Of a stretch of DNA of 38,000 bases, positions 1-38,000 are shown piece after piece. Source of the stretch: an uncultured Acidimicrobiaceae bacterium (GTDB taxonomy: Bacteria; Actinomycetota; Acidimicrobiia; Acidimicrobiales; Bog-793). The first letter of the stretch is position 1; each line of letters opens with the position of its first letter. The position numbers and the translations under genes were made by a program. The stretch lies in the NCBI GenBank assembly GCA_903845085.1, contig CAIMWD010000135.1, positions 1 to 38,000 on the forward strand, given 5' to 3'. Below the pieces are notes generated by a model. It ran no database searches. It was not told the DNA's origin and saw only the letters and a list, made by a program, of their open reading frames with translations.

Positions 1-607
1 ATCCCTTTGCCATGGAGCCAAACATGAGTCCGCGAAGTCCTGCAGCCTGCGTCAGCGAGAGTCCCAACGCGTAGTTGGTTCGCAGTGGGTCTAACGAGAG
101 CATCCGTGCTCCCGTCAGCGCCGCTCCCGCTGCGCCCAAAGTTCCCGTAGTGTGCCAGCCGCTCTCGTAGTGCACGCGCCCGAGCGCAAGTCCAAGTCGG
201 ATCGATGCCTCCATCCCGAGCGTGAGTGCGACAACGGCGGCGTGCCCCGAGAGATGCCGGTCGGCGCCAAGACCGAGTGCGGCAGCGACGTTCATGGGGT
301 TCGTGTGGTACGTCGTCGCCATATGCGTGTCGTCGTAGTCGTTGTAGTGACCCATGTAACCGTTCACCATTACGGCATCGAGCAGAGAGAGCCTCTCGCT
401 CCTCCCCCAGAGGGCGCTCTGCCCCCTACCCCCTGCCGATTCCAGCACGTTGATCAAAATCTCGACCGGTTCAGCATCAGTTGCAGAGAGTGCCGCGGCG
501 ATACCGTTTTGGATCGACTGCCGAGAACGTTCCAGCGCGGCCTCGGGAATAGCGCGAGAATCGAAATCCGCCACGAACTCGGCGAGCAGTTGTGAATACG
601 GCTCCAT
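1..607 (-). CDS. MmgE/PrpD family protein, 3' end beyond the window
   Basis: This is the first 202 codons of a minus-strand gene that leaves the window at base 1. The translation carries the family's hallmark stretches: NGYMGHYNDYDDTH (the ...DxDDTH motif), GWHTTGTLGAAGAA and, near the edge, LRGLMFGSMAKG. MmgE/PrpD proteins are cytosolic and of roughly 450 residues. They include 2-methylcitrate dehydratase, cis-aconitate decarboxylase and iminodisuccinate epimerase, and the visible half does not decide the substrate. The ATG at 605-607 follows AGAGGTGG at a proper distance. No methylcitrate-cycle gene (PrpB, PrpC) is visible nearby, so 2-methylcitrate dehydratase would be a guess. About 210 bases separate it from the next gene upstream. 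Family call firm, function open. Confidence 0.85.
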   Translation of the reverse strand, partial: MEPYSQLLAEFVADFDSRAIPEAALERSRQSIQNGIAAALSATDAEPVEILINVLESAGGRGQSALWGRSERLSLLDAVMVNGYMGHYNDYDDTHMATTYHTNPMNVAAALGLGADRHLSGHAAVVALTLGMEASIRLGLALGRVHYESGWHTTGTLGAAGAALTGARMLSLDPLRTNYALGLSLTQAAGLRGLMFGSMAKG

Positions 608-816
608 CGCCACCTCTCAATAGTTTCGAACGAATTGAATGGGTCGGTCATTGATCCGCCGGTCATTAGCGCCCCGACCGTACCGAGTCCGCAGCCCTCC
701 ACGACGAAATTTGGCCTCGCTCCCCCGGAGCGCGGCTGCAAAATCACACCAATGACCACCACCGTCTCCCAGAGACAACCCCACCCGGGAGCTACGCCAA
801 GCAAAGGCGCATCGGT

Positions 817-1209
817 TCAATGGGCCTGATCTCTCGTCGCCTCCTCTGGCGAGATGAGTTCAAGTCGATTCCCAAAGGGATCGGCGACAAAGCACGCCAC
901 AACCTCCTCGGGCGTTCCCTTGGAGACGTTGACCTTATATCCGCTCTCTCCGAGTTTGCGGGAGAGCTCAGTGATTCCTTCGACGACAAAGGCGGTGTGC
1001 GCACGCGTAACCGGAACAAAGTCATCATCGGGCGAGACATGCACCTCAAAACTTCCACGGGTAAACCACATACCGGGATGCGTGTTCCCCGCCGGCTTTG
1101 GCAGCCGGGTAAATCCCATGAGGCCACACCAGAACTCCTCCGCCACCTGCTCACTTCCCGTCGGTAGGCGGAAATTCACATGTCCGATCGCGGTCATCTC
1201 ATAGCTCAT
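817..1209 (-). CDS. VOC/glyoxalase-fold protein
   Basis: A 130-residue single-unit vicinal oxygen chelate protein. The two beta-alpha-beta-beta-beta modules can be followed: GHVNFRLPTGS at residues 9-19 (His10 is a likely metal ligand), FEVHVSPDD around 54-62, HTAFVV around 70-75 and DPFGNRLELIS near 109-119, where the Glu is the usual last ligand. Members include glyoxalase I, extradiol dioxygenases, epimerases and antibiotic-binding proteins. The sequence does not choose among them, though the length fits a small homodimeric lyase or binding protein. It is monocistronic as far as can be seen: the gap to the downstream gene is about 210 bases and to the upstream gene about 90. No signal peptide, so cytosolic. 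Confidence 0.8.
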   Translation of the reverse strand: MSYEMTAIGHVNFRLPTGSEQVAEEFWCGLMGFTRLPKPAGNTHPGMWFTRGSFEVHVSPDDDFVPVTRAHTAFVVEGITELSRKLGESGYKVNVSKGTPEEVVACFVADPFGNRLELISPEEATRDQAH

Positions 1210-1247
1210 CTGTCTTCAAGTCCTCTCCTGTTTCGTGCGATTGACGC

Positions 1248-1279
1248 CGTTGTCACCGCGAGGCGCGGTGCGTTGTCAC
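1248..1279. repeat. 7-bp hairpin flanked by direct CGTTGTCAC repeats
   Basis: In the 93-base gap between the beta-propeller gene and the VOC gene, CACCGCG (1254-1260) and CGCGGTG (1264-1270) form a perfect stem around a 3-base loop. The 9-mer CGTTGTCAC occurs at 1248-1256 and again at 1271-1279. The site lies just after the stop of the minus-strand propeller gene, so it could end transcription, but neither side has a proper U-tract on the coding strand. It could equally be a regulator site in front of the VOC gene. Confidence 0.35.
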
Positions 1280-1302
1280 GCCCCTCTGGCCTTTTTCACC
1301 AC

Positions 1303-2355
1303 TTAGAAACTCGCGATCTTCAGATCGCTCAGACCCTGTGCGCGAGGTGAGATCAACGAGAAGGTGGCGCCATCATCATCAGAGACGACGATCTCTCCCG
1401 TACTCAATCCTGCAACCACTCGTTCGGGGGATCCAGAATCAACCGAGAGCGAAATCACCATCGAGTGACTGGAATCCCCGATACAGGAGAGGTCGATCTC
1501 CGACCAGCTCTCACCAGAGTCGCCCGACCTGATGAATGCGCCCTGCGCCCCGGTTGGACGCCGACGCCACACGCCAGGGGTGGCATCGGCGAGAGAGGCA
1601 TAGAGCACCTCTGGGTCGCCCGGTTTCGCAACCAGAGGAAGTGAATAATTGCCGTCAAAATCCATCGCAAGCGCTCGCCAGCTCGCACCAGCATCATCGC
1701 TTGCATAGAGCGCGCGCCCGGGCGTCCGTCCACCACGGGCATCGTGCCCTCCGGTGGCAATTACAAGATGGTTACTGTCACGCGGATCGATGAAAACGGA
1801 GTGCACATCTCGCTCGACCATCTCCACCACCGGAGCCCAATTCCGACCTCCGTCGACGCTTTTGAGCATCTGCGCCACCTGGAGTGCAAGATAGATGACC
1901 TCCGGATCGTTCGTGTCGATCACGATGTCACGCACATGGGGCTCTGCCGTTGGAGAGCCTCCAAAGTCCACGGCCGGGATGTACGGGTTGTCCCACAGAG
2001 AGAGCTGGAGCTCCCAGTTCTCTCCCCCATCTTCACTGACGTAGAGGTCGATGGGCTCGGTCCCCGCGAGGAGGCGTTCCGGGTGGTGCGGATCGATCGT
2101 AAGGCAGCGCACCTTTCCTGGCCCGCGCCGTCCGTAATTTGGCGTGTACCAACTCTCGCCGAAATTCTCCGTTTTAAAGACACCGCTTCCCTCGGTTGCG
2201 GCATAGGCGACATTTGGACGCTCCGGATGCACCACAATCTCCGACACTGCACCACTCGGAATGTTTGCCTCGGTCGCTGTCCACTCGCCTATCTCTCGCT
2301 CCTGGCGAAAGGTTGTCACTCCCTCATCGGTGCCGACATAGATCGCAGATCCCAT
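1303..2355 (-). CDS. Asp-box (BNR) repeat beta-propeller protein
   Basis: About 350 residues of repeated beta-propeller blades, each ending in an Asp-box (S/T-x-D/E-x-G-x-x-W/F). Seen in order: KTENFGESW at 61-69, then SEDGGENW, SVDGGRNW, SDDAGASW, SGDSGESW and SDDDGATF. Asp-box propellers occur in sialidases, sortilin-like receptors, photosystem II assembly factors (Ycf48) and many proteins of unknown role. No catalytic sialidase Arg triad or Tyr could be made out, so a hydrolase function is not claimed. There is no signal peptide, so it appears cytosolic, which is unusual for such propellers. The frame is open from a GTG at 2362-2364, but AAGGGG lies 6 bases before the ATG at 2353-2355, so that start was chosen. 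Confidence 0.8.
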   Translation of the reverse strand: MGSAIYVGTDEGVTTFRQEREIGEWTATEANIPSGAVSEIVVHPERPNVAYAATEGSGVFKTENFGESWYTPNYGRRGPGKVRCLTIDPHHPERLLAGTEPIDLYVSEDGGENWELQLSLWDNPYIPAVDFGGSPTAEPHVRDIVIDTNDPEVIYLALQVAQMLKSVDGGRNWAPVVEMVERDVHSVFIDPRDSNHLVIATGGHDARGGRTPGRALYASDDAGASWRALAMDFDGNYSLPLVAKPGDPEVLYASLADATPGVWRRRPTGAQGAFIRSGDSGESWSEIDLSCIGDSSHSMVISLSVDSGSPERVVAGLSTGEIVVSDDDGATFSLISPRAQGLSDLKIASF

Positions 2356-2537
2356 CACACACACCCCTTGATTGGCGAGTTGTGCTCCCCCCGGAGCTCT
2401 CTCCCGACTGACCCAGCACTACGCGACAACGAACCGGTTGATCCCGCTCTCATCGCGACGTAGATCTCAGACCCAATACAACTGCCTCAGCGCATGAGAA
2501 GCAACCGATTGGTGCAACTTATTGCATCAGCAAGGCG

Positions 2538-4103
2538 CTACGGGCGGCGCAACGGCACCTCTAACGTGACGAGCGCACCGATACTGTGGGAGATCGAGAT
2601 GGTGCCACCAAGTTGAGACCGCACCAGATCTCGCACAATTGACAACCCGAGACTCTTGGTCGCCTCAATATCAAAATTGTCAGCGAAGCCGCCGCCGTTG
2701 TCGCTGACGGTGACCGTGAGAGATCCACCTCTGGAGACAAAATCAAGGTCGATCCGTGGCCGCTTTAGGTCCATCTCATGGAAGGCATGCTCCGCTGCAT
2801 TTTGCAACAACTCTGCGATCACCACCGCGAGCGGCGTTGCGACATCCGCAACGACACTTCCGACGTCACCTCCTACGACAACCTCAATGTCACGCTGTCC
2901 AGCGCTTGCATCACGGGCAAGCCCGACGAGGGCAGGGATGATCTCGTCAAAGTTCACTTGATCTCCGGGCTCGCGCGCCAAAATCTCATGAACCAACGCA
3001 ATGGCGCGGATACGGCGCTCCGCCTCGACCAACGCAGTACGCGCGGTGTGATCCTCGACCCGTCGCGATTGCAGCCGTAGCAGCGACGAGATCGTCTGCA
3101 GATTGTTCTTTACCCGGTGATGCACCTCCCGGATCGCCGCGTCCTTCGAGAGGAGAAGTCGATCCCGGCGACGCAGATCGGTCACATCACGTGTCAGCAC
3201 TGCCGCACCAGTGACGCGCTGATTGTCGAGCAACGGTATGCACGACAGGAGAACAATTGCCTCGTTTCGTCCGCCGACCTCTTCGCTTGAGGGGAGGCGG
3301 TTGGCGAAGGCCTCGGCGACGTGATTGGAGTCAAGTCCCAGCTCGCGCAGCGTAGACCCGGTCAGGGCCGAGACCACGCCAACACGGTGCAGTGCGTTGA
3401 CAGCATTCGGCGAGGCGAAGCTGATGCGTTGCTCCGCATCGAGCACGACCACCCCATCGACAACTCGGGGTGCATCCTCGATCATCTCCTCATCACCGGG
3501 AAAGGGGTAGATACCGGCATTCACCATCTCCGCGACGCGTTCAAAGAGTCGGAGATACACACGAGCGAGCTCGCCAGATCGCCGCCCTGCACTCGGTGAC
3601 CAGATGCGCTCGATGACCGCGACAACCGCTCCCTCCCAGCGGACGGGGATGCATTCGCGCTGTACGTCACGTACTCGGTGCACATTCCCCTCGAGGAACT
3701 GTGAGATCTGTCCAGTTTGGAACGCCTCGTGAACTAAAAGCACCTCTTCGGCCTCAAAGATGCGACCAACGAGGTCGTTTTGTAGGACCGTCTGACTGGT
3801 TGTCGGTCGAATCTGCGCCTCAACGACGTAGTTCATTCGGTTGCCATCGACGAGGGAGTAACCGGCACGCGGACCAACGGCACTCCCCTCCGCCGGTGCC
3901 ACCGTCGTGAGCGTTGCCTGCTCTCGAGGCGCGATGCGCTCGACATAGAGCACAAGATCGGAGAACGAGAGGTCGGCGAGGAGCGCCCAGCGCGCCGTGA
4001 GCCGATCGAGGTGACGTTGTAGCTCCTCCTCCGGTCGATCGACATCATGCTGCTCTGTACTGAGGTCCTCCCCCTCAAGGCCAACCTCTGGCAACGCAGG
4101 CAT
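2538..4103 (-). CDS. pdtaS: PdtaS-type sensor histidine kinase
   Basis: A 521-residue cytosolic kinase with no membrane segment. Residues about 30-195 form the GAF-like N-terminal sensor region. About 210-310 is a PAS-like domain (VDGVVVLDAEQRISFASPNA). The HisKA_2 H-box EVHHRVKNNLQTISS is at 326-340 (His328/His329 are the phosphoacceptor candidates). HATPase_c follows, with the N-box ELLQNAAEHAF at 431-441 and DNGGGF at 468-473. Length and order match mycobacterial PdtaS (about 500 residues), which phosphorylates PdtaR, an ANTAR-domain antiterminator that binds RNA. No ANTAR regulator is in this window, so its partner lies elsewhere. The ATG is only 6 bases after the stop of the PHP gene and GGAG abuts it, which suggests translational coupling. 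Confidence 0.88.
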   Translation of the reverse strand: MPALPEVGLEGEDLSTEQHDVDRPEEELQRHLDRLTARWALLADLSFSDLVLYVERIAPREQATLTTVAPAEGSAVGPRAGYSLVDGNRMNYVVEAQIRPTTSQTVLQNDLVGRIFEAEEVLLVHEAFQTGQISQFLEGNVHRVRDVQRECIPVRWEGAVVAVIERIWSPSAGRRSGELARVYLRLFERVAEMVNAGIYPFPGDEEMIEDAPRVVDGVVVLDAEQRISFASPNAVNALHRVGVVSALTGSTLRELGLDSNHVAEAFANRLPSSEEVGGRNEAIVLLSCIPLLDNQRVTGAAVLTRDVTDLRRRDRLLLSKDAAIREVHHRVKNNLQTISSLLRLQSRRVEDHTARTALVEAERRIRAIALVHEILAREPGDQVNFDEIIPALVGLARDASAGQRDIEVVVGGDVGSVVADVATPLAVVIAELLQNAAEHAFHEMDLKRPRIDLDFVSRGGSLTVTVSDNGGGFADNFDIEATKSLGLSIVRDLVRSQLGGTISISHSIGALVTLEVPLRRP

Positions 4104-4109
4104 CTCCGA

Positions 4110-4994
4110 CTACACCGCCAGTTCGATCGGATAGCCGACACGATTACGGAATCCACGCAGCTCCTGATAGCCCGCTTCGCGTGCCATCCCCACCAAACGC
4201 GCGTTCTCCGACCCGACAAAATCCGGGCCGTGACTATCGGAGGCGATCGTCACGGGGACTCCACGCCGATGAAAGCGTGCCAACAGATCACCCGCCGGAT
4301 AGGCCTCCCCGACCGGCTTACGCAGTCCCGCAGAGGAGATCTCGGCTGCCATCCTCGACCGTGCAGCTGCCTCGGCGATACGGGCATGGCTCTCATCGAT
4401 AAATGCAGGCGAGGGACGCCGGCCGGTCAGTTTGATGAGGTCGGGGTGAGCGAGCACGTCGCAGGTACCCGTCTCGGCGAGCTCCTCCAATGCCTCGACA
4501 TAGCTACGCCAGGCGCCCTCAACGCCCCGCGTGGCCCACTCCGACGTAGCGACCGTATCCTCCAAATTGTCAAACATCCAGGTTCCGAGCCAATGGACGG
4601 AGCCGAGGAGAACGTCAAACGGGTATCCAGATAGTGCCTGCGCGACCTGCTCCATCGACCCAGGGTAGTAATCGACCTCAAGACCGAGCAGCACTGGAAG
4701 GCCCGCCGCCTTTGCCGCGAGAACATCCTCCACATATCGGTCGAGGTCAGCAGTGGCGTGAAAGTCAAAGTAGGAGGAGATCTGATCTCGGAGCGCGGTG
4801 TTCTCCTCTTTGTCCCAGAATCGATCGGCAATGGGACGAACCTGGGTAAAGCGAAAGAGGTGCTCGGTCAGGGCAATCTCATGAACACCCTCAGCGGCAG
4901 CGCGCGCGCAGTAATCCGCTAGTCGTTCGAGTCGCTCCTCGGCGACCTCGGCCCGATCGCTGTGGGGCCAGAGGTGCACGTGGTAATCGATCAT
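4110..4994 (-). CDS. PHP-domain phosphatase, histidinol-phosphatase (HisJ/HisK) type
   Basis: A 294-residue PHP (polymerase and histidinol phosphatase) metal-dependent phosphoesterase. The metal-binding motifs are all present: DYHVHLWPHS at 3-12, LTEH at about 42-45, GLEVDYYPG at about 103-111, GSVHW at about 131-135, DVLAHPDLIK at about 179-188 and ASDSH at about 249-253. Length and motif spacing fit histidinol-phosphatase of the HisJ family, which removes phosphate from L-histidinol phosphate in histidine biosynthesis. Other his genes are absent here, so another small phosphate ester or a signalling substrate is possible. It sits between the DUF3107 gene (29 bases upstream) and pdtaS (6 bases downstream), so the three are probably one operon. 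Confidence 0.8.
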   Translation of the reverse strand: MIDYHVHLWPHSDRAEVAEERLERLADYCARAAAEGVHEIALTEHLFRFTQVRPIADRFWDKEENTALRDQISSYFDFHATADLDRYVEDVLAAKAAGLPVLLGLEVDYYPGSMEQVAQALSGYPFDVLLGSVHWLGTWMFDNLEDTVATSEWATRGVEGAWRSYVEALEELAETGTCDVLAHPDLIKLTGRRPSPAFIDESHARIAEAAARSRMAAEISSAGLRKPVGEAYPAGDLLARFHRRGVPVTIASDSHGPDFVGSENARLVGMAREAGYQELRGFRNRVGYPIELAV

Positions 4995-5023
4995 CTGCGT
5001 ATCAGCGGCGTCGGAGGCGCCGC

Positions 5024-5260
5024 TTAAGAGGCGCCAAAGCCGACCTTGCGCACCTCGTCTTGCGTCCCGATCTCGATATAAGCAATTCGGGAGGCAATAA
5101 CACCGACCTGGCGGCCGCGGCGATCGGTGAACCAGACGACACTCTCACCTGCGGCGATCGCCTCCTCCACCTGTGTGTGGATCTGCTCCTGCGTCGTCTC
5201 AGACGGGAAGTCGATGTCGAGCTCCTTCGCCCCTTGGATGATGCCGATGCGTACGTCCAC
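5024..5260 (-). CDS. DUF3107 family protein (TB9.4-like)
   Basis: A 78-residue protein of the actinobacterial DUF3107 family, recognisable from the N-terminal DVRIGIIQGAKELDIDF and the C-terminal VGVIASRIAYIEIG. The mycobacterial member is TB9.4; no biochemical role is established. The frame stays open up to a TTG at 5293. The GTG at 5258-5260 was chosen because AGAGAGGGA lies 7 bases upstream and family members begin at this DVRIG segment. It is the first gene of a probable operon with the PHP phosphatase and the PdtaS kinase. Predicted soluble and mixed alpha/beta. Confidence 0.85.
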   Translation of the reverse strand: MDVRIGIIQGAKELDIDFPSETTQEQIHTQVEEAIAAGESVVWFTDRRGRQVGVIASRIAYIEIGTQDEVRKVGFGAS

Positions 5261-5341
5261 GCGAGATCCCTCTCTCTTTTTCCACCACGACAACGGAGCC
5301 GCTTCAGCTCCTCGATACAGGCTAGCCCCAGAGGCCCGGCA

Positions 5342-5372
5342 CCACTCCCGGCGCGGCCGATGACCGGAGTGG
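5342..5372 (-). terminator. GC-rich hairpin after tldE
   Basis: About 18 bases after the tldE stop, the minus strand reads CCACTCCGG, a 12-base loop, then CCGGGAGTGG. This is a 9-bp stem with one bulged G. The position fits an end of the tldDE transcript, but no U-run follows, so it may be only a stabilising 3' hairpin. Confidence 0.35.
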
Positions 5373-5389
5373 CGAGATGACCAGATCGA

Positions 5390-6793
5390 CTAACTCGCCT
5401 GACTGACAGAGCTCATATTGAAGTCTGCGACGCGTAGCGCTGGCATCGCGGTCCGGTTCATCCATTCGCCCCATTCGCGCGAGAGTGCGCGCTCGCTAAC
5501 TCCCGCCTCAACCACCCTGCCCAGCACGTCCAGCGGACTCTCGTTGAAACGGAAATTATTCACCGCACCAACGATCTCCCCATCTTCAACCAGATAGACG
5601 CCGTCGCGAGTAAGCCCCGTCAGCAGCAGCGTCGAGGGGTCGACCTCTCGGATATACCAGAGACAGGTGAGGAGCAATCCCCGTTTTGTCCTCGCGACCA
5701 TCTCGTCGAGCGAAGCAGAGGCTCCGGGGAGTGAGAGCGAGAGGTTGTCGACCGGGGCCGCAAAGTTGCGCCCAGAGCGTCGAGCGCCCGCCCGGTGGTA
5801 GCGCAGCCGATCGAGCGTGCCCGCCTTAATCCACTGAGTGGGATGGAGCTCTACGCCATTGTCAAAGATCGAAACATCCGCAGAGGAACCTCCAGTCATC
5901 AGCACCTCTGCGCACTCGATACCTCGCTGCTGCGGGTCGCTCGAGAGATCAAAGGGGAGCGAGGTAAGTTGCTCACCAATTCGAGTACCGCCATTTGCAC
6001 CGGAGAATACGTTGCCCCCATCCTCGGCCTCGCGGCCACTCATTGCAGAGGAGAGTTCGATCACCAGATCGGCGCAGGCATCGGGAGGAAGCAAGACCTC
6101 GTAGCGGCCCGCAGGAAGGTCGATGCGTCGTGTGGCATGCGCGAGGCGACCCTCCAGGTGAGCGTAGATCTCGGGAAGCGAAATATCAGAGAAATCTGAG
6201 GTTCCACGACCCACCCACGTCGAGGCCGATCCATCGAGCGATCGGGCAACAAGTTCGAAGGATCCGGTGGGTTGCACGTGCCGCAGACGGAGCCCACGCG
6301 TGCTGCCGAGATAGGTCGTCTCCACCTCGTGCTGAGCAAATCCTGCGAGTACGTGATCCTTTGACTTCGCGGCGCTAAATGATTCACCGAGATCTTTAAC
6401 CAGACCCGAAAAGAGCGCGAGGTTGGTCTCGACCGCTGGATCAGCAAAATGAGACGAAACATGAGTCCCGGTAATCAGCGGCGAAGCATCCCCCGCGGGA
6501 GCACTTGCCGCCGCACGGCCCTTTGCGAGGCCGACAAGATCGCCGATATCGACAAGGCCCGATCGACTCGCGATACCGACCGCAACGCCACCACTGTGGG
6601 GCACAAAGAGCGCCACCGTCACCGATCGCGAGCGGCGCACACCGTTCGTCGTGGTTGTGTTGTTGGCGAAGCGGATATCGCAATCGAAGCTCTCTTCGAC
6701 AAGTATCACTGCGTCGTAGGGATGAGCGGCGGCGAGTCCTACCTCGATGAGCTGGTGTGGCTCGGGGAGGGAGGCGGAGATCGGATGGCTCAT
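5390..6793 (-). CDS. tldE: TldE/PmbA-family metalloprotease subunit
   Basis: A 467-residue member of the PmbA/TldE family, the non-catalytic-motif partner that forms a heterodimeric protease with TldD. TldD/TldE proteins cleave unfolded or modified peptides (in enterobacteria, microcin B17 maturation and CcdA degradation). This subunit lacks the HExxxH motif, as expected. Family stretches include the N-terminal YDAVILVEES and FANNTTTTNG, and the C-terminal TLLLTGLTRDGVYLVEDGEI and NNFRFNESPLD. The frame is open for 55 codons further upstream, inside tldD. The ATG at 6791-6793 was chosen because it overlaps the tldD stop as ATGA, the usual coupled arrangement. Substrate in this organism unknown. 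Confidence 0.88.
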   Translation of the reverse strand: MSHPISASLPEPHQLIEVGLAAAHPYDAVILVEESFDCDIRFANNTTTTNGVRRSRSVTVALFVPHSGGVAVGIASRSGLVDIGDLVGLAKGRAAASAPAGDASPLITGTHVSSHFADPAVETNLALFSGLVKDLGESFSAAKSKDHVLAGFAQHEVETTYLGSTRGLRLRHVQPTGSFELVARSLDGSASTWVGRGTSDFSDISLPEIYAHLEGRLAHATRRIDLPAGRYEVLLPPDACADLVIELSSAMSGREAEDGGNVFSGANGGTRIGEQLTSLPFDLSSDPQQRGIECAEVLMTGGSSADVSIFDNGVELHPTQWIKAGTLDRLRYHRAGARRSGRNFAAPVDNLSLSLPGASASLDEMVARTKRGLLLTCLWYIREVDPSTLLLTGLTRDGVYLVEDGEIVGAVNNFRFNESPLDVLGRVVEAGVSERALSREWGEWMNRTAMPALRVADFNMSSVSQAS

Positions 6794-8292
6794 CGGCCCG
6801 CCTCCTGCTTCGTATTGAGCACACGGATCTGACGCAAGAGCACCGATGGACAGCCGTGACTGACGGGCGCCACCTGCCCGGGCTGCCCCTTTCCACAATT
6901 CATCGCGCCGCCCAGCAGATAGGTAGAACGGCCACCGAGCCCCTCCAGAGATCCCCAAAAATCGGTGGTGGTTGCCTGATAGGCGACGTCACGCAGCTGC
7001 CCGACGATCCGCCCCGCCTCAATCAGGAAGAAACGCTGGCCGGTGAACTGGAAGTTGTACCGCTGCATATCTATCGACCAGCTCTTGTCGCCAACGATAT
7101 AGATGCCGCGCCGGACCGAGGAGATGAGCTCCTCGGTCGATGGCCCGTCCATACCGGAATCTCCCAGCGAGACGTTTGCCATGCGCTGGATCGGTGCCAT
7201 CAGCGGCGAGCAGCCAAAGGCACAGCCATTGGAGCGGTCAAATCCCACCTCAGCGGCTATCTGACGGTCAAGTTGGTAGCCGACCAGCGTTCCTGCGCGC
7301 ACCAGGTCGAAGCTCTGTGCGCGCACCCCCTCATCGTCGAATCCGATAGTGGCAAGTCCATAGGCCGTCGTGCGATCACCGGTCACATTGAGAAGATCAC
7401 TGCCATAGCGAAGTGTCCCTATCTGATCAAAGGTTGCAAATGAGGTTCCAGCGTAAGCTGCCTCATATCCCAGAGCGCGATCGAGCTCGGTGGCATGGCC
7501 GATCGACTCATGGATCGTCAGCCACAGATTGGTTGGGTCGATAACGAGGTCATAGAGACCGGGATCTACCGATTTTGCGCGACACTTCTCGCGAAGATGA
7601 TGTGGCATCTGCTCAAGCTCACCCGCAAAGTCCCACCCATCTCCACCGAGATACTCATAGCCACGACCAACCGGTGGAGCAATCGAACGCATTGACTCAA
7701 AATCACCGTCGTTGGTTGCCAGTGCCTCGATCGTCGGATGAATGCGCACGCGACGCTGATTGGCAACGGTTCCGGAGAGGGTTGCGAGGTGCTTATTTTC
7801 GCTTACACCGTGCAGCGTCGCGGCAACGTGATCAACTCCCGCAGCACGAAGGAGACCCTGGCTCCACTCGCCAAGGAGCGCTACTCGCTCCTCGAGCGCA
7901 ACGGAGGTGGGGTCGATCGAAAAGGGGGCGACAAACTCCACTGCCCCATACGCGGCCTCATCAGCGAGCACGACTCTGCGGCCCCTTGCCAACCCACTCA
8001 CCCGAGCCGCGTCGACCGCACGATCTACACACGCCGCAACCGCGTCAGCGGTGAGCTCCACTGTGGCGGCAAATCCCATGGATCCATCGACGACGACACG
8101 GACCCCGACACCGATCTCCACATCATCGCTTGTCCCCTCGACCTCGCCATCACGGAGCGAGAGATACTGCTCCTTGATCTGTTCGATTCGGATCTCTGCG
8201 TGGGTCGCTCCGCGAGCGCCCGCACGCTCCAGCGCGACGGCATCGAGCGCTCCAAGGGGCAGGTCGAGAAAAGCTGCGTCGAGTGTGGCCAC
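6790..8292 (-). CDS. tldD: TldD-family zinc metalloprotease subunit
   Basis: A 500-residue TldD protein. The zinc motif HESIGHATE at 261-269 (His261, Glu262, His266, Glu269) is intact, and the C-terminal region shows DKSWSIDMQRYNFQFTGQ and a Cys-containing segment typical of the family. It would pair with the TldE encoded next to it to form a protease with its active site enclosed in the heterodimer, cutting only extended or unstructured peptides. It starts at GTG 8290-8292, preceded by a purine-rich GAGAGAGAC. The ATGA overlap with tldE implies stoichiometric production. No ribosomally made peptide precursor was found nearby, so a housekeeping role is the simpler reading. Confidence 0.9.
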   Translation of the reverse strand: MATLDAAFLDLPLGALDAVALERAGARGATHAEIRIEQIKEQYLSLRDGEVEGTSDDVEIGVGVRVVVDGSMGFAATVELTADAVAACVDRAVDAARVSGLARGRRVVLADEAAYGAVEFVAPFSIDPTSVALEERVALLGEWSQGLLRAAGVDHVAATLHGVSENKHLATLSGTVANQRRVRIHPTIEALATNDGDFESMRSIAPPVGRGYEYLGGDGWDFAGELEQMPHHLREKCRAKSVDPGLYDLVIDPTNLWLTIHESIGHATELDRALGYEAAYAGTSFATFDQIGTLRYGSDLLNVTGDRTTAYGLATIGFDDEGVRAQSFDLVRAGTLVGYQLDRQIAAEVGFDRSNGCAFGCSPLMAPIQRMANVSLGDSGMDGPSTEELISSVRRGIYIVGDKSWSIDMQRYNFQFTGQRFFLIEAGRIVGQLRDVAYQATTTDFWGSLEGLGGRSTYLLGGAMNCGKGQPGQVAPVSHGCPSVLLRQIRVLNTKQEAGR

Positions 8293-8450
8293 TAGGTGTC
8301 TCTCTCTCAGTCATGGTGCGAACTCGCGCCACGGTGCAACGCTACCTGATTCATTGCTTGCGACTTGAGGCCAGCGGGAGCGGTAACGAGCACAAACCGA
8401 TGTCCCAAATGGAGATTGAGAGGTGCGTCCGCCGTGCGCGGTAGCGGGGA

Positions 8451-10433
8451 CTAAGAGGCAGAGGAGAGCGAGGAGGGCGATGGCGACCCATGCTGATTCG
8501 ACCAGGTCGCATACATCTCGGCATAACGACCCCCGCGCGCCACCAACTCCTTGTGCGGTCCAACCTCAACGATCTCACCCTGATCGACCACGACGATGCG
8601 ATCCGCCCGCATTGCGGTCGTCAAACGGTGAGCGATCAGAATCGCCGTGCGCCCCTCAAGGAGGCGGTCGAGAGCTGCCTCAACCTTTACCTCTGACTTG
8701 AGATCTAAGTTCGAAGTCGCCTCGTCAAGAACCAGCACACGGGGGCTCGCGATGAATGCTCGTGCAAGCGCGATGAGCTGTCGCTCACCTGAGGCAAGCG
8801 ACTGACCACGCTCGTGCACTTCGGTGTGGATGCCATAGGGAAGGCGCTCAACTAGATCGTCAAGACCAACTGCACTGATCGCCTCCATCACCTCATCATC
8901 GCTGGCCTCAGGCCGCGCGAAGGCAACATTGTTGCGGATGGATCCCGAGAAGAGGAAGGCCTCCTGTGGCACAACGCCAAGCTGACGACGCAGCGAATTC
9001 AGCGTGATCTCGGTTAGTGGATATCCATCGATGCGCACGACACCGGCGGTGGGATCGTAGAAACGAGTGACGAGTTTGGCGATCGTTGACTTGCCCGCAC
9101 CGGTCGCGCCGACGAATGCGATGACTTCGCCTGCGTCGATGTGGAGATTGACATGCGAGAGCACCGGCACCTTGGGGTCATAGCCAAAGCTCACGTCATC
9201 AAAGTCGATCTTGCCCTCAATCGCCGGAAGTTCGTAGGCATCGGGTGACTCCGCCACGGTGGGGTCTGTCGAAAGAAGGATCCGCAATTTCGTGATCGCC
9301 GCCTGTCCCTGCTGATAGGTGTTGTAAAGCTGCACCATCTGCTGAATTGGCTGGAAGAAGGAGCCAAGAAAGAGGATGAATGCAAACAGCACACCCGTGG
9401 ACAGATGATGGTGGAGCACCATATCGCCACCGATAAGCAACAGCGCCAGCTGCCCGCCAAGACCGATGAAGTCAGAGGAGGCGGTATACGCCGCCGTCAC
9501 CTTGGCGCTTGTGCGGTTTGCCTGACGGTATCGGCCCACGATGTTGCGGTGTCGGATGACGTTATTGCGCTGCCGGTTGTACGCGGCGACGACGCGTACG
9601 CCAGAGAGACTTTCAGCGATATCGCCGATCACCGCTGCGAGATTGTCGCGCACCAGGAGATAGGTCCTCGCCGATGCATTTCGAAACCAAAGTGAGGTTG
9701 AGATAAGCGCGGGCAATACGATCGCACAGGTAATAAGTGCGAGCTCTACGTTATAGAGAAAGAGCACGACAGTGACAAAGAGCATCGTGAGCCCTTGAAT
9801 ACAGAATTGCGCCAGTCCATCTTGGAGCATGTTCTGGAGGACCTCGATATCGGAGGTCATCCGTGTCATGATGACGCCGGCCTTCTCCTCGGTGAAGTAG
9901 TCCAGCGAAAGCCTCTGGATATGAGTAAACACCTTCACGCGAAGATCGTTCATCACTTGAGCTGCTAGTCGGCCGGTGTTGCGAACGCGCTTGCGCTCGA
10001 CCAACACGGTCAATACCACGCTGACGATATAGGCGACACCAGTGATCACAACGACCGACATGTGGCCAGGTGTCACTCCGTGGTCGAGCCCGATCTGGGT
10101 GAGGATCGGTCCTATCTGAAAACCGACGGTCTCGATGGCAAGAAAGATGAGCGACCACATCGCGATGCTCCAGCGCGCGCTGATTAATCCCCAGAGCGTG
10201 ATCTTGCCCAGCTCTGCATTGTTCGGCGTGTATTTCGCGCTCGGTGCAGGGTGCTCTGGCTCGGTCTCCATAAGTTTGGTGACCGCCTCCTCGAGCTCTG
10301 GAGGAATGCCTGCGAAGGGGGCTCCTCCCGCAGCTCCGTGTCCACCACTGGGAATTCCCGAGCCACCAATGGCCCCGCCCGGGTTCCCCCGGATTCCCGC
10401 CCACATGCCCGGTCCGCCAAATCCCATACCCAT
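8451..10433 (-). CDS. ABC exporter half-transporter with canonical Walker B, degenerate signature
   Basis: A 660-residue type I exporter half: an unusual 40-residue Gly-rich start, a linker rich in Pro and Glu, six predicted membrane helices (about 85-360) and an NBD. Motifs: Walker A GATGAGKST at 442-450, Q-loop Gln490, Walker B VLVLDE at 566-571 with the catalytic Glu571, H-loop His602. The signature is LASGE at 546-550 instead of LSGGQ. The start ATG shares one base with the stop of the preceding half-transporter (TAATG, 10431-10435), so the two are translated together. Together they fit a heterodimeric multidrug- or lipid-type exporter such as BmrCD or TM287/288. The cargo cannot be read from sequence; the MarR gene heading the operon suggests a response to a toxic small molecule. 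Confidence 0.9.
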   Translation of the reverse strand: MGMGFGGPGMWAGIRGNPGGAIGGSGIPSGGHGAAGGAPFAGIPPELEEAVTKLMETEPEHPAPSAKYTPNNAELGKITLWGLISARWSIAMWSLIFLAIETVGFQIGPILTQIGLDHGVTPGHMSVVVITGVAYIVSVVLTVLVERKRVRNTGRLAAQVMNDLRVKVFTHIQRLSLDYFTEEKAGVIMTRMTSDIEVLQNMLQDGLAQFCIQGLTMLFVTVVLFLYNVELALITCAIVLPALISTSLWFRNASARTYLLVRDNLAAVIGDIAESLSGVRVVAAYNRQRNNVIRHRNIVGRYRQANRTSAKVTAAYTASSDFIGLGGQLALLLIGGDMVLHHHLSTGVLFAFILFLGSFFQPIQQMVQLYNTYQQGQAAITKLRILLSTDPTVAESPDAYELPAIEGKIDFDDVSFGYDPKVPVLSHVNLHIDAGEVIAFVGATGAGKSTIAKLVTRFYDPTAGVVRIDGYPLTEITLNSLRRQLGVVPQEAFLFSGSIRNNVAFARPEASDDEVMEAISAVGLDDLVERLPYGIHTEVHERGQSLASGERQLIALARAFIASPRVLVLDEATSNLDLKSEVKVEAALDRLLEGRTAILIAHRLTTAMRADRIVVVDQGEIVEVGPHKELVARGGRYAEMYATWSNQHGSPSPSSLSSAS

Positions 10434-12361
10434 TAGAGCTCCGGCCCCTGAATTGTCTCCTCAATCTGATGATCGAGCTCCTCCTCGGTGGCCGCGCGAG
10501 CGAGCACCTCTGCGTACCTTGGATCGGTCGCCAGTAGCTCCTCATGACGGCCAGAGGCGATAACGGTCCCATGTTCTACAAGGACCACCCGGTCCGCCAA
10601 ACTGATGGTTGCGAGACGGTGCGCGATGATGATCGTGGTCCGGTTCGTGAGGAGATCGCCGAGCGCATGATGGATGCGCTGCTCCACCTGAACATCGATC
10701 GCACTCGTCGCATCATCGAGCACAAGTATCGGAGGGTTGAGCAGCAGTGTTCGAGCGATTGCTATGCGCTGTCGCTGTCCACCCGAGAGGTTGTAGCCAC
10801 GCTCGCCTACCTCAGTGTCATATCCATCGCCGAGTCGTGAGATAAATCCATCGGCATCTGCAGCCTTTGCCGCGGCGATGACATCCTCAATTGCAGCGTC
10901 AGGGCGTCCGTAGGCGATGTTGTCACGCACCGAGTCGGAGAAGAGGAAGGGCTCATCGAGCACAATCCCAACATTTGCGCGAAGACTCGCGACGGTGAGA
11001 TCCCGGATATCGATCCCATCAACCGTGATCACACCGCTGGTGACGTCATAGGAGCGGTTCAGGAGACGCGCCACCGTCGATTTCCCCGATCCTGTGCGAC
11101 CCACTAGAGCGACCGTCTCCCCCGGAGCGACCGAGAGGGAGAAGTTGCGGAGTACGGGAGTTCCATCGGCATAGGTGAAGGTGACATCGTCAAACACCAC
11201 ATCACCACGACAGTTTCGAAGATCAGTTGCACCGGGGCGATCCACGATCTCCGGGGCATGGTCAAGGACCTCGTAGATCCTCTTCGCCGAAGCAGCCGCG
11301 CGTTGGCCGTTCATGATGATCATTCCGAGCTGCCGAAAGGGTGGCTGAAAGAGGAGCATGTACGCCTGAAAGGTGAAAAGTGTTCCGACACCAATCTGAT
11401 GGCGAATTGCGAGCGCACCGCCATAGAGAAGGATGACCGCAAGACCAATACGGGGCAGGTTTTCGAGCATCGGAGCCCAAGTTCCCCTGATATCTGCATC
11501 CTTGATATAGGCCCACTGCAGCCGATCAGCCGTCGATGCGAGCGCAGTGAGTTCGGGCTGCTCAGCGGCGAAGGACTTCACCACACGCACTCCGCTGATG
11601 TTCTCCTCGACGATCGTCGCCACTTCGGCGAGACGGGCCTGGATCAGCCATGAGACCGGGAAGATCTTTGTCCGCATGATCATGCCCACGATGAGGGTAA
11701 TTGGCAGGGAGAGCATCGTGATCAGGGTGAGCTGCGCATTCAGCGAGAACATCTCTGCAAAGGCGATCAGCACAACCGCGCATTGCACGAAAACGGTTGG
11801 TGCCATGACGAGATACTGCTGTACCGCGCGAACGTCAGAGTTCGCACGGGAGATCAACTGTCCGACCTGCACGGCATCGTAGAAGGGGAAGGAAAGGCCC
11901 ATGTAGTGCTCGTAGACGATGTTGCGAAGGTCATACTCAAATGAGTAAGCGGTGGTCAACAACATCCGTCGACCGGTGTAGTTGGAGAATTCGCGAACCG
12001 CGATCAACACGATCAAAATCACCGCAAAGTGTGAGAGTGAGACAAGATGCTGCACCGTCGGTGATGTTGTCGTCGAACTCGCCGGCAACGCCTGATTAAT
12101 TGCCTGACCGATAATCCGAGGGATCTGTACCTGTGTCAGCAGAGCGATAAAAGACATGACGAGCGAACTCACCCAAAAAAAACGGTGAGCGCGCACCACC
12201 GGCCAGGAGCGCTTCAACCAAGACTTTGTCGCGTCGGGATCGATCGTCGCCCGTGGAGCCTCAAAGAGCGAGGCCTCGACTACTGGCTCAAACTCGCGAG
12301 CGCCGAGGTCCTGAAAGAGCGTCTCCGTGCTCTGACCAAGCAGGAGCTGCGAGGGCCTCAT
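10433..12361 (-). CDS. ABC exporter half-transporter with canonical signature, degenerate catalytic residues
   Basis: A 642-residue partner of the downstream half-transporter: membrane domain about 55-350, NBD about 385-620. Walker A GRTGSGKST is at 421-429 and the signature LSGGQ at 525-529 is consensus. The catalytic Glu after Walker B is Asp550 (ILVLDD), and the Q-loop reads VLDEPF, so its Gln is replaced by Asp469. The H-loop His581 is kept. In a heterodimer this Walker A/B pairs with the partner's LASGE, so all changes fall into one degenerate site, while its own LSGGQ completes the partner's intact catalytic site. ATG at 12359-12361 overlaps the MarR stop as ATGA. Confidence 0.92.
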   Translation of the reverse strand: MRPSQLLLGQSTETLFQDLGAREFEPVVEASLFEAPRATIDPDATKSWLKRSWPVVRAHRFFWVSSLVMSFIALLTQVQIPRIIGQAINQALPASSTTTSPTVQHLVSLSHFAVILIVLIAVREFSNYTGRRMLLTTAYSFEYDLRNIVYEHYMGLSFPFYDAVQVGQLISRANSDVRAVQQYLVMAPTVFVQCAVVLIAFAEMFSLNAQLTLITMLSLPITLIVGMIMRTKIFPVSWLIQARLAEVATIVEENISGVRVVKSFAAEQPELTALASTADRLQWAYIKDADIRGTWAPMLENLPRIGLAVILLYGGALAIRHQIGVGTLFTFQAYMLLFQPPFRQLGMIIMNGQRAAASAKRIYEVLDHAPEIVDRPGATDLRNCRGDVVFDDVTFTYADGTPVLRNFSLSVAPGETVALVGRTGSGKSTVARLLNRSYDVTSGVITVDGIDIRDLTVASLRANVGIVLDEPFLFSDSVRDNIAYGRPDAAIEDVIAAAKAADADGFISRLGDGYDTEVGERGYNLSGGQRQRIAIARTLLLNPPILVLDDATSAIDVQVEQRIHHALGDLLTNRTTIIIAHRLATISLADRVVLVEHGTVIASGRHEELLATDPRYAEVLARAATEEELDHQIEETIQGPEL

Positions 12362-12825
12362 GACTGTTCAATTTCACGGGCCGCGCGCTTGGCAAGACGC
12401 TCATGACGGCGTGCGTCAAAGGCCGCCTCCCAAAGCGGAAGATCTTCGATCAACTTCGCCGCGCGCACTGGATCGAGGTGGGTCGCGATAGAGGTGAGAC
12501 GCTCGGTCACCGATGCATCGGCCTCCGCGAGCACCCGTCGCCCCTCGTCGGTGAGATTCAGCGAGACCCTTCGCCGATCAAGTGCGGAGTGCGATCGCTC
12601 GATAAGTCCTCGATTAACGAGGCCATCGACAACAGCGGTGACGCTTGGCGCGCTCACCTCAAGTTTGCGGGCGAGCGTGGTCGACGCCTCGGCACCATCA
12701 GCAAGCTGAAAGAGCAACCGATACTGCGCTGAGGAAAGTTCGACCGTGGCGAGCGCGGCATCGACCTGTCGACCGAGACGCGCTGCGGTACGGCCGATTA
12801 CACGGGAAAGTTGTTCGGCTGTCAC
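12358..12825 (-). CDS. MarR family transcriptional regulator
   Basis: A 155-residue winged-helix dimer of the MarR family. The helix-turn-helix is around residues 50-72 (STTLARKLEVSAPSVTAVV), with the wing at about 75-92 (LIERSHSALDRRRVSLNLT); flanking helices form the dimer interface. MarR proteins usually repress their own operon and release DNA when bound by a phenolic or other small ligand. It is the first gene of a tightly overlapping operon with two ABC exporter halves, so it very likely controls their expression. The start is GTG 12823-12825; no Shine-Dalgarno sequence precedes it, which agrees with the leaderless promoter proposed just upstream. Confidence 0.9.
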   Translation of the reverse strand: MTAEQLSRVIGRTAARLGRQVDAALATVELSSAQYRLLFQLADGAEASTTLARKLEVSAPSVTAVVDGLVNRGLIERSHSALDRRRVSLNLTDEGRRVLAEADASVTERLTSIATHLDPVRAAKLIEDLPLWEAAFDARRHERLAKRAAREIEQS

Positions 12826-12831
12826 ATAATT

Positions 12832-12859
12832 AGACTAGCAAACTACTTTTCAAACTCAA
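12832..12859 (-). promoter_or_regulatory. Possible promoter of the marR-ABC-ABC operon, leaderless
   Basis: On the minus strand TTGAGT (12854-12859), a 16-base spacer and TAGTCT (12832-12837) resemble -35 and -10 boxes of the housekeeping sigma factor. The predicted start of transcription would be at or next to the GTG start codon 6 bases further, giving a leaderless mRNA, which fits the missing ribosome binding site. The AT-rich sequence here could also hold a MarR operator, but I found only weak dyad symmetry. Confidence 0.4.
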
Positions 12860-12993
12860 TCCGGCCGGAGGAAAAAACTCCACTCCGCGCAAATATTTCC
12901 CCAGCGACCTATCGGCGTACAAAGGAGCGAGGTTGCAAGGGTCCCGATGTCGTTGTATCCATCAATTCGTAACCGTGCGGTCACCAACTCAGC

Positions 12994-13344
12994 TTAGATT
13001 ACCTCGCCAGGCTCACCGGAGAGGTTGCGAACCTGGAGTCCCTCGCTCGCCCACGCCCGCATGCCGCCGACAAGGTTAATTGTCGTAAATCCCACTCCAG
13101 CGAGTGCTTCCGCGGCGCGTGCCGAGCGACCCCCACCACGACAGACGCAGACGATGGTGCGGTCACGGGGAAGCTCTTCGTAGCGTGCGCCAAGCTCACC
13201 AAGTGCGATATGCACGGCCTGTAGCGCGTGTCCCGCCTCCCACTCGTCATCTTCGCGGACATCGAGCAAGAACGCTCCCGCGAGAATCTCGGTCTGCGCC
13301 TCGCGTGCCTCGAGTTCTCCAAATACCGCGTCCTCTGCCGACAT
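12994..13344 (-). CDS. Rhodanese-like domain protein
   Basis: A 116-residue single rhodanese domain. The first signature FLLDVREDDEWEAGHA and the active-site loop CRGGGRSARAA (catalytic Cys followed by a 6-residue loop as in sulfurtransferases of the GlpE/PspE kind) are both present, and it ends with NLVGGMRAWASEGL. Such proteins carry persulfide sulfur between donors and acceptors such as thiols or cyanide. The longer frame begins at 13422, but GGGGGAG directly precedes the ATG at 13342-13344, so the shorter form was chosen. No signal peptide, so cytosolic. It is transcribed away from murT-gatD across a 185-base divergent spacer. Confidence 0.88.
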   Translation of the reverse strand: MSAEDAVFGELEAREAQTEILAGAFLLDVREDDEWEAGHALQAVHIALGELGARYEELPRDRTIVCVCRGGGRSARAAEALAGVGFTTINLVGGMRAWASEGLQVRNLSGEPGEVI

Positions 13345-13422
13345 CGCTCCCCCTCGTGGCCATTGCTCCGCGTCATCGATCGCGCGAGCGACTCGACGGA
13401 TGAGGATAACGCCTGTCGTCAC

Positions 13423-13444
13423 CGAACGCGAGCGTGGGCGTTCG
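13423..13444. repeat. Inverted repeat in the rhodanese / murT-gatD divergent spacer
   Basis: CGAACGC (13423-13429) and GCGTTCG (13438-13444) form a perfect 7-bp inverted repeat around 8 bases. The site is about 80 bases before the rhodanese start and about 85 bases before the leader frame of murT-gatD, a typical place for an operator controlling one or both. No further copy was noticed in the window. Confidence 0.35.
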
Positions 13445-13529
13445 CGCGCTGATCGTCACTGTCGGGCCACTCGCCGGTACGATCAAGCCCACCGACGGGG
13501 GCGCCTCGTCGACTAAGCGAGGAGGTCCC

Positions 13530-13580
13530 GTGAACCGAGGTGCGATGGTTCGCGACCTTGCACGACGGAGTATCTCGTGA
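13530..13580 (+). CDS. Possible 16-codon leader peptide coupled to murT-gatD
   Basis: A GTG at 13530-13532 is preceded by the strong ribosome binding site GAGGAGG at 4 bases and opens a frame of 16 codons (MNRGAMVRDLARRSIS). Its TGA (13578-13580) overlaps the GTG start of murT-gatD (13577-13579) as GTGA. The arrangement suggests translational coupling or a regulatory leader. CCTCG (13513-13517) and CGAGG (13518 onward region, at 13519-13523) are partly complementary, so the ribosome binding site could be masked by a small stem. No attenuator or codon run for a single amino acid is evident. It could also be fortuitous, since murT-gatD has its own CGGAG 6 bases before its start. Confidence 0.4.
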   Translation: MNRGAMVRDLARRSIS

Positions 13581-15649
13581 CGAATTGCCGCTCCCCGCGA
13601 ACCGTCCTCGCGCTCATGGCTCTGCGCAGCGCGGCACTACTCTCGCGCCGACTTGGCCGCGGGAGCGGGTCGATTATCGGCGGTCGCGTCGCACTCTTGC
13701 TCTGTCCCTCACTGATTGAGCGCCTTGGTCACGAGATGACCGTGGTGCTTGTCAGCGGAACCAACGGGAAAACCACAACGACGCGATTGCTCGTTGAGGC
13801 GCTTGGCGGCACAGACCGCGTCGCCACCTCAACGACTGGATCGAACATGCCCGCCGGTATCGTGACCGCGATCGCACGTCGAGTCGGCGGACAGACTCTC
13901 TCCACGGCGGTACTGGAGGTCGACGAGGCCTATCTCCCACTTCTGATCGATCAGCTGTCGCCAGCAGCGGTGGTATTGCTCAACCTCTCTCGCGACCAGC
14001 TCGACCGTATCGGCGAGGTGCGCATGATCGCACACCGCTGGCGCGAGGCGCTCGCCAATAGCGAGGCGATGGTCGTGGCGAACGCCGATGATCCGTTGGT
14101 GGTCTACGCCGCAGGCGAGGCGAGATGGACAACCTTTGTCGGCGCGGGAAATCACTGGCGCGAGGATGCATTCCACTGTCCTCGCTGCGATGGACGCATC
14201 AGCTTCTCCAAAGATCGCTGGAGCTGTAGCTGTGGATTCGCTCGACCAAACGTCATCGCGGACTATCGCGAGGGTGAACTCCGCATGGCGGACGGCCGAT
14301 CTCTGCCGATCAACTCGCAACTTCCGGGTGAATTCAATCGGGAGAACCTTGCGATCGCGGCTATTGCCGCGACGGTAATCGGTGAACCGCTGACCTTAGC
14401 AATTGAGCGCATGGAGGGCCTCGCCGAAGTAGCTGGACGTTTCTCCGTCCATCAGATCGGTGAGCAGACCGTACGGCTCATGCTCGCCAAAAACCCTGCG
14501 GGTTGGACCAGTCTCCTCGAGCTTGCCTGCGAGAGCGAGGCAACGCTCCTTCTCGCGATCAATGCACGGGTCGCCGACGGCCACGACCCCTCATGGCTTT
14601 TTGATGTTCCCTTCGAACTTCTTGCTGGTCGTCATCTCGTCACCAGCGGAGAGCGACGGTTCGATCTGGGCGTGAGGCTCCGACACGCAGGACTTCCACA
14701 TGAGATCGGTGCGATCCTCCCGCAGCACACCCTGGGTGCGATTACCGATACGCACATCGACATCATCGCGAACTACACCGCCTTCCAGGACCTGCGGCGA
14801 GCCTTAGTGCAGCGACAGACCACGGTTACCCCGGCCCCGCTTCCCCAGGGCGGGCCGGAGGAGAGCCGCGTGAGGAGTAGAGAGGGAGATGCGCGCTCGC
14901 CGCTGCAGATCGTTGTTGTCTACCCCGAGCTACTCGGGACTTACGGCGACAGCGGGAACGCAGCGGTGCTCGTCAATCGGGCCAGGTGGCGTGGGATCGA
15001 TGCAGAGCTGGTTGAAGCCCATCTGGGCGACCCACTCCCCCGCGACGGCGCGATCTATCTCCTCGGCGGTGGAGAGGACGGGCCACAGGTACGCGCTACC
15101 GAGGAGCTGCGATCTGAGGGATTTGGCTCTATCCTCGCCTCGGGAACCGTGGTCTTCGCCGTCTGTGCTGGCTATCAGATTCTGGGGCACACCTTCCCCG
15201 CCGCCGATGGTCAATTGCGGGAGGGACTAGGGATTCTCGACGTGACCACCGTCCGTCCGGTCGCTCCACGTGCGGTTGGCGAGATCGCGGGCGAGTGCCG
15301 CATCGACGGGATCGGGGTGCTTACGGGCTTTGAGAATCACGCGAGCCACACCATTCTCGGCGCAGGAGTGGAACCATTGATGAACCTATCTGCCGGCATT
15401 GGCAATGGTGCTAGTTCTACCGATGGTGCAATATCAGGACACGTCATCGGCAGCTACCTTCACGGCCCCGCGCTCGCGCGTAATCCGGCGCTCGCGGACT
15501 ACCTCCTTTCGCTGGCAACCGGTCGAACGATACCGCCCCTTAGAGATCTTGAGGAGCAGAGTTTGCGTCATGAACGCCTCTCCGCGGCTGGTTTGCCCAA
15601 TGTGGATGCACTGGTCCCCCAACCCGAGGTAACCGGCAGCCGCGGGTGA
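13577..15649 (+). CDS. murT-gatD: MurT-GatD fusion, lipid II isoglutaminyl synthase
   Basis: One 690-residue chain joins both subunits of the enzyme that amidates D-Glu of lipid II to D-isoglutamine at the inner face of the membrane. The MurT part (1 to about 412) has the P-loop GTNGKTTTT at 61-69, NLSRDQLDRIGE at 136-147, a zinc ribbon (Cys201, Cys204, Cys217, Cys219) and the C-terminal DUF1727 domain with ADGHDPSW at 333-340. A Pro/Gly/Arg-rich linker of about 30 residues follows. The GatD part (about 443-650) has PELLGTYGDSGN at 450-461, the nucleophile Cys530 in VFAVCAGYQILG and His629 in SYLHGP. In other Gram-positives the two are separate adjacent genes. No internal stop or restart is seen. 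The C-terminal 40 residues beyond the amidotransferase fold are unassigned. Starts at GTG; Met14 is an alternative. Confidence 0.93.
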   Translation: MTNCRSPRTVLALMALRSAALLSRRLGRGSGSIIGGRVALLLCPSLIERLGHEMTVVLVSGTNGKTTTTRLLVEALGGTDRVATSTTGSNMPAGIVTAIARRVGGQTLSTAVLEVDEAYLPLLIDQLSPAAVVLLNLSRDQLDRIGEVRMIAHRWREALANSEAMVVANADDPLVVYAAGEARWTTFVGAGNHWREDAFHCPRCDGRISFSKDRWSCSCGFARPNVIADYREGELRMADGRSLPINSQLPGEFNRENLAIAAIAATVIGEPLTLAIERMEGLAEVAGRFSVHQIGEQTVRLMLAKNPAGWTSLLELACESEATLLLAINARVADGHDPSWLFDVPFELLAGRHLVTSGERRFDLGVRLRHAGLPHEIGAILPQHTLGAITDTHIDIIANYTAFQDLRRALVQRQTTVTPAPLPQGGPEESRVRSREGDARSPLQIVVVYPELLGTYGDSGNAAVLVNRARWRGIDAELVEAHLGDPLPRDGAIYLLGGGEDGPQVRATEELRSEGFGSILASGTVVFAVCAGYQILGHTFPAADGQLREGLGILDVTTVRPVAPRAVGEIAGECRIDGIGVLTGFENHASHTILGAGVEPLMNLSAGIGNGASSTDGAISGHVIGSYLHGPALARNPALADYLLSLATGRTIPPLRDLEEQSLRHERLSAAGLPNVDALVPQPEVTGSRG

Positions 15650-15697
15650 AAATCGGAGCTGCCCGCGGCGAAAGCGCCCCGCGATAGTGTCAGAGCT

Positions 15698-16633
15698 ATG
15701 AGTTCGCTGGCGGGAGCACCGGAGCTGAGTTCGCAGATGCGACCTCACCCTCTTACGGAACAACTCAAGGGATATGTGGCGCTCACCAAGCCACGTATTA
15801 TCGAGCTTCTCCTCATCACGACCGTGCCCACCATGTTCGTTGCCGCCAAGGCACTTCCCTCCTTCGGCCTCATCATGCTCACGCTCATTGGTGGCACGCT
15901 CGCTGCCGGTGGAGCAAATGCGATGAACATGATCTACGACCGCGACATCGACGCGCTGATGGAACGCACCAAGAACCGTCCGCTGGTTACCGGACTTATC
16001 TCGCCGCCGGCAGCGATGGTCTTCGCCGGCGCGCTAGAGGTTGGGGCCTTCGTGGAGCTGTGGCTGACGGTCAACCTGCTGTCCGCGATTCTCGCTGTCT
16101 CCGCAACTGCCTTTTATGTCCTCATCTACACGATGTGGTTGAAGCGAACGACTACCCAAAACATCGTCATCGGAGGAGCGGCCGGCGCGGTGCCCGTGTT
16201 GGTGGGCTGGAGTTCGGTGACGAACCACCTCACGCTCGCGCCCTTTCTCCTCTTTGCCATCGTCTTCTTCTGGACCCCACCGCATTTTTGGGCGCTCGCT
16301 GTTCGCTACCGTGAGGACTACCAGCGCGCCGAGGTTCCCATGCTCCCCGCCGTGGTGGAGATTGAGCGAGTCGTCTCTCAGATCATCTGGTACACGGTGA
16401 TACTCGACGCTCTGGCGATTGGATTTGGTTTTGCTGCGCCGTATCACCTCGCCGAACGGATCGCCTACTTCGTTATCGCGACGCTGCTCGGTGTCGCATT
16501 CACCGGACGTGCAATCTCATTGCGAAATGATGCTGGACCCAAGAATGCGATGGGGCTCTTCACACTCTCCATCAGCTACCTCACCGTGCTCTTTGTTGCG
16601 ATGGGTGTACTCGGAGCAATCCAGCACCCGTAG
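15698..16633 (+). CDS. ctaB: Protoheme IX farnesyltransferase (heme O synthase)
   Basis: A 311-residue integral membrane prenyltransferase of the UbiA superfamily with nine predicted helices. The first Asp-rich motif is N74AMNMIYDRDID85 followed by ALMERTKNRPL, and the second is YREDYQRAEVPMLP. Both bind farnesyl diphosphate through magnesium. It converts heme B to heme O for heme-copper terminal oxidases. The gene starts 48 bases after murT-gatD with no obvious terminator between, so they may be cotranscribed. No cox genes are in the window. The ATG at 15698 has only a weak CAGAG upstream; Met14 is a possible later start. Confidence 0.95.
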   Translation: MSSLAGAPELSSQMRPHPLTEQLKGYVALTKPRIIELLLITTVPTMFVAAKALPSFGLIMLTLIGGTLAAGGANAMNMIYDRDIDALMERTKNRPLVTGLISPPAAMVFAGALEVGAFVELWLTVNLLSAILAVSATAFYVLIYTMWLKRTTTQNIVIGGAAGAVPVLVGWSSVTNHLTLAPFLLFAIVFFWTPPHFWALAVRYREDYQRAEVPMLPAVVEIERVVSQIIWYTVILDALAIGFGFAAPYHLAERIAYFVIATLLGVAFTGRAISLRNDAGPKNAMGLFTLSISYLTVLFVAMGVLGAIQHP

Positions 16634-16778
16634 CGACCAGAACCCCTCGCGTCCGATGGAGGCCTCTCTCCGCTACCGCCCGTGTATATCGCGGCCGTGA
16701 TCCTCGCAGCTATCTCGCAACACCCCGGCAGCCAAATGAGCGATGCGACATCGCGCACGGCGTGGGTGACGGTCACCG

Positions 16779-17636
16779 TTAGGCGCCGCGACCACCCACA
16801 AAACTGCGACCCACCAAATTGTCAAATATGAGATCGGGCAGTAGCCACCGCAGTACCAACATCACACGCATCAAGAGCCCCACGCGATAGCGCGATCGCG
16901 GCCGACGCACTACGGCCGCACGCACGATCACCGCAGCGATACGTTCTGGAGTGGATGCCATGCGTCCCTTAAATCCAACGGTCATCCCCGAGAGGTTCTT
17001 TCGGGTACTTCGTTTCATCTCGCGATAGGGATCATCGGAGACAGAGCCCTCATCCACGATCGACGCTGCCGCCGTCGTGGCCCATGGCGTCTTTACCGGA
17101 CCAGGTTCAACGATACTGACGCCGATCCCATAGGGGCGCACCTCGTAGCGAAGTGCATCGCTGAACGCCTCCACCGCATGTTTCGAGGCGTGATAGGCGC
17201 CACCCATAGGGAGCGAGAGTCGACCCGCAACCGAGGAGACGTTAATGATGCGCCCAAATCCCTGTCGACGCATTCCGGGAAGTACACGCTGGGTCAAATG
17301 GATGAGTCCAAAGACATTGGTCTCGAACTGACGCACAATGAGCTGACTCGAGAGCTGTTCGACGGGGCCGTAGGCGCCATAACCCGCGTTATTTACCAAT
17401 ACATCGACGGCACCAAAACGCTGTGTAACGAGATCGATAGTCTCCGTGATCGACTGCTCATCGGTCACGTCGAGCGGGAAGATATGCGCTCCGGCATCTG
17501 CAAGGTCGACGAGAGCATCTACCCGACGCGCAGTGGCGATCACTGTCCAACCGCCCCGTAAGAATAAATGTGCGGCGACACGCCCTATCCCTGTGGAACA
17601 ACCAGTGATAAGAACCACCTTCCGACTTTCGCTCAC
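16779..17636 (-). CDS. Classical short-chain dehydrogenase/reductase
   Basis: A 285-residue SDR with the Rossmann cofactor motif TGCSTGIG at 11-18, NNAG at 82-85 and the catalytic Ser134/135, Tyr148 and Lys152 (YHASK). The Arg residues after the second strand (TARRVD) suggest NADP(H) preference. The C-terminal third has RYRVGLLMRVMLVLRWLLPD, an amphipathic or membrane-touching stretch found in SDRs acting on lipids or steroids. The substrate is unknown. GTG start at 17634-17636 with GAGGGG upstream, 10 bases after the DUF3151 stop, so these two genes form an operon. Confidence 0.9.
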   Translation of the reverse strand: MSESRKVVLITGCSTGIGRVAAHLFLRGGWTVIATARRVDALVDLADAGAHIFPLDVTDEQSITETIDLVTQRFGAVDVLVNNAGYGAYGPVEQLSSQLIVRQFETNVFGLIHLTQRVLPGMRRQGFGRIINVSSVAGRLSLPMGGAYHASKHAVEAFSDALRYEVRPYGIGVSIVEPGPVKTPWATTAAASIVDEGSVSDDPYREMKRSTRKNLSGMTVGFKGRMASTPERIAAVIVRAAVVRRPRSRYRVGLLMRVMLVLRWLLPDLIFDNLVGRSFVGGRGA

Positions 17637-17646
17637 AGAAGACCCC

Positions 17647-18087
17647 TCATGGATGAGGGCTTACCCACTCTGGCTCGAGCTGCTTCAGAAATATCGCGCA
17701 GCGCTGCTCCTCCTCTTGCTCGCCGATCGCCTCGGCGCTTCGACGCAGCGACTCGAGCGCGAGGAGAAAGCCGTGATTGCTCTCATGGCGCCACCGCACA
17801 TACCCGGTTCCATGCCACCCGGATCCACGGAGAGTGTCGAGTCCACGGTGATATCCGACGCGCGCGTAGGCATAGGCCTCTGTTCGATCACGAGCAAGCG
17901 TCGTCAGCGCAGCCCATGCATCGAGGTATCGCGGAAAGAGCGCGGCAACCTCTGCGACCGCAGCGCGGCGCGATTCCTCTGGCTGGGAAAGCGCATGTGC
18001 CAAAGCTGTCTGCCACTCTTGGGGAGCTGGCGAGATCACGGTCTCGGGGAGACCTCGGCTGAGTGAGATAGGAGCTTGATCGGACAT
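17647..18087 (-). CDS. DUF3151 family protein
   Basis: A 146-residue protein matching the actinobacterial DUF3151 family: AALFPRYLDAWAALTTLA, the highly characteristic EAYAYARVGYHRGLDTLRGSGW, then HESNHGFLLALESLRRSAEAIGE and EEEQRCAIFLKQLEP. The segment spacing looks like a helical, tetratricopeptide-like repeat fold. No function is known. It is predicted soluble. The ATG is at 18085-18087, and the SDR gene follows after 10 bases, which is the only functional hint. Confidence 0.85.
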   Translation of the reverse strand: MSDQAPISLSRGLPETVISPAPQEWQTALAHALSQPEESRRAAVAEVAALFPRYLDAWAALTTLARDRTEAYAYARVGYHRGLDTLRGSGWHGTGYVRWRHESNHGFLLALESLRRSAEAIGEQEEEQRCAIFLKQLEPEWVSPHP

Positions 18088-18127
18088 GGGCGAAGTCTAG
18101 GCATCTGCTCAAAGACGTGCGACGCTG

Positions 18128-18475
18128 TCATGATGCTGATGAACCGTCATCATCGATCGATAGCGAAAAACTGAGCTGCGTTCCTAAAGGTTCTGTGCCT
18201 CGTCGCGCGCGTCGACGGGGCGGGCGGGAACACTGCTCAGGAGGAAACATCCTGACGTTTCGCTGCGTCATCCCATCACGTGACCGACGACCACCGATCA
18301 CCTCGACAAAGCACTCTCCGGTCTCGCTGTTCTCCACAAAGGCGAGGAACTCATAGTGGCGCCGTTGACCTGGCTTACCCTTGACTCGGATCTCATCGTG
18401 GGGCCGCAGGCCCTGCCAGCTCAGCGTTCGGATCAGTACACCCTGAGGAACTGTGGGTCGACGACGCGATGCCAC
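18128..18475 (-). CDS. Conserved-looking small basic protein, function unknown
   Basis: A 115-residue protein I could not assign to a named family. It reads as a small beta-rich domain: GVLIRTLSWQGLRPHDEIRV, then HYEFLAFVENSETGECFVEV, then GGRRSRDGMTQRNVRMFPPEQ. It resembles DNA- or RNA-binding barrels with alternating strands, followed by a basic Arg-rich tail (about 84-92) and an acidic, Ser-rich end. Similar short proteins with a TGE...WVEV core and a FxPxxV end occur in actinobacteria (from memory, not checked). It starts at GTG 18473-18475 with no clear ribosome binding site. It is 40 bases upstream of the DUF3151 gene in the same direction, so it may be the first gene of that operon. 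Confidence 0.6.
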   Translation of the reverse strand: MASRRRPTVPQGVLIRTLSWQGLRPHDEIRVKGKPGQRRHYEFLAFVENSETGECFVEVIGGRRSRDGMTQRNVRMFPPEQCSRPPRRRARRGTEPLGTQLSFSLSIDDDGSSAS

Positions 18476-18582
18476 TAGCCAGCCGCCCCAGCGCCGGTGA
18501 ACCTACCCAGCTCATCCACGAGTGGGGTCACGACGTAACCAATTGCAGTGGTCGTAATGGGTGCGGACATCGTCCCTGAAGG

Positions 18583-18927
18583 CTAGGACGCTGTGGCGTC
18601 ACTCCGCTCCTCTGCCCGGAGCGAGGCAACGATGCGATGTTCGATGATGAATGCAACAAAGGGCACGAGGCCCGCCGAGATCATGACGAACAACCGAGAA
18701 ATGGGAAAGCGTTCGCGGCGTGCAAGATCAAAGGCAGCGGCAAGGTAGATGAGGTAGAGATAGCCGTGAATTGGACCTACCACGGCAACGACGGCCTTTG
18801 AGTGACCCCAGATCTGAATTGGGATTCCAACAAAGACGAGCAGAAGGAGGCCGGTGCCAACGGTGAAAGCCATCGCTCGATAACGAAGAAGTGACCCCTC
18901 GCGTGAACCACTCCACAGTGTCTTCAT
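18583..18927 (-). CDS. DUF3817 family membrane protein
   Basis: A 114-residue integral membrane protein with about three hydrophobic helices: MAFTVGTGLLLLVFVGIPI, VVAVVGPIHGYLYLIYLAAA and VMISAGLVPFVAFIIEH. The GPIHGYLYLIYL segment with its conserved His and the following DLARRERF are typical of DUF3817. Function unknown. The open frame begins with a TTG at 18939, but the ATG at 18925-18927 has GGAG close upstream and overlaps the preceding stop as ATGA, so it was chosen. It is the last gene of a three-gene operon with a small membrane protein and an ABM monooxygenase. Confidence 0.82.
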   Translation of the reverse strand: MKTLWSGSREGSLLRYRAMAFTVGTGLLLLVFVGIPIQIWGHSKAVVAVVGPIHGYLYLIYLAAAFDLARRERFPISRLFVMISAGLVPFVAFIIEHRIVASLRAEERSDATAS

Positions 18928-19328
18928 CGACTCCGCCAACCCTTCGCTCTATCTCGTTGCGCCAACTGAGCAAGGTAGTCGTTGTAGGCGCGGAGCTCGT
19001 CATCCTCATCTTCGGTTCGAAAATCTGGCGAGCGCAGCTCTGCTCGTTCGCCAGAGATGCTCTCGTCACGCCGAAGCTCGCGCAACCGGCGACCTCCCAC
19101 CTCGTCAGGATCGTCATGGAGAAAGTTCCACCACAGAACGACAGAGAAGATGGCAAAGACGGGCCACTCAAAGGCGTAGAGATAGCTAAGTCCATTTCCC
19201 GACATTGCGACCGTCGCCTGCCACCATCCGGCGATGAGACAGCCAGGAACGAAGCACAGCACCAGCAGATGCGCGACGAGTGCACGCGGTGCGACCCAGC
19301 GGACCTGTCGGTCAGATTCCCGGTTCAC
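18924..19328 (-). CDS. Two-helix membrane protein of actinobacterial type
   Basis: A 134-residue protein with two hydrophobic segments (about 16-38, LVAHLLVLCFVPGCLIAGWW, and about 49-68, YAFEWPVFAIFSVVLWW). They are separated by an aromatic, Asn/Ser-containing loop (SGNGLSYLYAFEW). A charged cytoplasmic tail of about 65 residues, rich in Asp, Glu and Arg, follows. Proteins with a GWWQ...W..F.WP core are commonly found next to DUF3817 genes in actinobacteria (established pattern as I recall it). Function unknown. It starts at GTG 19326-19328, sharing one base with the ABM stop (TAGTG), and its own stop overlaps the DUF3817 start as ATGA. Confidence 0.75.
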   Translation of the reverse strand: MNRESDRQVRWVAPRALVAHLLVLCFVPGCLIAGWWQATVAMSGNGLSYLYAFEWPVFAIFSVVLWWNFLHDDPDEVGGRRLRELRRDESISGERAELRSPDFRTEDEDDELRAYNDYLAQLAQRDRAKGWRSR

Positions 19329-19630
19329 TATGCCGATCGTAACGGCCCGACCCCCGTGACGTGGTATCGCAGCAGTTCACGCGAACTCTCTGAAACGATC
19401 TTTGGTGAGGGTGCAGCAGCGCTCAGAAGAGCGAGGTGAGCATCAAGATCCTCCTCCCGCTCCCATACCTCAAAGACCCTCACGCGTCCCGGATCGCTGC
19501 TATCGGCGCTAAAGACATACTCCCGGCAGCCGGTCTCCGCACGGGTGCGTTCGATCGCGCGTTGGCGAGCCACGAGGTAGGCAGCTCGCTCATTTGGATC
19601 AAGATCGATGAAGCCAGCAACGATGACCAT
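19328..19630 (-). CDS. ABM (antibiotic biosynthesis monooxygenase) domain protein
   Basis: A 100-residue ferredoxin-like alpha/beta protein of the ABM family. Visible segments are the N-terminal strand MVIVAGFIDLDP, ERAAYLVARQRAIERTRAETGCREYVF, and RVRVFEVWEREEDLDAHL. Members are cofactorless monooxygenases, heme-degrading enzymes or quinol oxidases, and many have no known role. The frame is open to 19690, but AGAAGGG lies 8 bases before the ATG at 19628-19630 (a GTG two codons earlier is equally placed). It heads a three-gene operon with two small membrane proteins, which could hint at a membrane-soluble quinone or lipid substrate; that is inference. Confidence 0.8.
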   Translation of the reverse strand: MVIVAGFIDLDPNERAAYLVARQRAIERTRAETGCREYVFSADSSDPGRVRVFEVWEREEDLDAHLALLSAAAPSPKIVSESSRELLRYHVTGVGPLRSA

Positions 19631-19802
19631 CACGTGCACCCTTCTCTCGGCTGAACTACCCGTAGATGAGAAGGTTAGTGAGCGTTGCAAGGTACTGCAG
19701 CAGAAGGAATATCCCCTGTAAGGCGCCCATCGGATGCGTCAAGTTTGCGATACGGTTAAGCGATCGGTGCGACTCGTGAGGCACCAATATCTGGGAGCAT
19801 TC

Positions 19803-20816
19803 ATGCCATCCGCATCATCCGCACCTCATCCCCTTGCCACGGTCATTGTTGACGCTGCCGACGAGATAGAGCCAGACCCTTACCAAGAGGCAGCACCTCC
19901 CGGTTCGATTCTCCAGCGTGCCATCGTCTCACTGGTTATCTTCGGTCCACTCGCGGGATTTATCTTGGCGATAGTGAATCTCTGGGGTTCCTCGCTTCAC
20001 CTCGTAGATGTGGTGACTGCTCTGGTCTTTTATGTGATCTCCGGCTTGGGTGTCACGGTCGGTTTTCACCGGCTGCTCACCCATCGCAGTTTCGTCGCGA
20101 AGCGTTGGCTTCGTATCGCGCTCGGCATCGCTGGCTCTTTCGCCGTCCAGGGCTCTGCGACGAGCTGGGTCGCTCTGCATCGTCGCCACCACGTCTACTC
20201 CGACCGCATCGGTGACCCGCATTCACCAAACCTCTTGGGCACGACCCGCATGGAGATGTTTCGTGGATTTATTCACGCCCATGCAGGATGGCTTTACACC
20301 GCCGAAGAGGCAAACGCTGAACGCTGGGCCCCAGATCTTGTCGCTGATTCGGATATCCGCTGGGTGTCCGCCTACGCCCCGTTGTGGACCGTACTGAGCT
20401 TTGCGCTTCCGGCTCTCATCGGCTTTCTCGTCACCGGCACCGGTGCCGGCACCTTTGAGTGCTTCCTCTGGGGTGGCGTGGTGCGGATCTTCCTGTTGCA
20501 CCACATCACTTGGAGCACCAACTCGATCTGCCACATGTTTGGCAAGCACCCGTTCTCATCGAACGATCTCTCGATGAACTTTGCCCCATTCGCGCTGCTG
20601 AGTTTTGGTGAGTCATGGCACAACGGCCACCATGCCTTTCCCAGCTCCGCGCGACACGGACTCGACCGTGGTCAGCTCGATATCTCCGCGCGCGTGATCA
20701 CCATCTTTGCGGCGCTCGGACTTGCCTCCAATGTTCGCCTGCCCGATCCCGAGCGTGTCGCGGTCCGTCGCATCGACGAACTCTCGATCAAAGTTGACGA
20801 ACTCGTCGGCGACTAG
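19803..20816 (+). CDS. Acyl-CoA / fatty acid delta-9-type desaturase
   Basis: A 337-residue membrane-bound di-iron desaturase. The three histidine boxes are HRLLTH at 89-94, HRRHH at 126-130 and, in the C-terminal part, HNGHH in GESWHNGHHAFP. They are set between two pairs of hydrophobic helices, as in stearoyl-CoA desaturases. There is no fused cytochrome b5 domain, so an external electron donor is needed. It would insert a cis double bond into acyl chains to tune membrane fluidity. The frame is open from 19734, but GGGAG precedes the ATG at 19803 at 5 bases. It is transcribed away from the ABM operon. Confidence 0.92.
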   Translation: MPSASSAPHPLATVIVDAADEIEPDPYQEAAPPGSILQRAIVSLVIFGPLAGFILAIVNLWGSSLHLVDVVTALVFYVISGLGVTVGFHRLLTHRSFVAKRWLRIALGIAGSFAVQGSATSWVALHRRHHVYSDRIGDPHSPNLLGTTRMEMFRGFIHAHAGWLYTAEEANAERWAPDLVADSDIRWVSAYAPLWTVLSFALPALIGFLVTGTGAGTFECFLWGGVVRIFLLHHITWSTNSICHMFGKHPFSSNDLSMNFAPFALLSFGESWHNGHHAFPSSARHGLDRGQLDISARVITIFAALGLASNVRLPDPERVAVRRIDELSIKVDELVGD

Positions 20817-20943
20817 CCCTCTGCTGTGTGCTCGATCGCAGCGGTTCAGGCACCGCCTCGTTGAATCGATAGGCAGGCAGCGCGCTCTGACCAGCTTCAG
20901 GTGATCGACAGGTTCACCTACCGAGGCGTCACGGCTACCGACG

Positions 20944-21020
20944 CCATGTGAACGCGCCCGCATACTCAGGGGACTTTTCCTCAGTACACGGGCGCGTCTC
21001 TATCATCAATGTTCACATGG
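20944..21020. terminator. Nested inverted repeats between convergent genes
   Basis: The gap between the desaturase (plus) and the decarboxylase-like gene (minus) holds an inner stem: ACGCGCCCG (20952-20960) with CGGGCGCGT (20989-20997), extendable to 15 of 18 matched positions. An outer stem pairs CCATGTGAAC (20944-20953) with GTTCACATGG (21011-21020). The left arms are contiguous while the right arms are split by 13 bases. A bidirectional terminator is the likely role, although no T-run follows on either strand. Confidence 0.5.
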
Positions 21021-21039
21021 TGATGATCTGACCTGTGGA

Positions 21040-21990
21040 CTACAACCCGACACCAGGAATAAATATCTCCTCTACAGCGAACTCACGCGACAGGATCTTC
21101 TGTGCGTGTGCCTGACGGATGATCGCCTCGAGTGTTGGGCGGTTTGCCTCGATGCCGTAGGGCAGCGGGTCCTCTCCTACAATTGGACGGCGACCTGCGA
21201 GCTCCCGCTCCTCATCAGTCAGGTTCTCTCCCGCGGCGATGCGGGCGAGAAATGGCTTCTTCGCCTCTACGAAGGCCTGGAAGAGCGCTGCGCCAATTGT
21301 GGGGTTAGCCGCGATCAGCTCATCCTTAATAACCAGTGTGTGATTAATCGGGTAAACGCCGGTATTGACAACCAACTCCCGCTCCACCCTCTCGCGGTCG
21401 TTGATGAGCGGTACAACTGAGGGCGAAGATCCCTGGTAGACACCGATACCGCCGGCAAGCTCGCCCGACTCCACCATCGCCCCGAGGTCGGCTCCGGGGA
21501 GATACTCGACATTTCCGGGCAAGACACACTCCTGCACGTGCTCCTCGTCACAGATCACCCAGGTGACCTTGTTGAGGTCGACACCGTAGGTCTCCGCGAG
21601 TACGGCGCGGGCCCAGACTCCGGTGGTAACGGTATAGGCACGGACTCCGACGCGTCTTCCCTCAAGATCCTTAGGCGAGGAGATTCCCGCCGTCGCATTG
21701 ACGACGAGCGCACGGTGCGGAAAGGCGCGGGCAGGGAAGATCGGGATCGCAGTAAATGGCTTCCCGTACTCCTTCGCCGACAGATAGGTCGTGATCGCCA
21801 TCTCACACACATCAAACTCAAGTCCGCGCACCATGCGACGGAATGCGCTGATGATTGGACCGTTCAACTCGACAAAGGAGAGTGAGAAACCCTCCGGCGT
21901 CACTGATTGGTCGCGTAACGCCGCGACGTGGCTGTAGTTCCCCAATGCCGTACTGAGTTCGGTCATCTCCTGCGCCTCTCCAACTCTCAC
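21040..21990 (-). CDS. 4,5-dihydroxyphthalate decarboxylase family protein (periplasmic-binding fold)
   Basis: A 316-residue protein with the fold of NMT1/ABC substrate-binding proteins but no signal peptide or lipobox, so cytosolic. It follows the 4,5-dihydroxyphthalate decarboxylase pattern: LSTALGNYSHVAALRD, EFDVCEMAITTYL, FTAIPIFPARAFPHRALVVN, SPKDLEGRRVGVRAYTVTTGVWARAVL, GVYPINHTLVI and LFQAFVEAKKPF. The named enzyme decarboxylates 4,5-dihydroxyphthalate to protocatechuate, and many relatives have unknown substrates. GTG start at 21988-21990 preceded by GGAGG; an ATG eight codons later has its GGAG too close. A solute-binding role is less likely, since no permease is adjacent. Confidence 0.75.
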   Translation of the reverse strand: MRVGEAQEMTELSTALGNYSHVAALRDQSVTPEGFSLSFVELNGPIISAFRRMVRGLEFDVCEMAITTYLSAKEYGKPFTAIPIFPARAFPHRALVVNATAGISSPKDLEGRRVGVRAYTVTTGVWARAVLAETYGVDLNKVTWVICDEEHVQECVLPGNVEYLPGADLGAMVESGELAGGIGVYQGSSPSVVPLINDRERVERELVVNTGVYPINHTLVIKDELIAANPTIGAALFQAFVEAKKPFLARIAAGENLTDEERELAGRRPIVGEDPLPYGIEANRPTLEAIIRQAHAQKILSREFAVEEIFIPGVGL

Positions 21991-22127
21991 GCGGCCTCCA
22001 GCAGGCCCCCGGTCAAACTACCTGCCGGCGCTCGCCATTGGGGCGAATTCACTCGACGGTGACCGAGAGCCGACTGACGTGCTCAAACAGACCCGAATTC
22101 GAAGAGACGATAAGGTGGGAAGATTAG

Positions 22128-23627
22128 ATGCGCCGGCAACACGTCGATCGTTGCCCCGCGCGTAACGAGCGGGACTACGAGAGAAATGACGACGTGGCAG
22201 GAGCGAGTGCGAAGGATGAAAGCGGCGGTCTAACGCTCGAAGCGGCAGGCCAGATTCTGACCCCGAGGGGAACGGCAGTCTCGCCAAAGGTGATCTTTTT
22301 CATCGTCGCCTCCGTCATGTCCATGGGAGCGATCGACCAGACGATCGTCTCCACCGCATTACCGACGCTGCAGCATCAGCTCCACACACAGGTGAGTTGG
22401 ACGGGCTGGACGATTACCACCTACCAACTGGGTCAGACCGTGGCGATGCCGGTGTCTGGTCGCATCAGCGATCAGTTCGGACGAAAGCGCGTCTTTCTTG
22501 TCGCAATCGTCATCTTCACGTTGGCCTCGTTGGCCTGTGGGCTGTCGACCAACATCTACGAACTCGTTGCATTCCGTGCCCTTCAGGCACTCGGCGGCGG
22601 TGCATTTATGCCGAGCGCCACAGGCATCGTGGCGGATACCTTTGGCAAGAATCGCGACCGCGCTATCGGTATGTTTACCTCCATCGTGCCGATCGGTTCC
22701 ATGGTCGGTCCAGTAATTGGCGGCGTGATGATCTCCTACTGGACATGGCGCGGCGTATTCCTCGTCAATATTCCGATCGGTATTATTGGTTTTACTCTCG
22801 CCTATCGCACTATTCCGACCTCAACGCGCAAGGACACAGGACCTGCCGACTACCTCGGGATGGCGCTCATCGCCTTCGTCATCTTGCCGATGATGTACGG
22901 CATTACTGAACTTGGTAGCGGGCACACCCGCTTCGATTCGCCCCACTTTCTTATCCCTGAGGCGATCGCGGCGCTCTTCGTCTGGATCTATATCCGACAT
23001 GCACATCGGGCAGAGGTTCCCATCATCAACATTCGACTGCTGCGTACGAGGAACTACTTCGTGGTGAATTTGATCGCGTGCATCTACGGCGGCTGTGCGC
23101 TCGGAATCGGGACTCTCGTGCCACTCTATGGCGAGGATCGCTATCACCTTGCCCCGGTACAGGTGGGCAGCCTATTGACCGCACGCGCGGTTGGCGTGAT
23201 CTCGCTCGCTGCGATAACCGCCTTTGCCATCCGCCGAATCGGCTATCGCGTGCCGATGATGTTTGGATTTAGCGCTGCTGCGCTGGGAATGTTTCTCCTC
23301 TCCGTCCATCCGCTCTTCTTTGGTCCCTATGGCTGGCTTGCCTTCGCCTCTGCAATCCTTGGCATCGGCGTCGGCGTCGCAGCGCCCGCGACCAACAATG
23401 CGACGCTCTCCCAAAACCCGACCGAGATTGCCTCAACGGCAGCGCTGCGCGGTGCCGTTCGACAGATCGGTGGCATCGTCTCCATCTCGATCGCCACTGC
23501 CTACGCGTCGCGCTCCGTCGATCCGGGTATAGCGCTCTCGCACGTCTTCATTGTCTTCTCACTTATCTTGCTCGTCATCGTCAATCCCCTGGTGTGGCTC
23601 CTTCCCGATCAACGGGGAAGCTGGTAA
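22128..23627 (+). CDS. MFS drug exporter, DHA2 (EmrB/QacA) type
   Basis: A 499-residue major facilitator with probably 14 membrane helices after a 50-residue hydrophilic N-terminus. Motif A is GRISDQFGRKRVFL; the DHA motifs AIDQTIVSTALPTLQ (motif D1) and RALQALGGGAFMPSATGIVADTF are followed by GPVIGGVMISYWTWRGVFLVNIPIG (motif C region). These mark proton-driven exporters of drugs or toxic metabolites. The ATG at 22128 has AAGGTGG about 10 bases upstream; a later GTG at codon 23 is possible because the first 30 residues look unconserved. It diverges from the decarboxylase-like gene, with 137 bases between them, and may export an aromatic acid (inference). Confidence 0.9.
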   Translation: MRRQHVDRCPARNERDYERNDDVAGASAKDESGGLTLEAAGQILTPRGTAVSPKVIFFIVASVMSMGAIDQTIVSTALPTLQHQLHTQVSWTGWTITTYQLGQTVAMPVSGRISDQFGRKRVFLVAIVIFTLASLACGLSTNIYELVAFRALQALGGGAFMPSATGIVADTFGKNRDRAIGMFTSIVPIGSMVGPVIGGVMISYWTWRGVFLVNIPIGIIGFTLAYRTIPTSTRKDTGPADYLGMALIAFVILPMMYGITELGSGHTRFDSPHFLIPEAIAALFVWIYIRHAHRAEVPIINIRLLRTRNYFVVNLIACIYGGCALGIGTLVPLYGEDRYHLAPVQVGSLLTARAVGVISLAAITAFAIRRIGYRVPMMFGFSAAALGMFLLSVHPLFFGPYGWLAFASAILGIGVGVAAPATNNATLSQNPTEIASTAALRGAVRQIGGIVSISIATAYASRSVDPGIALSHVFIVFSLILLVIVNPLVWLLPDQRGSW

Positions 23628-23657
23628 CAGCGCCTGTCTACCCCCTAAGGTGATTGG

Positions 23658-24437
23658 GTGGCTGCGCCCAACCATGAGCAGGGAGCGCTCTTTCTCACCG
23701 GAGGGGCGCAACTCGGCGAGATCGCGTATACCGTCCGTCGATCATCTCGCGCCCGGCGTGTCACGCTGACCGTCACTCCAGAGCGCGGTCTTGTCGTTAC
23801 TCTTCCCGAGCGCTTCGCGCTTCATCGTGTGCCGGCGATCGTCACCGAGCGTCGTGAATGGATCGAGCGAGCGATGGCACGCTTTGCCAGCGAGCGCGAG
23901 CAGCATCTCTCGAGAGAGGAGGACACGCTCACACCCTCTTCGATTGAGCTGCGGGCATTGGGTGAACGCCGTGAGGTCCGCTATCTCGCGCCCGCCGAGC
24001 GGATCCGCGTCGTTGAGCGAGGACCCTACCTCCTCGAAGTCACGAGGCGCCAAGATGCGAGCGCAACCGCTTTCGCCCTTCAGCGTTGGCTTCGCAGGCG
24101 CGCCCGCGAAGAGATCGTGCCGTGGCTCCTCGAACTCGCACAGACTCGACAGCTCACGGTGACGTCGACATCAATCCGACGACAACGCACCAGGTGGGGA
24201 TCATGCTCCGCAAAGGGAGCGATCTCAATCAACCAAAACCTGCTCTTTCTCCCCCGCAGATGTGCACGCCTCGTACTCATCCATGAGCTCTGCCACCTTG
24301 TCGAGCTCAACCACTCACCCCGGTTCTGGGATCTTCTCCGTCATGAGGAGCCAGATTTTGTGGCGCTCGGTGATGAGCTCACTCAAACGCTCGCGTGGAT
24401 TCCACGCTGGGCGACGCTCCCTCAATCGAGCCCCTAG
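23658..24437 (+). CDS. YgjP/SprT-like metal-dependent hydrolase (DUF45)
   Basis: A 259-residue protein of the YgjP-type M48-related metallopeptidase family. The N-terminal beta domain contains the typical RRSSRARRVTLTV, the mid region has RTRWGSCSAKG followed by ISINQNLLFLP, and the zinc site HELCHL...H sits in LIHELCHLVELNHSPRFW. Homologues are uncharacterised predicted zinc proteases. It begins with GTG 23658 preceded by AAGGTG and follows the MFS gene after 30 bases, so the two may be cotranscribed without being functionally linked. Confidence 0.88.
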   Translation: MAAPNHEQGALFLTGGAQLGEIAYTVRRSSRARRVTLTVTPERGLVVTLPERFALHRVPAIVTERREWIERAMARFASEREQHLSREEDTLTPSSIELRALGERREVRYLAPAERIRVVERGPYLLEVTRRQDASATAFALQRWLRRRAREEIVPWLLELAQTRQLTVTSTSIRRQRTRWGSCSAKGAISINQNLLFLPRRCARLVLIHELCHLVELNHSPRFWDLLRHEEPDFVALGDELTQTLAWIPRWATLPQSSP

Positions 24438-24503
24438 AGGGATCCCCACCTCCGCGACGCAGAGCCCCTAACATCGCGACGTTCACATATCCGGAGGGTT
24501 CCC

Positions 24504-24707
24504 ATGTCTGTCTCGCAACTCAGCGCCGTACTCCTTGGCGTCAACAAGCACAAGATCGTCGGCACCGGTGGAATCATTGTCGGGGTAGCGGTCGTCGCCC
24601 TTGGGGCACTGAAGGTAATTAAGCGCACCGCAGGCGCTCTCTTCATGGCGACCTGTGGTCTCGCGATCCTTATCGTTGGCGTGCTCTTGTACACCAAAGT
24701 TATTTAG
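24504..24707 (+). CDS. Small two-helix membrane protein, unknown function
   Basis: A 67-residue protein preceded by a strong GGAGGG ribosome binding site 5 bases from its ATG. It consists of a short start, helix one (IVGTGGIIVGVAVVALGALK), a basic turn (VIKRTAG) and helix two (LFMATCGLAILIVGVLLY). I recognise no family. The hairpin-like Gly-rich helices and a loop with Lys and Arg suggest a small membrane-inserted protein with a cytoplasmic loop. It stands alone, 66 bases after the metallohydrolase gene and convergent with the aldo/keto reductase gene. Confidence 0.65.
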   Translation: MSVSQLSAVLLGVNKHKIVGTGGIIVGVAVVALGALKVIKRTAGALFMATCGLAILIVGVLLYTKVI

Positions 24708-24847
24708 CAATTGAGGAATCTCCGTCACAGCCGTTTCGATCCCCGACCTTTTTAGCGTGCCAGATCACTTCGGCGATATCTTGTCGTTGGTGTTGTTACC
24801 GGAGTGGAACTTTTAACTCCTGCGCCCGTTTCGACCAACCGTTCGCT

Positions 24848-25789
24848 TCAGTCCTTGGTAAGTCGCTGCAGATGGCCAAAGAGGTCATTCAGCCGGGTGA
24901 CATCCTCTGGCGGAAGCGGACCTCGATTTATCGAGGCGATGTTCTCCTCAAGGTGGCGTGCACTTCCTGTCCCGGTGAGCACTACGTGACATCCCGGCTC
25001 GTGGCGGGCAAAGCGATAGGCCGCATCGGTCACCGAATTTGCTCCACCCTCATGCAAGAGGAAGCCGAGGGGGTTCTCGCGGTCGACCGCGCTGGCGTCG
25101 AGCTCACCGGAGACGATGAGCGCGTCGATCACTGAGCGCATCTCATCGGGGTGACTAAAGGGTCCGCGAGCGGCGCACATCACATCGATGCCGACGTTGT
25201 GCTCGATGGTGGCAGGAAAGAGAAGGCGTCGAGCACTCGCATTGAATGGATTGAAGGCGAGCATCATGACCTCCCAGAGGTCGTCGTGCACCGCTCGTTG
25301 GAGCATCTCGTGCCGAGGGTCACTCCGCGAGCCCTCGGTGATCGCGATGTGCCCAATCTTGCCCGCATCACGGAGTCGCTCAAGTACCGGGAAGAGTGCG
25401 TCGCGACAGAAATCGTAATGACGCTCCCGAACCATGTGGAGAAAGAAGATATCGATGTAGTCGGTGCGCAGACGGCGGAGTGACGCATCGACATTGCGCT
25501 CAAGATCCTCTGGCGTGAGCACGGAGCCATCAGGTCGAAGGGGCTTGGTCTTTGTGGAGATCACAACCTCAGCGCGGACCGGTGAGAGGACCTCCCCCAC
25601 AACCTCTTCGGTGCCATATTCATCGGCAGTGTCGAAGTAAGTCACACCAAGCTCGAGCGCGTGGCGCAAAACCGTGCGGGCACCGTCTACTGATCCCCCG
25701 GTATCGAGACCGAGATGGCTATCCCCGCCGCAACCAAGACCAACGACGCTCACATCTATGCCGGTCTTCCCAAATACGACGCGATCCAC
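24848..25789 (-). CDS. Aldo/keto reductase
   Basis: A 313-residue TIM-barrel oxidoreductase. The tetrad is visible: Asp53 and Tyr58 in FDTADEYG, Lys80 or Lys82 in VVISTKTK and His118 in DIFFLHM. The C-terminal part has HVVLTGTGSARHLEENI, part of the NADP(H)-binding region. A CGG-Gly-rich start (GLGCGGDS) is present as in the YghZ/PdxI-like branch. Substrate unknown. GTG start at 25787-25789 with a strong AGGAGG. It lies 37 bases after the LLM oxidoreductase in the same direction, so these two reductases are probably co-expressed. Confidence 0.88.
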   Translation of the reverse strand: MDRVVFGKTGIDVSVVGLGCGGDSHLGLDTGGSVDGARTVLRHALELGVTYFDTADEYGTEEVVGEVLSPVRAEVVISTKTKPLRPDGSVLTPEDLERNVDASLRRLRTDYIDIFFLHMVRERHYDFCRDALFPVLERLRDAGKIGHIAITEGSRSDPRHEMLQRAVHDDLWEVMMLAFNPFNASARRLLFPATIEHNVGIDVMCAARGPFSHPDEMRSVIDALIVSGELDASAVDRENPLGFLLHEGGANSVTDAAYRFARHEPGCHVVLTGTGSARHLEENIASINRGPLPPEDVTRLNDLFGHLQRLTKD

Positions 25790-25826
25790 CTACATGCCTC
25801 CTGAGTCGGATGGAATCTATCGGCCA

Positions 25827-26927
25827 TTACAACGTGACGCCAGCTGCGCTGGCAGCGGTGCTCGGTATGGTCGGCGCAAGCGCGTGAATAGTGGCCATGA
25901 TCGTCTCCGGGGTGCGGGGGAAGGGGGCAACGAGCACCCGGGTACAGCCGGCAAGGTAGAAGCGATCGAGGTGCGCCTGAACCTCCTCTTTGGTACCAGC
26001 GGCGATGGTGTCGGTGACGATCTCCTCAGAGATCTCCTCGACGACACGATCGAACTCCCCCTCGGCGAGCTGCGCCACACGGAGTTGCAGCTCCTCTGAA
26101 TGCACTCCAGAACGAAGTGCCATTACCTTCGCTGGGTTCGAACGGAGACGCCCCACGAAGGTACGGCGCGCGCTGGCAATCGCGCGTTCGCGGTTTTCGT
26201 CCACGACGCAGGTGACGATCGCGACGAGATCGAGGTCATCGCTAGAGCGACCAAAGGATCGAGCAGTCGCAAAATAATGCTCTGCAGCGAAGTTGGCGAC
26301 GTAGCTCGCCGGAACCACATTCATGATGGAGCCGTCAGCAAGTTCCGCGCTAAGTGCCAGCATGCCGGCACGATCTCCCCCGACGAAGATCGGGAGGTCT
26401 TCACGGAGCAATGGGACCCCAAGTCGGCCACGCACACCCGAGAAGATCCGTCCATCGAAGGTGAACTCTTTACCGGTAAGTGCCACGCGGATGAAGTTGA
26501 GATACTCACGAAGTCGTGGGAGGGGAGGCTCGATTGCAATGCCGTGATAGCGATCGTTCCAAGGGTGATGACCGACCGAGAGACCAAGGACACATCGCCC
26601 GTTCGAGAGCTCATCAACAGTTGCGGCGGCCATCGCGAGCTGTAGCGCCGAGCGGCAGTAAACATTTGCGATCGCACTACCTATTGCTATCTGCGACGTC
26701 GCCCCTGCCATCGCTCCTAAAAGCGCAAAGGCATCGTGACCCACATCCTCATTGAGCGTTACTCCATGAAATCCATGTGCCTCCGCCTCACGCGCGAGCG
26801 AGATCGCCGCAGCGGCACTTACCGCACCGTCGCTCTTGAGATGCACACCAAGCCACTGGCCATCTTTCATACCAGACCCCCCATTGGCCAACCCTCGTCT
26901 CCCAATACGACCCCTCCCACTCATCAT
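25827..26927 (-). CDS. LLM-class (luciferase-like, probably F420-dependent) oxidoreductase
   Basis: A 366-residue TIM-barrel protein of the bacterial-luciferase superfamily: AREAEAHGFHGVTLNED, QIAIGSAIANVYCRSALQLAMAAATVDELSNGR, LGLSVGHHPWNDRYHG and LPIFVGGDRAGMLALSAELADG are its typical strands. In actinobacteria such proteins mostly use cofactor F420, less often FMN. The substrate is unknown. Two consecutive ATG codons (26925-26927, 26922-26924) follow AGGAGG at 4 and 7 bases; an upstream TTG frame is less likely. The downstream aldo/keto reductase suggests a two-step reductive pathway. Confidence 0.87.
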   Translation of the reverse strand: MMSGRGRIGRRGLANGGSGMKDGQWLGVHLKSDGAVSAAAAISLAREAEAHGFHGVTLNEDVGHDAFALLGAMAGATSQIAIGSAIANVYCRSALQLAMAAATVDELSNGRCVLGLSVGHHPWNDRYHGIAIEPPLPRLREYLNFIRVALTGKEFTFDGRIFSGVRGRLGVPLLREDLPIFVGGDRAGMLALSAELADGSIMNVVPASYVANFAAEHYFATARSFGRSSDDLDLVAIVTCVVDENRERAIASARRTFVGRLRSNPAKVMALRSGVHSEELQLRVAQLAEGEFDRVVEEISEEIVTDTIAAGTKEEVQAHLDRFYLAGCTRVLVAPFPRTPETIMATIHALAPTIPSTAASAAGVTL

Positions 26928-27027
26928 TGCGCCTCCTGCAGATGCCTGCTCCAATGAGAGGAGGAGTAGAGAGACCTAGGTGAGGCCACCGATCGCCCGG
27001 AGGTGGCGTGAGAATTTGGGGGAAGCG

Positions 27028-27876
27028 ATGTTGATCGACGCACAGGTTCATATCTGGGGGGCACCGACGATCACACGGCCGTGGCCCGAGGTCCATGGTA
27101 AACCGCATCGCGAGATCCCCTACGGAGCCGCCGAGATCATCGCGCAGATGGATGAGGCGGGTGTCGATCGCGCCGTCATTGTGCCGCCCTCGTGGGAGGG
27201 CGATCGCAATGATCTCGCGATCGATGCGGTGAGCGAGTTTCCGGGCCGATTTGGCATTATGGGCCGGCTCTCCGTCCCTGACCACCGATCGGTTGACTTT
27301 GCGAGATGGCGATCAACCCCCGGGATGCTCGGTCTGCGGTTTACCTTTCACCGACCGGAGATGCGAGCGTGGCTCACCGATGGCAGCGCGGAGTGGATCT
27401 TCGCAGGGGCGGCGACCCATGGTCTACCTATCATGATGCTTGCGCCGGGACAGTCGCCGGCCGTAGCTGACGTTGCCCGGCGCTACGGAGATCTGACCCT
27501 CATTGTGGACCACCTCAATCTGCCTGGCGAGTCTGGTCGCACCGAGATCAGCGAACGGATAGCGGCTCTCACTCCACTCATTGAGTGTGAAAATGTCGCA
27601 ATAAAGATCTCGGCACTGCCCTGTTACACCGACGAGCGGGCACCCTACCCAGAGCTTCAGCTGCTCATCCGACGCGTGGTCGACGCATTTGGAGCCGATC
27701 GTTGCATGTGGGGATCGGACATCTCGCGCCTACCCGGCAATTATGCAGATTGGGTCAACTGCTTCCGTGAGGGTACCGGACCACTTTCCGCGAGCGAGGC
27801 CGCGAAGGTAGGTGGAGCGACTCTCGCGCGGCTCCTCCATTGGCCGGCTGAGGGCATGAGCGTTCCGATCAGTTAG
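27028..27876 (+). CDS. Amidohydrolase_2 family metal-dependent hydrolase
   Basis: A 282-residue TIM-barrel hydrolase. It starts with IDAQVHIWG (the HxH-type metal motif, with the first His lost to Gln: QVH), then LTLIVDHLNLPG, NVAIKISALPCY and the terminal RCMWGSDISRLPG with the catalytic Asp. Members of this family include decarboxylases such as ACMSD, lactonases and hydratases of aromatic catabolism. The frame is open from 26980, but GGGGGAAG directly precedes the ATG at 27028. The stop overlaps the stop of the convergent ABC permease. Possible role in ring-cleavage product metabolism, not provable here. Confidence 0.82.
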   Translation: MLIDAQVHIWGAPTITRPWPEVHGKPHREIPYGAAEIIAQMDEAGVDRAVIVPPSWEGDRNDLAIDAVSEFPGRFGIMGRLSVPDHRSVDFARWRSTPGMLGLRFTFHRPEMRAWLTDGSAEWIFAGAATHGLPIMMLAPGQSPAVADVARRYGDLTLIVDHLNLPGESGRTEISERIAALTPLIECENVAIKISALPCYTDERAPYPELQLLIRRVVDAFGADRCMWGSDISRLPGNYADWVNCFREGTGPLSASEAAKVGGATLARLLHWPAEGMSVPIS

Positions 27877-28691
27877 GTCGCGCGTCGGTACCGACGGACC
27901 GAGAAGGGAGCAAGCACCACGAGAATGCCCACGCTCCAGATGACCGCTTTGATCAGCAGCTGTTCCGTCGGCCCACCATCCATTAAGGCTCGGACAGCAT
28001 CGACAACGATGCTCACCGGTTGGTTATTTGCAAACGGGCGCAGCCAGCTGGGCATCGTCGACACGGGAACGAAGGCGGAGGAGGCGAAGGTCAGCGGAAA
28101 GAGCACGGGGAAACTCATTACCTGTGCCGTCTCCGCGTTCGGCGCGGAGAGCCCGATCAGTGCAAAACCCCACGAGAGCGCATAGGCGAAGAGGAGGAGC
28201 ACGCCGATCCCGCCAATAAAGGCGAGAACATTTGTCTGTAGGCGAAATCCAACCGCGAACCCGACCCCGGTGATGATGATGGCAACCACAACATTTCGCA
28301 CAAGGTCGGCGAGCGTGCGCCCCGCGAGTACCGCGGAGCGCGACATCGGCAGTGCCCGGAACCGCTCGATCAGACCTGTGTGGAGGTCCTGTGCAAGTCC
28401 AATGCTCGTCTGCACCGCCCCGAAGGCCACCGTCTGTACAAAAATTCCTGGGATCAAATAGTTTGTATAACTGCCGTGAGGTACCGGTATCGCACCGGCG
28501 AATACGTAGCGGAAGAGCAGTACAAACATCACCGGCTGCACGCTGGAGAAAAAGGCAGCCTCGGGTATGCGCACGTACCCGAGCAGGTTTCGCCACATCA
28601 CTACCTGCGTGTCGGCGACTGCACCGGAGACGCGTGCGAACAGAGAGGGGCGCTCGGTGACTGGTGGAACGAGTGAGGCCTCTATCGTCAT
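27873..28691 (-). CDS. ABC-2 type transporter permease, DrrB-like
   Basis: A 272-residue permease with six predicted membrane helices. The DrrB-family signature is clear: MWRNLLGYVRIPEAAFFSSVQPVMF at the start, then LIPGIFVQTVAFGAVQTSIGLAQDL, ERFRALPMSRSAVLAGRTLADL and FASSAFVPVSTMPSWLRPFANNQP. It would form the membrane pore of a DrrAB-type exporter (hydrophobic drugs, polyketides, lipids) with the ATPase encoded just upstream. ATG at 28689-28691 overlaps the ATPase stop as ATGA. The stop shares two bases with the stop of the convergent amidohydrolase gene, so there is no room for a terminator between them. Confidence 0.92.
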   Translation of the reverse strand: MTIEASLVPPVTERPSLFARVSGAVADTQVVMWRNLLGYVRIPEAAFFSSVQPVMFVLLFRYVFAGAIPVPHGSYTNYLIPGIFVQTVAFGAVQTSIGLAQDLHTGLIERFRALPMSRSAVLAGRTLADLVRNVVVAIIITGVGFAVGFRLQTNVLAFIGGIGVLLLFAYALSWGFALIGLSAPNAETAQVMSFPVLFPLTFASSAFVPVSTMPSWLRPFANNQPVSIVVDAVRALMDGGPTEQLLIKAVIWSVGILVVLAPFSVRRYRRAT

Positions 28692-29683
28692 CGAGTCTTG
28701 CTCCCTCTACCCTTTGCTGGCGTCACCACATCTTCGGTGGAGACCTCGTCCGTCTGTCGCCCAGTAAGGGCAAGAAAGACATCGTCGAGACTCGGCTCGC
28801 GAAGGGTAAACGCCGTCGGAGTTATACCCGCATCGTCGAGTTGACGTAACGCTGTCATCGCCATGGTTGGACCCTCATCGACCGTGACCTCCACCGAATT
28901 GCCGACAAGGTGTGGGGTGTGACTCCCGAGCGTGGAGAGCAGCTCAATCACCTTTGCCGCGATCGACGCGTCCGCGAGACCGATCTCCAACACCGTGGCA
29001 CCAAGATTCGCCTTTAACTCCTGCGGGGTTCCACTTGCGATCACCCGTCCGTGGTCGATCACCGCGATGTCATTCGCAAGTCGGTCGGCCTCCTCGAGAT
29101 ATTGCGTCGTCAGGAGGACTGTCGTGCCTCCCTCAACTAGCCCCTCGATTACCTCCCAGAGTCCATTTCGACTCTGAGGGTCAAGTCCGGTCGTCGGCTC
29201 ATCGAGAAAGAGCACCTTGGGTCGGGCGACAAGCGCAGCAGCAACATCAAGACGCCGGCGCATGCCACCGGAATAGGTCTTGAGCGGACGATCACGTGCC
29301 TCAAAGAGTTGGAACTGATGCAAAAGCTCGGTGGCACGGTCGCGCGCCTGTGTTCGCGAGAGGTGATTCAGACGACTCACCATAAAGAGGTTCTCTTTCC
29401 CAGTGAGGTTCTCATCGACCGCGGCGTATTGTCCTGCGAGACCAAAGAGTGTTCGGACGTAATCTGGATAGGTAGCGACGTCATAGCCAAGGAGACGCGC
29501 GACGCCGGCATCTTGATGCAAGATAGTCGTGAGAATCCGCACGATCGTGGTCTTCCCGGAACCATTGGGCCCAAGAAGTCCAAAGACCGTGCCAGCTGCA
29601 ACAGAGAAACTCACTCCATCGAGCGCTCGCACCTCGTGGCCAAAGGTCTTGGTGAGTCCCTCCACCACGATCGCATCTGTCAA
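28688..29683 (-). CDS. ABC transporter ATP-binding protein, DrrA-like
   Basis: A 331-residue ATPase with Walker A GPNGSGKTT, the Q-loop region GLAGQYAAVDENLTGKEN, signature YSGGMRRRLDVA, Walker B VLFLDEPTTGLD and H-loop-equivalent TTQYLEEADRLAN. The C-terminal domain with TLREPSLDDVFLALTGR is diagnostic of the DAN-type DrrA/NodI ATPases. It powers the DrrB-like permease next to it. The open frame runs to a GTG at 29728. The TTG at 29681-29683 was preferred because AAGGA lies 9 bases upstream and proteins of the family begin at the TDAIVVEGLTK segment. Regulation not evident. Confidence 0.9.
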   Translation of the reverse strand: MTDAIVVEGLTKTFGHEVRALDGVSFSVAAGTVFGLLGPNGSGKTTIVRILTTILHQDAGVARLLGYDVATYPDYVRTLFGLAGQYAAVDENLTGKENLFMVSRLNHLSRTQARDRATELLHQFQLFEARDRPLKTYSGGMRRRLDVAAALVARPKVLFLDEPTTGLDPQSRNGLWEVIEGLVEGGTTVLLTTQYLEEADRLANDIAVIDHGRVIASGTPQELKANLGATVLEIGLADASIAAKVIELLSTLGSHTPHLVGNSVEVTVDEGPTMAMTALRQLDDAGITPTAFTLREPSLDDVFLALTGRQTDEVSTEDVVTPAKGRGSKTR

Positions 29684-29812
29684 CTTCGTACATCCTTGTC
29701 TACGGTCATCATCATCTGCCTCGCGCACGGGAACTCGCCACTGAGGCCCGCAGGGCCAAGCAGATCTGTCTCCACCAAATTCACCTGATCTTCGACCCTA
29801 ACCTTCGTTGGA

Positions 29813-30697
29813 TCAACCGAAGTCGTAGAGGCGCGCGGGGTTCGCAACCAAGATCTTGTTCCGGGCTGCCTCATCGGGCACAAAGAGCGCAAGCGTATCG
29901 ACGAGGTCACCGTCATCGGGCATCGAGCGTACATTTGGATGTGGCCAATCGGTGCCCCAGAGGATCCGATCGGGAGCCGCAGCGACCAACGCCTGTGCGA
30001 TCGGGGCGACATCGTCATAGGGAGGAGTGCCGTCCTTGGTCAGCCGCTCGGCACCGGTGATCTTCACCCAAGCCCGCTCGTCCTTCATGAGCTCTAACAG
30101 CTGATGAAAGGGCGCCTGATCGAGCCCCTTGGTCGCATCGACGCGCGCCATATGATCGATGACGTAGGGCACCGGCATCTCGTCGAGCATCGGTGCGTAG
30201 GTCGGAAGATCCTTCGCGTCAAAGTGCAGCACAATGTGCCAGTTGAGCTTTGCCACACGGTGCACAAGTCGCCAAAAGACATCGAGCTCCGGGGCGCCAC
30301 CGAGGTGCGCGACGAAGTTAAATCGGGTGCCTCGGACTCCCACCTCGTGAAGCTCCTCAATCTGACGATCGGTAAAGGACTCATCGATCATCGCAACGCC
30401 GGCATAACGACCATTGCCGCGGATGATCGCATCGACCATCGCGCGGTTATCGGTGCCGTGGCAGCTCGCCTGGACAAAGACCGCACGCGAGAGTCCGAGA
30501 CGATCCTGCAGCCTCTCAAACTCCTCAAGCCCTGAGTCCGGCGGGATGTAGGTGGTATCAGCGGAGAAGGGGAACTTAGACGCAGGTCCGAAGATGTGAC
30601 AGTGCGCATCACAGGCGTTCGGCGGCGGCGTGAAGGCCGTTGGCGCATGCGAGTTCCGGTTAGGGGCGGGGATGGTGGGAGTGGATTCAGTAGTCAC
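29813..30697 (-). CDS. ligI: 2-pyrone-4,6-dicarboxylate lactonase-like hydrolase
   Basis: A 294-residue amidohydrolase-superfamily protein very close to LigI by eye: CDAHCHIFGPASKFPF near the start, QASCHGTDNRAMVDAI, GVRGTRFNFVAHLGG, VIDHMARVD and the C-terminal ILWGTDWPHPN with the metal-ligand Asp. LigI hydrolyses the lactone 2-pyrone-4,6-dicarboxylate to 4-oxalomesaconate in the protocatechuate 4,5-cleavage pathway. The gene start overlaps the preceding PrpF/LigU-like gene by 11 bases if GTG 30695-30697 is used (a TTG at 30716-30718 is the other candidate). Neither has a good ribosome binding site, so coupling is likely. Related TIM-barrel lactonases could have other substrates. Confidence 0.82.
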   Translation of the reverse strand: MTTESTPTIPAPNRNSHAPTAFTPPPNACDAHCHIFGPASKFPFSADTTYIPPDSGLEEFERLQDRLGLSRAVFVQASCHGTDNRAMVDAIIRGNGRYAGVAMIDESFTDRQIEELHEVGVRGTRFNFVAHLGGAPELDVFWRLVHRVAKLNWHIVLHFDAKDLPTYAPMLDEMPVPYVIDHMARVDATKGLDQAPFHQLLELMKDERAWVKITGAERLTKDGTPPYDDVAPIAQALVAAAPDRILWGTDWPHPNVRSMPDDGDLVDTLALFVPDEAARNKILVANPARLYDFG

Positions 30698-31751
30698 GAG
30701 GGAAAACCGTACCGTCAAATAGCTTGCGAGCGGTGCGAATGATGCCAGATCGGCTCACCGAGGGAATCGGCCCGGAGAGATCCAACTCAATCGCTACATC
30801 AAATGTGCCCGTCGGATGTTCCACTACAACCACGCCGTCACTGCGAGGGGTGAGGACCGAGGCGGCGGGAGTACCTTCGATCATCGCTGCCGTTGCCACG
30901 GAGACAGCGCCGAGCACGCCGATCGCGTCATGACAGCGGTGAGGAATGAAGGTGCGCGTACAGAGCGAGCCACCATCGCGGGCTGGAGCGACCATCGTGA
31001 GTTTGGGCACCGTCGAGTTGGTGACGTCACCAAGATTCATCATCGGTCCGGCCTCGAGGCGGATCGCTTCAATGAGTGACCGAAGCTCCCTATTCGCCTC
31101 GAGTTCGGTTGGCTCCTCGTATCCAGTGATACCTACGGCGTCCGCACGCATGATGACGACCGGCATGCCGTTGTCGATACAGGTCACCTCAATGCCACAG
31201 ATAACATCGACGGTATGGCCGGTCGGGAGCAGTGTCCCACAGGTCGCACCCTGCGTCTCCTCAAAGTCAATACGGACCGCTGCGGCGTGGCCAGGCACGC
31301 CGGCGATCTCCTGATCCCCGCCGTAGACAGGCTCGCCCTCGTGCATGGGAAAGACAGCGGTCGCGATGGAATCGGTGTTCACCATCCGAATTCGCACCTC
31401 AGCGCTTTCGCCTGCGGCCTGGAAAAGCCCTCGCTCGATGGCAAAGGGGCCGACACCAGCCAGGATGTTCCCGCAGTTCTGTTGATCCGTGACAAACCCC
31501 TGATCGACACCCGTCTGCAAAAACAGATAATCGATATCTGCCTTGTCATCCTCAGATTTCGAGATCACCGCAACCTTTGAGGTAAGCGGATGGGCTCCGC
31601 CAAGACCATCGATCTGACGGGGGTCAGGTGCCCCCATGATCTTCAAGATGAGCGAATCGCGCTCATCGGGATCTGCGGGGAGATCCTCCTCGAGGAAGTA
31701 GGCGCCCTTAGAGGTGCCACCGCGCATCAACATACAACGGAGTCCAGACAT
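30687..31751 (-). CDS. PrpF / 4-oxalomesaconate tautomerase (LigU/GalD-like) protein
   Basis: A 354-residue isomerase with the two-domain diaminopimelate-epimerase fold. Family marks: MRGGTSKGAYF near the start, LGGAHPLTSKVAVIS with the conserved Lys, DQQNCGNILAGVGPFAIE with the conserved Cys, and RTFIPHRCHDAIGVLGAV. PrpF acts with AcnD in the methylcitrate cycle; the LigU and GalD branches isomerise 4-oxalomesaconate in protocatechuate or gallate breakdown. The overlapping LigI-like gene, whose product would be 4-oxalomesaconate, favours the latter. The ATG at 31749-31751 was chosen over an upstream TTG at 31769; the ribosome binding site is weak for both. Confidence 0.83.
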   Translation of the reverse strand: MSGLRCMLMRGGTSKGAYFLEEDLPADPDERDSLILKIMGAPDPRQIDGLGGAHPLTSKVAVISKSEDDKADIDYLFLQTGVDQGFVTDQQNCGNILAGVGPFAIERGLFQAAGESAEVRIRMVNTDSIATAVFPMHEGEPVYGGDQEIAGVPGHAAAVRIDFEETQGATCGTLLPTGHTVDVICGIEVTCIDNGMPVVIMRADAVGITGYEEPTELEANRELRSLIEAIRLEAGPMMNLGDVTNSTVPKLTMVAPARDGGSLCTRTFIPHRCHDAIGVLGAVSVATAAMIEGTPAASVLTPRSDGVVVVEHPTGTFDVAIELDLSGPIPSVSRSGIIRTARKLFDGTVFPRDY

Positions 31752-31807
31752 CTTCTGAGTATGCCTCAACTTGACTCAACTGTCGATGTCTTGGCGGCAA
31801 GAGTGAG

Positions 31808-33571
31808 CTAATCCCTCGCCTCCGCCTCTTCGGCGAGAGTCAACCATTCGTGCTCGGCCGCATTCAGTCGCTCCTCCGCAGCATGGAGGTCACGACCGAG
31901 CTCGGCGAGACGCGTGTAATCCGCCGTCACCGAGAGCTGCGCCAACAACCGATCTCGCTCCCGCGACAATCGAGTGACGGTTCGATCGGCCTCGTGAAGA
32001 AGTCGACCTACCGTGGAGGCCGAGCGCGGTCGCTTTGGGAGGGTTTCAACGGAGGGTGCAACCGTTGCCTTGGTGCGTTCACGCGGTGCCGATCTGACCG
32101 GACGGTCGAGGCGACTACCGGTGAGTCGATCGACAAAGGCGGTGACTCCCCCTACGACCGGCTCGACACTTCCATCGTCCACTACGACGAGGAGTCGATC
32201 CACAGTTCGATCGAGGAAGGTTCGGTCGTGCGAGACGACCACTAGCGCACCTGGCCATTCGTCAAAGAAGTCCTCAACGATACGTAATGTATCGATATCA
32301 AGGTCGTTGGTTGGCTCGTCGAGCAGCACGACATTCGGTCGCTGAGCGAGAACAAGAAGGAGTTGGAGGCGGCGGCGCTCTCCACCCGAGAGCGTGCTGA
32401 CCCGCGCGAAGGGAAGGTCGCCGGTGAACCAGAACCGCTCCATGAGTGCAATGTCCTCCGGCGCTCCCGGTGCCCGAGTTGGCCCGGCAACGAGCTCGCG
32501 GACGCGTGCCCCCTCGTCGAGATCGACGCCTCGCTGGTCGTAGTAACCGAGCACAACGGTTGGTCCGACCTCGATGGTGCCGGTCGTTGGTCTGCGACGC
32601 CCGGCGAGTAGATCGAGCAGGGTCGACTTTCCCGTACCGTTCAGGCCCACAATGCCGAGGCGTTCACGAGGATCGAGATTGAGATTTACCCTCCGTAGCG
32701 TCGGCCGTATTGCACCCTCATGCGTGTAGCCGACCTCCTCGCAGATGATTACCTTGTCACCAAGGCGGGGCATACCAAATTCAAGCTCTAGCTCCGCTTG
32801 GCGAGCCGGAGCCTCGCGCCGCCCCTCAACGAGTGCCGTCGCCGAGGCGATCCTCGAGCGCGATTTGCTCGTACGCGCCGGAGCACCACGCCGCAGCCAG
32901 GCGAGCTCTCGTCGTGCCAGGTTGGCGCGAGTTCGTTCCGCGCTATCTGCTCGCTCCTCGCGCACTACGCGATCATCAAGATAAGAGGCGTAACCACCAG
33001 TGTGGGTGTGCACATGTCCGCGATCGAGCTCGACCATCTTGTTCACCACGCGATCGAGGAGGTGACGATCATGCGAAACCATGACGAGCCCTCCGCGAAA
33101 GCTCGCAAGCCGCTGCTCCAACCAGTCCACCGCAGCGAGGTCTAGGTGGTTGGTGGGCTCATCAAGGATCAGGAGATCACAGGGGTGGGCAAGTACCTGT
33201 GCGAGTGCGACTCGTTTCGCCTGACCCCCCGAAAGTTCACCGACGTCGCGATCAACGAGCGCACCGAGACCGACCCGCTCCACAATTGCGCGCGCCTCCC
33301 ATCCCTCGCCCACCGCGGCCAAAACACTTCCTGGTGGAAGTTGCGGCTCCTGTGCAAGAAAACCGACACGAAGGCCCTTTGCCCGGCGCACACCTCCGGA
33401 ATCCGCGAGGAGATCGCCGGCCATAACCCGCAACAGGGTCGACTTCCCAGTGCCATTGATTCCCACGAGGCCAATTCGATCCCCATCGCTGATCGTCAAC
33501 GAGAGGTCGCGGAAGAGCTCACGCTCGGCAAGACGGGCCGCAACAGACTCGAGATCGATGAGGATGGCCAC
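31808..33571 (-). CDS. uup: ABC-F family ATPase, Uup-like
   Basis: A 587-residue soluble protein with two ABC domains and no membrane segment. Domain one has Walker A GINGTGKST, signature LSGGQ and Walker B LILDEPTNHLD; domain two has GLNGTGKST, LSGGE and LLDEPTNDLD. Between them is the charged linker of ABC-F proteins. A C-terminal region from about 515, basic then coiled-coil (TRLSRERDRLLAQL... AEERLNAAEHEW), is the mark of Uup. Such proteins bind the ribosomal E site and act on stalled ribosomes or rRNA; some give resistance to ribosome-targeting antibiotics. GTG start at 33569-33571 without a strong ribosome binding site. It diverges from the FKBP gene. Confidence 0.9.
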   Translation of the reverse strand: MAILIDLESVAARLAERELFRDLSLTISDGDRIGLVGINGTGKSTLLRVMAGDLLADSGGVRRAKGLRVGFLAQEPQLPPGSVLAAVGEGWEARAIVERVGLGALVDRDVGELSGGQAKRVALAQVLAHPCDLLILDEPTNHLDLAAVDWLEQRLASFRGGLVMVSHDRHLLDRVVNKMVELDRGHVHTHTGGYASYLDDRVVREERADSAERTRANLARRELAWLRRGAPARTSKSRSRIASATALVEGRREAPARQAELELEFGMPRLGDKVIICEEVGYTHEGAIRPTLRRVNLNLDPRERLGIVGLNGTGKSTLLDLLAGRRRPTTGTIEVGPTVVLGYYDQRGVDLDEGARVRELVAGPTRAPGAPEDIALMERFWFTGDLPFARVSTLSGGERRRLQLLLVLAQRPNVVLLDEPTNDLDIDTLRIVEDFFDEWPGALVVVSHDRTFLDRTVDRLLVVVDDGSVEPVVGGVTAFVDRLTGSRLDRPVRSAPRERTKATVAPSVETLPKRPRSASTVGRLLHEADRTVTRLSRERDRLLAQLSVTADYTRLAELGRDLHAAEERLNAAEHEWLTLAEEAEARD

Positions 33572-33712
33572 AGCTCGACCAGCCTATCGGCGTCGGTCGC
33601 GTGGCTCTCCCAGCGAGAGAACCCTCGCAACCGCGTTAGCCCTCCCCATCTCCTACTTAAACGACCGACCGCATCCTCGCCGAAAACATCCGTCGTGTTC
33701 TAGGGTAAAAGG

Positions 33713-34090
33713 ATGACGAACAGTACAAAGCCCGAGGTAACGATTCCAGAGACCACCGCGCCAACCGAGCTGCTCCTCGAGGATGAGATCATCGGCGAGG
33801 GAGCGGAGGCGACAAGAGGACGCACCGTTGAGGTGCATTATGTCGGCGTTTCGTGGTCGGATGGAAACCAATTTGACGCCTCCTGGGACCGCGCAGAGAC
33901 CTTCCGCTTCCCGCTCGGTGCCGGCTATGTGATTCCGGGATGGGAGCAGGGAGTCGAGGGCATGCGTGAGGGTGGGCGCCGTCGCATGACAATTCCACCG
34001 GCGCTTGGTTACGGCGCTGCGGGTGCGGGCGGTGTCATTCGACCAAATGAAACACTCGTCTTCGTGGTAGATCTCGTCAGCGTCAACTGA
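33713..34090 (+). CDS. FKBP-type peptidyl-prolyl cis-trans isomerase
   Basis: A 125-residue single FKBP domain of the short actinobacterial kind. The conserved pieces are VEVHYVGVSWSDGNQFDASWD, the active-site segment GYVIPGWEQGVEGMREGGRRRM, IPPALGYG and the final LVFVVDLVSV. It lacks a signal peptide or lipobox, so it is cytosolic. It catalyses proline isomerisation and acts as a folding helper. The ATG at 33713 has AAAGG directly before it, which is tight. The gene is transcribed alone between the divergent ABC-F gene and the convergent DsbA-like gene. Confidence 0.93.
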   Translation: MTNSTKPEVTIPETTAPTELLLEDEIIGEGAEATRGRTVEVHYVGVSWSDGNQFDASWDRAETFRFPLGAGYVIPGWEQGVEGMREGGRRRMTIPPALGYGAAGAGGVIRPNETLVFVVDLVSVN

Positions 34091-34172
34091 GGCGGCTCAA
34101 AAGCCAATCACCGCGATCGCTGCACGAGGTGATCACAGGACTTTTCCCTCTTGCCAGTCGACAGCACTCTGG

Positions 34173-34781
34173 TCAGTCAAAGACTGGATGACGGTCGCGA
34201 CTGCGCTTGAGCTCGAAGAATCCGTCGGTCTCGGTGACGAGTCGAACGCCATCCCAAAGCCGTCCGGCCTCCTCGCCCTTTGGCGCGGGAGTGACCACGG
34301 GTCCAAAGATTGCCACCCTACCGATGTGGAGCACCGGAGTACCGACCTCAAACCCGACCGGCTCCATGCCGGCAAGGTGTGAGCGACGCAATTCCTCGTC
34401 AAACTCATCGCTCTCCGCTGCGCTACTAAGCGATGCATCGATCCCGACCTCCGCGAGCGAGGGGGCAATAATCTCATCAAGCTCCATCTTCTCGCGATGA
34501 ATACGAACTCCCATCGCCGTGTAAAGCGGAAGCAGAATCTCATTCCCATAGCGTTGCTCTGCAGCGATCAGCACTCGAACCGGCCCCCACGCCTTTGCCA
34601 TGCGTTCTAGGTACCGCTCCGGAAGGTCGCGACCCTCATTAAGGACCGAGAGTGACATCACATGCCATCGTGTGGTGACCTCGCGAACAGATTCGACCTC
34701 GAGCATCCAACGTGAGGTCATCCACGCCCATGGACACATCGGATCAAACCAAAAATCGATCGCCGCCTTGCCATCCACCAT
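34173..34781 (-). CDS. DsbA-family protein, mycothiol-dependent nitroreductase (Rv2466c)-like
   Basis: A 202-residue thioredoxin-fold protein with a helical insert, of the DsbA family. The start IDFWFDPMCPWAW, TSRWMLEV, VMSLSVLNEGRDLP, and VGTPVLHIG with a cis-proline ending match the actinobacterial Rv2466c-like group (mycothiol-linked oxidoreductases). The active site is CPWA: only the first Cys is kept where CxxC would be expected. This is a monothiol form that would need mycothiol or another thiol to resolve it, or it lacks redox activity. No signal peptide, so cytosolic. The frame is open to 34889; the ATG at 34779-34781 was chosen by the family's typical N-terminus. Confidence 0.82.
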   Translation of the reverse strand: MVDGKAAIDFWFDPMCPWAWMTSRWMLEVESVREVTTRWHVMSLSVLNEGRDLPERYLERMAKAWGPVRVLIAAEQRYGNEILLPLYTAMGVRIHREKMELDEIIAPSLAEVGIDASLSSAAESDEFDEELRRSHLAGMEPVGFEVGTPVLHIGRVAIFGPVVTPAPKGEEAGRLWDGVRLVTETDGFFELKRSRDRHPVFD

Positions 34782-34953
34782 TTCGAGCTCGTTCACTTCG
34801 CAACCATCCGATCTCTCTGCGATATGGGTCACTTTTACGATAACGGCTCGGTACTCGCGAACGACAGGGAAGGCGATCTCCCTTCGCACCCCTACGGAGG
34901 TTCCGGCCTAGCGACGCCCGCGGCCCTTGCAGATCTTTATCGAAGCCGACGGT

Positions 34954-36024
34954 TCATCTGACCCCCGCCGGATCCTCCCAAAATGCACCTTCGCGATCCG
35001 CAAGACCCCCGGCTAACTCTTGAATCATGCGGCGTGCTGCGAGCGCGCCGCGATCGATTCCCAGCACCACCTCAAAGGGGTCAGGATCGTTGGCAATTCG
35101 CGACTCAACGATATTGAGCGCATCAACATCTTGCTGGACTACTTCGCGCTGCATGGTGTCAAGAAATTTGTCTACCTCCTGATCGCCGATCGCGAAGTCG
35201 CGACAGACTGCCCAAAAGTCATAGGTGGTGCCGGTCGTCGAAGGTGTCAGGCCATAGAGAATTTTCATATGAAACGCCTGCGGATCCTCTCCTGAGCGTT
35301 CGGGAGTCACTCCCGCAGGAGCGATGCGCACGTGGAGTAGGTAGAACGACGGTGCAAAGAATTCGATGTCTTGCCACCGATCGATTGGCGAGGTGAGTCC
35401 TGTCGTTCGCGCGTAGAACTCAGGACACTCCACCGCATCCATGTGGCGTGACACCGCAATGACGTTCCTCTCGCGATCAATTGTTGTCATCGTCGGGGTA
35501 GCAGCAACCTCCGGAGTACCGATCGATCCGCCATGGAGGTACGTCTCATGGGAGAGGTCAAGAAGGTTGTCAACAAGAAGACTTGTTCGGCATTCGATCG
35601 GCGCCATTCCGGTCACGACGGACCAAGAATCAGGACTTGTCAACCAGGGCGTGGCTGGCGGCCGGCGATCGCCTGCTGCGCTGTCGCCGATCCAAACCCA
35701 CGTCCAAAGACCCTGTTCCTCTAACTCGTAGACGGCAACATCCGCATGTGCCGGAATCCGTTCCTGTCCCGGTACCACAATGCAGCGACCATCGGTCTGG
35801 AAACAGAAACCGTGATAGCCACAGGTCAGCACCTCTCCATTGAGACGACCGAGCGAGAGTGGATAACGCCGATGTGGACATCGATCACGGAGTGCGACGA
35901 CCCTGTCGCCGGGAACTCGATAACAGACGATCTGCTCCCCGGCGACCGTCCGCGCTATCGGCGTCGAGGTGATCTCACTCGACAGTGCAATGACATACCA
36001 CTGATTTCGTGCAACTCCCTGCAT
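34954..36024 (-). CDS. Rieske non-heme iron oxygenase, VanA-like
   Basis: A 356-residue oxygenase component. The Rieske [2Fe-2S] site is CPHRRYPL and CGYHGFCF (C-x-H and C-x2-H). The mononuclear-iron site lies in DNLLDLSHETYLHGG (two His). The layout and length (about 350) match vanillate O-demethylase oxygenase and related monooxygenases, which make protocatechuate from vanillate; other methoxy-aromatic or carnitine-type substrates are possible. No VanB-type reductase is adjacent, so electrons must come from elsewhere. A frame extends to 36288, but AGGAGG lies 6 bases before the ATG at 36022-36024. It diverges from an aldo/keto reductase gene. Confidence 0.86.
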   Translation of the reverse strand: MQGVARNQWYVIALSSEITSTPIARTVAGEQIVCYRVPGDRVVALRDRCPHRRYPLSLGRLNGEVLTCGYHGFCFQTDGRCIVVPGQERIPAHADVAVYELEEQGLWTWVWIGDSAAGDRRPPATPWLTSPDSWSVVTGMAPIECRTSLLVDNLLDLSHETYLHGGSIGTPEVAATPTMTTIDRERNVIAVSRHMDAVECPEFYARTTGLTSPIDRWQDIEFFAPSFYLLHVRIAPAGVTPERSGEDPQAFHMKILYGLTPSTTGTTYDFWAVCRDFAIGDQEVDKFLDTMQREVVQQDVDALNIVESRIANDPDPFEVVLGIDRGALAARRMIQELAGGLADREGAFWEDPAGVR

Positions 36025-36229
36025 CGATTCCTCCTCGCTGAGCGATGACATCTGAGCGCAATGCACTGAGGTCGCAGAGTGCCAAGTTCCACCTTGTGAC
36101 CCTATCTCTGTGGAACAGTTGCGCGCCGACGATGGGCGGTCCTCTGTGCGCGGCGTGCGAATAAGTACACTCGAACTCGGCAGTCGGTGGCAGATTGCGG
36201 TACCGGCGGGGGCGCCAAAGGGAGGGGCA

Positions 36230-37171
36230 ATGGAACGTCGTGCGATCGGTGGACTCTCGGTCTCGGTTATCGGACTCGGCTGTAACAACTTTGGCCAGAG
36301 ATTTGGGAGAGAGCAATCTGAGGAGGTAGTGCAGGCTGCGCTCGAGTCCGGTATTAACTACTTCGATACCTCTGACAACTACGCCGCTGGCGCAAGCGAA
36401 GAATGCCTCGGATATGCGCTTCGCAATCACCGCGAGGAGGCGGTTGTCGCAACGAAGTACGACGGGGCGCCGCAAAAGGCACGGGAGTCGTGCCTAGCGA
36501 GTCTTTCGCGCCTCCAGATGGACTACATCGATCTCTTTCAGATCCACCATCCCTACACTGAGGCGCCAGTGGGTGAGACACTCGAAGCCCTTGGGGCCTT
36601 GGTAGATGAGGGTCTTGTACGAGAGATCGGTTGCTCGAATTTCTCCGTGCCACAGTTACGAGAGGCAGCAGCTGCGGGGTACTCCACCGCGCAATTCAGC
36701 AGCGTCCAGAACGACCACAACCTCCTCAACCGAAAGCACGAGTTTGATGTCATTCCCGAGTGCCAAGCCGCAGGGATCGCATTTAATTCTTACTTTCCGC
36801 TTTACCACGGGCTACTCACGGGAAAGTTTCAGCGGGGGGAGGCCCTTCCCGAGGCGACACGACTTGGTCAGGCGAGCGAGGCGCGTAAGGCTGCGGTATT
36901 TACCGACGCCAATTTTTCTGTCGTCGAGGCACTGGATCAACTTGCACAGCAATACGGCAGGCGAGTACTCGATATCGCGCTCGCCCGTCCACTGCATATT
37001 CCTGGAGTGACTGCGGTGATCGCTGGAGCCACCTGGCCCGATCAGGTACGAGCAAACGCGGTGGCAGGAAGTTGGCAGCTCGATCCGGCGCTCTGTGAGC
37101 AGATTGACGCAATCGCTATCGCGAGGCCCGATGCTGCCGATACACCCTCTGCAGCTCGCGGCATTAAGTAG
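36230..37171 (+). CDS. Aldo/keto reductase
   Basis: A 313-residue TIM-barrel reductase. The tetrad is seen in FDTSDNYA (Asp and Tyr), ATKYD (Lys) and FQIHHPY (His). GCSNFSVPQL, AFNSYFPLYHGLLTGK and a C-terminal IPGVTAVIAGATWPDQVRAN give the NADP(H) pocket, as in the AKR11/12-like branch. It differs clearly from the other aldo/keto reductase in this window and is not a recent duplicate. The ATG at 36230 follows GGGAGGGG closely; the upstream open frame is not used. It is divergent from the Rieske oxygenase gene (205-base spacer), so the two may share regulation. Substrate unknown. Confidence 0.88.
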   Translation: MERRAIGGLSVSVIGLGCNNFGQRFGREQSEEVVQAALESGINYFDTSDNYAAGASEECLGYALRNHREEAVVATKYDGAPQKARESCLASLSRLQMDYIDLFQIHHPYTEAPVGETLEALGALVDEGLVREIGCSNFSVPQLREAAAAGYSTAQFSSVQNDHNLLNRKHEFDVIPECQAAGIAFNSYFPLYHGLLTGKFQRGEALPEATRLGQASEARKAAVFTDANFSVVEALDQLAQQYGRRVLDIALARPLHIPGVTAVIAGATWPDQVRANAVAGSWQLDPALCEQIDAIAIARPDAADTPSAARGIK

Positions 37172-37190
37172 TCGCCGTTCAACCGGCGGC
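37171..37190 (+). terminator. Short hairpin after the aldo/keto reductase
   Basis: Right at the stop codon, GTCGCCG (37171-37177) pairs with CGGCGGC (37184-37190) around a 6-base loop. This is 7 bp, including one G-U pair, followed by GTTCTCGTT. It lies between convergent genes, so it is a plausible weak intrinsic terminator. Confidence 0.4.
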
Positions 37191-37246
37191 GTTCTCGTTG
37201 GAGCGACCATGACGGGGCGAAGCGACCAACCGTGGAGGGAATCCTC

Positions 37247-37924
37247 TTAATCGTGCGATAGGCGCCGGACGAGTTCCTTCGTGATGAGCTGTCGCAGAAT
37301 CTCGTTTGTGCCCTCGCCCACAATCATGAGCGGCGCATCGCGAAAGTAGCGCTCGACATCAAACTCGGGCGAGTACCCACGCGCCCCAGAGATACGCACC
37401 GCATTAAGTGCAATCTCCATTGCCACCTCAGAGGCAAAGAGTTTTGCCATTCCAGATTCGAGATCGCTGCGCGCCCCAGAACCAACACGCTCCGCCGCAT
37501 CGTGAACGAGGAGTCGCGCTGCGGTGAGCTTTGTCGCCATATCGGCGAGATAGTTCGCGATCGACTGGTGCTGAAAAATCTTCACCCCAAAGGCCTCGCG
37601 CGTTTGGCTGTAGGCAAGCGCATCCTCGAAGGCAGCGCGCCCTACTCCCAAAGCACGTGAGGCAACCTGAATACGGCCCGTCTCAAGTCCGCGCATCATC
37701 TGCGCAAACCCTTGACCCTCCCTCTCGCCAAGCAGCGCGTCGCTGGGAACGCGACAATCGGTAAATCGAAGTTCACAACTCTCTACTCCGCGATAACCCA
37801 TCTTTGGCAGATCACGGACGACGTCAAATCCTGGGACCTTCTCCACGAGCAGGATGGAGATTCCTCGATAGGGCGGATCGCTCTCCGGATCGGTCTTGCA
37901 GCAGGGGTGTCGTACTGGTGCCAA
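37247..37924 (-). pseudogene. Acyl-CoA dehydrogenase, C-terminal part; frame broken near the right edge
   Basis: About 225 residues corresponding to the middle and C-terminal domains of an acyl-CoA dehydrogenase: KTDPESDPPYRGISILLVE, MGYRGVESCELRFTDCRVP, YSQTREAFGVKIFQHQ, SGARGYSPEFDVERYFRD and GEGTNEILRQLI (the catalytic Glu in the GTNEI segment region). The family is about 380-400 residues, so the N-terminal 150 or so should lie upstream. In the same frame, however, TAA (37928-37930) and TGA (37934-37936) come directly before a TTG. Another frame, open to the edge, begins ASVVARRDG, which resembles the ARRDG segment that normally stands about 25 residues before this point. A frameshift (real, or a sequencing error) is therefore likely. 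Marked as pseudogene on that ground only; it would be a normal gene if the shift is an error. Confidence 0.6.
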
Positions 37925-38000
37925 TAATTACGTTCACAGTGCCCACGTCCCACAATCAATCCCGGACGCAAGCCATCACGACGGGCAACAACAGAAGCGG

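Follow-up and report, generated by a model that had tools for sequence, protein, structure and literature searches.

Lipid II isoglutaminyl synthase, which amidates a cell-wall precursor, is built from MurT and GatD, produced as two proteins in most bacteria. Several Gram-positive pathogens cannot do without this two-subunit enzyme, which has to be handled as a complex. In the 38,000-nucleotide stretch of DNA analysed here (the window), from an uncultured Acidimicrobiaceae bacterium, both proteins appear within one open reading frame. This raises the questions of whether the frame represents a genuine gene, what enzyme it would encode, and whether such fusions arose once or repeatedly.

A single frame encoding MurT and GatD

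The fused murT-gatD frame is located on the forward strand (13577..15649) and comprises 690 codons without interruption, from a GTG start preceded by GGAG (13567-13570) to a TGA stop; relatives carry the same frame. The MurT part (residues 1-415; 13577..14821, + strand) comprises a Mur ligase middle domain with a Cys4 zinc ribbon followed by MurT_C, while the GatD part (residues 442-690; 14900..15646, + strand) comprises a class I glutaminase domain and a C-terminal helix. Three Pfam models passed their gathering scores within this one frame: Mur_ligase_M (residues 59-265; 9e-15, 55.6 bits against a cut-off of 24), MurT_C (residues 303-402; 2e-17, 63.4 bits against 25), and GATase_3 (PF07685; residues 444-636; 7e-28, 98 bits against 27). 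Thus, the initial annotation, which had read MurT and GatD in one polypeptide and had proposed a domain-database search for the fusion, was borne out.

The combination of Mur_ligase_M and MurT_C places the N-terminal part among the MurT proteins of the Mur ligase family (PF08353), as do the P-loop (G61, K65, and T66), the Mg-binding Glu E114, and the triad Asp D337. A Cys4 zinc ribbon is a feature of a subset of MurTs, and its four cysteines are present (C201, C204, C217, and C219). The C-terminal part has the class I glutaminase fold of GatD with catalytic Cys530 and His629. In the translated frame, GTNGKT occupies residues 61-66, CPRC 201-204, CSC 217-219, and ADGHDPSW 333-340, which, together with Cys530 and His629, are the motif positions that had been reported for this protein. 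Searches against solved structures (phmmer) matched residues ~8-415 to MurT of S. pneumoniae, S. aureus, and S. pyogenes and residues ~433-655 to GatD chains. The NCBIfam equivalogs for MurT and GatD (NF045635 and NF045636) gave the best kind of match, yet reached only 156.5 of 800 and 95.4 of 400 bits and missed their cut-offs because the lineage is too distant for such narrow models. The protein was not assigned to either equivalog; the shortfall would be expected of a distant lineage and does not prove that the reaction is the same. In the host genome, the fused frame accounts for the sole MurT_C and the sole full GATase_3; a search of that genome for a second MurT or a second full-length GATase_3, which the initial annotation had proposed, recovered only three further GATase_3 matches, all short and partial.

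An AlphaFold2 model of the fused protein (mean pLDDT 87, pTM 0.85) resolved two confident parts, which Foldseek and VIA-align placed on the MurT and GatD chains of 6fqb, 6gs2/6h5e, 7q8e, and 9sq9/9sqj, with structural alignment of the GatD part to GatD chains yielding Z scores of 25-29. Between the two parts lies a Pro/Gly/Arg-rich linker (residues 416-439; 14822..14893, + strand) that has pLDDT values under 50 and is predicted to be disordered. Linker length and sequence vary among fused relatives, in which 35-83 residues separate the last MurT motif from the first GatD strand. Such free variation is what a passive, floppy tether would show. A tail of ~40 residues had been proposed to extend beyond the amidotransferase fold. 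However, the match to S. aureus GatD continues as far as residue 674 of the model and residue 239 of the chain, and a helix predicted at residues 658-670 contains an LR.ER motif that is also found in stand-alone GatDs. These observations indicate that most of the supposed tail corresponds to the usual C-terminal end of GatD, with predicted disorder confined to the last ~12 residues.

Catalytic and interface residues were taken from the S. aureus and S. pneumoniae enzymes (PMC6113224, PMC6085368) and compared across 32 fused proteins. All 32 retain the P-loop Lys65, the Mg-site Glu114, and the MurT triad Asp337 (equivalent to S. aureus Asp349), as well as the interface-loop residues D140, D143, R144, and E147 and the GatD-part residues Tyr456, Asp458, Cys530, and His629. 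The zinc ribbon is nearly as constant, with one cysteine substituted in a single protein (1/32).

Function of the fused protein and alternative readings

Collectively, these results suggest that the gene very probably encodes a lipid II isoglutaminyl synthase of the ordinary type in single-chain form. The enzyme would use ATP and glutamine to amidate D-Glu in lipid II. Judged by homology, ATP and the peptidoglycan precursor would bind to the MurT part, which would activate the alpha-carboxyl of the D-Glu residue, while Cys530 and His629 of the GatD part would hydrolyse glutamine. Ammonia would then move to the MurT part as in the two-subunit enzyme, yielding D-isoglutamine; both the substrate and the route of ammonia transfer are predicted from sequence. 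The tether would have taken the place of the stop/start junction in an ancestral murT-gatD operon and would hold the partners together at 1:1 while lying outside of the catalytic machinery. We infer that the fused protein remains uncleaved, although proteolysis in the host may separate its halves, and the earlier suggestion that fusion fixes the MurT:GatD ratio at 1:1 can be accepted as reasonable for a single chain. The literature searched contained no biochemistry or peptidoglycan analysis of the host lineage.

Translation might also yield free GatD in addition to the fusion, through internal initiation at an in-frame GTG in the linker (codon 432, 14870) that follows a Shine-Dalgarno-like GGAGGAG (14857-14863) by six bases (together 14857..14872, + strand). 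This is very unlikely, since among the 20 other fused relatives listed only two have a 5-base match ahead of an in-frame linker start (AGGTG, 11 bases from the start, in L003 and GGAGG, 8 bases away, in L016), and the congeneric genome (G002) has none. Moreover, such a match precedes 29 of the 506 internal in-frame starts in the window (~6%), which puts its occurrence here at chance level. The internal GatD start was therefore rejected as functional.

That covalent linkage alters catalysis, for example through tighter or otherwise changed ammonia channelling or glutaminase control, is highly improbable. A link of this kind could change how the interface assembles, and fusion arose at least twice; however, none of the 32 fused proteins shows a change at the catalytic or interface residues, the linker, predicted to be disordered, is free to vary in length, and the lineage sister to the fused clade (L109 and L110) retains split genes. 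The changed channelling of ammonia raised in the initial annotation is thus without support.

Although split pairs elsewhere in the order adjoin or overlap such that one indel could fuse them, an assembly or sequencing error joining two neighbouring genes, which had been named as a finding that would overturn the fusion, has a negligible probability and is already refuted by independent genomes, since 17 of the 19 gene-carrying genomes of the host family are open at the same junction, with different linkers, as are three named MAGs (L078-L080).

The fusion is shared across the family. Our sample of the host family comprised 35 genomes, of which 19 carried the gene. Beyond the 17 with both halves in one open frame, contig ends break the gene in the congeneric genome, yet its frame is open from the MurT end over the linker into GatD, making it the 18th; in the remaining genome (G026) a contig end cuts the gene, rendering it uninformative on fusion. 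No match was detected in the other 16 genomes at E 1e-15, and the gene is therefore patchy within the family. A UbiA-type prenyltransferase gene, probably cyoE, lies directly downstream (15698-16633), and most family members have it next to the fused gene; the rhodanese and MarR genes upstream, on the opposite strand, are kept in fewer. Two adjacent ABC exporter-like genes and a MarR-type regulator gene occupy 8451-12825 of the window, a layout that is common for heterodimeric exporters.

Distribution and number of origins

In samples of the host class and phylum, murT and gatD are split nearly everywhere, including in a genome taken for Acidimicrobium ferrooxidans (G072). Streptomyces matches that seemed continuous proved to be separate genes; in many of these pairs both genes share a frame and a single stop divides them. 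Fused frames outside the host family were detected in two genomes of the same order (G291 and G332) and in two named MAGs (L079 and L080). The fused protein of G332 (L070) has a low-complexity SPTSSPTSS insert within its MurT_C region. Another, distant group (families f81, f88, and f101) was fused in 11 of the 11 genomes fetched, and Pfam confirmed the MurT-GatD architecture in one that was taken for Eggerthella lenta (G655).

MurT_C was identified in 98 of 296 sampled genomes of the host class and in 79 of 210 among those near-complete. The murT-gatD operon has been described as universal in Actinobacteria (Morlot et al., 2018); this universality does not hold for the host class. One genome (G280) encodes two different MurT/GatD pairs on separate contigs (L050 and L077, on C22 and C15) that are far apart in the tree.

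A 99-row tree built from both halves requires three changes of the fused label. A more careful tree of the Acidimicrobiales side recovered the 21 fused Acidimicrobiales rows as one group, although support was not strong (81/65), with the 17 fused rows of the host family supported at 100/98 and the split lineage L109 as sister to the 21-row group. Constraining the fused rows of both clades to group together lowered the log-likelihood by 195 (p-AU 2.1e-12), and a single shared origin of all fusions was rejected. Fusion therefore arose at least twice, independently, once in the Acidimicrobiales that include the host and once in the distant clade with f81, f88, and f101.

Elsewhere in the host order, the two genes of split pairs overlap or lie almost end to end, often at ATGA- or GTGA-type junctions, so that losing a single stop or slightly shifting the frame would suffice for fusion. 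The sister lineage, represented by palsa MAGs (L109 and L110), is cleanly split, and neither a frameshift nor a linker remnant was found at its junction. Given that fusion evolved at least twice and was long kept in both the Acidimicrobiales and the Eggerthella-containing clade, it is possible, though doubtful, that linkage is selectively advantageous rather than a neutral accident. If so, the fused lineages would draw a selectable gain from covalent linkage in assembly, dosage, or ammonia retention.

Comparison with known systems

MurT-GatD fusion is of a kind already known since 2012. Figueiredo et al. (2012; PMC3267633) describe the two ORFs as merged in rare Actinobacteria, with three cases, and the same two ORFs are merged here within one unbroken frame. 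What this analysis adds is that the fusion is common to the whole host family and has at least two independent origins, with at least one other fused clade (Eggerthella-containing) being separate in origin from the Acidimicrobiales fusion. The assertion that MurT and GatD are separate wherever they are known thus stands for the biochemically studied enzymes but not beyond them, given the fused ORFs reported in 2012 and their presence throughout two clades here. The literature searched held no description of a biochemically studied MurT-GatD fusion. While the fused enzyme leaves understanding of the reaction unchanged, a form that is naturally one chain lends itself to structural work and ammonia-transfer assays, and it lets one ask why some lineages join the pair.

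When compared to MurT/GatD of S. aureus (6gs2/6h5e/7q8e), S. pneumoniae (6fqb), and S. pyogenes (9sq9), the host enzyme shares both folds, the P-loop, the Cys4 ribbon, the Asp-Cys-His triad residues, and the interface loop, at ~24-33% identity in structural alignment; it differs in being one chain with a disordered linker, whereas theirs are two subunits. Among the split counterparts of Streptomyces, Nocardiopsis, Actinomadura, and other Acidimicrobiales, the closest are ~42-50% identical; their murT and gatD are adjacent and in the same order but separated by a stop codon that the host gene lacks.
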